Positions 1-64,000 of a stretch of 64,000 bases of DNA are shown here, piece after piece. The position numbers and the translations under genes are program-made. The notes beneath the pieces are model-generated. The model was not told where the DNA came from. It worked only from the letters and a program-made list of their open reading frames with translations, and made no database searches. Numbering within the stretch: the stretch's first letter is position 1; every line of letters begins with the position of its first letter. The stretch covers positions 124,001-188,000 of the forward strand of contig NZ_CP038015.1 in assembly GCF_004367585.1 (NCBI RefSeq), read 5' to 3'. Source of the stretch: Paenisporosarcina antarctica. Lineage in GTDB: Bacteria; Bacillota; Bacilli; Bacillales_A; Planococcaceae.

Positions 1-86
1 TTCTTTCAATAGGAGGTAGCGGAAACAAAACCATTCAAAACCTAAATGGTTACCATTCCGCTAATCGCTCCATGGCTGTTTTCTGT
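1..86. repeat. Dispersed hairpin repeat, copy 1
   Basis: About 80 bp that recur, in the same orientation, at 2285-2361. Shared blocks are TTCTTTCA, ATAGGAG, GTAGCGGAAAC, CCTAAATGGT and CGCTAATCGCTCCATGGC followed by TGTTTTCTGT. The left part (GGAG..TAGCGGAA) is complementary to the right part (TTCCGCTAATCGCTCC), so the element can fold into a hairpin. The window begins at or inside this copy, so its left end is unknown. I do not recognise the family; no transposase is nearby. Confidence 0.6.
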
Positions 87-89
87 TTT

Positions 90-120
90 GTGAGGGTTTC
101 GTAATGAAACCCTCACTTTA
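90..120. terminator. Perfect hairpin, possible terminator
   Basis: An 11-bp perfect stem (GTGAGGGTTTC / GAAACCCTCAC) with a 5-nt loop, followed by TTTAT on the plus strand and preceded by a T-rich stretch. It could end a transcript entering from the left of the window. Without the upstream gene its direction is uncertain. Confidence 0.4.
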
Positions 121-455
121 TAAGGAGTTGTTTCACCAAGTTAACTAGGCTATCAGACGTGATTGGCTATGCCCTTTTCAAACAAAATATTTCGTAAAAA
201 TTTAATTTTAAAGAGCAACAAAACATAGGAGTTAATGAACACCCTATATTTACAGTGTTTTTTGAGCTTTGGAGCTTTCTTGAATGTTCAAGAACTCGTT
301 CAACAATCTAAGTTCAGTAACCTATACGATACTAAGTATAGGTACACAATTGAATATCTTAGATCAAGTGCGTCAGTCCATATTCACTTCCTTTCTTATT
401 TCGTCAAGATTGATATTATAACCGTTGCTCTTTAGGTGTCATCTACCATTTCCCA

Positions 456-509
456 AACTGAAAAATGCTGCATTAGACCGAATTTGGCCAAATGTAGCGT
501 TTTTCAGTT
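456..509. other. Long imperfect inverted repeat in non-coding DNA
   Basis: AACTGAAAAATGCTGCATT at the left is complementary to AATGTAGCGTTTTTCAGTT at the right. The only two non-Watson-Crick positions can form G-U pairs, giving a stem of about 19 bp around a ~16-nt loop. The region 121-720 holds no convincing gene. Compensating wobble positions suggest an RNA hairpin, but no function can be assigned. Confidence 0.4.
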
Positions 510-539
510 AGTTGGTAAGTTCTCCTGTGGTACGCAACC

Positions 540-568
540 GGCTGCCTTTACAAGGTGGCTTTTTCTTA
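540..568 (+). terminator. Rho-independent terminator, plus strand
   Basis: GCTGCCTT and AAGGTGGC form a stem with two G-U pairs and a 3-nt loop, followed directly by TTTTTC. No protein gene lies just upstream, so if real it would end an untranslated RNA or a transcript entering from the left. Confidence 0.45.
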
Positions 569-724
569 CAATTAGTTATGTACTTCCGCATCCGTCATGA
601 TATGTAAACCTATTTAAATAAGAGCTTTAAATCCTTATAGAGCAATCCTTTGAATGATGCTTTGTAATAAGTCAGTTTTTATGATTTTTCTGATGAAGCC
701 ATTTTAATGCTCGTTAAGAAAGCA

Positions 725-758
725 CAAAAAAAGCCTTTCCGCTAATAATTGGAAAGGC
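725..758 (-). terminator. Terminator of the leftward small-gene cluster
   Basis: GCCTTTCC (733-740) pairs with GGAAAGGC (751-758). Read on the minus strand the hairpin is followed by a run of seven Ts. It lies about 10 bp past the stop codon of the leftward 63-codon gene, which supports that gene being real. Confidence 0.7.
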
Positions 759-768
759 AATTACTATC

Positions 769-960
769 CTATTCTCTTTTATTCCAGTTTTTTAATGTAA
801 AGATAATAAGAGTAAGGCTGTAAAAAAACACAATCCATGAAGTCAGTCTCGGAAATATATCTACCTGTATTTGGTAGATGATATCTCCAATAGAGTATAT
901 AAAGGCAAGGATTGCAAGCACCAAAAGAAAACGTGGTCCTTTGTTTCTAAAAAAATTCAT
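769..960 (-). CDS. Small membrane protein, 63 aa, unknown function
   Basis: Two hydrophobic segments (about residues 9-28 and 39-57), a short polar connector and a basic tail (KNWNKRE) predict a two-pass membrane protein. Size and layout recall the YdiK/DUF4305 type of small Bacillus membrane proteins, but I cannot confirm homology. The start ATG overlaps the stop of an 11-codon ORF (MLMNNINTQGL) in an ATGA arrangement. That tiny ORF has the better Shine-Dalgarno (GGAGG, 7-nt spacing), so translation may be coupled. A leftward terminator follows at 725-758. It is the last gene of a three-ORF leftward cluster. Confidence 0.55.
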   Translation of the reverse strand: MNFFRNKGPRFLLVLAILAFIYSIGDIIYQIQVDIFPRLTSWIVFFYSLTLIIFTLKNWNKRE

Positions 961-993
961 AATCCTTGGGTGTTTATGTTGTTCATAAGCATC

Positions 994-1161
994 CTAAGAC
1001 CTCCAATTATATGGTGTTCCTGGAATCGCTCTATAAGAAGCCATTGTTTTGTTACAAATACTAAAATATTTAATAACAGCATAAATAATTGGAACGCCAG
1101 GGATAGATTTTAAATACTGTTTAAAGAACGCTTTCAAATTAGCGTAAGTAGGATTTTTCAC
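994..1161 (-). CDS. Hypothetical protein, 55 aa, possibly a gene remnant
   Basis: A GTG-initiated leftward reading frame lies between two other small leftward ORFs. Its composition is protein-like (YANLKAFFKQYLKSIPG then a hydrophobic stretch), with Pro, Gly and aromatic residues spaced as in real proteins. The frame stays open for about 8 codons upstream of the GTG. The ribosome-binding site is weak (AAGG, 11 nt away). It may be a short gene or the tail of a decayed longer one; I do not recognise the family. Confidence 0.35.
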   Translation of the reverse strand: MKNPTYANLKAFFKQYLKSIPGVPIIYAVIKYFSICNKTMASYRAIPGTPYNWRS

Positions 1162-1208
1162 GGTTTTAAATGCCTTATCGAGTACACATTAGGGGGAAAC
1201 GCGGTTTT

Positions 1209-1373
1209 CTAAAAAGTTTTAAACATAGCATCCAGCAAAAAAATTAATAATACGATGATAGCGATAATAGTAAACTCTTTTTTATCAATTTTATTTTTTT
1301 CTTTGTATTGTTGTTTAATCTTCCTGTATTTTCCCTGTAACTTTTTTTGTTTATGTTTTTTATCTTCTGACAT
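1209..1373 (-). CDS. Small basic C-tail-anchored protein, 54 aa
   Basis: The N-terminal 33 residues are highly charged and Lys-rich. They are followed by one hydrophobic segment (FTIIAIIVLLIFLLDAMF), giving a tail-anchor-like layout. The best Shine-Dalgarno (AAAGGAG) is placed for a 6-codon ORF (MEKSLF) whose TGA overlaps this ATG as TGATG, so start-stop coupling is plausible. The charged-then-hydrophobic pattern on this strand is far more protein-like than the Phe/Leu/Cys-rich translation of the opposite strand. Function unknown. Confidence 0.45.
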   Translation of the reverse strand: MSEDKKHKQKKLQGKYRKIKQQYKEKNKIDKKEFTIIAIIVLLIFLLDAMFKTF

Positions 1374-1435
1374 CAAAACAGACTCTTTTCCATTTTCAAT
1401 CGTCTCCTTTGAATTTTTATTAATATACCTTTTAT

Positions 1436-1466
1436 TCTATACCTTATTAATAAAAACCTTCTTCAA
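1436..1466 (-). promoter_or_regulatory. Weak candidate promoter for the leftward cluster
   Basis: Minus-strand TTGAAG and TATAGA are separated by 19 nt, about 60 nt before the 54-aa ORF. Spacing is longer than optimal, so this is tentative. Confidence 0.25.
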
Positions 1467-1649
1467 CTTCTCCAGGTTATACACCACAGGTTGACATAAC
1501 ACCCAGAATGGGAAGTATTCAATTTGATTAGCCGTATATTTCAGCGGAAACTAAGGAATATCAAACAAATTTAAACAGGGCTCTTACAATAAATGTATTA
1601 TACTATCATCAGAAAGTGAAAAATTTGAATTTACCTTAGGAGAATGAAA

Positions 1650-2051
1650 ATGATCATCAAAAAGATAGCGCTGGGAGTAACAGTATCTATATTAATTTTG
1701 GCTGTTACTCTATTTTTTATTTTAAATTCTTTTATTCACGTTGAACTTGATGAGCTTAATGGAACTGGTGAATATCAGGATACCTTTTTGTCGCCAAATA
1801 AAGAGTACAAAGCTGATTTATTCTTAATCAATAAAGGTGGAGCAACTAATGGATATCAAGAAAGAGTATCCATTACTTCTTTAAACGATAGCAAAAAAGA
1901 ATTCAATGATACTACTATATATTGGTTGTATCCTTCTGTAAATGTCACATCTATTGAGTGGGAAAGTAATACTGATATAGTCATTAATGGGGAAAAAATA
2001 AACATTAATGATGAGGATACTTATTATAATTGGAAAAAAGAAGATAATTAA
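1650..2051 (+). CDS. DUF5412-like membrane-anchored protein
   Basis: 133 aa. An N-terminal hydrophobic segment (about residues 7-28) with basic residues before it predicts a signal anchor. The rest is polar and extracytoplasmic. The pattern of a residue block around SPNKEYKADLFLINKGGAT, an aromatic IYWLYP block and a terminal TDIVINGEKININ resembles the DUF5412 family of small Bacillus proteins (recalled from family knowledge, not searched). Start: ATG 1650 lies 7 nt after AGGAG; an ATG 6 nt upstream is too close to that site. A strong terminator follows at 2108-2146. Function unknown. Confidence 0.7.
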   Translation: MIIKKIALGVTVSILILAVTLFFILNSFIHVELDELNGTGEYQDTFLSPNKEYKADLFLINKGGATNGYQERVSITSLNDSKKEFNDTTIYWLYPSVNVTSIEWESNTDIVINGEKININDEDTYYNWKKEDN

Positions 2052-2107
2052 CTATTAAACTCATGTAACTTGTTAATATACGGTCAGTTGCAGCATAACT
2101 TTTCATA

Positions 2108-2150
2108 AATCGCCCTTCACAATAAAAGTGTTTGTGAGGGGCGATTATTT
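2108..2150 (+). terminator. Terminator after the DUF5412-like gene
   Basis: AATCGCCCTTCACAA pairs with TTGTGAGGGGCGATT (one G-U), then ATTTAT. It sits 57 bp after the preceding stop codon. Confidence 0.65.
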
Positions 2151-2284
2151 ATCTAGTTATTACCTCTGATTTTTATCGATTAATCTCGAATATGGCCGAT
2201 AAACTTCTCACCATCGAAAGAGACCATCAAAAACCGTCTCACCTACCAAGTCTGCTTGCTGATGAAACACTCTTTAGCGATTTC

Positions 2285-2361
2285 TTCTTTCATCATATAG
2301 GAGCGTAGCGGAAACCAAACTAACCTAAATGGTCGCTAATCGCTCCATGGCTGTTTTCTGT
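2285..2361. repeat. Dispersed hairpin repeat, copy 2
   Basis: Second copy of the element at 1-86, same orientation. Here the inverted arms are clearer: GGAGCGTAGCGG on the left and CGCTAATCGCTCC on the right. The stretch 2150-2450 holds no intact gene. The leftward frame beginning near 2296 has fragments of protein-like sequence broken by stops. Confidence 0.6.
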
Positions 2362-2454
2362 AAGAGAAGAATTCATATGGTTCTTTAAGTTTTATAGAGA
2401 ACCCCTTATTAACTAAAATCATTTCAAACAATTTCACTTGGAAAAGCATATAAA

Positions 2455-2483
2455 TTGCACACTCTTATCCCCCCTTATATAAT
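2455..2483 (+). promoter_or_regulatory. Sigma-A promoter of the ctsR operon
   Basis: TTGCAC, a 17-nt spacer and a perfect TATAAT lie about 95 nt before ctsR. The CtsR operator begins 2 nt after the -10 box, where repressor would block polymerase. Confidence 0.8.
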
Positions 2484-2485
2484 AA

Positions 2486-2502
2486 AGTCAAAGATAGTCA
2501 AA
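2486..2502 (+). promoter_or_regulatory. CtsR operator
   Basis: AGTCAAAGATAGTCAAA matches the known CtsR consensus, a direct heptad repeat (A/G)GTCAAA with a 3-nt gap, at every fixed base. A further partial heptad (AGTCAGG) follows. Its position over the transcription start predicts autorepression of ctsR-mcsA-mcsB-clpC. Confidence 0.9.
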
Positions 2503-2577
2503 GTCAGGGTTTTCTAAAGTTGGCTGTAGTATTAATGATGACTCGCACTCAGATCTAATCTTTTAGGAGGTGATTGT

Positions 2578-3048
2578 ATGCGGAATATTTCGGATATTAT
2601 TGAAGGATATTTAAAGAAAGTTATCGAATTAGATGGTAAGGGGCATATTGAAATTAAACGAAGCGAGATTGCTGAACAATTTCAATGCGTGCCTTCGCAA
2701 ATAAATTATGTAATTAACACACGTTTTACTGCAGACCGAGGCTACCTTGTTGAAAGTAAGCGGGGGGGCGGAGGCTATATTCGGATTGTTCGCGTACGTG
2801 CACACACGAAAGCGGAGTTAATTGAAACAATTTTAGTGAGTTTAGAACTTGGGGCGTCTCAAACAATGACGGAAGATATTGTGTTCCGTTTAATCGATGA
2901 GGATGTAGTGACCAAGCGTGAAGCGAAGATGATACTCGCTGCGCTTGATAGGACAACGCTCAAATTACCTTTGCCGCATCGTGATGAAGTGCGTTCGCGC
3001 ATCATGCAAGCGATGCTCTTAACACTCAAGTATGAACAGTTAAAGTGA
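2578..3048 (+). CDS. ctsR: Transcriptional repressor CtsR
   Basis: 156 aa, normal for the family. CtsR represses class III heat-shock genes (clpC, clpP and others) by binding heptad operators. The N-terminal winged helix-turn-helix ends in the glycine wing KRGGGGYIRI (residues 61-70). Arg62 is the wing arginine known in Bacillus/Geobacillus to be the target of McsB arginine phosphorylation. A C-terminal dimerisation domain follows. AGGAGGTGA precedes ATG 2578. First gene of the operon, with a CtsR box in its own promoter, so it is autoregulated and inactivated by heat or McsB. Confidence 0.97.
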   Translation: MRNISDIIEGYLKKVIELDGKGHIEIKRSEIAEQFQCVPSQINYVINTRFTADRGYLVESKRGGGGYIRIVRVRAHTKAELIETILVSLELGASQTMTEDIVFRLIDEDVVTKREAKMILAALDRTTLKLPLPHRDEVRSRIMQAMLLTLKYEQLK

Positions 3049-3059
3049 GGCTAGCGCAG

Positions 3060-3602
3060 ATGATTTGTGAAAATTGTAAACAGCGACCGACAAAAGTAAC
3101 CGTCACGCAGATACTCAATGGGGAGCAAGTGCAACGTCATTATTGCGATGTATGTGCACAGGATTTCCATCCGTTTCATTTAGATTTACAAGATCCACTT
3201 TCTCTACATCAATTATTATCAAATTGGTTCGGTATTCCAGAAAACCAACAGCTACAACAAAAGCAACAAACTGAAGCAATTAGCTGTAGTTCGTGTGAAT
3301 GGACTTTCCGGCAGTTTTTAAAACAAGGAAAGTTTGGTTGTGCACATTGTTATGAGAGTTTTCACGAACAATTGCCAGAAGTTTTTAAGAAATTGCATAA
3401 TGGAAACGTCAAACATGTTGGGAAAGCGCCAAGTACATTTGGTCAAACCCTTAAATTAAAAAGGCAAATTGAGTCTGTGCGCACATTGATGCGAACGGCA
3501 ATAGAGATTGAAAATTTTGAAGAGGCCGCACTACTTCGAGACGAAGCACGTGCTTTAGAGGAACAGCTACAAAGCGGAGGTGAAAACCGCGATGACAATT
3601 GA
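3060..3602 (+). CDS. mcsA: McsA, zinc-binding activator of McsB
   Basis: 180 aa. McsA activates the arginine kinase McsB and helps target CtsR and damaged proteins to ClpCP. Four CxxC pairs are visible (starting CENC at residues 3-6, then CDVC, CSSC and CAHC), matching the two zinc modules of the family. A C-terminal UVR motif (about residues 140-175) is the ClpC-contact type. ATG 3060 is preferred because Bacillus McsA begins MIC and GAGG lies 9 nt upstream. A GTG at 3045 overlapping the ctsR stop is the alternative. Confidence 0.95.
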   Translation: MICENCKQRPTKVTVTQILNGEQVQRHYCDVCAQDFHPFHLDLQDPLSLHQLLSNWFGIPENQQLQQKQQTEAISCSSCEWTFRQFLKQGKFGCAHCYESFHEQLPEVFKKLHNGNVKHVGKAPSTFGQTLKLKRQIESVRTLMRTAIEIENFEEAALLRDEARALEEQLQSGGENRDDN

Positions 3603-4692
3603 ACGTTTTCTAAATAACTCCGCGACGAGTTGGATGGCTGGGGAGGGCGAGCATGCAGATATTGTAATGAGCACGCGTATCCGCCTCGCTCGAAATTTAA
3701 CGGGGTTCCGTTTTCCACTTTCTTTTACAGAAAATGAAGCATTACAAGTAGATCAAGCAATTTCTTCGGTTTTACTTGATGCAGAAGCGGAACTTGAGTC
3801 GACCTTTTCGTATATAGATATAAAAGAGGTATCTACGCTGAACCGACAAGTTTTGGTGGAAAAGCATTTAATTAGCCCCAAGCTTGCTAATTCGGAAATA
3901 GTGGGTTCCGTTTTATTATCAAATGATGAATCAGTGAGTGTAATGATCAATGAAGAAGATCATATTCGCATACAATGTATATACCCAGGACTACAGTTTC
4001 ATGAAGCATGGCGTCAAGCGGATAAAATCGATGACATCCTTGAAAAACAATTGCCGTATGCATTTGATGAACAGTTTGGCTATTTAACGAGTTGCCCAAC
4101 AAATACGGGAACTGGCCTACGTGCATCGGTCATGATGCATTTACCAGCGCTGACGATGACCAATCAAATGAATCGCATTGTGACAGCTATTACACGACTC
4201 GGTATGGTCGTGCGTGGGATATACGGAGAAGGTAGCGAAGCTCTTGGTAATATATATCAAATGTCCAACCAAACGACACTTGGGAAATCAGAGGAAGATA
4301 TTTTAACTGATTTGCAAAGTGTTACTGAACAAATAATTAAAAAAGAACGTGAAGCAAGGGCGGCTTTAATACATACCAGACCGAATGTATTAGAAGATCG
4401 CTTGTACCGGTCACTTGGCGTGTTAACGTATGCACGACTTTTAACGACAGAAGAAGCAGGACGTTGTTTATCTGATGTGCGTCTTGGCATTGATCTTGGC
4501 TTGATTAAAGGAGTCAAAGTTGCAATTTTGAATGAATGCATGATGTTTATGCAACCAGGCTTTTTGCAAAAGTATGCAGGGGTTCCCTTGCAACTTGAAG
4601 AACGTGATGTATTTCGAGCAAAGTTGTTTAGAGAACGGTTGCAAGTAAATAATAATATAGACGATGAAGGAGAGGAAATTCATGATGTTTAA
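3592..4692 (+). CDS. mcsB: Protein-arginine kinase McsB
   Basis: 366 aa ATP:guanido phosphotransferase-family enzyme that phosphorylates arginines on proteins. In Gram-positives phospho-arginine marks substrates for ClpC-ClpP. Visible motifs: STRIRLARN near residue 27 (ATP phosphate binding) and [15 protein letters not shown] beginning at Cys168, the guanido-kinase signature. ATG 3592 is chosen over GTG 3580 because GGAGGTG lies 11 nt upstream and the N-terminus then matches known McsB. It overlaps mcsA by 11 bp and clpC by 11 bp, indicating coupled translation. Confidence 0.96.
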
Positions 4693-7132
4693 TCGATTTA
4701 CACAACGCGCACAAAAAGTGCTCCAATTAGCTCAAGAAGAAGCCATCCGTATGAAACACGAGTCCATTGGAACTGAACATATATTATTAGGTTTAATCCG
4801 TGAAGGTGGCGGGATTGCTGCAAAAGCAATGGAAGCAATCGAAGTAAGCACTAAAATGATTGAAGAAAACATTGAAGAGCTTGTGGGAATGGGAACTGGT
4901 GACGTAGGTCCAATCGTTCACTACACACCGCGTGCTAAGAAAGTCATTGAGTTATCAGTAGACGAATCACGTAAACTGGGACATTCATACATCGGCACAG
5001 AGCACTTATTGTTAGCATTAATTCGCGAAGGTGAAGGTGTGGCAGCTCGTGTCCTAAACAATTCAGGAGTTAGCTTAAACAAAGCACGTCAACAAGTATT
5101 GCAACTGCTAGGCAGTAACGACCATGTTCAAGCAAGTGGTGGGGCCAATCCTGCAGCGAATACACCAACGCTTGATAGCTTGGCGCGTGATTTAACTCAA
5201 ATTGCACGTGAAGGTAGCTTGGATCCAGTTATTGGACGAAGCAAAGAAATCACGCGTGTTATTGAAGTGTTATCTCGTCGTACGAAAAACAATCCTGTTC
5301 TTATTGGAGAACCAGGTGTTGGTAAAACGGCAATTGCTGAAGGTTTAGCACAACAAATTGTTTCAAATGAAGTACCTGAAATTTTAAGAGATCGACGTGT
5401 TATGACATTAGATATGGGTACGGTTGTAGCGGGTACGAAATACCGTGGTGAGTTTGAGGATCGCTTGAAGAAAGTGATGGATGAAATTCGCCAAGCAGGA
5501 AATATTATTCTGTTCATCGACGAGCTTCATACGTTAATTGGTGCTGGTGGTGCTGAAGGAGCAATTGATGCTTCGAATATCTTGAAACCATCACTTGCCC
5601 GTGGAGAACTTCAGTGTATTGGTGCAACGACGCTTGATGAGTATCGTAAATACATTGAAAAAGATGCCGCTTTAGAACGACGATTCCAACCAATTCGTGT
5701 AGAAGAGCCATCAGTTGATGAGTCCATTCAAATCATTAAAGGTCTGCGTGATCGTTACGAAGCACATCACCGTGTAAAAATTACGGATGAAGCAATTGTT
5801 GCAGCAGCCAAAATGTCGGACCGTTACATTTCTGACCGTTTCTTACCAGATAAAGCAATTGACTTAATTGACGAAGCGGGTTCAAAAGTTCGTTTACGTT
5901 CGTATACAACACCACCAAATTTAAAAGAATTAGAACTGCGTTTAGAAGCGATTCGTTCGGAGAAAAATGCAGCGGTACAAAGTCAAGAGTTTGAAAAAGC
6001 GGCTTCTTTCCGTGATACGGAACAAAAGCTGAAAGAAGAGCTTGAAAGTACGAAGAAAACATGGAAAGAAGAACAAGGCAAAGCAGAGTCTGAAGTAACA
6101 GTAGAAGATATCGCAGCCGTTGTATCCATGTGGACGGGAATTCCAGTTTCGAAACTGGCACAAACAGAGTCTGCGAAATTATTAGATTTAGAAAGTACAT
6201 TGCACAAACGTGTAATTGGTCAAAATGAAGCAGTCACTGCCATTTCTCGTGCAGTTCGTCGTGCACGTGCTGGATTAAAAGATCCAAAACGCCCAATCGG
6301 TTCATTCATTTTCTTAGGACCAACGGGTGTTGGTAAGACTGAACTTGCTCGTGCATTAGCTGAAAGCATGTTCGGTGACGAAGAAGCAATGATTCGTGTC
6401 GACATGTCCGAATACATGGAGAGACACTCGACTTCACGTCTTGTCGGTTCACCTCCTGGCTATGTAGGTCATGAAGAAGGCGGTCAGTTGACGGAGAAAG
6501 TTCGTCGTAAACCATACTCTGTTATTTTGTTAGATGAAATAGAAAAAGCACATCCGGATGTCTTCAATATTTTATTACAAGTATTAGAAGATGGGCGCTT
6601 AACTGATTCAAAAGGGCGAACAGTCGACTTCCGTAATACCATTGTCATCATGACCTCTAACGTTGGGGCAGAAGCATTGAGAAAAAACAAATACGTCGGC
6701 TTCAACTTGCAAGACGGCGAGCAAAAATATAAAGACATGAAGGGCAGAATGCTTGAAGAATTGAAAAAAGCATTCCGTCCAGAGTTCTTAAACCGTGTAG
6801 ATGAAATGATTGTGTTCCATGCACTAGAAAAAGAGCACTTAAAAGAAATTGTGACATTGATGACAGGTCAATTGACAACACGCTTAAAAGAACAAGAAAT
6901 AGAGCTAGAGTTAACTGAAGCAGCGCAAGATAAAATAGCTATAGAAGGCTACGATCCAGAGTACGGAGCACGTCCACTTCGTCGAGCACTTCAAAAGCAT
7001 GTCGAAGATCGCTTGTCAGAAGAACTCTTAAAAGGCACAGTTTTAACAGGATACAAAGTAGTTTTTGATGTACAAGATAATGAATTCTTGATTCGTTCAA
7101 AAGAGGCAGAGGCAGTAACGGTAACAGAATAA
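4682..7132 (+). CDS. clpC: ATP-dependent Clp protease ATPase subunit ClpC
   Basis: 816 aa AAA+ unfoldase that feeds ClpP. The order is two N-terminal Clp repeats (residues 1-145), Walker A1 GEPGVGKTA (209-217), a middle domain with a UVR-like helix pair (about 430-455, McsA/MecA contact region), and Walker A2 GPTGVGKTE (from 546). [11 protein letters not shown] is the second Walker B region. The start at ATG 4682 gives [13 protein letters not shown], colinear with B. subtilis ClpC, 6 nt after AGGAGAGG. Last gene of the CtsR operon; a terminator follows at 7141. Confidence 0.97.
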
Positions 7133-7140
7133 TACAAATG

Positions 7141-7177
7141 GGGCATTCCGGCAAGACTGTTCGGAATGCCCTTTTTT
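7141..7177 (+). terminator. Terminator between clpC and radA
   Basis: GGGCATTCCG pairs perfectly with CGGAATGCCC, then TTTTTT. It ends the CtsR operon 9 bp after clpC; radA would need read-through or an unseen promoter. Confidence 0.85.
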
Positions 7178-7193
7178 CTACATAGGAGGAACT

Positions 7194-8570
7194 ATGGCTA
7201 AACGTAAAACGAAATTTATGTGTAACTCATGTGGCTATGAATCCGCGAAATGGATGGGTCGCTGCCCTGGTTGCAACGAGTGGAATACGATGGTGGAAGA
7301 GGTAGAAGTAGTCGTAAAAGGACCTCGTCGGACTTTCCAACATTCTGAAAATAGTTCACAAAAAGCTTTGCCTATTACAGCGATAGAAACGGACGACGAA
7401 CCACGTGTGAAAATTGATCTTTCTGAGTTTGATCGTGTACTCGGTGGAGGCATCGTGCCTGGTTCACTAATATTAATTGGTGGAGATCCAGGTATTGGGA
7501 AATCCACGTTATTGCTTCAAGTTTCCGCGTTACTTGCCAATAAAGGGCAGCGCGTGTTGTACATGTCTGGGGAGGAGTCTATTCGCCAAACGAAGCTTCG
7601 TGCAGAGCGACTTGGTGTTGACTCTTCTGAATTATATATATATGCCGAAACTAACTTGGAATTGGTAAACGAAGCAATTGATCAAGTTGAACCGAAGTTT
7701 GTCGTTATCGATTCTATCCAAACGGTGCATCATCCAGATGTCACTTCTGCCCCAGGTAGCGTTACTCAGGTGCGCGAATGTACAGCGGAGTTAATGCGCA
7801 TCGCTAAAACGAAAAATATTGCTATTTTCTTAGTGGGACACGTAACAAAAGAAGGTCAAATTGCAGGGCCGAGAATACTTGAACATATGGTTGACACAGT
7901 CCTTTACTTCGAAGGTGAACGTCACCATACATACCGTATTTTGCGTTCGCAGAAAAACCGTTTTGGCTCAACAAATGAAATTGCAATTTTTGAAATGTTA
8001 CAAGGTGGCTTAAAAGAAGTGCTAAATCCGTCTGAGTTATTCTTGCAGGAACGTTCACAAGGAGCAGCAGGGTCCACTGTTGTAGCTTCAATGGAAGGCA
8101 CCCGACCGATACTGGTCGAAATTCAGGCATTAATTACACCGACTAGTTTTAACTACCCAAAACGGATGGCAAGTGGCATTGATCAAAATCGTGTCCAACT
8201 ATTAATGGCTGTATTGGAGAAGCGAGTTGGCCTATTGTTGCAAACGCAAGATGCCTACATCAAAGTTGCAGGTGGCGTAAAGTTAGACGAGCCAGCCATT
8301 GATTTGGCTGTATTAACGACAATTGTTTCAAGTTACAAAGATGAAGCAGTAAGTGCCTATGATTGTTTTATGGGTGAAGTGGGATTAACGGGCGAAGTGC
8401 GTCGCGTGTCACGAGTTGAACAACGTGTGCTAGAAGCAGCGAAACTTGGTTTCAAACGTGCAATTGTTCCTGCATCCAACCTAGGTGGATGGGACTATCC
8501 AAAAGGTATTCAAGTAGTCGGTGTCGAAAACGTAAGCGATGCATTAAAAATAGCTTTCCCAAACACGTAA
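7194..8570 (+). CDS. radA: DNA repair protein RadA (Sms)
   Basis: 458 aa, family length. RadA is a RecA-related ATPase/branch-migration helicase that processes recombination intermediates. An N-terminal zinc finger uses Cys10, Cys13, Cys24 and Cys27. Walker A is GDPGIGKST (97-105), the RadA-specific KNRFG motif is near residue 254, and a Lon-protease-like C-terminal domain follows. Strong SD (AGGAGG) before ATG 7194. In B. subtilis the next gene is disA; here it is yacL. Confidence 0.97.
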
Positions 8571-8590
8571 GCGTGCGTGGGAAAGTTTTT
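8554..8590 (+). terminator. Terminator overlapping the radA 3' end
   Basis: CTTTCCCAAACACG and CGTGCGTGGGAAAG form a stem with a small mismatch, followed by TTTTT. The left arm lies inside the last radA codons. Confidence 0.7.
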
Positions 8591-8737
8591 CCTCTACTTA
8601 TATTAAGAAACCTATTAACAGCATTGTGTCTAAAAAGTCATCTCATCACTCATATTGCAAATTTTTTTCCATATTCGACCACGCCAAAAAGGTGTTCATA
8701 AGTGAAAAGATGTATAATTAAAAAAGGAGGTGGGCTT

Positions 8738-9817
8738 GTGTTAAAGTGGGTTATTCGAATTACATTTATCTTAATTGGTGGAACGCTCGGGTTACTTTTA
8801 TTACCGCAATTATACGAACTTATTAATTTATCCTCTAACCCGTGGTTGAACAATCCCTATGTGTCTGTTTTAATAGGGGCCGTTCTTTTGTTTGTCCTTG
8901 CAATGTTGATGACTGATTACCTTATTGAGTTTTTAAAATGGATGGAAGATCGATTACTGAATGCGCCTATCGGTGATTTAATGTTTGGAACACTCGGTCT
9001 GGTTATTGGGCTCAGTGTCGCATTTCTCCTGAGTTTTGCTGTGGATTCGATTCAATTACCGGTAATTAATTCTATTTTACCCGTATTATTAACGATTATT
9101 TTAGGTTATCTTGGTTTTCAAGTCGGCTTTAAAAAGCGTGATGAGATTTCACAAATGTTTACTGCGAGCAGAGCTATTGTAGATAAGAAGAAACAAGACG
9201 ATAATAATCCTCAAGCGCTTCAACAATCATCTTATAAATTACTAGATACAAGTGTTATTATTGACGGCCGGATTTCGGATATTTCGGCAACCGGATTTAT
9301 TGAAGGGGTGCTTGTCGTTCCTCAGTTTGTCTTGACTGAACTGCAACATATCGCCGACTCCTCTGATACGTTAAAACGTACGCGTGGGCGCCGTGGTCTT
9401 GACATATTAAAGCGACTTCAAACGGAGCGCGCTTCAGCTTTATTGATTACGGAAGAAGATTTTGATGAAGTTCAAGAAGTGGATTTAAAACTAATGCGCC
9501 TTGCCAAGAAGATGGGCGGCGTGGTGGTAACGAATGATTTTAACTTAAATAAGGTGTGTGCGTTACATCAAGTACCGGTGTTAAATATTAACGATCTTGC
9601 GAATGCGGTGAAGCCAATCGTCATTCCGGGAGAAAATATGCATATTGTGGTCATTAAAGATGGTAAAGAACAAAATCAGGGCGTCGCCTACTTAGATGAT
9701 GGCACGATGATTGTCGTAGAGGATGGCAGAGCCAATATTGGACAAGCCATTGATGTCGTTGTCACAAGTGTTCTCCAGACATCTGCAGGACGTATGATCT
9801 TTGCAAAAAGGAAGTAA
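8738..9817 (+). CDS. yacL: YacL: membrane PIN/TRAM-domain protein
   Basis: 359 aa. Four hydrophobic segments fill about residues 1-135. A PIN domain follows, with acidic residues as in LLDTSVIIDGRISDI and VTNDFNLNKV, typical of Mg-dependent nucleases. The C-terminus has a TRAM-type domain (from about residue 300). The precise cellular role is unknown. GTG 8738 is chosen: it lies 7 nt after AAAGGAGGTG and gives MLKWVIRITF, matching Bacillus YacL. A TATAAT sits at 8713. disA, expected upstream, is missing. Confidence 0.9.
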   Translation: MLKWVIRITFILIGGTLGLLLLPQLYELINLSSNPWLNNPYVSVLIGAVLLFVLAMLMTDYLIEFLKWMEDRLLNAPIGDLMFGTLGLVIGLSVAFLLSFAVDSIQLPVINSILPVLLTIILGYLGFQVGFKKRDEISQMFTASRAIVDKKKQDDNNPQALQQSSYKLLDTSVIIDGRISDISATGFIEGVLVVPQFVLTELQHIADSSDTLKRTRGRRGLDILKRLQTERASALLITEEDFDEVQEVDLKLMRLAKKMGGVVVTNDFNLNKVCALHQVPVLNINDLANAVKPIVIPGENMHIVVIKDGKEQNQGVAYLDDGTMIVVEDGRANIGQAIDVVVTSVLQTSAGRMIFAKRK

Positions 9818-9825
9818 ATGAATAG

Positions 9826-9876
9826 AGGCTGCCATTTCTGTCATCAATGTATGACAGTTGAGGCAGTCTTCTTTTC
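9826..9876 (+). terminator. Terminator between yacL and ispD
   Basis: AGGCTGCC / GGCAGTCT outer stem and CTGTCAT / ATGACAG inner stem, then TTCTTTTC. It lies in the only stretch that could extend ispD upstream, supporting the later ispD start. Confidence 0.65.
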
Positions 9877-9901
9877 AATAATGAAAGAGGCGAATACCTA
9901 C

Positions 9902-10597
9902 ATGAAGTATATCGTTGTATTACCAGCTGCAGGTAGCGGCAAGAGAATGAAGGCTGGGCATAATAAATTATTTCTAACATTACGTGGTAAACCAATTTTA
10001 ATTCATACGCTAGATGTCTTTGAACAAGATCCTAATTGCATGGCCATTTGGCTCGCAGTAAAACCTGAAGAGCGCACAATCATTCAGAACATGTTGCACA
10101 ACTATCACATCACGAAGGTAAAAGGTATGCCTGCAGGTGGCGATGAACGTCAGCATAGTGTGTATGCTTGCGTTCTAGCAGCTGATGCTACGACGGGATT
10201 AATTCTCGTCCACGATGCAGCAAGGCCTTTCATAGAACCATCTGTTATTACTAAGTTAACACTTAGAGCATATGAAACCGGTGCAGCCATAGCGGGTGTG
10301 AAAGCGAAAGATACCATGAAACGAGTGCGTAATCACATTATCGAAGAAACGCTAGACCGTGAACAATTATGGATGATCCAAACACCACAAGCATTCCGTG
10401 CTAGCATATTGATAAAAGCGCAGCAACAAGCTGCGCAAGATGGTTTCCTTGGAACCGATGAAGCCATGCTTGTCGAGCGACTGAACATTGCGGTGCATGT
10501 AGTGGAAAGTACGTATGACAATGTGAAAATGACGACACAAGAGGATTTATTAATTGGTGAAGCCATCTTACAAAAAAGACAGCAGGAGGAAAACTAA
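9902..10597 (+). CDS. ispD: 2-C-methyl-D-erythritol 4-phosphate cytidylyltransferase
   Basis: 231 aa, the Bacillus length. Transfers CMP from CTP to MEP in the non-mevalonate isoprenoid pathway. The nucleotide-binding signature LPAAGSGKRM is at residues 7-16 and HDAARPF in the middle marks the active site. ATG 9902 gives the family N-terminus; the open frame upstream crosses a terminator. The stop is directly followed by the ispF start, so the two MEP-pathway genes are co-transcribed. Confidence 0.95.
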   Translation: MKYIVVLPAAGSGKRMKAGHNKLFLTLRGKPILIHTLDVFEQDPNCMAIWLAVKPEERTIIQNMLHNYHITKVKGMPAGGDERQHSVYACVLAADATTGLILVHDAARPFIEPSVITKLTLRAYETGAAIAGVKAKDTMKRVRNHIIEETLDREQLWMIQTPQAFRASILIKAQQQAAQDGFLGTDEAMLVERLNIAVHVVESTYDNVKMTTQEDLLIGEAILQKRQQEEN

Positions 10598-11074
10598 ATG
10601 TTTCGAGTTGGACAAGGCTTTGATGTACATGAATTTGCAGAGGATCGTCCACTTATTATTGGTGGCGTTACGATTCCCTATGAAAAAGGTTTAATCGGTC
10701 ATTCAGATGCCGATGTTTTATTACATACCGTGACGGATGCGGCTCTTGGCGCAATTGGTGAAGGTGATATTGGTCGCCACTTTCCAGACACAGACCCTGA
10801 ATTTAAAGATGCTGATTCAGCGAAGCTACTCGCGTACATTTGGAACATCGTTGAAGAAAAAGGCTACAAATTAGGCAATGTTGATTGCACAATTATTGCT
10901 CAAGCACCAAAAATGGCACCCTACATTACTGAAATGCGTGACCGTATAGCGCAGCTTTTACATGCTGAACCGTCTCAAGTAAATGTCAAAGCAACAACGA
11001 CTGAAAAACTAGGATTTACAGGGCGCGGAGAAGGCATTGCGGCTCAAGCGACAATTTTACTCATTCAAAATTAG
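10598..11074 (+). CDS. ispF: 2-C-methyl-D-erythritol 2,4-cyclodiphosphate synthase
   Basis: 158 aa. Cyclises CDP-ME 2-phosphate to MEcPP, releasing CMP. Zinc ligands of the family are visible: Asp9 and His11 in GQGFDVHEF, and the His in the [14 protein letters not shown] block. C-terminal [15 protein letters not shown] is the second signature. It starts immediately after the ispD stop with AGGAGG inside ispD. Confidence 0.97.
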
Positions 11075-11130
11075 CTATGACCTGTGTTAAACTGGACAAA
11101 GTTTAGCACATATTCGAGGAGGAACCACAC

Positions 11131-12594
11131 ATGACACAAGAAGTTCGTGTACGCTACGCGCCAAGTCCAACAGGAAATTTACATATTGGTGGAGCACGCA
11201 CCGCATTATTTAACTATTTATATGCACGTCATCACGGCGGCAAATTTATCGTGCGTATTGAAGATACGGACATTGGTCGTAATATTGAAGGTGGCGAACT
11301 ATCGCAACTTGAGAATTTGAAATGGCTTGGCATTGACTATGATGAGTCGGTCGATATTGGCGGACCATATGCACCATACCGTCAAATGGAGCGTCTTGAT
11401 ATATACAAAAAGCATGCACAAGAAATGCTTGAAAATGGCCATGCATATAAATGTTTCTGTACAACTGAAGAGTTGGAAGCGGTTAAAGATGCACAAAAAG
11501 CTAGAGGTATTGCCGCACCGATGTACAATGGTGCGTGCCGTAACTTAACTAAAGAAGAAGTTGCGGAAAAAGAAGCTGCAGGACTTTCGTATACAATTCG
11601 TATGCGCGTTCCAGCTGAAGTAACGTATACATTTGAAGATTTAGTTCGTGGTTCAGTTTCATTTGAATCAAAAGACGTGGGTGACTGGGTGATTGTAAAA
11701 GCAAGTGGTATTCCTACTTACAACTTCGCGGTTGTATTAGATGATCATTTCATGAAAATCACACATGTTTTCCGTGGAGAAGAACATTTATCAAATACAC
11801 CAAGACAAATGATGGTATTCCAATCATTTGGTTGGGAAGCTCCACGTTATGGACATATGACGTTAATCATTAACGAAAACCGTAAAAAATTGTCGAAACG
11901 TGACGAATCTATCATTCAATTCGTGACGCAATATAAAGATTTGGGTTACCTCCCTGAAGCAATGTTTAATTTCTTTGCACTTCTTGGTTGGTCTCCTGAA
12001 GGGGAAGATGAGATTTTCTCGAAAGAAGATCTTATTCGCTTGTTTGATGTTAACCGTTTATCTAAATCTCCATCGATGTTTGATAAACAAAAATTAACAT
12101 GGACGAATAACCAATATGTGAAGCAACTTTCACTGGAAGAAGTAGTTGATCTTGCATTGCCTCATCTACAAAAAGCAGGTCGTTTACCAGCAACGTTGAC
12201 AGCAGAAGAAAAGCAATGGGCAACTGGCGTCATCTCTCTTTACCATGATCAAATGAGTTTCGGTGCTGAAATTACTGAGCTAACTGACCTATTCTTTAAA
12301 GATGAACTGACATATGATGAAGAAGCGTCTGCCATTTTAGCTGGTGAGCAAGTTCCAGAAGTTATGGCGTCATTCAAAACACAATTGGAACAATTAGAAG
12401 TGTTTGAACCAGCAGAAATTAAAGCGGCAGTTAAGGCTGTTCAAAAAGAAACTGGACACAAAGGCAAGAACCTATTCATGCCAATTCGTGTAGTCACAAC
12501 AGGTCAATCACACGGTCCAGAATTGCCGAACGCTATTTCGTTAATTGGCAAAGTTAAAGTAATAGCTCGCGTAGAGAAGTACACGAAACAATAA
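11131..12594 (+). CDS. gltX: Glutamyl-tRNA synthetase
   Basis: 487 aa class I synthetase. The ATP-binding HIGH-type motif is HIGG at residues 18-21 and the KMSKS-type motif is KLSKR near 253-257. In Bacillales the single GltX is usually non-discriminating, charging both tRNA-Glu and tRNA-Gln, with GatCAB correcting the latter; that is inferred here. A hairpin without T-run lies in the 56-bp gap after ispF. SD GAGGAGG. The promoter of the cysE unit overlaps its stop codon. Confidence 0.97.
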
Positions 12595-12596
12595 GT

Positions 12597-12625
12597 TTGA
12601 CTTTCAAACATGATGGTGTAAGAAT
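12597..12625 (+). promoter_or_regulatory. Candidate promoter for cysE-cysS
   Basis: TTGACT, 17 nt, AAGAAT. It would start transcription about 35 nt before the T-box leader. Confidence 0.45.
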
Positions 12626-12654
12626 TAATCTATCATTTGATTAAGCAAATACAA

Positions 12655-12912
12655 AATATTCAAAAGCTTTGATGAGGAGAAGTACATAAGGCGCGCTCTT
12701 TAGAGAGGACCACCACTGGCTGAAAGTGGTCTGAGCAAAAGCACTATGGAAATGCACCTCTGAGCGCTCAGCTGAACCTATTAGTAAGCGAGCCGTATCG
12801 TCACGTTATAGACGCCAAGTGGGAAGGGTCGCAACATACTCCTTCCAATCAGAGTGGAACCGCGCCATTATAGCGTCTCTGTCAGTTACTGACAGGGGCG
12901 CTTTTTAGTTTG
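12655..12912 (+). ncRNA. T-box leader, cysteine-specific
   Basis: All T-box parts can be seen: GATGAGGAGAAGTAC start block, AGAGAGG of stem I, specifier codon TGC (Cys) at 12753-12755 in GAAATGCACC, the T-box AGAGTGGAACCGCG at 12851-12864, and a terminator (12872-12901 stem, then TTTTT). Uncharged tRNA-Cys would stabilise the antiterminator and allow transcription of the downstream cysteine genes. The leader controls cysE and cysS, linking cysteine synthesis and charging. Confidence 0.95.
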
Positions 12913-13063
12913 TGCAAGAAAATAAGATTGAACCCTAAATGCACAGCTATGCAGTAACGACATCATGACCCTCCAAAGGGGGCACTAGCTCATCTTAAAC
13001 ATAGGCGAGTTATCCAACTTGAAAAGAGTGTTGTCTCAGCAAGTTAACAGGGGTGTGAGAAGT

Positions 13064-13096
13064 GTTTGAGTGATAAGTCGTCAGTTTGAGCGATAA
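13064..13096 (+). repeat. Two-unit short direct repeat
   Basis: GTTTGAGTGATAA and GTTTGAGCGATAA, spaced 20 bp start to start. The GAGCG..ATAAA core and the ~20-bp period recall the six-unit elements at 34601 and 44681. The rest of the gap 12913-13158 shows no gene. A block GTTGTCTCAGCAAGTTAAC near 13031 resembles one near 127-146. Confidence 0.35.
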
Positions 13097-13158
13097 ATAC
13101 TTCACAAGCGAAATATCAATAACAAACTAAGTAAATAGAAAATATAGGAGGACTGATG

Positions 13159-13821
13159 ATGTTCGGTCGAATGAAAGAAGATATAGAAGTTGTTTTTGAA
13201 CAAGATCCCGCCGCAAGACGTGCACTTGAAGTGGTGCTGACTTATTCGGGCTTACATGCAGTTTGGTCACACAGAATTGCTCATGCCCTTTTTAAACGGA
13301 AATTCTTTTTCCTTGCACGCGTCGTATCACAAGTCAGTCGTTTTTTCACTGGAATCGAAATTCATCCAGGTGCAAAGATTGGACGTCGCTTCTTTATTGA
13401 CCACGGAATGGGTGTGGTCATTGGTGAAACATGTGAAATAGGAAATAACGTGACGATTTTCCAGGGAGTAACACTCGGTGGAACCGGGAAAGAACGAGGC
13501 AAACGACATCCTACATTACACGATAATGTGTTAGTTGCATCAGGAGCAAAAGTACTCGGGGCGATTACTATTGGCGAGAACAGCAAAGTCGGTGGAGGCT
13601 CGGTTGTATTAAAAGATGTACCACCTAATTCTACCGTTGTAGGAATTCCAGGAACGGTTGTTGTACAAGATGGTATAAAAGTGAATCGAAACTGGGATCA
13701 CCAAGATATGCCGGATCCAGTTGGCGATAAATGTAATATGCTAGAAGAGAAAATTGCGATTTTGCAAGACCAAGTTGCGCATTTAAATCAACAGATTAAA
13801 AAGGAGCGAAACGTAAAATGA
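13159..13821 (+). CDS. cysE: Serine O-acetyltransferase
   Basis: 220 aa. Acetylates serine with acetyl-CoA, the first step to cysteine. An N-terminal helical domain precedes left-handed beta-helix hexapeptide repeats ([18 protein letters not shown] and following), including the DHG and GETCEIG active-site blocks. The C-terminal ~30 residues form a likely coiled coil. The second of two tandem ATGs (13159) fits the SD spacing (6 nt after GGAGG) and Bacillus homologues; 13156 is the alternative. First gene after the Cys T-box; its stop overlaps the cysS start. Confidence 0.95.
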
Positions 13822-15218
13822 GCATTCATATTTACAACACTTTAACTCGCCAAAAAGAACCATTTATCCCGCTTGAAGAAGGCAAGGTAAAAATGTATGT
13901 GTGTGGACCAACCGTTTACAATTACATTCACATTGGAAATTCAAGACCGGTCATCGTTTATGATACCGTGCGTCGTTATTTAACGTACCGTGGATATGAA
14001 GTTAATTTCGTTTCAAATTTCACAGATGTAGACGATAAAATAATCAGAACTGCAAACGAACTTGGTGAAGAAGTATCTGAATTGACTGACCGTTTTATCG
14101 CCGCTTACCATGAAGATATAAGTGCACTGGGTTGCCAAAAAGCAGATGCACATCCACGCGTAACTGAACATATGGATGACATTATTGAATTTATCGGAGT
14201 ATTAATTGAAAAAGGCTATGCGTATGAATCGCAAGGCGACGTCTATTACCGCACACGAAAGTTTGATGGCTACGGCAAATTGTCTCATCAATCTGTAGAT
14301 GATTTGAAGATTGGCGCGCGCATTGAAACTGGAGAAAAGAAAGATGATGCACTTGATTTTGCTTTATGGAAAGATGCAAAACCAGGTGAAATTTCCTGGG
14401 AAAGTCCTTGGGGCAAAGGGCGTCCGGGTTGGCATATCGAGTGTTCTGTGATGGCTCGTGAACTACTAGGCGACACCATTGACATTCATGCAGGTGGCCA
14501 AGATCTAACGTTCCCTCATCATGAGAATGAAATTGCGCAGTCGGAAGCCTATACAGGCAAACAGTTTGCTCGTTATTGGATGCATAATGGCTATATTAAT
14601 ATTGATAATGAAAAAATGTCGAAGTCGCTAGGTAACTTCGTGTTAGTGAAAGACATTCGTCAACAAATTGACCCACAAGTGTTGCGATTCTTTATGTTGT
14701 CGGTTCAATACCGTCACCCGATTAATTTCTCACAAGAGCTTGTAGAAAATGCTGAAAATGGTTTAGCACGTATTCGGACGTCGTATGCCAATTTATCACA
14801 TCGACTTGATACATCGCCTGAACTTGGTGACCACAAAGATATATGGGTTAACAAAATCGAAGAAGTTCGTAAGCAGTTTATAACGTCAATGGACGATGAT
14901 TTTAATACAGCTAACGGAATTGCTGCGTTATTTGAACTAGCAGGCTTAGCAAATCTATATTTAATAGAAAAACATACAGAAGCAAGCGTACTTTCAGTAT
15001 TCATGGACACATTAAAAGAACTTGCGTTTATCTTAGGTATTGAAGTAGAAGTAAAATCACTAGTTCTAGATGCAGAAATTGACTTGCTGATTGAAGAAAG
15101 AATACAAGCGAGAAAAGACAAAGATTTCGCCCGAGCAGATGCCATCCGAGATCAATTAAAAGAACTGAATATAATATTGGAAGACACGGCGCAAGGAATA
15201 CGTTGGAAACGCGGATGA
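13818..15218 (+). CDS. cysS: Cysteinyl-tRNA synthetase
   Basis: 466 aa class I synthetase. The zinc ligand Cys29 lies in [13 protein letters not shown] is at 38-41 and KMSKS at 266-270. ECSVMARE and the HHENEIAQ block supply further zinc ligands. Charges tRNA-Cys, whose uncharged form is sensed by the upstream T-box. ATGA overlap with cysE and ATGA-type overlap with mrnC indicate one operon. Confidence 0.97.
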
Positions 15219-15646
15219 ACAAAGACTATTCACTGCGCGTTGAAGATGTAAAACAATTAAACGCACTCGCACTTGCGTATATGGGCGACGCGGTTCTTGA
15301 ACAAGCGGTTCGAGAACACTTAATTCGTTCAGGGCGAGTCAGACCAAATACATTACACAAAGAATCGACCAAATATGTATCTGCAAAAGCACAAGCTTCA
15401 GTTGTACGTGTGTTACTATCTGAAAAATTTTTGACCGAAGAAGAGGAAGCGGTGCTTAGACGAGGGCGTAATGCAAAGTCTGGCTCCACTCCCAAAAATA
15501 CAGACGTGCTAACGTATAAATTTAGCACAGCATATGAAGCGGTTCTTGGAAGTCTATACTTGTCGGGAGACTTCGATCGTGTTCGTGAAATCATTGAAAA
15601 AACCATTACTATTATTGAAGAACCGAAAGGAGAAACAACATCGTGA
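15215..15646 (+). CDS. mrnC: Mini-ribonuclease III
   Basis: 143 aa RNase III catalytic domain without the double-stranded RNA-binding domain. Matures 23S rRNA termini in Bacillus. The catalytic signature is in [28 protein letters not shown] and [12 protein letters not shown] are further family blocks. ATG 15215 overlaps the cysS stop and matches homologue length. TTG 15203, 5 nt after AAGGA, is an alternative start adding 4 residues. Confidence 0.93.
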
Positions 15647-16395
15647 CTGAATTAAACAATGAAATTTTATCAGGAAAAAACCCAGTATTAGAAGCACTTC
15701 GTTCTGGCCGTGATATGAACAAAGTTTGGATTGCGGAAGGCGTTAAAAAAACGGGGATTGATGAGATATTACAACTAGCAAAAGAAGCAGGTATTATCGT
15801 CCAGTTTGTGCCGAAAAATAAAATAGATCAACTGACAGATGGCGCAACTCACCAAGGAATTGCGGCATCAGTTGCCGCTTACCGTTATGCAGAAATTGAC
15901 GAGATTTTTGAACTTGCAGCTGCACGCAATGAAGATCCATTCTTTTTGATATTAGATGAATTAGAGGATCCTCATAACCTAGGATCTATATTGCGAACGG
16001 CAGATGCGACAGGTGTTCACGGGGTCATTATTCCAAAACGTCGAGCAGTTGGACTAACGGCAGTTGTTGCTAAAACATCTACAGGTGCGATTGAGCATAT
16101 TCCGGTTGTGCGTGTTGGGAATTTAGTGCAAACCGTTGAAGACTTGAAAAAACGTGGCTTATGGATTGCAGGAACAGATGCAAAAGGATCAGCTGATTAT
16201 CGTCGTATGGATGCAAAATTGCCACTTGCTATTATCATTGGAAGTGAAGGAAAAGGGATGAGTCGACTCTTAACAGAAAAATGCGACTTCCTCTATCACA
16301 TGCCTATGGTTGGGAAAGTGACATCATTAAACGCATCTGTTGCAGCTGCCATCTTGATGTATGAAGTGTTACGCAACCGTCAGCCAGTAAGCTAA
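15643..16395 (+). CDS. rlmB: 23S rRNA (guanosine-2'-O-)-methyltransferase RlmB
   Basis: 250 aa SPOUT-class TrmH-family methyltransferase. An N-terminal substrate-binding domain contains [11 protein letters not shown] and THQGIAA. The knotted SAM-binding domain has [14 protein letters not shown] and [12 protein letters not shown] plus a C-terminal [14 protein letters not shown]. It is likely the Bacillus YacO orthologue. GTG start overlaps the mrnC stop; AAAGGAG lies 10 nt upstream. Confidence 0.93.
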
Positions 16396-16396
16396 G

Positions 16397-16906
16397 ATGG
16401 ATATTTTACTCGTCGATGGGTATAACATTATCGGCGCATGGAAAGAGCTACGTGCTTTGAAGACGGACAAGCTCATAGACGCAAGAGACCGTCTGATTGA
16501 AATGATGGCGGAGTACAAAGCATATACGGGGTGGAGAGTCATCGTGGTATTTGATGCGCATCTCGTCCCGGGTATTGAAAAAAAGAAAAAACAATACGAT
16601 GTAGAAGTGATTTTCACAGGAAAAAATGAAACAGCAGATGAGCGTATTGAAAAATTAACAAATCAGCTCAAGACACGACGTGATCAAATACATGTCGCAA
16701 CATCAGATATGACTGAACAATGGGTCATCTTTGCACATGGTGCGCTAAGAATATCAGCCCGCGAACTAGAAATTGAAATGGAATTGGTACAAGCGAATAT
16801 CACCAAACAAATCAAGTCTATTCAAGAACAACGACCGTATTCGAAAATAAATCTTCCTGATGAAATTGCGGAAATTTTCGAAAAATGGCGAAGAGGAATA
16901 AAATGA
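16397..16906 (+). CDS. rae1: Ribosome-associated endoribonuclease Rae1 (YacP)
   Basis: 169 aa NYN/PIN-fold nuclease. In B. subtilis Rae1 enters the ribosomal A site and cleaves mRNA in a translation-dependent way. Active-site acidic residues are visible in MDILLVDGYNIIGAW, VVFDAH and the late VATSDMTEQW block. It starts 1 nt after the rlmB stop with no clear SD of its own, so translation probably depends on re-initiation from rlmB. Confidence 0.93.
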   Translation: MDILLVDGYNIIGAWKELRALKTDKLIDARDRLIEMMAEYKAYTGWRVIVVFDAHLVPGIEKKKKQYDVEVIFTGKNETADERIEKLTNQLKTRRDQIHVATSDMTEQWVIFAHGALRISARELEIEMELVQANITKQIKSIQEQRPYSKINLPDEIAEIFEKWRRGIK

Positions 16907-16910
16907 GCCG

Positions 16911-16940
16911 TTGACGCTCGTTTTCCACTTCCTGTATACT
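16911..16940 (+). promoter_or_regulatory. Sigma-A-type promoter of sigH
   Basis: TTGACG, an 18-nt spacer and TATACT, starting 5 nt after the rae1 stop codon and 38 nt before the sigH start. It gives sigH its own transcription. Confidence 0.75.
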
Positions 16941-16977
16941 AGGGACTAAACTAAGCAAACCGGCCGAGGTGATACTG

Positions 16978-17625
16978 TTGATAAAAAGTAACCATGTACA
17001 CGTTAAGCTGCAATTTGACAAATTACTAGACGACGAGCTTGTGGAACTGGTCCACAATGGGGATACGGACGCTCTGGATTTTTTAATAACCAAATATCGT
17101 TCATTTGTACGCATGAAAGCAAGATCTTACTTTTTAATCGGAGCTGATAAAGAAGATATCATTCAAGAAGGAATGATTGGTCTTTACAAGTCGATTCGTG
17201 ATTTTAGAGGAGATAAACTTTCATCATTTCGTGCATTTGCAGAACTTTGCATCACACGCCAAATTATTACCGCTATCAAAACGGCTACACGTCAAAAGCA
17301 TATTCCGCTAAATTCTTATGTATCTTTGGATAAACCAATTTTTGATGAAGAATCAGATCGGACTTTAATGGATATGATAACCAATTCAACTATTGACGAT
17401 CCTGAAAAACTCTTAATTAATCGAGAAGATTTCAATTACATGGAAGAAAAGATGGATGAAATACTGAGTGAATTGGAACGTCAAGTTCTCGCGTTGTATT
17501 TAGATGGACAGTCATATCACGAAATTTCTGAAGAATTAAATCGTCATGTAAAATCGATTGATAATGCATTGCAACGAGTGAAGCGCAAACTAGAGCATCA
17601 CATTGAAATTGGCGGCGTTCATTAG
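16978..17625 (+). CDS. sigH: RNA polymerase sigma-H factor
   Basis: 215 aa. Sigma-H drives early sporulation and competence genes. Region 2 is visible in FLIGADKEDIIQEGMIGLYKSI and nearby residues, and region 4 in the C-terminal LDGQSYHEISEEL helix-turn-helix. TTG 16978 is preferred, 8 nt after GAGG; GTG 16969 lies on the SD itself. Its presence implies a lineage with the sporulation regulatory network. Confidence 0.93.
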   Translation: MIKSNHVHVKLQFDKLLDDELVELVHNGDTDALDFLITKYRSFVRMKARSYFLIGADKEDIIQEGMIGLYKSIRDFRGDKLSSFRAFAELCITRQIITAIKTATRQKHIPLNSYVSLDKPIFDEESDRTLMDMITNSTIDDPEKLLINREDFNYMEEKMDEILSELERQVLALYLDGQSYHEISEELNRHVKSIDNALQRVKRKLEHHIEIGGVH

Positions 17626-17709
17626 GAGCATACTTTTGGCTGTTGTTGACAGTCTAAACAGTAGATGATAGTCTTTAAAAAGACAAATGTTAATTATAAA
17701 TAAGATAAA

Positions 17710-17865
17710 ATGGCTGAAATAGTCATCTTAGGTTGTTTGCAACGTGGTTCGCGAAATATATAGTTCCTGCTTCGGAAGAAGTGTCTAGTGAGCGTTCTAG
17801 AACGATAAAAGTTTTGCGGAATTTGCAAAGCGCAAAGAGTTCTTAAGCAAACGTTGTTAGAATAA
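17710..17865 (+). pseudogene. rpmG: Decayed rpmG (ribosomal protein L33)
   Basis: In B. subtilis an L33 gene (rpmGB) lies exactly between sigH and secE. Here only pieces in different frames remain: ILGCLQRGSRN in frame 1, YIVPASEEVSSER shifted, then KFCGICKAQRVLKQTL back in frame 1. In order they rebuild an L33-like chain (GSRNY..., KFC..C.....KQT). There are internal stops, the second Cys of the first CxxC is gone (CLQR), and no SD precedes ATG 17710. A second L33 gene elsewhere in the genome is expected. Confidence 0.6.
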
Positions 17866-17899
17866 ACATAGATATTTTTACTCGGAGGGTTAAAACAGA

Positions 17900-18085
17900 A
17901 TGGCTAATATCGGTGGTTTCCTTGGTAAAGTTGTCTCAGAAATGAGAAAAGTTAGCTGGCCTAAACGTAAAGAATTGACTCGTTATACAGTCATCGTTCT
18001 TACGACGGTCGTTGTTATGGCATTATATTTCTCTGTAATTGACTTGGGAATTTCTAGTGTACTTCGCTGGTTCCTTGCACTATAA
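17900..18085 (+). CDS. secE: Preprotein translocase subunit SecE
   Basis: 61 aa, the short single-span form of Gram-positives. SecE clamps SecY in the SecYEG channel. The amphipathic helix FLGKVVSEMRKVSWPKRKEL carries the conserved KVSWP signature. One membrane segment follows (about residues 34-56). SD GGAGGG lies 10 nt upstream. A terminator separates it from nusG. Confidence 0.96.
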   Translation: MANIGGFLGKVVSEMRKVSWPKRKELTRYTVIVLTTVVVMALYFSVIDLGISSVLRWFLAL

Positions 18086-18115
18086 TTTGATAACAGATAG
18101 TACTTGTTGAAAATA

Positions 18116-18144
18116 GCCCGTCAGAAACTGAGAACGGGTTTTTT
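18116..18144 (+). terminator. Terminator or attenuator between secE and nusG
   Basis: GCCCGT pairs with ACGGGT around a ~10-nt interior, followed by TTTTTTC. It lies 30 bp after secE, so nusG expression depends on read-through or its own promoter. Confidence 0.6.
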
Positions 18145-18189
18145 CATTTGTCTAAGAAAGGGAGGGACGGACGAACAGTCCTGCTACTT

Positions 18190-18723
18190 ATGGAAAAGAA
18201 TTGGTATGTTGTACACACATATTCTGGGTACGAGAACAAAGTAAAAGCAAATCTTGAAAAGCGTGTCGAAACTATGGGCATGTCAGATTTAATCTTCCGC
18301 GTCATTATCCCGGAAGAAGAAGAAACGGATTTTAAAGATGGTAAAAAACGCACAGTTATGCGTAAAACGTTCCCCGGATATGTTCTAGTTGAGATTATAA
18401 TGACGGACGATTCTTGGTACGTAGTACGTAATACTCCAGGTGTTACTGGATTTATCGGTTCTTCAGGTGGCGGCGCGAAGCCAACACCATTATTAGACGA
18501 AGAAGTAGAATTCATCTTAAAACAAATGGGTATGACAGAACGTAGACTTGAAGGTCAATATACAATAGGCGAATTGGTTGAAGTTTTAGAAGGGCCATTT
18601 GCAAACTTCCAAGGAAAAGTGGAAGAAATTGATGAGACGAAGGGCAAGTTGAAAGTTTCTGTTGATATGTTTGGTCGCGAAACAAAAATGGAACTTGACT
18701 TCGATCAAGTTACCAAAATATAA
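18190..18723 (+). CDS. nusG: Transcription antitermination/pausing factor NusG
   Basis: 177 aa, identical in length to B. subtilis NusG. NGN domain (MEKNWYVVHTYSGYENKVK onward, with FPGYVLVE) and a C-terminal KOW domain (GPFANFQGKVEEID). Binds the RNAP clamp. ATG 18190 fits homologues. The only good purine-rich site (AAAGGGAGG) is about 24 nt upstream, far from optimal; a GGAC/GTCC hairpin in between could shorten the distance. Confidence 0.95.
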   Translation: MEKNWYVVHTYSGYENKVKANLEKRVETMGMSDLIFRVIIPEEEETDFKDGKKRTVMRKTFPGYVLVEIIMTDDSWYVVRNTPGVTGFIGSSGGGAKPTPLLDEEVEFILKQMGMTERRLEGQYTIGELVEVLEGPFANFQGKVEEIDETKGKLKVSVDMFGRETKMELDFDQVTKI

Positions 18724-18738
18724 ATTTGCGATAGCTAC

Positions 18739-18767
18739 TTGATTAAATTTTAGAAAAATGGTATTAT
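18739..18767 (+). promoter_or_regulatory. Promoter of rplK-rplA
   Basis: TTGATT, 17 nt, TATTAT, about 130 nt before rplK. The transcript would carry the leader with the L1-site-like structure. Confidence 0.65.
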
Positions 18768-18844
18768 TTCAAAGGTCAGACTGATTTTGTGAAAGTCTGA
18801 AAAAATTTAGCTTACGTTCAGCTACTAGCTGACACAGATATTGA

Positions 18845-18869
18845 GTGGGAGGGGCAACCCTATTACCAC
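18845..18869 (+). promoter_or_regulatory. L1-binding-site-like leader before rplK
   Basis: GTGGGAGG, a GGCAACCC turn and TATTACCAC resemble the 23S rRNA helix 77 region bound by ribosomal protein L1 (GGUGGGAGG opposite AAAUACCACC, from known rRNA). L1 autoregulates L11-L1 operons by binding such mimics. The site ends 18 nt before the SD of rplK. Confidence 0.65.
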
Positions 18870-18895
18870 ATCACGGACTTAAGGAGGTGTGTCTC

Positions 18896-19321
18896 GTGGC
18901 TAAAAAAGTTACTAAGGTAGTAAAATTACAAATACCTGCTGGTAAAGCAAATCCAGCACCGCCGGTTGGTCCAGCATTGGGTCAAGCAGGTGTTAATATT
19001 ATGGGATTCTGTAAAGAGTTCAATGCACGTACGGCTGATCAAGCCGGACTAATTATCCCAGTTGAAATTTCTGTATTTGAAGACCGTTCATTTACATTCA
19101 TTACAAAAACTCCACCTGCAGCAGTATTACTTAAAGTGGCGGCTGGAATTCAGTCAGGTTCTGGTGAACCAAACCGCAAAAAAGTTGCAACGGTGAAGCG
19201 TGATAAAGTTCGCGAAATCGCTGAACAAAAAATGCCAGATCTAAACGCAGCATCAGTTGAAGCAGCAATGTTGATGGTTGAAGGTACTGCGCGCAGCATG
19301 GGTATTACAATCGAAGATTAA
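18896..19321 (+). CDS. rplK: Ribosomal protein L11
   Basis: 141 aa, family length. Binds the GTPase-associated region of 23S rRNA at the stalk base. The L11 signature block [19 protein letters not shown] is near residue 20 and the C-terminal domain ends [11 protein letters not shown] 18896 after AAGGAGG is chosen; an upstream in-frame GTG at 18845 lies within the L1 leader. Operon with rplA, with L1 feedback likely. Confidence 0.97.
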
Positions 19322-19349
19322 TCCCTTCACTTGTATTGCATTAGTTTTG

Positions 19350-19384
19350 GAGGGTTGCGATTGTCTTTTAGACACGCAACCCTT
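19350..19384 (+). other. Intercistronic hairpin rplK-rplA
   Basis: GGGTTGCG pairs with CGCAACCC, with an inner TTGTC/GACA helix. The following TTATTC is a poor T-run. It could be an attenuator or a processing site between the two genes. Confidence 0.45.
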
Positions 19385-19388
19385 ATTC

Positions 19389-19415
19389 GTGGGAGGGTAA
19401 TTCCGTTAAAACCAC
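19389..19415 (+). promoter_or_regulatory. Second L1-binding-site-like leader, before rplA
   Basis: GTGGGAGG, then TTAAAACCAC, the same arrangement as at 18845 and as 23S helix 77. It ends just before the SD (AAGGAGG) of rplA. A duplicated site would let L1 repress its own cistron as well as rplK. Confidence 0.6.
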
Positions 19416-19434
19416 ATAAGGAGGTCATTTTACA

Positions 19435-20136
19435 ATGGCGAAAAAAGGTAAAAAACTACAAGAAGCATCTAAATTAATAGATCGCACAAAAGCTTACACA
19501 GCTACAGAAGCAATTGATCTTGCTAAAAAAACTAGTGGTGTTAACTTTGATGCAACAGTTGAAGTAGCATTCAAATTAGGTATCGACACACGTAAAAATG
19601 ACCAACAAATCCGTGGAGCAGTTGTGCTTCCAAACGGAACTGGTAATACTCAACGTGTTTTAGTTTTCGCTAAAGGCGAAAAATTAAAAGAAGCAGAAGC
19701 TGCTGGCGCTGACTATTTTGGCGATACAGAGTACATCAACAAAATCCAACAAGGATGGTTTGACTTCGATGTAATCGTAGCTACTCCAGACATGATGGGT
19801 GAAGTTGGTAAATTAGGTCGTGTTTTAGGACCAAAAGGCTTAATGCCGAACCCTAAAACAGGAACTGTAACTTTCGACGTAACGAAAGCAATCGGAGAAA
19901 TCAAGGCTGGTAAAGTTGAGTACCGTGCTGATAAAGCTGGTATCATTCACGCGCCAATCGGTAAAGTTTCTTTCGAAGATGACAAGTTAGTTGAAAACTT
20001 CTTAGCAGTATTTGATGTTGTTCAAAAAGCTAAACCAGCTGCAGCTAAAGGAACATACATGAAGTCTGTTAATGTTACAACAACGATGGGTCCATCTGTA
20101 AAAGTGGATTCTTCAAGTGTAAAAGTTAGCAAATAA
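19435..20136 (+). CDS. rplA: Ribosomal protein L1
   Basis: 233 aa. Forms the L1 stalk of the 50S subunit and is the predicted translational repressor of this operon through the two leader sites. Conserved [17 protein letters not shown] and [14 protein letters not shown] blocks are visible. SD AAGGAGG. Confidence 0.97.
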
Positions 20137-20138
20137 GA

Positions 20139-20167
20139 TTGACAGTTTAAAATATATTTGTTAAGAT
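20139..20167 (+). promoter_or_regulatory. Promoter of rplJ-rplL
   Basis: Perfect TTGACA, 17 nt, TAAGAT, starting 2 nt after rplA. It precedes the L10 leader. Confidence 0.7.
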
Positions 20168-20194
20168 ATATTTTGTTGTAAATAATTATTTGTA

Positions 20195-20320
20195 ATTTGT
20201 ACCGTAGACAGTAGGGGCGACTTGTCGCATAATGATCCTACCGAGGACATGCATTCAGAATCTTTTTAAAGATGACGTTTCAGCCCCTGGTCTATTTAAT
20301 AGTCCGGGGGCTTTTCTTTT
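20195..20320 (+). ncRNA. L10 ribosomal leader with attenuator
   Basis: Position directly before rplJ and conserved-looking blocks (ACCGTAGACAGTAGGGGC, CCTACCGAGGACATGCATTC) fit the Firmicute L10 leader bound by the L10(L12)4 complex. It ends in a long stem 20282-20312 (AGCCCC..GGGGGCT) followed by TTTTCTTTT, a transcription attenuator. Confidence 0.8.
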
Positions 20321-20359
20321 GGCGGTATAAATGACTCATTCTAATTAGGAGGTGTCAAG

Positions 20360-20860
20360 ATGAGCAAAGTTATGGAATTTAAACAAGTTCGCGTTGAAGA
20401 GATTACTGAAAAATTCAAAGGTGCTGCAACTGCTGTAGTAGTTAACTACCGTGGATTAAACGTTACTCAAATCACAGAACTTCGTAAACAACTTCGTGAA
20501 GCAGGTGTTGAGTTCAAAGTGTACAAAAACACAATGACTCGCCGTGCGGTTGAAGCTGCAGGTCTTGAAGGCTTGAATGATAGTCTTACAGGTCCAAACG
20601 CAATTGCGTTTTCAACAGAAGACGTAGTAGCGCCAGCGAAAATCCTTAACGATTTCGCTAAAAAGAACGAAAAGCTTGAAATTAAAGCTGGTGTGATTGA
20701 AGGTTTAGTCGCTACTGCTGACGATATTAAAGCACTTGCAGAACTTCCTTCTCGTGAAGGTTTGTTGTCAATGCTATTAAGCGTTCTTCAAGCTCCAATG
20801 CGCAACTTCGCGCTTGCAACTAAAGCTGTTGCAGAACAAAAAGAAGAGCAAGGCGCGTAA
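20360..20860 (+). CDS. rplJ: Ribosomal protein L10
   Basis: 166 aa. Anchors the L7/L12 stalk through its C-terminal helix ([17 protein letters not shown] region). [12 protein letters not shown] is the rRNA-binding block. Expected to repress its operon via the upstream leader. SD AGGAGGTG. Confidence 0.97.
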
Positions 20861-20937
20861 TTCGTTACACGGCTTAGCTTTTTAACCCCTGGGTTTAACC
20901 CAAACAAAAAAATTATTCCTATTAGGAGGAACATACA

Positions 20938-21300
20938 ATGAACAACACTCAAATCCTTGAAGCAATCAAAGGTATGACAGTTCTTGAATTAAACGACTTA
21001 GTAAAAGCAATCGAAGAAGAATTTGGCGTAACAGCTGCTGCACCAATGGCTATGGCTGCTGGTGGCGGTGCTGCTGCTGAAGAAGAGCAAACTGAATTTG
21101 ATGTAATCCTTACTGCAATCGGCGATGCAAAAATCAAAGTAATCAAAGCAGTTCGTGAAATCACTGGTTTAGGTCTTAAAGAAGCTAAAGAAGTTGTAGA
21201 TAACGCTCCTAAAGCTATTAAAGAAGCTGTAACTAAAGAAGAAGCAGAAGAAATCAAAGCTAAACTTGCTGAAGTTGGCGCAACAGTAGAAGTTAAGTAA
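20938..21300 (+). CDS. rplL: Ribosomal protein L7/L12
   Basis: 120 aa stalk protein recruiting translational GTPases. An N-terminal dimerisation helix, an Ala/Gly hinge ([17 protein letters not shown]) and the C-terminal domain ending with [15 protein letters not shown] terminator follows at 21320. Confidence 0.98.
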
Positions 21301-21319
21301 TTTTAACAATTAGTATTGG

Positions 21320-21355
21320 AAAGCCCGTCACTTAATACCGGCGGGCTTTTTCTTC
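21320..21355 (+). terminator. Terminator after rplL
   Basis: AAAGCCCG and CGGGCTTT around a ~14-nt interior, then TTTTTCTTC. Confidence 0.85.
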
Positions 21356-21384
21356 ATTTAGGTAACAGGTTGGAGGGTGTCCCG

Positions 21385-21990
21385 ATGGCTGAGCATTATT
21401 ATTCAAAAAAACCTCAAGCACAAAGTAAACCCAAATCATGGAGTTCCACACTGCGTGGTGAGCTATTTCATTTTGAAACTGATACAGGGGTTTTTAGCAA
21501 AAGCGAGGTAGATTTTGGCTCCCGTGTTTTAATTGATACGTTTGTGACGCCAGTAATTGATGGACCTGTACTAGATGTGGGTTGTGGGTATGGACCCATT
21601 GGGTTATCCATTGCCAAAACCGAAACAAATCGTACAATTCACATGGTGGACATTAATGAACGTGCAGTAGAACTTTCGCGCAAAAATGCGGAAGGTAACG
21701 GGGTACAAAATGTACGAATCTATGAAAGTGATGGTTTAACCGATGTTACGGAAACTGACTTTGCGGCAATTTTAACAAACCCGCCGATTCGTGCTGGAAA
21801 ACAAACGATTTTTCGTTTTTATATAGATGCCTATGCGAAATTATGTGTGGGTGGAGAATTGTGGGTTGTCATTCAGAAGAAACAAGGAGCTCCATCAACT
21901 TTCGATCGATTAGAAGAGATTTTCGGTCAAGTTGAAGTAGTAAATAAGGTAAGAGGTTACTGGATCATGAAGGCTGAGAAAGTCAACTGA
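21385..21990 (+). CDS. Class I SAM methyltransferase, RsmC-like (YbxB)
   Basis: 201 aa. SAM-binding motif VLDVGCGYGPIG at mid-protein and NPPIRAGK, the NPPx(F/I)-type catalytic motif of N6/N2 nucleic-acid methyltransferases. Orthologous position to B. subtilis ybxB between rplL and rpoB. By family it is probably a 16S rRNA guanine-N2 methyltransferase; substrate not proven. ATG 21385 after TTGGAGGGTG; the open frame upstream crosses the rplL terminator. Confidence 0.9.
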   Translation: MAEHYYSKKPQAQSKPKSWSSTLRGELFHFETDTGVFSKSEVDFGSRVLIDTFVTPVIDGPVLDVGCGYGPIGLSIAKTETNRTIHMVDINERAVELSRKNAEGNGVQNVRIYESDGLTDVTETDFAAILTNPPIRAGKQTIFRFYIDAYAKLCVGGELWVVIQKKQGAPSTFDRLEEIFGQVEVVNKVRGYWIMKAEKVN

Positions 21991-21993
21991 TTA

Positions 21994-22022
21994 TTGACTT
22001 GACAAAATCGCTATGATATTAT
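21994..22022 (+). promoter_or_regulatory. Promoter of rpoB-rpoC
   Basis: TTGACT, 17 nt, TATTAT, starting 3 nt after the preceding gene. A second TTGACA at 21999 overlaps it. The ~200-nt leader carries a hairpin CTTTTCGA/TCGAAAAG at 22155-22193. Confidence 0.6.
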
Positions 22023-22225
22023 AACAAAATGCAGAAATATTATTTTGCGGTCGTATGTCCTTTTGTATAAAGTTAATTTATAAGTGGGTATACTTACCAA
22101 GAATAAATGTAGTTAACCGAAAATGAGCTCTTATGGATCTCGTTTTATTTTTGTCTTTTCGACATCATACACTAAATATGCTGTATCGAAAAGTCCTAAT
22201 ATTGCTTTATTGAGGGGTGAATGAG

Positions 22226-25200
22226 TTGGCAGGTCAACTAGTTCAGTATGGACAACACCGCCAGCGTAGAAGTTTTGCGCGTATTAAAGAGGTGCTGGAG
22301 CTTCCGAATTTAATAGAAATTCAAACAGCATCTTATGAATGGTTCCTTGAAGAAGGTTTGCGTGAAATGTTCCGAGACATTTCTCCTATTACGGACTTCA
22401 CAGGTAATCTTTCACTAGAATTCATTGATTATACATTAGGTGATCCTAAGTATCCGGTCGATGAGTCTAAAGAACGTGATGTAACTTACGCAGCACCACT
22501 TCGCGTAAAAGTACGTCTTCATAATAAAGAATCAGAAGAAGTGAAAGAACAAGATGTCTTCATGGGCGATTTCCCGCTTATGACTGAAACAGGTACTTTC
22601 GTTATTAACGGTGCTGAGCGCGTAATCGTTTCACAGTTAGTTCGTTCACCAAGTGTTTATTTCCACGATAAGACAGATAAAAATGGTAAAAAAGGTTTTG
22701 GAGCAACGGTTATTCCAAACCGTGGCGCATGGTTAGAATATGAAATTGATGCAAAAGACGTAGTCTATGTGCGTATTGATCGCACACGTAAATTGCCTGT
22801 AACGGTTCTTATACGTGCACTTGGTTTTGATACTGATCAAGAAATTATCGACCTTATTGGTGATAATGAATACCTTCAAAATACGCTTGAAAAAGATCAT
22901 ACAGAGAGCGCGGATAAAGCGTTGCTCGAAATTTATGAACGTCTTCGTCCGGGTGAGCCGCCAACAGTTGAAAGCGCGAAAAGTCTGTTGTACTCACGTT
23001 TCTTCGACCCAAAACGCTATGATTTAGCTAATGTTGGGCGCTATAAAATGAACAAAAAACTGCATATCAAAAATCGTTTGCTTAACCAAACGCTTGCTGA
23101 AACACTGGTTGATCCTGAAACTGGTGAAATCTTAGCTGAAAAAGGTGCAGTAATTGATCGTCGTTTACTCGACCGTTTAATTCCACATCTTGAGAATGGA
23201 ATAGGATTCCGTACAATATCTCAAGTCGGTGGCGTTTTAGATGGCGACATCACGTTGCAATCAATTAAAATATATGCTCCAAATAATGAATCACAACAAG
23301 AAATTAATGTTATCAGCAATGCTTATATAGAAGATGCTATTAAAAACATCACACCTGCTGACATTATTTCTTCTGTTGGTTACTTCTTTAATCTACTTTA
23401 CAAAGTCGGCTTCACAGATGACATTGATCATCTTGGTAACCGTCGTTTACGTTCAGTAGGTGAGTTATTACAAAACCAATTCCGTATTGGTCTTTCTCGT
23501 ATGGAACGTGTTGTACGTGAGCGTATGTCTATCAATGACACACAATCAATCGTGCCACAACAATTGATCAATATCCGTCCGGTTATTGCTTCAATGAAAG
23601 AGTTCTTTGGTAGCTCTCAGTTGTCTCAGTTCATGGATCAAACAAATCCGCTTGCTGAATTGACACACAAACGTCGTCTATCGGCACTAGGACCCGGTGG
23701 TTTAACGCGTGAACGCGCAGGCTTTGAAGTGCGTGACGTTCATTACTCTCACTATGGCCGTATGTGTCCGATTGAAACGCCTGAGGGTCCAAACATTGGA
23801 TTGATTAACTCACTTTCAAGTTTCGCGAAAGTGAACAAATTCGGATTTATTGAAACACCTTACCGTCGTGTTGATCATGAGAAGGGTGTTGTAACAACTC
23901 GCATTGACTATTTAACAGCTGATGAAGAAGATAACTATGTAGTAGCGCAAGCTAACACACGTCTATCTGACACAGGTGAATTTATCGATGAGGAAGTTGT
24001 TGGCCGTTTCCGTGGAGATAACACGGTATTCAAACGTACGTTAATCGATTATATGGATGTTTCGCCGAAACAAGTAGTTTCTGCTGCAACTGCGTGTATC
24101 CCATTCTTAGAAAACGATGACTCCAACCGTGCCCTTATGGGTGCGAACATGCAACGTCAAGCAGTTCCATTGTTAAACCCTGAAGCTCCTTTCGTAGGAA
24201 CAGGTATGGAACATGTGAATGCGCGTGATTCTGGAGCTGCCGTAATTGCTAAGTATGTTGGGATTGTTGAACATGTAGAAGCAAGAGAAATTCGAGTTCG
24301 TCGAATTGAAGAAATCGATGGCAAAGAAGTTAAAGGCGATTTAACAAAATATAAATTACAAAAATTCCTTCGTTCAAATCAAGGGACTAGCTATAACCAA
24401 CGACCACTTGTACAAGTGGGAGAACGCGTAAAACCACTTGACATTCTTGCAGACGGTCCTTCAATGGAACGTGGAGAGATGGCACTTGGACGTAATGTAC
24501 TTGTTGCATTCATGACGTGGGACGGCTACAACTATGAAGATGCAGTTATCATGAGTGAACGTCTTGTAAAAGATGATGTTTACACATCTGTTCATATTGA
24601 AGAATATGAATCAGAATCTCGTGATACGAAACTTGGACCTGAAGAAATCACACGTGACATTCCGAACGTTGGGGAAGAAGCGCTTCGTAACTTAGATGAG
24701 CGTGGAATCATCCGCATCGGTGCTGAAGTTCGCGATGGCGATATCTTAGTGGGTAAAGTAACGCCTAAAGGGGTTACTGAGTTAACGGCTGAAGAGCGAC
24801 TGTTACATGCAATCTTTGGTGAAAAAGCGCGTGAAGTTCGTGATACTTCTCTTCGTGTACCTCATGGTGCAAGCGGAATTATCTTGGACGTTAAAGTGTT
24901 TAATCGTGAAGACGGCGACGAGCTTCCACCTGGTGTGAATCAACTCGTTCGTGCATACATCGTTCAAAAACGTAAAATCTCTGTAGGGGATAAAATGGCT
25001 GGACGTCATGGTAACAAAGGTGTTATCTCACGTATTCTTCCAGAAGAAGATATGCCATTTATGCCAGACGGCACACCTGTAGATGTAATGCTTAACCCTC
25101 TTGGGGTTCCATCTCGTATGAACATCGGTCAAGTATTGGAACTACACTTAGGTATGGCTTCTAGAAAACTTGGCATTCATATGGCGTCACCAGTATTTGA

Positions 25201-25777
25201 TGGTGCCAATGAAGCAGACGTTTGGGGTACGATGGAAGAAGCTGGTATGAATCGTGACGGTAAAACTACATTGTATGATGGCCGCTCAGGCGAACCATTC
25301 GACAACCGTGTATCTGTAGGTATCATGTATATGATTAAGTTAGCCCACATGGTTGACGATAAATTACATGCACGTTCAACTGGACCTTACTCTCTTGTTA
25401 CGCAACAACCACTTGGTGGTAAAGCACAATTTGGTGGACAGCGTTTCGGAGAGATGGAAGTATGGGCACTTGAAGCATATGGTGCTGCTTACACACTTCA
25501 AGAAATCTTGACAGTTAAATCCGATGATGTTGTGGGTCGTGTGAAAACATACGAAGCAATTGTTAAAGGTGAGAGTGTACCAGAACCAGGTGTTCCGGAA
25601 TCTTTCAAAGTATTAATTAAAGAACTTCAAAGTTTAGGTATGGACGTTAAGATGCTATCAATTGACGACGAAGAAATAGAATTGCGTGATTTGGATGAAG
25701 AAGACGATCTTCAACCAGCTGACGCGCTTAATATTCTACCAATGACAGAGAAATCACCAGTAGGTTCAGCCGAGTAG
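22226..25777 (+). CDS. rpoB: RNA polymerase beta subunit
   Basis: 1183 aa. The rifampicin pocket reads [20 protein letters not shown] then [10 protein letters not shown], with Ser/Gln/Asp/His/Arg/Leu at the usual resistance positions, so rifampicin sensitivity is predicted. TTG 22226 is chosen: 8 nt after GAGGGG and colinear with the TTG-initiated Bacillus protein (MxGQLVQYG). The C-terminal tail after [12 protein letters not shown] is acidic. Operon with rpoC. Confidence 0.98.
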
Positions 25778-25817
25778 GTTGCCTATAAGGTATATATAAA
25801 TGCAAGTAAAGAAATAA

Positions 25818-25839
25818 GGGCAGGCCTTCTTACCTGCCC
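25818..25839 (+). other. Hairpin between rpoB and rpoC
   Basis: GGGCAGG and CCTGCCC, 8-nt loop, no T-run. A second small hairpin (TTATCCGC / GTGGATAA) lies at 25859-25884. Possible attenuation or processing sites. Confidence 0.4.
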
Positions 25840-25921
25840 GAATTTCCATTTTTAAAAAGTTATCCGCCTGAGCTAAGTGGATAAAGTCTTTAAAAGACCC
25901 AGACTAAGGGAGGTAGGCTCC

Positions 25922-28900
25922 TTGATAGACGTTAATAATTTTGAGTACATGAAGATTGGTTTAGCATCTCCAGACAAGATTCGTTCTTGGTCTTATGGTG
26001 AAGTAAAGAAGCCTGAAACGATTAACTACCGTACACTTAAACCTGAAAAAGATGGTTTGTTCTGTGAGCGCATTTTCGGTCCAACAAAGGACTGGGAATG
26101 TCATTGTGGTAAGTATAAGCGTGTTCGTTATAAAGGCGTTGTTTGTGATCGTTGTGGCGTAGAAGTTACACGTTCAAAAGTTCGTCGTGAACGCATGGGT
26201 CACATTGAATTAGCGGCTCCTGTAACACATATTTGGTATTTCAAAGGTATTCCAAGTCGAATGGGACTAATTTTAGATATGTCTCCGCGTTCTTTAGAAG
26301 AAGTGATTTACTTTGCATCTTATGTAGTAGTAGATCCTGCAAATACGCCACTTGAGCGTAAGCAGCTTTTGTCTGAAAAAGAATATCGTGCTTATCGTGA
26401 AAAATATGGCAAGAAATTTTATGCAGCAATGGGTGCTGAAGCAATTAAACGTCTTCTTCAAGATCTTGATCTTGAAAAAGAAACAGAAGTGCTGAAGGAA
26501 GAACTTAAAACTGCAGCTGGTCAACGACGTACTCGTGCGATTAAGCGTTTAGAAGTAGTTGAGTCATTCCGTAACTCTGGTAATAAACCTGATTGGATGG
26601 TTTTAGACGTCCTTCCAGTAATACCTCCAGAAATACGCCCAATGGTTCAATTAGATGGTGGCCGTTTTGCTACTTCAGATTTAAATGATTTGTATCGTCG
26701 TGTTATCAACCGTAATAACCGTTTAAAACGTTTACTTGACCTTGGTGCTCCAAGTATCATCGTTCAAAACGAAAAACGTATGTTACAAGAAGCTGTTGAT
26801 GCTTTGATTGATAATGGTCGTCGTGGTCGCCCAGTTACAGGACCAGGTAATCGTCCATTGAAATCACTGTCACATATGTTAAAAGGGAAACAAGGTCGTT
26901 TCCGTCAAAACTTACTTGGTAAACGTGTTGACTACTCTGGTCGTTCGGTTATCGTTGTAGGTCCAAACTTAAAAATGTATCAATGTGGACTTCCAAAAGA
27001 AATGGCAATTGAATTATTCAAACCATTTGTTATGAAGGAACTTGTTGAACGTGGCTTAGCTCACAACATTAAGAGCGCGAAACGTAAAATTGAGCGTATG
27101 CATTCGGAAGTTTGGGATGTATTAGAAGACGTCATTAAGGAGCATCCGGTTTTATTAAACCGCGCACCGACGCTTCATAGACTAGGTATTCAAGCATTCG
27201 AACCTACATTAGTAGAAGGTCGTGCGATTCGTCTTCACCCTCTTGTATGTACAGCTTATAACGCTGACTTCGATGGTGACCAAATGGCTGTTCACGTACC
27301 TTTATCAGCAGAAGCGCAAGCTGAAGCTCGTTTACTTATGCTAGCTGCACAAAACATTTTAAACCCGAAAGATGGTAAGCCAGTTGTTACACCATCTCAA
27401 GATATGGTTTTAGGTAACTATTACTTAACGCTTGAGCGTAAAGGTGCAACAGGAGAAGGTTCATCATTCTACGGTCCAAATGAAGTGTTGATTGCTTATC
27501 AAAACGGTAATGCGCATTTGCATACACGTATTGGGATTTTAGCAGGTTCATTGAACAACCAAACATTCACTGCAGAACAAAACAAGATGTTGTTATTGAC
27601 TACAGTCGGAAAAGTTATTTTCAATGAGATTTTACCTGAATCATTCCCGTATATTAACGAACCAACGGACTTCAACCTTCAAGTTGAAACACCGTCTAAA
27701 TATTTTGTTCCAACAACGACAAATGTACGAGAACATATTGCTGGCATGGAACTTGTATCACCGTTCAAAAAGCCGATTCTTGGAAATATCATCGCTGAAG
27801 TGTTTAAACGTTTCCATATTACTGAAACGTCGAAAATGCTTGATCGCATGAAAAATCTAGGTTTCAAATACTCTACTAGAGCTGGTATTACAATTGGTAT
27901 CTCTGATATCGTGGTACTTCCAGATAAAGGTGAAGTTTTGGAAGAGGCTCAAGATAAAGTTGATAAAGTACTTAAGCAATTCCGTCGTGGTTTAATTACA
28001 GAAGAAGAGCGCTATGATCGTGTTATTTCTTACTGGAGTGCTGCGAAGGACGTTATTCAGGCAAAACTAATGAAATCTCTAGATAATTTAAACCCAATCT
28101 TCATGATGAGTGACTCTGGAGCGCGTGGTAACGCATCTAACTTTACTCAACTTGCAGGTATGCGTGGTTTGATGGCCAATCCGGCCGGTCGTATTATCGA
28201 GCTTCCAATTAAATCATCATTCCGTGAAGGTTTAACAGTTCTTGAATACTTCATCTCTACTCATGGTGCTCGTAAAGGTCTTGCGGATACAGCACTTAAA
28301 ACAGCTGACTCAGGTTACTTAACACGTCGATTAGTTGACGTTGCTCAAGATGTTATTGTTCGTGAAGATGAATGCGGAACGGACCGTGGCTTATTGATTG
28401 GCGCATTAATGGATGGCACAGAAGTTATTGAAGGATTTGACGAGCGTATTGCTGGTCGTCATACTCGCAAAACAATTTACCATCCAGTAACGAAAAAAGT
28501 TATTTTAGAAAAAGATGGTTTAATTACAGAAGACGTAGCTCGCGTTATTTTAGATGTTGGATTCACAGAGCTTACAATTCGTTCTGCATTCACATGTAAC
28601 ACGAAACACGGCGTATGTAAAAAATGTTATGGTACAAACTTAGCGACTGGTGAAAATGTTGAAGTTGGAGAAGCAGTTGGTATAATTGCTGCCCAATCGA
28701 TCGGTGAGCCAGGTACTCAGTTAACGATGCGTACTTTCCATACAGGTGGGGTAGCCGGGGATGATATTACACAAGGTCTTCCACGTATCCAAGAGATTTT
28801 CGAATCTCGTAATCCTAAAGGTCAAGCGGTTATTTCAGAAATTACAGGAGTTATCTCTGCAATTGAAGAAATTCGTGAAGGTCAAAAAGAAATTACAGTT

Positions 28901-29524
28901 CAAGGTGATGTTGAAACGCGTAAATACCTTGCTCCGTATAATGGTCGTTTGAAAGTTGAACTAAATGACCCAATTAAACGTGGTGAAGTATTAACAGAAG
29001 GTTCAATTGATCCGAAAGAATTGTTGAAAGTCAAAGATGTATTAACTGTACAAGTATACTTATTGAAAGAAGTTCAAAAAGTATATCGTATGCAGGGTGT
29101 TGAGATCGGTGACAAACATATCGAAGTAATGGTTCGCCAAATGCTTCGTAAAGTGCGTGTTATCGAGGCGGGTGAAACTGAGCTATTACCTGGTTCATTA
29201 CTCGATATTCACCAATTTGCAGAAGCGAATAAGGAAGCTGTGTTAAGTGGGAAAATCCCTGCTACATGTCGTCCTGTCATTCTTGGTATAACGAAAGCAT
29301 CTCTTGAAACAGAATCTTTCTTATCAGCAGCATCATTCCAAGAAACTACGCGTGTTTTAACAGACGCGGCAATTAAAGGGAAACGTGATGAACTACTGGG
29401 CTTGAAAGAAAACGTAATTATTGGTAAACTAGTTCCAGCTGGTACCGGTATGCAACGTTACCGTCAGATTAAGATTGTTGATCAAAAGAAAAATGATTCT
29501 AAAATAACAGTTAACGCTGAATAA
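25922..29524 (+). CDS. rpoC: RNA polymerase beta' subunit
   Basis: 1200 aa. N-terminal zinc ribbon (CHCGKYKRV...CDRCG), the catalytic Mg loop NADFDGDQM, the trigger-loop region [12 protein letters not shown] and the second zinc site ([13 protein letters not shown]) are all present. TTG 25922 is chosen: it follows AGGGAGGTAGG and gives [17 protein letters not shown] like Bacillus; an upstream GTG has no SD. A strong terminator follows. Confidence 0.98.
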
Positions 29525-29536
29525 ATTCAAATCATT

Positions 29537-29575
29537 CCGGTGGGATTGTAATTCCACGCCCACCGGTATTTTTTC
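29537..29575 (+). terminator. Terminator after rpoC
   Basis: CCGGTGGG pairs with CCCACCGG around a 14-nt interior, then TATTTTTT. Confidence 0.85.
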
Positions 29576-29585
29576 TGTAAGAGGG

Positions 29586-29614
29586 TTGACAGAAAAACAT
29601 TTGAATGTTAACAT
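29586..29614 (+). promoter_or_regulatory. Promoter of the rplGB-str operon
   Basis: Perfect TTGACA, 17 nt, TAACAT, 48 nt before rplGB. Confidence 0.65.
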
Positions 29615-29661
29615 ATTCAAGGTTGATAGTTGAAGGTCTGGGTCTTTGGAGGATATGGTAA

Positions 29662-29910
29662 ATGTCTTATGAAAAAGTAAATCAGGCGAAGAAAACCGTC
29701 ATAGGTACTAAGCAAACAGTAAAAGCAATTCATGGTGGCCATGTACTAGAAATTCTCGTGGCTCGTGATGCAGACAATCGAATCACCCAACCAGCTCTTC
29801 TAGCAGCGAAAGAAAATGGTGTGAAGATTGATTATGTAGAGTCTAAAATAGAACTCGGTAAAGCCTGCGGACTCCAAGTGGGTGCGTCAGTTGTTGCAAT
29901 TACTATGTAA
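29662..29910 (+). CDS. rplGB: L7Ae-like K-turn RNA-binding protein
   Basis: 82 aa, the YbxF/RplGB type. Binds kink-turns in RNA (for example in riboswitches); ribosomal role uncertain. The L7Ae core is recognisable in HGGHVLEILVARDAD and VKIDYVESKIELGKACGLQV. Standard position before rpsL. SD GGAGG 9 nt before ATG. Confidence 0.93.
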   Translation: MSYEKVNQAKKTVIGTKQTVKAIHGGHVLEILVARDADNRITQPALLAAKENGVKIDYVESKIELGKACGLQVGASVVAITM

Positions 29911-30011
29911 CAGTTTTTGTGTATATAAACACAGGAACTTTGTTTTTTACCCAAAAATGAACCACCTGGATGTGTGGTATTACAAGGATAAGATGAAGGG
30001 AGGAATAATCG

Positions 30012-30434
30012 ATGCCTACAATTAACCAATTAGTACGTAAGCCTCGTAAGCCCAAAACTGTCAAATCTGGTTCTCCAGCTTTGAACAAAGGGTATAATAG
30101 TTCTAAAAAAACGTTAACTAACGTTAACTCACCACAAAAACGTGGGGTGTGTACTCGTGTTGGTACAATGACACCAAAAAAACCAAACTCAGCGCTTCGT
30201 AAATATGCGCGTGTACGTTTAACTAACCTACTTGAGGTTAACGCGTACATTCCGGGTGAAGGTCACAACCTTCAAGAACATAGTGTTGTTCTACTTCGCG
30301 GAGGAAAAGTAAAAGATTTACCAGGTGTACGTTATCATATCGTCCGCGGTGCTCTTGATACTGCTGGTGTAGCTAAGCGTATGCAAAGCCGTTCGAAATA
30401 TGGTACTAAACGCCCTAAAGTTAAAAAAAGCTAA
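30012..30434 (+). CDS. rpsL: Ribosomal protein S12
   Basis: 140 aa decoding-centre protein. Lys56 in [11 protein letters not shown] and Lys101 in [11 protein letters not shown] correspond to E. coli Lys43 and Lys88, whose changes give streptomycin resistance; both are wild type. Includes the Gram-positive insertion after residue 20. First gene of the str set proper; SD GGGAGGAA. Confidence 0.98.
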
Positions 30435-30482
30435 TAAATATTAAAAAATAAAATACAGTTTTACTCGAAAGGAGGAAAACAC

Positions 30483-30953
30483 ATGCCTCGTAAAGGTCCT
30501 GTTACCAAACGTGATGTGTTACCAGATCCAATTTATAAATCAAAATTAGTTACTCGCTTAATCAACAAAATTATGGTCGATGGTAAGAGAGGTACTTCTC
30601 AAAAAATTCTTTATGGAGCGTTTGAACTTGTTTCAGAACGTTCAGGTAAAGATGCATTGGAAGTCTTTGATGCTGCATTAGCAAACATCATGCCATTACT
30701 TGAAGTTAAAGCTCGCCGTGTAGGTGGAACTAACTATCAGGTGCCAATAGAAGTTCGTCCAGACCGTCGTTCTACATTAGGTCTTCGCTACTTAGTAAAC
30801 TATTCTCGTCTTCGTGGAGAGAAAACAATGGAAGAGCGTTTAGCTAATGAAATTCTTGACGCTTCTAACAACACAGGTGCTTCAGTGAAGAAACGTGAAG
30901 AAATGCACAAAATGGCGGAAGCAAATAAAGCATTTGCTCATTACCGCTGGTAG
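30483..30953 (+). CDS. rpsG: Ribosomal protein S7
   Basis: 156 aa. Nucleates the 30S head and contacts the E site. Signature [20 protein letters not shown] near the start and RWLVNYSR-like [16 protein letters not shown] in the middle. SD AAAGGAGG. Followed by fusA at 53 bp. Confidence 0.98.
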
Positions 30954-31006
30954 GATTTTTCATCCACTAATCATTTTAAATTGACTTTGGAAGGAGAAAT
31001 ACAAAT

Positions 31007-33082
31007 ATGGCTAGAGAATTCTCCTTAGAGAATACACGTAATATTGGAATCATGGCTCATATCGATGCTGGTAAAACAACAACTACAGAGCGTATTCTTT
31101 ATTACACAGGTCGTATCCACAAAATTGGTGAAACGCACGAAGGTGCTTCACAAATGGACTGGATGGAGCAAGAGCAAGAACGTGGAATCACGATCACTTC
31201 TGCTGCAACAACAGCTGCTTGGAAAGGTCACCGCGTAAACATTATCGATACTCCGGGGCACGTAGACTTCACTGTTGAAGTTGAACGTTCACTTCGTGTA
31301 CTTGATGGTGCTGTAGCGGTTCTTGATGCTCAGTCTGGTGTTGAACCTCAAACTGAAACAGTATGGCGTCAAGCTACAACTTACGGCGTACCACGTATTG
31401 TTTTCGTAAACAAAATGGATAAAATCGGAGCTGACTTCCTATATTCTGTAGGAACACTTCATGATCGTTTAGCAGCAAATGCACATCCGATTCAGTTGCC
31501 AATTGGCGCTGAAGATGACTTCGAAGCGATTATCGACTTAGTCGAAATGAATGCAATTTTCTTTGGTAACGATGAAGGAACTGACATCCAAGTTAGAGAA
31601 ATTCCTGAATCACATATGGAACTTGCAAACGAATGGCGCGAGAAGTTAATTGAAGGTGTTGCAGAACTTGATGAAGCACTAATGGAGAAATACCTTAATG
31701 CTGAAGAAATCACAAAAGAAGAATTAAAACTTGCTATCCGTAAAGGTACGCTTAGTGTAGAATTCTTCCCGGTTGTTCTTGGTACTGCTTTCAAAAACAA
31801 AGGTGTTCAAATGATGCTTGACGCAGTAATCGACTATCTTCCAGCACCGACAGATGTACCGCCAATGATGGGTACACTTCCGGATTCTGAAGAAGAAGAA
31901 TTGCGTAAACCGCATGATTCTGAGCCTTTCTCTGCATTAGCATTTAAAGTTATGACGGACCCTTACGTTGGTAAGTTAACATTCTTCCGCGTATACTCTG
32001 GTTCTCTTTCTTCTGGTTCATATGTGCAAAACTCTACAAAAGGTAAACGTGAACGTGTAGGTCGTATCCTACAAATGCACGCAAACTCTCGTGAGGAAAT
32101 TGCAGAAGTTTATTGTGGTGATATCGCTGCAGCTGTTGGTCTTAAAGACACAACAACTGGAGACACCTTGTGTGATGAAAAACAACAAATCATACTTGAG
32201 TCTATGGTATTCCCTGAACCAGTTATCTCGTTATCTGTAGAGCCGAAGTCAAAAGCTGACCAAGATAAAATGGGTCAAGCTTTACAAAAGCTTCAAGAGG
32301 AAGATCCTACTTTCCGTGCTCACACTGACGTAGAAACTGGTCAAGTTATCATTGCTGGTATGGGTGAACTTCACTTAGATATTATTGTTGATCGTATGCG
32401 TCGTGAATTCAAAGTAGAAGCTAACGTGGGCGCGCCACAGGTTTCTTACCGCGAAACATTCCGTGGATCAGCTTCAGTTGAAGGTAAGTTCGTTCGCCAA
32501 TCTGGTGGACGTGGTCAATTCGGACACGTTTGGATTGAATTCTCTCCAAACGAAGAAGGAAAAGGCTTTGAATTCGAAAACGGAATCGTCGGTGGTAGTG
32601 TTCCACGTGAATATATCCCAGCTGTTGAAGCAGGTCTTCGTGACTCAATCAAAAATGGTGTAATCGCAGGATATCCACTTATTGACATCAAGGCTCGTCT
32701 ATTTGACGGTTCTTACCATGATGTTGACTCAAATGAGATGGCGTTTAAAATTGCTGCTTCTATGGCTCTTAAAAACGCAGTATCAAAATGTAAACCAGTA
32801 CTTCTTGAGCCGCTTATGCGTGTTGAAGTAGTTATCCCTGAGGAATACCTTGGTGATATTATGGGTGACATTACATCTCGTCGAGGACGCGTTGAAGGTA
32901 TGGACGCTCGTGGAAACGCGCAAGTAGTACGTTCAATGGTTCCACTTTCTCAAATGTTTGGTTACGCAACTTCATTGCGTTCTAACACGCAAGGCCGTGG
33001 TGTATTCTCAATGCACTTCGATCACTATGAAGAAGTACCAAAATCAATTGGTGAAGAAATTATTAAAAAAAATAAAGGTTAA
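31007..33082 (+). CDS. fusA: Elongation factor G
   Basis: 691 aa translational GTPase. G1 [13 protein letters not shown]3 DTPGHVDF and G4 NKMDK in the N-terminal 150 residues; domain IV includes the [20 protein letters not shown] region. Catalyses translocation and ribosome recycling. SD GGAAGGAG. Str operon. Confidence 0.98.
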
Positions 33083-33131
33083 TAATTGCATGTTAACTTT
33101 TTAAATAAGTATAGTTATTACGAAAGCGTTG

Positions 33132-33160
33132 AGTGTTGAGGGTACTAGTCCTTCAACACT
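33132..33160 (+). other. Hairpin between fusA and tuf
   Basis: AGTGTTGA pairs with TCAACACT; no T-run follows. Probably an mRNA stability or processing hairpin rather than a terminator. Confidence 0.4.
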
Positions 33161-33204
33161 ACTATTAAAAACTAATCATATAAATTTTGAGGAGGACTTC
33201 TCTA

Positions 33205-34392
33205 ATGGGTAAAGCTAAATTTGATCGTTCTAAAACACACGTAAACATTGGTACAATTGGTCACGTTGACCATGGTAAAACAACTTTAACTGCAGCAATC
33301 GCAACAGTTCTTGCTAAACGTTCTGGTGGTACTGCAATGAGCTATGCACAAATTGATAACGCTCCTGAAGAAAAAGAGCGCGGAATCACAATCAACACTT
33401 CTCACGTTGAGTATGAAACTGCAACTCGTCACTATGCACACGTTGACTGCCCAGGACATGCCGATTATGTTAAAAACATGATCACTGGTGCTGCACAAAT
33501 GGATGGCGGAATTTTAGTAGTATCTGCTGCTGACGGCCCAATGCCACAAACACGTGAGCACATCCTTCTTTCACGTCAAGTTGGTGTTCCATTCTTAGTA
33601 GTATTCATGAACAAATGTGACATGGTAGATGACGAAGAATTACTTGAATTAGTAGAAATGGAAGTTCGTGATCTTCTTTCTGATTATGATTTCCCTGGCG
33701 ACGACATTCCAGTAATTAAAGGTTCTGCTCTTAAAGCTCTTGAAGGCGAAGCAGAATGGGAAGAAAAAATCGTTGAATTAATGGACGCTGTTGACGCTTA
33801 TATCCCAATGCCTGAACGTCAAACTGACAAGCCATTCATGATGCCTGTTGAGGATGTATTCTCAATCACAGGTCGTGGTACTGTTGCTACTGGTCGTGTA
33901 GATCGTGGACGTATTAAAGTTGGAGATCCTGTTGACATCATCGGTATCACTGAAGAACCGAAATCAACAATCGTAACTGGCGTTGAAATGTTCCGTAAAC
34001 TTCTTGACTATGCAGAAGCTGGTGACAACATCGGTGCTCTTCTTCGTGGAGTATCTCGTGATGATATCCAACGTGGACAAGTTCTGGCTAAGCCGGGTTC
34101 AATTACTCCACATACTGAATTTAAAGCTGAAGTTTATGTTCTTTCAAAAGAAGAGGGTGGACGTCATACTCCATTCTTCACTAACTACCGTCCACAGTTC
34201 TACTTCCGTACAACTGACGTGACTGGTGTTTGTAATCTTCCTGAAGGCGTTGAAATGGTTATGCCTGGAGACAACATCGAAATGACTGTTGCTCTTATCG
34301 CTCCAATCGCGCTTGAAGAAGGTACAAAGTTCTCTATCCGTGAGGGTGGACGTACTGTTGGTGCTGGTGTAGTTGCGACTATCACTAAATAA
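33205..34392 (+). CDS. tuf: Elongation factor Tu
   Basis: 395 aa. Delivers aminoacyl-tRNA to the ribosome. G1 GHVDHGKT at residues 19-26, G3 DCPGHADY, G4 [11 protein letters not shown] 33205 after GGAGGAC gives [16 protein letters not shown]; an in-frame start 18 nt upstream lies before the SD. In B. subtilis rpsJ comes soon after; here 12 kb of other genes intervene. Confidence 0.98.
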
Positions 34393-34406
34393 TTAATAAC
34401 TTAAAG

Positions 34407-34442
34407 AAGATCTTGCCGGGACGCTGGTAAGATCTTTTTTTG
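34407..34442 (+). terminator. Terminator after tuf
   Basis: AAGATCTTGCC and GGTAAGATCTT (one G-U) followed by TTTTTTTG. Closes the str operon. Confidence 0.85.
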
Positions 34443-34600
34443 TCTAAAATTTGACGGAGAGATGTCTGAATACTGCGGAATATACACCTCGCCAACTGAA
34501 ATAAATCACAAATAAAACTTAAATGGCATACATAAAGCAACTAACACTTCACAATACAGCAGCTCAGCGAAAATCAAATCAATATAGTCAATCGGGGTAT

Positions 34601-34742
34601 TTTTGTGGGAGAAATTGGGCGAGCGGGAATAAAGTGATTGCCAAAGGGAATAAATCGATTTGAACGGGAATAAACAGTATTCGAATGGGAATAAATACCT
34701 CACCAACGGGAATAAATTAAAATGAACAGGAATAAACATAGC
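34601..34742 (+). repeat. Six-unit 20-21-bp repeat element, copy A
   Basis: Six units each end in GGGAATAAA (starting at 34625, 34646, 34666, 34687, 34708; the sixth, AGGAATAAA, at 34728). They are separated by 11-12 variable bases, giving steps of 20-21 bp. The left border is TTTTGTGGGAGAAATTGGGC and the right border ATAAACATAGC. The same borders and unit number recur in inverse orientation at 44681-44823. Not a CRISPR: repeats are 9-13 bp and there are no cas genes. Function unknown. Confidence 0.8.
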
Positions 34743-34822
34743 AATTCAACAAATCACACGCATGTAATGATCTGCTGAATTAAAATACTTAGAAATTGTT
34801 CCTACATAATAAGTTTTTTTAG

Positions 34823-34850
34823 AGCAGATATGTCATCTGCTTTTTTTTTG
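34823..34850 (+). terminator. Orphan terminator left of the ilv promoter
   Basis: AGCAGAT and ATCTGCT around ATGTC, followed by nine Ts. The stretch 34443-34822 has no protein gene, only repeat element A, so this would end an untranslated transcript or guard against read-through from tuf. Confidence 0.75.
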
Positions 34851-34937
34851 TATTTACTCAATACTCACTTTTTTAACCTGTAATCCTAAAATGTCTAAAA
34901 CTTTTTTAAAATTATAAAAACATTATTAGATTAACAA

Positions 34938-34951
34938 TGAAAACGGTTACA
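34938..34951 (+). promoter_or_regulatory. cre site (CcpA) upstream of ilvB
   Basis: TGAAAACGGTTACA fits the consensus TGWAANCGNTNWCA at every position. It is centred about 85-90 bp before the predicted transcription start, a position for activation rather than block. In B. subtilis CcpA activates ilv-leu from an upstream cre; the same role is inferred here. Confidence 0.8.
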
Positions 34952-34997
34952 ATTTTAATGAATATTCATAATTAACAAATTATTTAAAATATATTGA

Positions 34998-35026
34998 TTG
35001 ACACCCTTTAAAATAGACGTTACGAT
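34998..35026 (+). promoter_or_regulatory. Promoter of the ilv-leu operon
   Basis: Perfect TTGACA, 17-nt spacer, TACGAT. It yields a leader of about 510 nt with the T-box in its second half. Confidence 0.65.
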
Positions 35027-35214
35027 AGCAACAATTTACAAATACCAAATGCAAATTAACTGGTCAATATGTAAATTTAAAAGTTCACCAACGGATTGAT
35101 TTTTTATTCTTGAGTGGAATGTTCGAAGGATTTTATTCATACAATAAAAACGGAAATGCTAACCAATTGATTTTCTCAACTGGATATTAATAAACAATCA
35201 TATAAAGACAATTC

Positions 35215-35505
35215 AATGACGAGGTTAAAGTAACGGAAATTGTATTCTCAGAGAGCCGACGGTGGTGCAAGTCGGTAATACACCCATTTACGACATCCCC
35301 TCCGAGTGGAGTGCTGAAAGGTTCATACCGATTAGGCATTCCCGGTAACCGTTCCAATCAAGGTTATCGTTATCAACGGACTAAGCATCGCGCTTGTCCA
35401 TGAGGCTGCGTTTACGCAGTGAAATAGGGTGGTACCATGAAGCTTTTTCATCCCTATACAAAGAATATGTTTCTTTGTGTAGGGATGGAAAAGCTTTTTT
35501 ATTTT
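35215..35505 (+). ncRNA. T-box leader of the ilv-leu operon, probably Ile-specific
   Basis: AGAGAG of stem I (35251 region), specifier region ACATCCCCTCCGAG, T-box AGGGTGGTACCATG at 35426-35439, and a 25-bp terminator hairpin (35441-35496) with a long T-run. Aligning with the Cys T-box of this window (TGC-A-CCTCTGAG against ATC-C-CCTCCGAG) places ATC (Ile) at 35295-35297 as specifier. CTC (Leu) in the same stretch is the alternative. It couples operon transcription to tRNA charging. Confidence 0.9.
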
Positions 35506-35544
35506 TTATTCCACCGAGGCATAAGAAAGAAGGAGGCGGAAGGT

Positions 35545-37271
35545 TTGGAAGCAAGTTCTAAATTTGTAGAAAAAGCGATTCAGAAACTACCGGGTAGGGG
35601 TGCAGATGTACTGATTCAATCTTTAAAAGACCAAGGTGTAGACGTTATTTTCGGTTATCCAGGTGGTGCGGTGCTACCGATTTATGATGCATTGCATCAA
35701 AATCCAATCCGTCATGTGCTTGCCCGTCATGAACAAGGTGCAATACACGCAGCTGAAGGGTATGCCCGTGTATCAGGAAAAACGGGAGTCGTCATCGCTA
35801 CATCAGGACCGGGAGCAACGAACCTGGTGACTGGAATTGCAGACGCTATGCTCGATTCAATTGCACTGGTGGTATTTACAGGGCAGGTAGCAAGTGGAGT
35901 AATTGGGACAGATGCTTTTCAAGAAGCCGATATCTTAGGAATCACACAACCAATTACAAAACATAGTTACCAAGTAAAGAACGTGAAAGATTTGCCTCGA
36001 ATTATCAAAGAGGCATTTTATATTGCTTCTACTGGTCGACCAGGACCTGTCGTTGTGGATATACCAAAAGATATTTCAACGAACCTGTTTGTAGCGACTA
36101 ACGCAAAAGATGAGGACGTGTACTTACCAGGCTACCAACCAACGACTAGTCCTAACTATCTTCAAATCCAAAAGGCAGCACAGACACTGTCTCAGGCGAA
36201 GAAACCGCTAATCTTAGCGGGTGCGGGTGTCTTAACCGCCAAAGCGACTAAGGAGCTAAAGGAATTTGTGGAACGTAATCAAATTCCAGTTACAAATACG
36301 TTGCTTGGACTTGGTAGCATAGCCGGAAATCATAAGTTATTTCTTGGAATGGCTGGAATGCATGGAACGTATACAGCAAATACAGCCATTTGTGAATGCG
36401 ATGTCCTACTGAATATTGGTGCACGGTTCGATGATCGGTTAACAGGAAATCTCGCACATTTTGCACCTAATGCGAAAGTAATCCACATCGATATTGATCC
36501 AGCTGAAATTGGTAAGAATGTTCCGACAGCAATTCCGATAGTAGCTGATGCGAAACAAGCACTGCTAGAGCTGTTGAAACAATCATTCGAAGCACCGGAT
36601 ACAACAGAGTGGTTAGACTGTTTGTCGCAAAACCAGATAGACTATCCTCTGCAGTATAACGCAGAAAAACAACAGGGAATTCTTCCACAGCAAGCGATTC
36701 AATTGATACATCGCATAACAGGAGGAGATGCAGTTGTCACAACTGATGTTGGACAGCATCAAATGTGGGCAGCGCAATATTACGCATTCAATCATCCGGA
36801 TAACTGGGTAACTTCAGGGGGGCTCGGGACGATGGGCTTTGGATTCCCTGCAGCAATTGGGGCACAACTTGCAAAGCCCAATTCCAAAGTTATTGCGATT
36901 GTAGGAGATGCTGGATTTCAAATGACCTTGCAGGAATTATCCCTGCTTCAGGAACTTCGCCTTCCTGTTAAAGTAGTCATTTTAAATAATCAATGCCTTG
37001 GTATGGTAAGGCAATGGCAAGAAACCTTCTATGAAGGACGCTTTTCTCAGTCTCTAATTCATGTGCAGCCAGATTTTGTGAAATTGGCGGAAGCTTATGA
37101 TATTAAAGGATACAAAGTAGAGACGCTAGAAGAAGCGGAAGTTGTATTCGCAGAAGCACTTAATTCAAATGAACCAGTATTAATTGATTGTCGGGTCGTG
37201 CAGATGGAAAACGTTTATCCAATGGTCGCACCAGGGAGAGGTTTGAACGAGATGATCGGGGTGAAAGGTGA

Positions 37272-37275
<4 letters not shown>
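35545..37275 (+). CDS. ilvB: Acetolactate synthase large subunit
   Basis: 576 aa ThDP enzyme making acetolactate or acetohydroxybutyrate, the first common step to Val/Leu/Ile. The activating Glu is in [18 protein letters not shown]-binding and C-terminal ThDP motifs ([12 protein letters not shown]...[11 protein letters not shown]) are present. TTG 35545 lies 8 nt after GAAGGAGG. An in-frame ATG at 35437 would start inside the T-box and translate the terminator, so it is rejected. Followed by ilvH with a 4-bp overlap. Confidence 0.95.
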
Positions 37276-40381
<3,106 letters not shown>

Positions 40382-40414
40382 AAGATAAGTGAATAGGAAA
40401 AGGAGGAATTTCTA

Positions 40415-41515
40415 ATGGAAAAGACAATAGCAGTATTGCCCGGAGACGGAATCGGACCAGAAGTTACAGAAGCAGCAGTCAAGGTGCTGAAATCCATTGC
40501 AATGCGCTATGGACATACTTTTCATTTAAGATATGCTGCAATTGGCGGTATAGCGGTTGATCAATATGAAAATCCGCTGCCTCAGGAAACGATTGAGGTT
40601 TGTGAAGCTAGTGACGCAATCCTCCTTGGTGCAGTCGGAGGTTCTAAATGGGATCAACACCCCTCTCATTTGCGACCAGAGAAAGGCTTATTGAGTATCC
40701 GAAAGCATTTTGATTTATTCGCAAATATCCGACCTGTAAAAGCGATTCCTTCACTTTTAGATTCGTCACCATTGAAAGAAGAAGTGGCCAAAGAAGTCGA
40801 TATGGTTATTGTTCGTGAATTGACTGGTGGTTTATATTTCGGAGAACCAAAACGTAGAAACGAAAAATCGGCAGTCGATACACTGGTTTATACCAGAAAA
40901 GAAATCGAGCGCATTGTCAATCATGCTTTTGAAATCGCGCGCACGCGAAGAGGGAAGCTTACTTCAGTTGATAAAGCCAATGTGTTGGAAACGAGTAAAC
41001 TATGGCGTGAAGTTGTCGAAGAACGCAAGAATGCTTATCCTGATATCGAAGTGGAGCATATGCTAGTTGATTCGGCAGCCATGAAATTGATCACCAATCC
41101 TAGAGGGTTTGATGTTATGGTCACTGAAAATATGTTTGGTGATATTTTAAGTGATGAAGCATCGGTAATCACTGGATCTCTTGGAATGCTACCTTCTGCT
41201 AGTCTTCGTGCTGATGGATTCGGTCTCTACGAACCAGTACATGGCTCTGCGCCAGACATCACAGGGCAAAACATAGCAAACCCATCTGCAGCCATTTTAT
41301 CAGCTGCCATGATGCTAAGACATTCTTTCAACCTTCATTCAGAAGCGTCGGCTATGGAAGAAGCAGTGATGGGCGTATTGGAAGACGGTTATTGTACGGT
41401 TGACCTGTTCAAGGACGGTAAACGCGTCGTCTCGACTGATACATTCGTTACAAAAGTCATTGAAGAGCTTGAAAGAGAATTTGTATCTGAACACATCATG
41501 TTCTCTTATATTTAA
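40415..41515 (+). CDS. leuB: 3-isopropylmalate dehydrogenase
   Basis: 366 aa NAD-dependent oxidative decarboxylase. VLPGDGIGPEV at the start, RELTGGLYFGEPK in the middle, and the NAD-binding GSAPDITGQNIANPSAAILS near the end. Leucine pathway third step. SD AAGGAGG; leuC follows after 18 bp. Confidence 0.96.
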   Translation: MEKTIAVLPGDGIGPEVTEAAVKVLKSIAMRYGHTFHLRYAAIGGIAVDQYENPLPQETIEVCEASDAILLGAVGGSKWDQHPSHLRPEKGLLSIRKHFDLFANIRPVKAIPSLLDSSPLKEEVAKEVDMVIVRELTGGLYFGEPKRRNEKSAVDTLVYTRKEIERIVNHAFEIARTRRGKLTSVDKANVLETSKLWREVVEERKNAYPDIEVEHMLVDSAAMKLITNPRGFDVMVTENMFGDILSDEASVITGSLGMLPSASLRADGFGLYEPVHGSAPDITGQNIANPSAAILSAAMMLRHSFNLHSEASAMEEAVMGVLEDGYCTVDLFKDGKRVVSTDTFVTKVIEELEREFVSEHIMFSYI

Positions 41516-41533
41516 TGGGAAGGAGCGCTTCGA

Positions 41534-42952
41534 ATGCCGAAAACGATTATTGAGAAAATTTGGGAACAACATATTGTTTACGAAGAACAAGGTAAGCCAG
41601 ACCTCCTTTATATAGATCTTCATTTATTACACGAAGTCACTTCCCCTCAAGCATTTGAAGGCTTAAGGCTTAATGGGCGGAAAGTTCGTCGTCCGGATTT
41701 ATGCTTTGCCACGATGGACCATAATGTACCTACGAGAAACCGTGATACCATTAAAGATCCAATTTCTCGCAAGCAAATTAAAACGTTGCAGGATAATTGT
41801 GATGAGTTCGGCGTACCGCTTGCAGGGATGAATCATCCTGACCAAGGGATTGTACACGTCATTGGACCAGAGTTAGGATTAACACAGCCAGGCAAGACCA
41901 TCGTCTGTGGTGACAGTCATACATCAACACATGGAGCATTCGGTGCTTTGGCGTTCGGCATCGGGACGAGTGAAGTGGAGCATGTACTGTCGACTCAAAC
42001 CCTTTGGCAATCAAAACCGAAGACAATGGAAATTCGTATCGATGGGGAACTTGGATTCGGCGTTACGGCAAAAGATGTCATTCTAGCGATTATCGCGAAG
42101 TTTGGAATTGATATGGGAACGGGTCATATTGTAGAGTACACGGGAGAAGTAATCCGTAATTTTACGATGGAACAACGTATGACAATTTGCAATATGACCA
42201 TTGAAGCGGGAGCTCGTGCAGGGTTGATTAGCCCTGATGACAAGACGGTTGAATACTTGAGAGGCCGTAGACATGTTCCAAAGGGAGACGCTTTTGATAA
42301 AGTAGCAGCGCAATGGTTATCGCTTGCGACGGACCAGGAAGCGGAGTATGACGTCTCTATCTCGATACATGCAGATGAAATCTCTCCGTTTGTCACTTGG
42401 GGAACAAATCCTTCCATGGGAGCTGGTATCGAAGGTCATGTACCATTTGCATCTAGTTTTGAAAAACAAGCAGATCGTGAAGCATTGCAGCAGGCACTAG
42501 CTTATATGAATCTAGAAGAAGGTACACCATTGTCAGCTATAGACATCCAGCACGTGTTCATTGGTTCGTGCACAAATGCTCGCTTAGGGGATTTGCGGGC
42601 GGCTAGCGCGGTGGTGGAGGGTAAAAAAGTGCATCCATCTGTCACAGCAATCGTTGTACCTGGGTCCGCATCTGTAAAAAGACTAGCGGAAGAGGAAGGT
42701 TTGGATAAAATATTCCTAGATGCTGGATTTGAATGGCGTGAGACCGGCTGTAGTATGTGTCTAGCTATGAATGAAGATGCGGTTCCTGCAGGGGAACGCT
42801 GCGCTTCAACTTCTAATCGAAACTTTGAAGGGCGTCAAGGAGCGGGATCAATGACACATCTGGTCAGTCCAGTCATGGCTGCAGCTGCTGCTATAGAAGG
42901 TCACTTCACGGATGTCCGGAAGTATATGCATGAACCAGTGTCATCGTCCTGA
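41534..42952 (+). CDS. leuC: 3-isopropylmalate dehydratase large subunit
   Basis: 472 aa aconitase-family subunit. The 4Fe-4S cluster cysteines are Cys346 (GSCTNAR), Cys406 and Cys409 (GCSMC). Isomerises 2- to 3-isopropylmalate together with LeuD. SD AAGGAG. Confidence 0.96.
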
Positions 42953-42979
42953 ATTTGATTACCTGAAGGAGGTCTACAG

Positions 42980-43570
42980 ATGAAGCCAATCAATAAAATT
43001 TCAAGTGTGATGACGCCACTTGACCGGAAGAACGTAGATACTGACCAAATTATTTCAAAAGAATTTTTAAAACGTATTGAGCGCACGGGTTTTGGTAAAT
43101 ACTTATTTCATCATTGGCGCTTCAATCCAGATGGAACAACTGTAGAAGATTTCGTTCTCAATGATCAGCGCTTTAACGGTTCTGAAATTTTAGTCGCACA
43201 AGAAAATTTCGGTTGCGGCTCTTCTCGTGAACATGCACCATGGGCCATTCAAGATTACGGTTTTAATGTGGTCATTGCACCGAGCTTTGCTGATATTTTT
43301 TATAATAACTGTGTGAAAAACGGCATTCTACCGATTCGTCTGTTGAGTCATGAAGTGGAAGAACTCATTAAAAAAGGAAAGCACGAAGAGTATAAACTAG
43401 AGGTAAATTTGGAACAGCAAACTGTTTTAGGGCAGGATGGAACTCGTTTAGAGTTTGAAATTGATCCTTATTGGAAAGAAATGCTTCTAAAAGGATGGGA
43501 TGAGATAGAGCTAACATTCCAACACGAGTCTCAAATCACGGCATATGAAGAAAGAATGCAGCAGGCGTAA
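42980..43570 (+). CDS. leuD: 3-isopropylmalate dehydratase small subunit
   Basis: 196 aa aconitase swivel domain. VDTDQIISKEFLKR and FGCGSSREHAPWAI are the substrate-binding signatures. Partner of LeuC. SD AAGGAGG. The frameshifted ilvA follows. Confidence 0.96.
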   Translation: MKPINKISSVMTPLDRKNVDTDQIISKEFLKRIERTGFGKYLFHHWRFNPDGTTVEDFVLNDQRFNGSEILVAQENFGCGSSREHAPWAIQDYGFNVVIAPSFADIFYNNCVKNGILPIRLLSHEVEELIKKGKHEEYKLEVNLEQQTVLGQDGTRLEFEIDPYWKEMLLKGWDEIELTFQHESQITAYEERMQQA

Positions 43571-43597
43571 TTATAACTAATAGAGGAGATGGTTTTG

Positions 43598-44589
43598 TTG
43601 GGAATTCATATAGCACAGCAGGTTTATACAGCGCATTTGAAAAGTTAGCACCAATTGTTCACCGTACTCCGTGTAAACAATCGAGCACATTGAACAGAAT
43701 TACGGGCAGTGAAGTATTTTTAAAACTTGAAAATCTGCAGAAAACAGGGTCTTTCAAAGTTCGGGGAGCGTTCAATAAAATCAGTCAATTATCTGATGAA
43801 GAATGTGCAAAAGGGATTATTGCTGCTTCGGCAGGAAACCATGCACAGGGCGTGGCTCTTGCGGGTAGAGAAAAAGGACTGCAAGTAACGATCTTTATGC
43901 CGGAAACTACACCAGAAGCGAAAGTGTTGGCAACTAGGCAATATGGAGCGGATGTCAGATTGATTGGAAAGAACTTTGAAGAAGCATACGCAGCGTCCAA
44001 AAAAGAGCAACTCTTAACCGGAGCTGCATTCGTCCATCCCTTCGATGATTTGGCTATCATTGAAGGTCAAGCAACGGTTGCAATGGAAATGCTGCAGCAA
44101 TGTCCAGACTTAGATACCATCGTTGTTCCAGCTGGGGGCGGAGGATTGCTCGCAGGAACAGCGATTGCGGTTAAATTGATTTACCCGTCCGTCCGAGTCA
44201 TCGGCGTGCAGGCTCAAAGTGCATCCGCAATCTCCTCAATTTTTCATGGAACAACTAATTCACCCATCCCGTTCTCGCCTACAATGGCAGAAGGGATTAA
44301 TGTGAAAGATCCTGGCAAATTGACAACAAAAATCATCCAGTCTTATGTGGACGACGTCATCACAGTTAGTGAACAGGAAATTGCTTCATCTATTCTCTTT
44401 ATGCTGGAGCGTGAAAAAATGCTTGTGGAAGGAGCGGGAGCAGCAGCTGTTGCAGCCGTTCTTTATAATCACTTGCCATTTAACTCCGAGAAAACCGGCA
44501 TTATCGTTAGTGGCGGTAACTTTGATATCGGCAAGTTGGAAGCATGTAGAAAAATTTCGATGAATTTAGGTAAAGCAAATTCTTTTTAA
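43598..44589 (+). pseudogene. ilvA: Threonine ammonia-lyase, frameshifted near its start
   Basis: PLP-dependent threonine deaminase, short form. The main frame has the PLP-lysine block GSFKVRGAFNK, the glycine loop PAGGGGLL and an intact C-terminus, but reaches only back to TTG 43690 with no SD. The SD (GAGGAG, 43583) serves TTG 43598, whose frame reads MGIHIAQQVYTA and then stops at 43646. The missing family N-terminus (AFEKLAPIVHRTP) continues in the main frame. A one-base loss or two-base gain near 43633-43640 explains this. There is no C-terminal ACT-like regulatory domain. It could be inactive, or an artefact of sequencing. Confidence 0.75.
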
Positions 44590-44596
44590 CCAGTTA

Positions 44597-44626
44597 AACC
44601 TTCGCTTAAATGCGGAGGTTTTTTGT
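44597..44626 (+). terminator. Terminator of the ilv-leu operon
   Basis: AACCTTCGC and GCGGAGGTT (one G-U) around a 6-nt loop, then TTTTTTG. It closes the operon 8 bp after ilvA. Confidence 0.85.
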
Positions 44627-44680
44627 TTTCGTTAAGAATGTATAAACTTTTGTGATTCTGCTAGTAGGAGGTAACGGGTA

Positions 44681-44823
44681 GCTATGTTTAATCCCGTTCA
44701 TTTTGATTTAATCCTGTTTGATTAGTGCTTAATCCTGTTCACACATAGTTTAATCCCGTTCGCGGTCGCTTTAATCCTGTTCAACACGAGTTTATTCCCG
44801 TTCGCCCATTTTCTCCCACAAAA
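44681..44823 (-). repeat. Six-unit 20-21-bp repeat element, copy B (inverted)
   Basis: Read on the minus strand: TTTTGTGGGAGAAAATGGGC, six units ending in GGGAATAAA or (A/G)GGATTAA, then ATTAAACATAGC. Borders, unit count and step match copy A at 34601-34742, while most of the unit linkers differ. Together the two copies bracket the ilv-leu unit between its own promoter region and terminator. The rest of 44627-44955 shows no gene. Confidence 0.8.
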
Positions 44824-44955
44824 CACGAAGTGAGAGAGAGAGATTGTTTGATTTTCATATCCACAATGCCAGATAAACGATATCGGCAAATTTACAATGT
44901 CAGAAAATCAACCAAGGACCGAACTCTACTAGCCTAGTAAACCAATTATTTCATG

Positions 44956-44984
44956 TTGACATCCAAATATAGTTTTGTTAATTT
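44956..44984 (+). promoter_or_regulatory. Promoter of the YuiF-type transporter gene
   Basis: Perfect TTGACA, 17 nt, TAATTT, 46 nt before the start codon. Confidence 0.65.
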
Positions 44985-45030
44985 AAGAAGTGCGCTTTAG
45001 CGCGTTAGCAAACTAAAGGGGATTAAATGT

Positions 45031-46350
45031 ATGAATGCAGTAATTATTGCCGTTTTGATCATGTTAGTCTTGAGCCTAGTTCGGGTCAATGTGGTCTTTG
45101 CATTATTGATTGGAGCACTGGCAGGTGGATTGAGTGGTGGCTTATCATTTATGGAGACGCTCACTTCATTTACAGATGGCCTTGGCGCTGGAGCTACAAT
45201 CGCACTTAGCTACGCCATGCTTGGAGGATTCGCGGTGGCAATTTCTAGAACCGGAATTCCACAGCTTCTAGTAACAGGCATTTTGAAGATTGTTAATAAG
45301 GATGGAGAAGCCACGAGAGGAAATTTAGCGAAAGCATTAATCGTCTTTACACTTCTTGCGATGGCAATCTTCTCGCAAAATCTTATTCCAATTCATATAG
45401 CGTTTATACCGCTACTCATTCCGCCGATTCTTCACATTTTGAATGAATTGAAAATCGATCGCAGGTTAATTGCAGCGGTGTTGACATTTGGTTTAACGGC
45501 TCCATATATTTTACTACCATATGGATTTGGATTGATTTTTCATGAAATTATTGGTGTGCAAATGGAACTCGCAGGTTTAGCGATAAATATTGAGGATATT
45601 CCAAAAGCGATGGTCATTCCAGTCGCAGGACTGCTAGTCGGTTTGGTAATCGCAGTTTTCGTTTCCTACAGAAATCCACGTGATTATCACAATAAAGTTA
45701 GTAGTATAGAAGAAACTCAAAGAAAAACGGCTTCAAAAAAAGATGTGTTAGTAACCATCGTAGCTCTGTTGGCAGCCTTATACGCTCAAATTCAAACAGA
45801 ATCAATGATTATTGGAGCGCTAGCGGGAATCTTGGTACTTTATGTATCTGGAACAATGAAGTGGCGTGAAGCGGACGAAGTATTGACAGAAGGCATGCGT
45901 ATGATGGCCTTTATAGGATTTGTAATGATTACTGCAAATGGCTTTGCTTCCGTTATTCAAGAGACTGGAGAAATAGGCTCACTTGTAGGAAGTGTTTCAT
46001 CAGTATTAGGTGAAAACAAAGCACTAGCGGCAATGCTTATGCTTGTAATAGGATTACTAATTACAATTGGTATTGGTTCTTCATTTGCAACGATTCCAAT
46101 AATCGCTGCTATTTTCGTTCCTTTAGCTATGGAGTTTGGTTTTAGTACACTAGCAATCATTGCATTAATAGGAACGGCTGGTGCACTTGGAGATGCAGGA
46201 TCACCAGCATCAGATAGTACACTTGGTCCAACAGCGGGTCTCAACGCAGATGGTCAACACAATCATATTTGGGATACATGTGTACCGACGTTTGTACATT
46301 ACAACATTCCGCTAATGGTCTTCGGTTGGATTGCTGTTATGGTGTTATAG
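45031..46350 (+). CDS. YuiF-type Na+/H+-antiporter-family transporter
   Basis: 439 aa polytopic membrane protein with about 11-12 hydrophobic spans. It belongs to the annotated Na+/H+ antiporter (NhaC/YuiF-like) group. Recognisable blocks: the conserved SQNLIPIHIAFIPLLIPP and GDAGSPASDSTLGPTAGLN. In B. subtilis the YuiF member has been linked to histidine uptake, so amino acid transport is more likely than ion exchange; substrate here is unknown. Its place next to ilv-leu also suggests amino acid metabolism. Own promoter; SD AAAGGGG. Confidence 0.8.
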   Translation: MNAVIIAVLIMLVLSLVRVNVVFALLIGALAGGLSGGLSFMETLTSFTDGLGAGATIALSYAMLGGFAVAISRTGIPQLLVTGILKIVNKDGEATRGNLAKALIVFTLLAMAIFSQNLIPIHIAFIPLLIPPILHILNELKIDRRLIAAVLTFGLTAPYILLPYGFGLIFHEIIGVQMELAGLAINIEDIPKAMVIPVAGLLVGLVIAVFVSYRNPRDYHNKVSSIEETQRKTASKKDVLVTIVALLAALYAQIQTESMIIGALAGILVLYVSGTMKWREADEVLTEGMRMMAFIGFVMITANGFASVIQETGEIGSLVGSVSSVLGENKALAAMLMLVIGLLITIGIGSSFATIPIIAAIFVPLAMEFGFSTLAIIALIGTAGALGDAGSPASDSTLGPTAGLNADGQHNHIWDTCVPTFVHYNIPLMVFGWIAVMVL

Positions 46351-46450
46351 GGAGTAAGAACTTAATGTTCGGACTATTCCTTTTGCTATTGAAAGTAAAT
46401 AAAATTCGGTATACAATAAGTAAGCATGAAAAAAGAGTTTAGCAAAACAC

Positions 46451-46479
46451 TTGCAATAACCTTTTTCTATATGTATAAT
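46451..46479 (+). promoter_or_regulatory. Promoter of the S10 operon
   Basis: TTGCAA, 17 nt, perfect TATAAT. The following leader (about 46500-46600) contains GCGAGAGGTTACCGACACAC and a GCCGC/GCGG-type helix typical of Bacillus S10 leaders. Confidence 0.8.
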
Positions 46480-46571
46480 GTTGAATGTTGGTCTTTGACT
46501 GCTATGATGCGAGAGGTTACCGACACACCCGGCCGCTTTGCCATGGCGGGATGTTGGAAAATTTTCGTTGA

Positions 46572-46916
<345 letters not shown>

Positions 46917-46967
46917 TGGTAAACAATAAATAGTAATGAACAAACAATTTTGCAGGAGGTGTGACAA

Positions 46968-47597
46968 ATGACTAAAGGAATCTTAGGTAGAAAAATTGGC
47001 ATGACGCAAGTATTTGCTGAGAACGGTGACTTAATACCTGTAACTGTAATTGAAGCTTCACCAAACATAGTGCTTCAAAAAAAATCAGTTGAAACAGACG
47101 GCTACGAATCAATCCAGTTAGGTTTTGAAGATAAGCGTGAAAAGCTTTCTAACAAACCAGCAAAAGGACATGTAGCGAAAGCAGGCACAACGCCTAAGCG
47201 CTTCATTCGTGAATTCCGCAGCTTGAACATAGCTGAGTACGAAGTTGGTCAAGAAGTCAAGGTTGAAAGTTTCACAGAGGGCGATATAGTAGACGTTTCT
47301 GGTGTGACAAAAGGTAAAGGTTTCCAAGGTGTTATTAAACGCCACAACCAATCTCGCGGACCTATGGCCCACGGATCTCGTTACCACCGTCGTCCAGGTT
47401 CAATGGGACCTGTAGCTCCAAACCGTGTATTTAAACAAAAGAAATTACCTGGTCAAATGGGTGGCTCGATGATCACGATCCAAAACTTAGAAATCGTAAA
47501 AGTTGATGCTGATCGTAACTTGCTACTTGTTAAAGGTAATGTTCCTGGTTCTCGTAAAGCATTAGTAGTAGTTAAATCAGCTATTAAAGCTAACTAA
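46968..47597 (+). CDS. rplC: Ribosomal protein L3
   Basis: 209 aa. Nucleates 50S assembly, with a loop reaching the peptidyl-transferase centre. [13 protein letters not shown] at the start and [18 protein letters not shown] in the loop. SD AGGAGG. Confidence 0.98.
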
Positions 47598-47622
47598 TTT
47601 AAAGAGAAAGGAGGAAACAGGA

Positions 47623-48246
47623 ATGCCAAAGGTATCTTTACTTAGCCAAACAGGTTCATCTGTTGGTGAAATTGAATTAAATGATGCGGTTTTCGGAATC
47701 GCTCCAAACAATAATGTATTATTTGATGCAGTAGTCTCTCAACGAGCTTCACTACGTCAAGGTAATCATAAAGTTAAAAACCGTTCTGAAGTTGCTGGTG
47801 GTGGTCGTAAGCCATGGAAACAAAAAGGAACAGGTCGTGCACGTCAAGGTTCAATTCGTTCTCCACAATGGCGCGGTGGTGGTGTTGTTTTCGGTCCAGT
47901 TCCACGTAGCTACAGCTACAAATTACCGAAAAAAGTTCGTCGCTTAGCTCTTCGTTCTGCTCTTTCTGCGAAAGTGTTAGAAGAAAACTTCATCGTTCTT
48001 GAAAGCTTAGTGTTCGCTGCACCAAAAACAAAAGATTTCTTGAAAGTGTTGAAAGACCTTTCAATCGCTAAAAAAGCTTTGTTCGTTACAGCTGACCTTG
48101 ATGAAAGCGTAGCATTATCTGCTCGTAACATCCCAGGTATATCAGTAGTAACAGCAACAGGCATTAATGTTCTTGACTTGCTTGGACATGACAAAATTGT
48201 TGTGACAAAAGCTGCAGTTGAAAAAATCGAGGAGGTGCTAGGATAA
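47623..48246 (+). CDS. rplD: Ribosomal protein L4
   Basis: 207 aa. The extended loop [18 protein letters not shown] lines the exit tunnel and is the macrolide-resistance region; no insertion or deletion is apparent. In E. coli L4 represses the S10 operon. Stop overlaps the rplW start (TAATG). Confidence 0.97.
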
Positions 48247-48530
48247 TGGAAGCACGTGATATTATTAAACGTCCGGTCATTACCGAGCGTTCTTCTGAAG
48301 TAATGGAAGAGAAAAAGTACACTTTCTTAGTGGACACTCGCGCCAATAAAACTCAAGTTAAACACGCAATCGAAGAAATCTTTGGAGTAGATGTTGAGAA
48401 AGTAAACATCATGAACTACAAAGGGAAATTCAAACGCGTTGGTAAATTTGGTGGATATACTAACAAACGTCGTAAAGCGATTGTTAAGTTAACTGCTGAA
48501 AGTAAAGACATCGAATTATTCGAGGTTTAA
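48246..48530 (+). CDS. rplW: Ribosomal protein L23
   Basis: 94 aa. Sits at the exit-tunnel rim, docking site for SRP and trigger factor. [16 protein letters not shown] is the family start. One-base overlap with rplD; GAGGTGC upstream. Confidence 0.97.
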
Positions 48531-48575
48531 TAAATACAGCACTAAAATTGAACTAATAAGAAGGAGGGAATAAAC

Positions 48576-49412
48576 ATGGCGATTAAAAAGTATAAACCTA
48601 CCTCCAACGGTCGACGTAACATGACATCTTCTGATTTCGCTGAAATCACAACAAACAAGCCTCTTAAATCGTTGCTTGAGCCTGTCAAACGTAAAGGCGG
48701 TCGTAATAACCAAGGTAAGTTAACTGTTCGTCATCAAGGTGGCGGTCATAAGCGTCAATACCGTGTCATCGATTTCAAACGAATTAAAGATGGCATTCCA
48801 GGACGCGTTGCTACTATTGAGTACGATCCAAACCGCTCTGCAAACATCGCATTGATTAACTACTTAGATGGTGAAAGATGTTATATTCTTGCAGCAAAAG
48901 GCTTAGAAGTTGGCATGACTATCATGTCAGGTCCTGAAGTTGATATTAAAGTAGGTAATGCATTACCATTACAAAACATTCCTATGGGTTCTACAATCCA
49001 TAACATCGAAATGAAGCCTGGTAAAGGTGGACAATTAGTACGTTCTGCTGGTACTTCTGCACAAGTTCTTGGTAAAGAAGACAAGTACGTAATTATTCGT
49101 CTACAATCTGGTGAAGTTCGTATGATCTTGGGAACTTGCCGCGCTACAATTGGTCAAGTTGGTAATGAACAACATGAATTAATCAACATAGGTAAAGCAG
49201 GTCGTAATCGTTGGTTAGGTAAACGCCCAACTGTACGTGGATCTGTAATGAACCCGAACGATCACCCACATGGTGGTGGTGAAGGTAAATCTCCAATCGG
49301 ACGTAAGTCACCAATGACTCCTTGGGGTAAACCTACTCTTGGTTACAAAACTCGTAAAAAGAAAAACAGATCAGACAAATTTATCGTTCGTCGTAGTAAT
49401 AGTAAAAAATAA
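48576..49412 (+). CDS. rplB: Ribosomal protein L2
   Basis: 278 aa. Binds 23S domain IV near the peptidyl-transferase centre. The [13 protein letters not shown] block holds the conserved His needed for activity in other bacteria. SD GAAGGAGGG. Confidence 0.98.
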
Positions 49413-49472
49413 TGTTATTCTTCTACGGTTCCAACAGAGAGCCGTAGCGAGATTACTGTGGGAGGTACCAAA

Positions 49473-49751
49473 ATGGGTCGAAGCTTGAAAAAAGGACCAT
49501 TTGTTGATGACCATCTAATGAAGAAGGTTGACGCACAAAAGGATTCTGAGAAAAAACAAGTGATCAAAACTTGGTCTCGCCGTTCTACAATTTTCCCAAC
49601 TTTTATCGGATTGACGATTGCAGTATATGATGGACGTAAACACGTTCCAGTATACGTAACCGAAGATATGGTAGGACACAAATTGGGCGAATTCGCACCA
49701 ACACGTGCGTATAGAGGCCATGGCAACGATGATAAGAAAACAAAACGCTAA
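49473..49751 (+). CDS. rpsS: Ribosomal protein S19
   Basis: 92 aa 30S head protein in contact with S13 and the A-site t[22 protein letters not shown] start; [11 protein letters not shown] near the end. ATG 49473 follows GGGAGG; an in-frame ATG 15 nt upstream precedes the SD. Confidence 0.97.
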
Positions 49752-49771
49752 TTTGAGAGGAGGATATCCTA

Positions 49772-50113
49772 ATGCAAGCTAAAGCTATTCTTAGAACAGT
49801 GCGTATTGCCCCTCGTAAAGTGAGATTAGTCGTTGATTTAATCAGAGGCAAGCAAATCGGTGAAGCGGTTGCTATTTTGCGCCTTACTCCTAAGGCGTCA
49901 TCGCCTGTAGTAGAAAAGGTTTTAAAATCTGCTGTTGCGAACGCTGAGCACAACTATGAGCTAGATGTTAATAAACTAGTTATTTCTGAAGTTTTTGTTG
50001 ACGAAGGTCCAACATTAAAACGTTTCCGACCACGTGCAATGGGTCGTGCAAGCGCAATTAACAAACGCACAAGCCACATTACTATCGTGGTATCTGAGAA
50101 GAAGGAGGGATAA
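49772..50113 (+). CDS. rplV: Ribosomal protein L22
   Basis: 113 aa. Its beta-hairpin ([17 protein letters not shown]) reaches the exit tunnel at the erythromycin site; the hairpin is of normal length. SD GAGGAGG. Confidence 0.97.
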
Positions 50114-50116
50114 CTA

Positions 50117-50773
50117 GTGGGTCAAAAAATTAATCCAATAGGACTACGAATAGGTATTATTCGTGACTGGGAGTCAAAATGGTACGCTGAAAAAGACTAT
50201 GCAACTCTTCTTCATGAAGACTTAAGAATTCGTAAATACATCGAAACACGTTTAAAAGAAGCTTCTGTTTCTAAAGTGGAAATCGAACGTGCTGCAAACC
50301 GTGTAAACATTTCAATTCACACTGCTAAACCAGGTATGGTTATTGGTAAAGGTGGTACTGAAGTGGAAGCACTTCGTAAATACCTTAATGCTACTACTGG
50401 CAAGCGTGTTCACATTAACATTATTGAAATTAAACGTCCGGATTTAGATGCGAAATTAGTTGCGGAAAACATTGCTCGTCAATTAGAAAACCGCGTATCT
50501 TTCCGTCGTGCACAAAAACAATCATTACAACGTACTATGCGTTCTGGCGCTAAAGGTATTAAAACTCAAGTATCTGGACGTCTAGGCGGCGCAGACATTG
50601 CGCGTGCTGAGCATTATAGTGAAGGTACTGTACCACTTCATACTTTACGTGCTGATATTGATTATGCACATGCTGAAGCTGACACAACTTATGGTAAGCT
50701 TGGTGTTAAAGTTTGGATCTATCGTGGTGAAGTCCTTCCAGTTAAGAAGAACTCTGAGGAAGGAGGCAAATAA
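50117..50773 (+). CDS. rpsC: Ribosomal protein S3
   Basis: 218 aa. KH domain with [12 protein letters not shown]; part of the mRNA entry helicase. GTG start 3 bp after rplV, SD AAGGAGGG inside rpl[15 protein letters not shown] is the family start. Confidence 0.97.
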
Positions 50774-50774
50774 T

Positions 50775-51399
<625 letters not shown>

Positions 51400-51417
51400 T
51401 AAAGGAGGTTTTCTAGC

Positions 51418-51681
51418 ATGACTGAGCGTAATAACCGCAAAGTATACACGGGCCGTGTTGTTTCAGACAAAATGGACAAAACAATTACTGTTATGATTGA
51501 AACATACAAAAAGCATAAGCTTTACGGTAAACGTGTTAAGTACTCTAAAAAGTTCAAAGCTCATGATGAGCAAAACGAAGCTAAATTAGGCGACGTAGTT
51601 CGTATCATGGAAACTCGCCCGTTGTCTGCAACAAAACGTTTCCGTTTAGTGGAAATTGTAGAAACTGCCGTAGTTATTTAA
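51418..51681 (+). CDS. rpsQ: Ribosomal protein S17
   Basis: 87 aa OB-fold 16S-binding protein of the 30S body. [14 protein letters not shown] block. SD AAAGGAGG. Confidence 0.97.
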
Positions 51682-51726
51682 ATATAAAGTTCGGAAAAGA
51701 CCAAATTCCGAGAGGAGGTTACCTAA

Positions 51727-52095
51727 GTGATCCAACAAGAGAGTCGTATGAAAGTTGCTGACAACTCAGGTGCACGTGAAGTTTTAACAATTAAAGTGCT
51801 TGGTGGTTCTGGTCGTAAAACTGCTAACATCGGTGATGTAGTTGTTTGTACAGTTAAGAAAGCAACACCAGGTGGCGTTGTCAAGAAAGGTGACGTCGTT
51901 AAAGCTGTCATCGTTCGCACTAAAAGCGGTGTACGCCGTAAAGACGGTACTTATATCAAATTCGATGAAAACGCATGCGTTATCATTCGTGACGATAAAG
52001 GCCCGCGCGGAACGCGTATTTTCGGACCTGTTGCACGTGAATTACGTGACAATAGCTTCATGAAAATCGTATCTTTAGCTCCGGAAGTTCTTTAA
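51727..52095 (+). CDS. rplN: Ribosomal protein L14
   Basis: 122 aa. At the subunit interface, binding site of RsfS-type silencing factors. [17 protein letters not shown] start (GTG codon), SD GAGGAGG. Confidence 0.98.
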
Positions 52096-52131
52096 TCAAC
52101 GTGAAAGTGCTAAACAAGGAGGTGCGACAGA

Positions 52132-52443
52132 ATGCATGTTAAAAAAGGCGATAAAGTTATGGTGATCTCAGGAAAAGATAAAGGCAAAACTGCTTCAATT
52201 ATTGCTGCTTTTCCAAAGACAGAACGCGTGATGGTTGAAGGTATGAATCTTGTGAAAAAACACATGAAACCAAACCAAGCAAATCCACAAGGTGGAATTA
52301 TTAGCCAAGAGGCTTCAATGCACGTATCGAACGTTATGTTAATCGACCCTAAATCAGGCGAGCCTACTCGCGTTAGTTATAAAGTGGAAGATGGCAAAAA
52401 AGTTCGTGTTGCAAAAAAATCTGGCGAAACAATCGATAAATAA
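52132..52443 (+). CDS. rplX: Ribosomal protein L24
   Basis: 103 aa. KOW motif [17 protein letters not shown] at the start; one of the two assembly initiators of the 50S. SD AAGGAGG. Confidence 0.97.
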
Positions 52444-52472
52444 ATAAGTAAAAGAAGAAGGGAGGTACACAC

Positions 52473-53012
52473 ATGAACCGCCTAAAAGAAAAATTTCTTA
52501 AGGAAGTTTCTCCTGCTCTAATGAGCAAGTTTGAATATAAATCAGTTATGCAAGTGCCACAAGTGAACAAAATCGTAATCAACATGGGTGTTGGTGACGC
52601 TGTTCAAAACACTAAAGCACTTGATGCTGCTGTTGAAGAACTAACAACTATCACAGGTCAAAAACCTGTTGTAACTAAAGCTAAGAAATCAATCGCTGGC
52701 TTCCGTCTTCGTGAAGGTATGCCAATCGGTTGTAAAGTAACACTACGCGGTGAGCGTATGTACGAATTCTTGGACAAATTAATCGCTATCTCTCTTCCAC
52801 GTGTACGTGATTTCCGCGGTGTTTCTAAAAAAGCATTCGACGGTCGCGGTAACTACACATTAGGTATTAAAGAGCAATTAATCTTCCCTGAAATCGACTA
52901 TGATAAAGTAACTAAAGTACGCGGTATGGATATCGTAATTGTAACAACTGCGAACTCTGATGAAGAAGCTCGTGAGTTACTAACACAATTCGGAATGCCG
53001 TTCCAAAAGTAA
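52473..53012 (+). CDS. rplE: Ribosomal protein L5
   Basis: 179 aa 5S rRNA-binding protein of the central protuberance. [14 protein letters not shown] and [15 protein letters not shown] blocks. SD GGGAGG. Confidence 0.97.
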
Positions 53013-53031
53013 ACATAAGGGAGGCGTAAAC

Positions 53032-53217
53032 GTGGCTAAAAAATCAATGATCGCTAAACAAAAGCGCACGCCAAAGCATAATGTACAAGCTTACACACGT
53101 TGTGAACGTTGCGGTCGTCCGCATTCGGTCTTACGTAAATTTAAACTTTGTCGTATTTGTTTCCGTGAGCTTGCACACAAGGGACAAATTCCTGGCGTGA
53201 AAAAAGCTAGCTGGTAA
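53032..53217 (+). CDS. rpsN: Ribosomal protein S14, zinc (type Z) form
   Basis: 61 aa short form. Four zinc cysteines in [20 protein letters not shown]. This C+ paralogue is the standard one under zinc sufficiency in Bacillales. GTG start after GGGAGG. Confidence 0.97.
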
Positions 53218-53246
53218 TCCCCTAAACTGGGAAGGAGGTTAATGTA

Positions 53247-53645
53247 ATGACAATGACAGATCCGATTGCAGATATGCTAACACGTATTCGTAACGCGAAC
53301 ATGGTTCGCCACGAAAAGTTAGAATTACCTGCATCAAATGTAAAAAAAGAGATCGCTGAGATCCTTAAGCGTGAAGGTTTTGTTCGTGACGTAGAATACG
53401 TTGAAGATAGCAAACAAGGTATCATTCGTATCTTCTTGAAATACGGTCAAAACAACGAACGCGTTATTACTGGTTTAAAGCGTATTTCAAAACCTGGTCT
53501 TCGGGTATACGCGAAAATGAATGAAGTACCTAGAGTATTAAATGGTCTTGGAATTGCTTTAGTTTCAACATCTAATGGTCTATTAACTGATAAAGAAGCA
53601 CGTGCTAAACAAGTTGGCGGAGAAGTAATAGCTTACGTTTGGTAA
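53247..53645 (+). CDS. rpsH: Ribosomal protein S8
   Basis: 132 aa. Binds helix 21 of 16S rRNA; in E. coli the spc-operon repressor. [16 protein letters not shown] start and the C-terminal [20 protein letters not shown]. Confidence 0.97.
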
Positions 53646-53675
53646 AAAGCAACAATCGAATGGAGGTGCAAATAA

Positions 53676-54215
53676 ATGTCTCGTGTAGGTAAAAAACCAA
53701 TTGAGGTTCCTGCTGACGTTACTGTAACGATTGGTACAAACAATGATGTTACTGTAAAAGGTCCTAAAGGCGAGCTTACTCGTACTTTTAATGCAGATAT
53801 TAAGATCGAAAAAGAAGACAATATTGTTACATTAACACGTCCTTCTGAATCAAAACAGCATCGTACAATTCACGGTACAACTCGTGCATTGCTTGCAAAC
53901 ATGGTTGAGGGTGTTTCTAAAGGTTTCGAACGTAGTCTTGAGTTAGTTGGGGTTGGATATCGTGCTACTTTACAAGGCGAAAAGCTTGTATTGAACGTAG
54001 GTTTCTCTCATCCAGTTGAATTTATTCCTGAAGCTGGTTTATTAGTGGAAGTTCCGACAAACACTAAAATCATCATTAGAGGTATTAACAAAGAACGCGT
54101 TGGAGCATTAGCATCAACAATCCGTCAAGTACGTCCACCAGAGCCGTATAAAGGTAAAGGTATTCGTTATGAAGGCGAAGTTGTTCGTCGTAAAGAAGGT
54201 AAAACAGGTAAATAA
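53676..54215 (+). CDS. rplF: Ribosomal protein L6
   Basis: 179 aa, two L6 domains, next to the sarcin-ricin loop. [11 protein letters not shown] start; [15 protein letters not shown] near the end. SD GGAGG. Confidence 0.98.
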
Positions 54216-54247
54216 TGCTGCCTAAGCATTAGAAAGGAGTGATATTT

Positions 54248-54604
54248 GTGATTACGAAACAAGATAAAAATCAAGTTCGTAAAAAACGTCATGGTCGTGT
54301 ACGTGCTAAAATCACGGGTACAGCTGAACGTCCTCGTTTAAACGTATTCCGTTCTAATAAACATTTATATGCGCAATTGATTGATGATACGTCTGGAGTA
54401 ACACTTGTAAGTTCTTCTACTATGGAAAAAGATTTCGATGGTACAGGTAATTTAGAGGCTGCTAAAGCAATCGGAGAATCAATCGCAAAACGTGCTACGG
54501 AAAAAGACATCAAGTCTGTTGTATTTGACCGTGGCGGCTACTTATATCATGGCCGCGTAAAAGCTTTAGCTGAAGCTGCACGTGAAAACGGCTTAGAATT
54601 TTAA
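54248..54604 (+). CDS. rplR: Ribosomal protein L18
   Basis: 118 aa 5S rRNA-binding protein. [20 protein letters not shown] block. GTG 54248, 8 nt after AAAGGAG, matches the MITK start of Bacillus L18; a GTG 9 nt earlier overlaps the SD. Confidence 0.96.
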
Positions 54605-54625
54605 TAAGAAGGAGGGACATATTTC

Positions 54626-55126
54626 ATGCGTCACATTGATCCAAACAAACTTGAACTTGAAGAACGCGTAGTTACAATTAACCGCGTAGCTAAAGTTGTA
54701 AAAGGTGGACGTCGTTTCCGCTTCACTGCATTGGTTGTTGTTGGCGACAAGAATGGCCACGTAGGATTTGGTACTGGTAAAGCACAAGAAGTACCAGATG
54801 CTATTCGTAAAGCAATTGAAGATGCTAAGAAAAACCTAATCGAAGTGCCTATGGTTCGTGGAACTACTCCACATTTAATTATTGGTAACTTTGGTGCTGG
54901 TGAAATCTTAATCAAACCTGCTGCTCCTGGTACTGGCGTTATCGCTGGTGGGCCAGTGCGTGCTGTACTTGAGCTTGCTGGTATTACTGATATTCTTTCT
55001 AAATCTCTTGGTTCTAACACACCGATCAACATGGTACGTGCTACAATCAACGGTTTAACTGGACTAAAACGTGCTGAAGATGTTGCTAAATTGCGCGGTA
55101 AAACAGTACAAGAGTTATTAGGCTAA
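54626..55126 (+). CDS. rpsE: Ribosomal protein S5
   Basis: 166 aa. Double-stranded RNA-binding N-domain ([18 protein letters not shown]) at the mRNA entry; the spectinomycin loop (VVKGGRRF region) is intact. SD GAAGGAGGG. Confidence 0.98.
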
Positions 55127-55140
55127 GGGGGGAAATGACA

Positions 55141-55320
55141 ATGGCAAAATTAGAAATTACCCTCACTAGAAGCGTGATCGGTTCTAAACCTGATCAACGT
55201 AAAACTGTAGAAGCTCTTGGTTTACGTAAAATGCATCAAACTGTTGAGCATGCTGACAACGCAGCTATCCGAGGGATGGTTGGCAAAGTAGCTCATTTAG
55301 TTTCTGTAAAAGAACTATAA
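55141..55320 (+). CDS. rpmD: Ribosomal protein L30
   Basis: 59 aa. [20 protein letters not shown] start. ATG 55141 is 8 nt after AGGGGGG; the ATG 6 nt earlier is too close. Confidence 0.96.
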
Positions 55321-55354
55321 TTTGTATTTTTAGAATAAGGAGGTGCCAACCCAT

Positions 55355-55795
55355 ATGAAATTACATGAGTTAAAACCGGCAGAAGGATCTCGTTCCGAGC
55401 GTAAGCGTAAAGGCCGCGGGATTGGTTCTGGTAATGGTAAAACTGCAGGTAGAGGTACTAAAGGACAAAACTCTCGTTCAGGCGGTGGTGTTCGTCCAGG
55501 ATTTGAAGGCGGTCAAAACCCGTTGTTCAGACGTTTACCTAAACGTGGATTTACGAATATTAATCGTAAAGAATACGCTATTGTGAATCTCGATACATTA
55601 AACCGTTTCGAAGATGGCACAGAGGTAACACCTGCATTACTAATCGAAACTGGTTATGTGAGCAGCGAAAAGTCTGGAATTAAAATTCTTGCAAACGGTA
55701 CTCTTGATAAAAAGCTTAATGTTAAAGCTAACAAGTTCTCTGCTTCTGCAAAAGAGGCTATTGAAACTGCGGGCGGACAAATAGAGGTGGTTTAA
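55355..55795 (+). CDS. rplO: Ribosomal protein L15
   Basis: 146 aa, exact family length. Gly-rich N-terminal arm ([18 protein letters not shown]). ATG 55355 after AAGGAGGTG gives [13 protein letters not shown]. Stop overlaps the secY ATG. Confidence 0.97.
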
Positions 55796-57087
55796 TGTTT
55801 CAGACAATCTCCAACTTTATGCGCGTTGAAGATATACGAAATAAAATCCTATTCACTCTATTAATGTTAATTATTTTCCGTATTGGTACATTTATTCCTG
55901 TACCTAATGTTGATGCACAAGTATTACAAGCTACAGACCAATTTAGTTTGATCGGTTTCTTGAATACATTTGGTGGCGGTGCCCTTGCTAACTTTTCGAT
56001 TTTAGCTATGGGAATTATGCCGTACATCACTGCATCGATCATTGTACAATTGCTACAAATGGATGTTGTTCCGAAGTTTACGGAGTGGGCAAAACAAGGT
56101 GAAGTTGGAAGACGGAAACTTGCTCAGTTCACACGTTACTTCACAATCGGATTGGCTTTTATCCAAGCAATCGCGATGTCTTATGGATTTAACCAAATGT
56201 ATGGTGGTACGTTAATCCTTCAAGAAGGTGTATCAACATATATTGTTATCGCAATTGTGTTAACAGCTGGGACTGCATTCCTTCTTTGGTTATCTGAGCA
56301 GATTACTGCTAAAGGTGTTGGTAATGGTATTTCCATTATTATCTTTGCAGGTATCGTTGCAGCAATTCCGAGCGCTGCTAATCAAATCTATGCACAACAA
56401 ATAGATGGTGCTGGTGATGATCTATTCATCCGTATTGGTATTATGGTACTTCTTGTTTTAGCGATAATTGCTGTTACTGTAGGAGTTATTTACGTTCAAC
56501 AAGCGTTGCGTAAAATTCCGATTCAGTACGCAAAACGTGTTTCTGGTCCCGGTACTACTGGCGGCCAACAAACGCACTTACCGTTAAAAGTGAATGCTGC
56601 TGGGGTTATTCCAGTAATCTTTGCTGTTGCATTTATCATTACACCACAAACACTATCGACCTTCTTTGGAGAAAATAATGTAACGACTTTCATACAGAAC
56701 ACATTTGATTATTCAAAACCTGTGGGCATGCTCATATATGTTGCGTTAATCATGGCATTTACGTATTTCTATGCGTTCATCCAAGTGAATCCTGAAAACG
56801 TTGCAGATAATTTGAAAAAGCAAGGTGCTTATATTCCAGGAATTCGTCCAGGAAAAAACACACAAGACTATTTAACAACAGTTCTGTATCGTTTAACTTT
56901 CGTGGGTGCGATTTTCCTAGCACTAGTAGCAATTATGCCGATTTTGTTCATTAATTTCGCTGGTCTTCCAGCTTCTGCTCAAATCGGTGGAACAAGCTTG
57001 CTAATCGTTGTCGGTGTTGCACTGGAAACGATGAAACAGCTTGAAGCTCAACTAGTAAAACGTCACTACAAAGGCTTCATGAAATAA
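55795..57087 (+). CDS. secY: Preprotein translocase subunit SecY
   Basis: 430 aa, ten membrane segments. Channel of the SecYEG translocon, partner of SecE at 17900. The cytoplasmic loop blocks WAKQGEVGRRKLAQFTRYF and PGIRPGKNTQDYL are family signatures. One-base overlap with rplO. Confidence 0.97.
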   Translation: MFQTISNFMRVEDIRNKILFTLLMLIIFRIGTFIPVPNVDAQVLQATDQFSLIGFLNTFGGGALANFSILAMGIMPYITASIIVQLLQMDVVPKFTEWAKQGEVGRRKLAQFTRYFTIGLAFIQAIAMSYGFNQMYGGTLILQEGVSTYIVIAIVLTAGTAFLLWLSEQITAKGVGNGISIIIFAGIVAAIPSAANQIYAQQIDGAGDDLFIRIGIMVLLVLAIIAVTVGVIYVQQALRKIPIQYAKRVSGPGTTGGQQTHLPLKVNAAGVIPVIFAVAFIITPQTLSTFFGENNVTTFIQNTFDYSKPVGMLIYVALIMAFTYFYAFIQVNPENVADNLKKQGAYIPGIRPGKNTQDYLTTVLYRLTFVGAIFLALVAIMPILFINFAGLPASAQIGGTSLLIVVGVALETMKQLEAQLVKRHYKGFMK

Positions 57088-57123
57088 ATGTTTGGTTTAA
57101 AAGAACGATTTTGTTCCTATTAA

Positions 57124-57807
<684 letters not shown>

Positions 57808-57832
57808 TTTTAGCGGCACACTTGTAAACGAA

Positions 57833-58208
57833 ATTTATTTTCGAGAGCTGCAAAAGGAAATTATGCCCGATGTGCGCGAACGAAATAGTCAATGCTACGT
57901 CTAAGAGGATTCCTTGTCCTTTCGTGCATTTCTACTTCCGACAATGTATAATGGGTTTCGTGGAAGCATCTGTGTAACGGATATGTTGGAACTCATCTAA
58001 GGCATTCCGAGCGGTCGTTTTTACATGAGGGACAAGGTTCAAATTGGCTACTCAATAGGTTCTCAGAAACGAAATCCTACGGAGTTCCATTAGGACACCT
58101 CTCATGCAAAACAGAAATATGTTGAAACGAAAAGAGTCCATTTCGGATTTCGATTTGCGGAACATTCCGTTTGATTTGATGATGAGGACCAGATTTTTTA
58201 TACAGAAG
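57833..58208 (+). pseudogene. map: Probable remnant of map (methionine aminopeptidase)
   Basis: map occupies this slot between adk and infA in B. subtilis. No open frame is left, but Map-like pieces occur in order: RELQKEIMPDV (like the RELxxxIxPGV block), GYVGTHL (like the YVGHGxG...LHE block), KYVETK, and FAEHSV then, after a stop, DEDQIFYTE (like FEHTV.VTEDGP). The stretch is about half the normal gene length. Matches are short and were made by eye, so this is tentative; another Map gene must exist elsewhere. Confidence 0.42.
57945..57952 (+). promoter_or_regulatory. Possible -10 element upstream of infA
   Basis: TG followed by a perfect TATAAT, without a good -35. It could drive infA onward now that map is gone. 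Confidence 0.3.
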
Positions 58209-58221
58209 GGGGACAGGGCTG

Positions 58222-58440
58222 ATGGCGAAAGACGATGTAATTGAAGTCGAAGGAACAGTTGTTGAGACTTTGCCAAATGCGATGTTTAAGGTAAAATTGG
58301 AGAATGATCATACTATTCTTGCTCATGTTTCGGGCAAAATCCGTATGCACTTTATCCGTATTCTACCTGGGGATAAAGTCACAATTGAACTATCTCCTTA
58401 CGATTTAACTCGCGGTCGTATCACATACCGTTTTAAATAA
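58222..58440 (+). CDS. infA: Translation initiation factor IF-1
   Basis: 72 aa OB-fold protein filling the 30S A site during initiation. [20 protein letters not shown] start, exact family length. SD AAGGGGG. Confidence 0.97.
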
Positions 58441-58477
58441 TCTTTTGCACTCCGGACCACTAAGGAGGTTAGGTTAG

Positions 58478-58591
<114 letters not shown>

Positions 58592-58614
58592 TTTGAAGGA
58601 GGTGCACGACACAC

Positions 58615-58980
58615 ATGGCTCGTATTGCTGGTGTTGACATTCCGCGCGATAAACGCGTTGTTATTTCATTAACATATATTTTCGGTATTGGTAAAACAAA
58701 TGCACAAAAAGCTTTAGCAAATGCTGGAGTGTCTGAAGATACACGCGTTCGTGATCTTACAGAAGACGAATTAAACAAAATTCGCGAAGCAATTGGTGCT
58801 TTCAAGGTAGAAGGTGACCTTCGCCGTGAAGTATCATTAAACATTAAGCGCTTGATGGAAATCGGTTCATTCCGTGGTATCCGTCATCGTAGAGGTTTAC
58901 CTGTTCGCGGTCAAAATACGAAGAACAATGCGCGTACGCGTAAAGGTCCTCGTAAAACAGTTGCTAACAAGAAAAAATAA
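58615..58980 (+). CDS. rpsM: Ribosomal protein S13
   Basis: 121 aa head protein contacting tRNAs and L5. [19 protein letters not shown] start and the basic tail [22 protein letters not shown]. Confidence 0.97.
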
Positions 58981-59005
58981 TTAGTAAAGGAGGTTTCTTC
59001 CTAAC

Positions 59006-59395
59006 ATGGCACGTAAACAACAAACACGTAAGCGTCGTGTGAAAAAGAATATCGAATCTGGTATTGCTCACATCCGCTCAACATTTAACAACACTATTGT
59101 AACGATTACAGATATGCAAGGAAATGCGGTATCTTGGTCAAGTGCTGGTTCACTTGGTTTCAAAGGTTCTCGTAAATCAACACCATTTGCTGCGCAATTA
59201 GCTGCTGAAGCTGCTGCGAAGTCATCTGTTGAGCATGGTTTGAAGACGTTAGAAGTAACAGTAAAAGGTCCTGGTGCAGGTCGTGAAGCTGCAATTCGTG
59301 CACTTCAAGCTGCTGGTCTTGACGTTACAGCTATCAAAGATGTAACTCCAGTTCCACATAATGGTTGCCGTCCACCAAAACGTCGTCGCGTATAA
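59006..59395 (+). CDS. rpsK: Ribosomal protein S11
   Basis: 129 aa platform protein near the E site. [17 protein letters not shown] and [12 protein letters not shown] end. SD AAAGGAGG. Confidence 0.98.
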
Positions 59396-59424
59396 TAAGT
59401 GCGTCTCAATTTAATTGTTTGAGA

Positions 59425-59492
59425 ACATCATTTCTTGTACACACTGAGTTGTGCAATCACCGATAAGTCTAGTGCTATCGATTTCATGATGG
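59425..59492 (+). other. Predicted branched RNA fold, rpsK-rpoA gap
   Basis: CATCAT (59426-31) pairs with ATGATG (59486-91) and encloses two hairpins: TTG..CAC/GTG..CAA and CGATA/TATCG. This would form a three-way junction about 40 nt before the rpoA start. Helices are short. Confidence 0.3.
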
Positions 59493-59535
59493 AACGAACC
59501 TATACAATTGATGTTTTGAAGGAGGGTAAATTTAA

Positions 59536-60480
59536 ATGATCGAAATTGAAAAACCAAAGATTGAAACGGTTGAAATCAGCGAAGGTGCCAAATTTGGTAA
59601 GTTTGTTGTAGAACCGCTTGAACGAGGATATGGAAACACATTAGGTAATTCACTACGTCGTATCCTATTGTCATCTTTACCAGGAGCTGCAGTAACTTCT
59701 ATTCAAGTTGATGGCGTTCTTCACGAGTTCTCTACTATTGAGGGTGTTGTTGAAGATGTCGCTTCAGTGATTATGAATGTGAAGAAATTAGCTCTTAAAA
59801 TCTACTCTGATGAAGAAAAAGTCATTGAGATTGATATTAAAGGTGATGGCCAGGTTACAGCTGCTGACATTACACATGACAGTGATGTAGAAATTTTAAA
59901 TCCTGATCTCTATATTGCAACAATTGGTAAAAATGGTCATTTGCGTATGCGTATGTATGCACAACGCGGCCGCGGTTACACTCCTGCTGATCAAAACAAA
60001 CGTGAGGATCTTCCTATCGGCGTGATCCCAATCGATTCTATTTATACTCCAGTTTCACGCGTCAATTTTCAAGTAGAAAATACACGTGTTGGTCAAATGA
60101 CTAATTACGATAAACTTTCTCTTGATGTTTGGACAGATGGCAGCATCGGTCCAAAAGAGGCGATTTCGCTTGGTGCGAAAATTTTAACTGAGCATTTAAA
60201 CATCTTCGTTGGGATGACAGATGAGGCAAAAACTGCTGAAATCATGGTTGAAAAAGAAGAAGATCAAAAAGAAAAAGTGCTGGAGATGACTATCGAAGAG
60301 CTTGATCTTTCTGTTCGTTCTTACAACTGCTTGAAACGCGCAGGTATTAATACAGTACTTGAATTAGCTAGCAAGTCAGAAGACGACATGATGAAAGTTC
60401 GTAACCTTGGACGTAAATCACTAGAAGAAGTTAAAGCAAAGTTAGAAGACCTTGGCTTAGGATTACGCAAAGAGGACTAA
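59536..60480 (+). CDS. rpoA: RNA polymerase alpha subunit
   Basis: 314 aa. N-terminal assembly domain ([20 protein letters not shown]) and C-terminal DNA/regulator-binding domain ([19 protein letters not shown]). The 140-bp gap after rpsK contains a predicted fold. SD GAAGGAGGG. Confidence 0.98.
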
Positions 60481-60530
60481 ACGACTTTTGATATAAAGAA
60501 ATTACTATTTAACAAAGGAGGTAAACATCT

Positions 60531-60911
60531 ATGGGTTACAGAAAACTTGGTCGTACAAGTTCTCAACGTAAAGCGATGTTACGTGACTTAACAACTGATT
60601 TGATCATCAACGAACGTATTCAAACGACAGAAGCTCGTGCGAAAGAACTTCGTTCAGTTTGTGAAAAAATGATTACATTAGGTAAACGTGGAGATTTGCA
60701 TGCACGCCGTCAAGCTGCATCATATATTCGTCGTGAACTAGTGAACGTTACTGATGCTGAAGGCAATGAATCAACAGTTTATGCTTTGCAAAAATTGTTT
60801 GATGATGTAGCACCACGCTACGCTGAACGTCAAGGCGGATACACACGTATTATGAAAATGGGACCTCGTCGTGGAGACGGAGCACCTGTTGTAGTGATTG
60901 AATTAGTTTAG
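60531..60911 (+). CDS. rplQ: Ribosomal protein L17
   Basis: 126 aa, slightly longer than the ~120 of B. subtilis owing to a DAEGNES insertion region. [20 protein letters not shown] start. Last gene of the alpha operon; SD AAAGGAGG. Confidence 0.97.
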
Positions 60912-60923
60912 TCCTTACAATTC

Positions 60924-60962
60924 GAAGAGGGTTCTAGGTTAGTAGCCGCCCTCTTCTTTTTT
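60924..60962 (+). terminator. Terminator after rplQ
   Basis: GAAGAGGG and CCCTCTTC around a 17-nt interior, then TTTTTT. Ends the ribosomal cluster. Confidence 0.85.
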
Positions 60963-61023
60963 AAAAAAGATTTATACGACTATGAAAAGCAGAGCGTTAT
61001 GATGAGCGGACCTTTTTTGGTAG

Positions 61024-61131
61024 CGTCTCGTCTAGCTCTTCGCACCTCATTCACGTAGACGGTCTGAGCAACCGAATACGAGACAGATATAGAAGAGCGC
61101 ATTTCTCTGAATGAGGTGCGCGCTTTTTTAT
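61024..61131 (+). ncRNA. Candidate structured leader upstream of ecfA1
   Basis: Three helices can form, and they cross one another: GTCTCGT/ACGAGAC (61025-31 with 61078-84), GCTCTTC/GAAGAGC (61035-41 with 61092-98), and CGCACCTCATTCA/TGAATGAGGTGCG (61041-53 with 61108-120, 13 bp perfect). A local hairpin GCGCATTTC/GAGGTGCGC just before TTTTTTT would be a terminator, and it competes with the 13-bp helix. This is the architecture of an attenuator or riboswitch. I do not recognise a known class. Confidence 0.5.
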
Positions 61132-61204
61132 TTGTATTAATATAAATTGAATGGTAAAGAGTTTTGAGTTTAGTTTAGCTTAGTTAGAGGAGGTCTTTTA
61201 TCTC

Positions 61205-62050
61205 ATGAATGAAATTTTATCTTTACACGATGTTAGCTATACATATTCACCACAAGAAACTGAAATGCGTAAAGCACTAGAAGGAATTTCTTTCTCTGTC
61301 TACGATGGCGAGTGGATTGCAATCGTTGGTCATAATGGTTCAGGTAAATCCACAATGGCGAAACTCATGAATGGCCTGTTGTTTCCTCAAAATGGGGAAG
61401 TGCGAGTTCTTGGTGAGACGCTCAATGAAGAAAACTTATGGGCTATTCGTTCGCAAATGGGCATGGTGTTTCAAAATCCAGACAATCAATTTGTCGGTGC
61501 AACCGTGCAGGACGATGTCGCTTTTGCTTTAGAAAATAATGGAATTCCTTTTATAGAGATGGTTGAACGTGTCCATGATTCACTTGCTCAAGTGAAAATG
61601 GAGAAATTTTTAGATAGTGAACCCCATCATTTATCCGGTGGTCAAAAGCAACGTGTGGCCATTGCAGGTGCACTTGCTTTAAAGCCGAGGATATTAATAA
61701 TGGATGAGGCCACTTCGATGCTTGATCCACAAGGCCGCGAAGAAGTATTAACGACGGTACAACGCTTACGACAAGAAACACATTTAACTGTGTTGTCGAT
61801 CACACATGATCTTGAAGAAGCATTACTCGCAGATCGAATTCTTGTGTTAAATGATGGACATATTTATGCGCAAGGCACACCAGATGAAATATTTTCGCGT
61901 GGAGAAGAGTTAATTGAGCTTGGGCTAGATTTGCCTTTTGCTTTGAAGTTAAGCAAGCTTATGCGTGCAAATGGAATTGACTTAAAAGATGAGCATATGT
62001 CAGTACAAGGGTTGGTGAATGATGTATGGACATCCAACTTCAACAAGTAG
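61205..62050 (+). CDS. ecfA1: ECF transporter ATPase EcfA1
   Basis: 281 aa. Walker A GHNGSGKST (42-50), Q-loop VFQNPDNQF, ABC signature LSGGQKQRVA, Walker B ILIMDEATSMLDP. Part of the shared energising module that powers several vitamin-binding S components. Conserved place after rplQ. A 25-bp overlap with ecfA2 supports coupled synthesis. Confidence 0.95.
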   Translation: MNEILSLHDVSYTYSPQETEMRKALEGISFSVYDGEWIAIVGHNGSGKSTMAKLMNGLLFPQNGEVRVLGETLNEENLWAIRSQMGMVFQNPDNQFVGATVQDDVAFALENNGIPFIEMVERVHDSLAQVKMEKFLDSEPHHLSGGQKQRVAIAGALALKPRILIMDEATSMLDPQGREEVLTTVQRLRQETHLTVLSITHDLEEALLADRILVLNDGHIYAQGTPDEIFSRGEELIELGLDLPFALKLSKLMRANGIDLKDEHMSVQGLVNDVWTSNFNK

Positions 62051-62898
62051 GATACTCTTACTCAAAAGGTACGCCTTTTGAAAAGCGCGCACTCGTCGAT
62101 GTGAATTTACACATAAAGTCAGGTTCATATCATGCAATTATTGGTCATACAGGTTCTGGAAAGTCGACCTTACTTCAACATTTAAATGCGTTGTTAAAAC
62201 CAACTGAAGGGGAAGTTAGGATTGGAGATTTGACGATTCAGGCTGGTAAGCGAGTAAAGAATTTAAAGCCGGTCCGACAGCAAATTGGGATAGTCTTTCA
62301 ATTCCCTGAGCAGCAACTGTTTGATGAGACCGTGTTAAAAGATATTATGTTTGGTCCATTAAATTATGGTGTGCCTAAAGAAGAGGCGGAGCGACGTGCA
62401 CGCGTCTTAGTTGAGCAATTAGGTTTACCTAAAGACGTGCTTGATAAATCGCCGTTTGATTTGTCAGGAGGTCAAATGCGTCGTGTGGCCATTGCGGGTG
62501 TGTTAGCGATGGAACCAAGTATATTGGTATTAGACGAACCCACGGCAGGGTTAGATCCACGAGGACGTCAGGAAATCATGGAGTTATTCCACAAACTACA
62601 TGTGGAAAAAGGGCTAACCACAATTTTGGTTACACACTCTATGGAGGATGCAGCACGATATTCAGATCGTGTCAGTATCATGCATCATGGAAGATGTGTA
62701 CTTAGTGGAGACCCGATTGAAATATTTGGTAATGAAGAGAGGCTTGCCGAATTTCAATTAGCTGCACCGCGAGTCGTACGTTTTCAGCGTGAATTTGAAG
62801 CGTTACTCGGTTATCCATTAGCTAAACTATGCTTGACAGAAGAACAGTTAGTTGCAGAAATAGCTCATGCTGTCCAAGGGGAGAGTGAGCCCATATGA
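62026..62898 (+). CDS. ecfA2: ECF transporter ATPase EcfA2
   Basis: 290 aa. Walker A GHTGSGKST (40-48), Q-loop VFQFPEQQLF, signature LSGGQMRRVA, Walker B ILVLDEPTAGLDP. The C-terminal extension is typical of EcfA2 and contacts EcfT. ATG lies inside ecfA1. Confidence 0.95.
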   Translation: MDIQLQQVGYSYSKGTPFEKRALVDVNLHIKSGSYHAIIGHTGSGKSTLLQHLNALLKPTEGEVRIGDLTIQAGKRVKNLKPVRQQIGIVFQFPEQQLFDETVLKDIMFGPLNYGVPKEEAERRARVLVEQLGLPKDVLDKSPFDLSGGQMRRVAIAGVLAMEPSILVLDEPTAGLDPRGRQEIMELFHKLHVEKGLTTILVTHSMEDAARYSDRVSIMHHGRCVLSGDPIEIFGNEERLAEFQLAAPRVVRFQREFEALLGYPLAKLCLTEEQLVAEIAHAVQGESEPI

Positions 62899-63692
62899 TG
62901 GAGAAAATGATTTTTGGTCGTTATATTCCTGGGAATTCATTCATTCATAAATTAGACCCTCGTTCAAAACTGCTATTTGTATTCTTATTTATTGCGATTG
63001 TCTTTATTGCAAATAATGCGATTACCTATGTAATGTTACTAGCATTCACTTTAGTCACGGTCTTATTTTCGCGTATACGATTGTATTTCTTAATTAATGG
63101 GTTAAAGCCTATTTTATTCTTACTCATTTTCACTTTCTTACTTCATATTTTTTTTACAAAAGAAGGAGAATTATTGTTTAAGTGGCAATTTATTTCAGTG
63201 TATGAAGAAGGATTAAAACAAGGTATTTTCATTTCAGTCCGTTTTCTAGTATTAGTATTCACCACGTCTATCCTAACGTTGACGACTTCACCAATCTCTA
63301 TTACTGATGGGATGGAAATGTTGTTAAAACCATTTAAACGCTTTAAATTGCCTGTCCATGAACTCGCATTAATGATGTCGATTTCGTTACGCTTTATTCC
63401 AACATTAATGGATGAGACTGATAAAATTTTGAAAGCTCAAATGGCTAGAGGGTCCGATATTAGTTCGGGACCAGTTAAAGAACGTATAAAAGCTGTTGTT
63501 CCTTTGTTAATTCCTTTATTCGTAAGTGCGTTTAAACGTGCGGAAGATTTAGCGGTCGCGATGGAAGTGCGTGGTTACCGAGGGGGAGAGGGAAGAACTC
63601 GGTATCGCCAATTGAAATGGGATTGGCAAGATTCTTTCATACTTATCTTGTTAGGGGCTTTCGCATTAACACTTGGGTGGTTAAGGTCATAA
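62895..63692 (+). CDS. ecfT: ECF transporter transmembrane subunit EcfT
   Basis: 265 aa. About five to six membrane spans, and the two Ala/Val-Arg-Gly motifs of coupling helices (MARGSDISSG and MEVRGYRGG) that link to the ATPases. ATG overlaps the ecfA2 stop; a second ATG follows directly. Completes the EcfA1-A2-T module; no S component is in the window. Confidence 0.95.
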   Translation: MMEKMIFGRYIPGNSFIHKLDPRSKLLFVFLFIAIVFIANNAITYVMLLAFTLVTVLFSRIRLYFLINGLKPILFLLIFTFLLHIFFTKEGELLFKWQFISVYEEGLKQGIFISVRFLVLVFTTSILTLTTSPISITDGMEMLLKPFKRFKLPVHELALMMSISLRFIPTLMDETDKILKAQMARGSDISSGPVKERIKAVVPLLIPLFVSAFKRAEDLAVAMEVRGYRGGEGRTRYRQLKWDWQDSFILILLGAFALTLGWLRS

Positions 63693-63710
63693 ACCAAGGA
63701 GGAACCGGCA

Positions 63711-64000
63711 ATGAAGCGTTTAAAAGCAATCATCATGTATGACGGATTTGGTTTTGCTGGTTATCAAATACAGCCCAATGCACGTACTGTTCAACACGAG
63801 TTAGAAAAAGTACTCACTAAAATGCATAAAGGCATGAACGTCCGAGTTGTTGCAAGTGGGCGAACAGATGCTGGTGTACATGCAATTGGACAAGTCATTC
63901 ATTTTGACACAGCTCTGCAATTCCCGATAACTCGCTGGCAACGGGCACTCAATGTGCAACTTCCCGGAGATATCCGAGTCCTCTCTGTAGAAGAAGTTTC
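63711..64000 (+). CDS. truA: tRNA pseudouridine synthase A (5' part)
   Basis: Open to the window edge, 96 full codons seen. Makes pseudouridine at tRNA positions 38-40. Catalytic Asp53 lies in [10 protein letters not shown], preceded by [22 protein letters not shown], 18 bp after ecfT. In B. subtilis rplM and rpsI follow. Confidence 0.95.

Follow-up and report, generated by a model that had tools for sequence, protein, structure and literature searches.

The closest known kind of element to the arrays described here is the staphylococcal STAR element. STAR elements are direct repeats dispersed over intergenic regions, at different loci in each species and without known function; their copy number varies, their spacers are specific to the locus, and their short conserved cores, T(G/A/T)TGTTG(G/T)GGCCC(C/A), are separated by 40 bp or more (PMC3532100). 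Two elements, E1 and E2, in a 64-kb window of the Paenisporosarcina antarctica chromosome (i.e., the whole stretch of DNA analysed) are likewise direct repeats that are dispersed between genes and have variable spacers. They differ by (i) the core, which is GGGAWTAAA or AGGAWTAAR; (ii) the spacing, i.e., steps of 20-21 bp; (iii) the diversity of cores between and within genomes, with six as the commonest number of units. The TAACTGA repeats of Beggiatoaceae are also abundant short intergenic direct repeats without known role, and differ by being direct repeats of a heptamer, often adjoining start codons (PMC4679880). TTF-I sites (Sal box) are clustered behind mammalian rRNA genes (PMC3772059). 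The likeness, i.e., several sites in a row behind rRNA genes, all for one DNA-binding protein, is a functional analogy only: TTF-I is eukaryotic, the present arrays also stand behind many protein genes and no homologous protein is proposed. In plasmid iterons and ParR-type centromeres, a protein binds cooperatively to direct repeats with a spacing of about two turns. The present arrays resemble them as helically phased direct repeats (steps 20-21 bp), but they have many chromosomal copies, and inspection by eye of the ORFs near E1, E2 and the tandem arrays revealed no rep or par gene. Bacillus subtilis has a 190-bp repeat, on which nothing was found in the open-licence literature; no recognisable description of such arrays in Bacillales was found there either.

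E1 (34601..34742, + strand) consists of a left border, TTTTGTGGGAGAAA, which reads as a degraded additional unit (unit 0), followed by six units. Its cores lie in 34625..34736 (+), with exact GGGAWTAAA at 34625, 34646, 34666, 34687 and 34708, while the sixth, at 34728, is AGGAATAAA. E2 (44681..44823, − strand) is inverted and built as E1, with six cores in 44687..44799 (−), exact at 44687, 44749 and 44791. The unit steps are 21/20/21/21/20 bp in E1 and 21/21/21/21/20 bp in E2, i.e., a core of 9 bp and a spacer of 11-12 bp. Direct reading of the sequence thus bears out what the first-pass annotation had described: two elements of six units with a 20-21-bp step, in opposite orientation. The exact GGGAWTAAA core is present in 5/6 units of E1 and 3/6 of E2, and the remaining units have AGGAWTAA(A/G). 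As to the shared borders, the left one recurs in other copies of the family described below, 19-20 bp ahead of unit 1, whereas the right one, CATAGC, is common to E1 and E2 only, among the copies whose right ends were read. It must be added that the true left edge of E1 lies upstream of 34601, because a worn leader (CAGCAGCTCAGCGAAAATCAAATCAAT...CGGGGTAT, 34557..34600, +) precedes this position, as judged by eye against the intact leader of other copies (AGCGYAGCGAAAACCAAACCAATTAGCCCC...GGGGTATTTTTGTGG). GGGAWTAAA is found 10 times in the window (8 of them inside E1 and E2) vs. 1.67 expected, and a sequence-blind scan of the 64 kb (steps 7-59) detected E1 and E2 as the sole arrays. A CRISPR array was rejected, given the 9-bp core, the 11-12-bp spacer and the fact that no cas gene was recognised by eye in the ORFs around E1 and E2.

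Upstream of E1 is an ORF (33187..34392, +) that we take to be tuf. Its intrinsic terminator (34403..34441, +) was read by eye and is absent from the computed terminator list; E1, previously placed just after it, is in fact about 160 bp downstream. E1 is followed by a terminator-like hairpin from the computed list (34821..34843, +) and by the T-box leader of the ilv/leu operon (35207..35458, +; Rfam RF00230, 95.6 bits). At the other edge, the 3' end of ilvA (ORF 43690..44589, +; 85% identical to its Paenisporosarcina sp. TG20 relative) faces E2, and the CATAGC end of E2 is about 60 bp beyond the computed ilvA terminator (44596..44621, +). The opposite orientation of E1 and E2 at the two edges had led to the proposal that the pair marks a movement of this 10-kb block or permits its flipping. 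This is now scarcely credible: two other Paenisporosarcina and Planococcus share the gene order of the block, and OV554 and Planococcus have no array at either site, i.e., relatives without the pair keep the order. Moreover, E1 and inverted E2 have no more than 14 consecutive identical bp in common, and their identity (0.76) barely exceeds that of E1 to other loci of the family (0.74 for A278, 0.75 for A2838). E1 and E2 are not sister copies and look as if each had arrived in its intergenic gap independently. As far as these relatives tell, synteny and the lack of shared runs rule out both movement and flip.

The genome-wide search for further copies that had been suggested revealed a family. 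BLAST of the chromosome gave 40 matches at E 0.01 or better, and grouping of BLAST and pattern matches by the analyst led to 21 loci (family A), E1 and E2 included. Unit steps are 19-21 bp (19-22 allowed). Six units are found in 17 of 28 runs, of which 11 are tandem copies within four loci; outside these four loci six is still the commonest count (6/16). A second family (B) is localized behind rRNA genes, with 23S and 5S upstream in 5/6 stretches; among its eight copies, four have six regular units and three are worn to one regular unit or none. A third core family was met once, so that this genome has at least three, and a single housekeeping protein would not explain several core families in one genome.

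The first-pass annotation had also proposed a multi-site array with two-turn spacing, in which linkers drift while cores are held, and this is upheld. When core columns are defined on E1 alone, 12 other A loci match it with an identity of 0.87 in cores vs. 0.52 in linkers; with E2 as reference the values are 0.80 vs. 0.48, and with either reference cores are ahead in 12/12 comparisons (single-copy A loci; A2490, A2524, A2778 and the tandem loci excluded). Over 36 pairs of A arrays, the values are 0.86 for cores vs. 0.43 for linkers, a comparison biased toward cores because units were picked by their core (one of ten arrays, with five units recognised, was dropped). These results weigh against a rather unlikely reading, i.e., a selfish or neutral STAR-like repeat whose units are multiplied by slippage and whose elements are multiplied by copying, the two-turn step coming from the generating process without any host function. 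Slippage alone would keep cores and linkers alike, contrary to what is observed. On the other hand, A copies have position-specific linkers in common, whole composites of 235-236 bp are repeated in tandem (five copies at 3058 kb, three at 2540 kb), species differ by gain and loss of sites, and unit counts reach 29-47 in one genome (G018), all of which favour a selfish repeat.

The step itself recurs with other cores elsewhere. In 20 genomes of the same bacterial family as P. antarctica (800 kb in total), a sequence-blind scan (steps 7-59) detected 16 clusters, with main steps of 20-21 in 12, 40-42 in three and 56 in one; three sets of shuffles gave no clusters. A two-turn cluster is present in 8/20 genomes, and none was found in the other 12 within the 20-40 kb sampled from each. 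A scan of 31 named loci in the surroundings of ilvA relatives (k of 6, at least four units) gave clusters in two, both with a step of 20-21; it did not detect the TG20 element, which has two to three units as read by eye. Only the ilvA-locus scan and the scans of the 20-genome sample are blind to the step: the arrays of G043, a genome from another bacterial family, were located by patterns requiring steps of 20-21, and unit chains allowed steps of 19-22 (A family, G043) or 18-23 (64-kb window, G018). It must also be taken into account that G043 and G126 were added to the sample because they already matched, and that G018 was sampled further because its first stretch was rich in arrays. Cores at the same step are mostly unlike between species, e.g., TGATAGAA, ATTTTTCCTACGT, GGTAGAATAAAT, GGCGATTA, TTCGTGCG, TCGCCAATA, GGATTAAA and GGGGCAAC. 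In G043, six units are found in 10/18 arrays, and cores are common to the loci while most linkers are locus-specific. Both this and the prevalence of six units in genomes of two bacterial families argue against the selfish repeat. Tracking of phase beyond a fixed step gave a null result (the drift is as small as the real one, or smaller, in 0.65 of shuffled step orders, and in 0.08 with one array removed). Intrinsic A-tract curvature was discounted because A5-A6 tracts, by sequence reading, are present in the cores of G043 and absent from the A cores of P. antarctica.

At the level of sequence, the arrays are shown to be intergenic, favouring convergent gaps and avoiding divergent ones: 17 resolved gaps of G043 arrays comprise 7 convergent, 10 co-directional and no divergent gaps, vs. 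37, 202 and 60, respectively, for 299 background gaps (P 0.003 and 0.02). Some two-turn clusters, at least three, overlap with a called ORF. In co-directional gaps the array has the same direction as the upstream gene in 14/20 cases (P 0.058, not significant), 7/10 being the share of P. antarctica, where the locus at 3142 kb was judged by a 69-aa ORF. When the loci at 1240 and 2907 kb are added (start codons by eye), the count becomes 15/21 without the 3142 kb locus (P 0.039) and 16/22 with it (P 0.026). This is only a tendency. Arrays are absent at orthologous sites in close relatives, thus no single array is essential.

Eighteen of the 21 A loci are aligned with the direction of the replication fork (hand count), which speaks for RTP/Ter fork-arrest sites. 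Such an identity is very improbable: no A- or B-type match was found in the neighbourhood of the replication terminus, and the RTP family PF02334 has no match at E 0.001 in 8/10 genomes, P. antarctica and G043 included (G018 has one match over this cut-off and G126 one below it). Known RTP/Ter sites were rejected on the basis of these eight genomes.

Many arrays, as read by eye, are beyond terminators, and this bears on an element acting in the transcript as RNA, e.g., a sponge for an RNA-binding protein, leader hairpin included. Cores are strand-asymmetric, CCAATT could pair with AATTGGG in leader copies, and some of these resemble a terminator hairpin. Nevertheless, an RNA element is improbable, since besides their position the arrays have no Rfam match, the two-turn step is not explained by RNA, and the leader consensus folds at −2.3 kcal/mol with 0/8 pairs having changes on both sides (15 of the 17 leaders found). 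Neither the Rfam search nor the fold of these 15 leaders supports it.

Tn7-like ends carry tandem 20-22-bp sites, and the TGTGGG start followed by tandem sites resembles them. Transposon ends or relics of this type, or a MITE, are nonetheless quite improbable: the ends of E1 and E2 are not inverted repeats, the borders are not complementary, no target duplication was seen by eye, and the ORFs near four of the tandem-array regions included no transposase recognisable by eye. A viral origin was rejected. In viral contigs a three-unit GGAWTAAA pattern led to four stretches, none built like E1: a three-unit repeat (L121), the end of a 664-aa ORF (L122), a stretch resembling coding sequence by eye (L123) and a long in-phase CAGGATTAAA array beyond a phage-type gene (L124).

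Our main reading, to which we give a probability slightly under one half (about 0.48), is that E1 and E2 are interspersed non-coding arrays on which putative sequence-specific DNA-binding proteins dock, perhaps as roadblocks at gene ends. An array is a row of about six copies of an asymmetric 13-14-bp site (TGAACRGGAWTAAA), 20-21 bp apart, i.e., two turns of B-DNA, which places all sites on the same side of the helix. Each site would be occupied by a sequence-specific protein, different or re-specialised in each lineage, and neighbouring proteins would cooperate, giving a stiff nucleoprotein rod some 12 turns long. More tentatively, the rod could serve at gene ends, rRNA operons included, as an insulator or fail-safe roadblock that holds back read-through and polymerases coming from the opposite side, in the way clustered TTF-I sites work behind mammalian rRNA genes. 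The same spacing with other site sequences in related bacteria suggests that fast-changing proteins may dock at these arrays. A broader proposal, which we regard as doubtful, is that Planococcaceae and some other Bacillales have an unnamed class of docking arrays, with about six sites two turns apart, mostly at gene 3' ends or behind rRNA operons. Each core family would have a dedicated reader, all readers belonging to one protein family that re-specialises fast, and the arrays would be roadblocks or domain boundaries, i.e., a bacterial counterpart of rDNA terminator clusters.

If docking arrays are real, a single geometric rule (two-turn spacing, often six sites) would persist from species to species in spite of changing site sequences, in other words a protein-DNA system with fast-evolving specificity. 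They would also explain the repetitive intergenic stretches that give spurious ORFs in these genomes, and would bear on the question of the function of STAR-like elements.

The arrays represented by E1 and E2 are a real feature, found throughout the genome and having relatives across the bacterial family. In the window, E1 (34601-34742, forward strand, behind tuf) and E2 (44681-44823, reverse strand, behind ilvA) bracket the ilv/leu block; the six units, the 20-21-bp step and the opposite orientation claimed in the first-pass annotation are borne out on reading the sequence. The unit core is GGGAWTAAA or AGGAWTAAR, and the left border, as read, is a degraded unit 19-20 bp ahead of unit 1. CATAGC, the right border, is common to E1 and E2 only, among the copies whose right end was read. 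A sequence-blind scan of the 64-kb window detected both elements and no third array. Rfam also assigns another T-box leader and an L10 leader in the window, at 12660-12883 and 20184-20326.

A genome-wide search for the A type (the family of E1 and E2) was run with a query of 250 bases spanning one full composite unit. The chromosome gave 40 matches; together with pattern matches, these also include loci of a second family, the B type, and one 25-base match without units. Grouping by reading and pattern matches, tandem copies being counted as one locus, leads to 21 A-type loci; the locus at 2490 kb is very degraded. The A type is characterized by a conserved 13-14-bp motif, TGAAC(G/A)GGAWTAAA, with 7-8 freer bases behind it (91 units, 16 arrays), and by steps of 21 (n=83), 20 (n=46) and 19 bp (n=7), with 19-22 allowed. 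Among 28 runs, the unit count (including the degraded unit 0 wherever it is within two mismatches) is six in 17, five in five, seven in three, four in two and eight in one. Eleven of the 17 six-unit runs are tandem copies inside four loci; six is still the commonest count for the other arrays (6/16). Many copies carry a leader upstream of the units, and composites of 235-236 bp are repeated whole, in tandem. On the reversed strand of stretch L068 (4121-6281; chromosome 2780.7-2782.9 kb), a 320-aa ORF resembling, by eye, a NERD-domain protein is localized between two same-orientation tandem array pairs.

B-type arrays (GCSGAWTAAA) have 23S and 5S genes upstream in 5 of the 6 B-region stretches scanned, the sixth array being behind a protein gene read as trpA. 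The number of regular units is six in four of the eight B copies, five in one and no more than one in the other three. Next to worn B-type arrays (L061, L060), fragments that look, by eye, like the 3' half of 5S rRNA are present past the terminator of the rRNA genes. A third type, TTTTTACAACGT, was a single chance encounter at about 2500 kb; the array census of this genome is thus incomplete for other cores.

The claim that cores are kept while linkers diverge also stands. Against 12 other single-copy A loci, the mean identity over E1-defined columns is 0.87 for cores, 0.67 for the four preceding bases and 0.52 for linkers; with E2 as reference, the values are 0.80, 0.80 and 0.48, respectively. 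Cores are above linkers in 12/12 comparisons with either reference. A separate count, with units picked by their core, gives 0.86 vs. 0.43 (36 pairs).

E1 and E2 had been considered as a pair that could mark how the 10-kb block moved or could let it flip. Their identity (76%, longest identical run 14 bases) is hardly above that of E1 with the copies at 278 kb (74%) and 2838 kb (75%). The IlvA identity to Paenisporosarcina sp. TG20 and Paenisporosarcina sp. OV554 (85% and 79%, respectively) places the host within this genus or close to it. These two and Planococcus koreensis have the same gene order (tuf, ilv/leu, ilvA, ribosomal genes), and the block has neither moved nor turned relative to them. 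The inverted arrangement is incidental. In TG20 (L148), the transporter gene downstream of ilvA is absent and the ribosomal cluster comes next. In OV554 and Planococcus, both the E1 and the E2 sites lack an array. At the TG20 tuf-ilvB site, reading by eye (the scan of ilvA-relative loci did not flag it) reveals another tandem element, whose leader (AACAGYAGCGYAGCGWAAAC) is similar and whose copies have 2-3 units each, resembling GACCGATAA, with a 21-bp step. The E2 site, behind ilvA, is occupied by a long TTGCGA array in Bacillus sp. FJAT-22090; thus, as in TG20, the same gaps can carry different arrays across species. Bacillus mediterraneensis has another array, TATCTACGGTAA x4.

The two-turn step is widespread in the host's family and found in some other families, and the core mostly differs from genome to genome. 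Among 398 genomes from the class, only four contain a match to the three-unit pattern of GGAWTAAA: the host, its congener G005, and G126 and G043, members of other families. G043 has 18 arrays, ten of them with six units, and steps of 21 (n=55), 20 (n=31) and 19 bp (n=1), detection itself having required a 20-21-bp step. Since cores can differ between genomes, raw stretches were scanned independently of the core (6-mers repeated four times or 8-mers three times, any step 7-59). In 800 kb of the host's family (40 stretches, 20 genomes, the host left out), 16 clusters were found, with a main step of 20-21 in 12, 40-42 in 3 and 56 in 1. No cluster appeared in three Markov-shuffled sets of this sample. 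A cluster at the two-turn step or its double occurs in 8/20 genomes, and 12/20 have no such cluster within the 20-40 kb sampled. The L194 cluster and the step-56 cluster are inside long ORFs, and two clusters (L284 6701, L192 10225) run into the beginning of a called ORF.

In a 236-kb sample of other families (12 genomes, G043 and G126 being included because of their earlier matches), two clusters come from G043, both at 20-21, and two from G126, at 19-21 and at 51-52; the remaining 10 genomes have none. A further 357 kb of other families contains three clusters, none with a 20-21 step. In 400 additional kb of genome G018, selected for its richness in arrays, 4 of 7 clusters are at 20-21 and 41-42, the rest at 46-47, 7-8 and 22. 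For 18 hand-picked arrays, the steps are 21 (187), 20 (10), 18 (2) and 22 (1), with 18-23 allowed. For two of the named cores, independence is less than it seems: TTCTATCG in a second G001 stretch is the opposite strand of that genome's own TGATAGAA type, and TATTGGCG of G025 is close to the opposite strand of CGCCAATA of G126.

Other repeats were met. G018 contains very long 21-bp arrays (L192, L218, L219; 29-47 units of TTCGTGCGGATAC type), covered on both strands by long, spurious-looking ORFs, and, at L218 9316-9633, a tandem repeat (GGTCGAAAAATTTATCCTCGGCGC...) whose step is 46-47 bp, unlike the two-turn arrays. Tandem repeats of genomes of other families have steps of 50-51 (L291 44-967) and 51-52 bp (L211 8221-8434). 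Viral contig L124 (12400-13000) has an array of CAGGATTAAA units that keep a phase of about 21 bp, some positions being skipped, past a phage-type gene and near the stretch end.

Many arrays begin, by eye, soon after an intrinsic terminator. Among 17 G043 arrays with both neighbours called, 7 are convergent, 10 co-directional and none divergent; of 299 background gaps (100 bp or longer, host-family stretches), 37, 202 and 60, respectively, fall into these classes (convergent excess P 0.003, divergent deficit P 0.02, for a background of a different family with crude ORF calls). None of the 16 host A loci (of 21) resolved by reading is divergent; the G018 array L192 8435 is between divergent ORFs. 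Array direction tends to agree with that of the upstream gene (14/20 informative cases, P 0.058; alternative readings 15/21, P 0.039, and 16/22, P 0.026), E2 being among the opposing cases. With dnaA at 3797 kb and the GC skew flip between 1.51 and 1.70 Mb, 18/21 A loci by hand count are oriented with the replication fork, which gene-strand bias may explain. On the terminus side (1.24-2.48 Mb), neither A- nor B-type arrays were detected, those found being on the origin side; for A loci, P is about 0.01-0.04, the test having been chosen after the gap was noticed.

The nearest known kind is the STAR element (PMC3532100), which shares the same concept but has another core and wider spacing. Tests of features that define MITEs, CRISPR arrays and RTP/Ter sites were negative, and tests for structured RNA gave no support. 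No description recognisable as these arrays was found in the open-licence papers searched.

The two-turn step, the asymmetric 13-14-bp motif, the held cores with freer linkers and a unit count that in two families is most often about six would fit a putative row of proteins docked along one DNA face. Several core families within a single genome may correspond to a set of paralogous proteins; they also fit independent selfish repeat families, the main rival explanation. If proteins do dock in such a row, arrays at gene ends might act as a roadblock or insulator, by analogy with the clusters of TTF-I sites that follow mammalian rRNA genes (PMC3772059).
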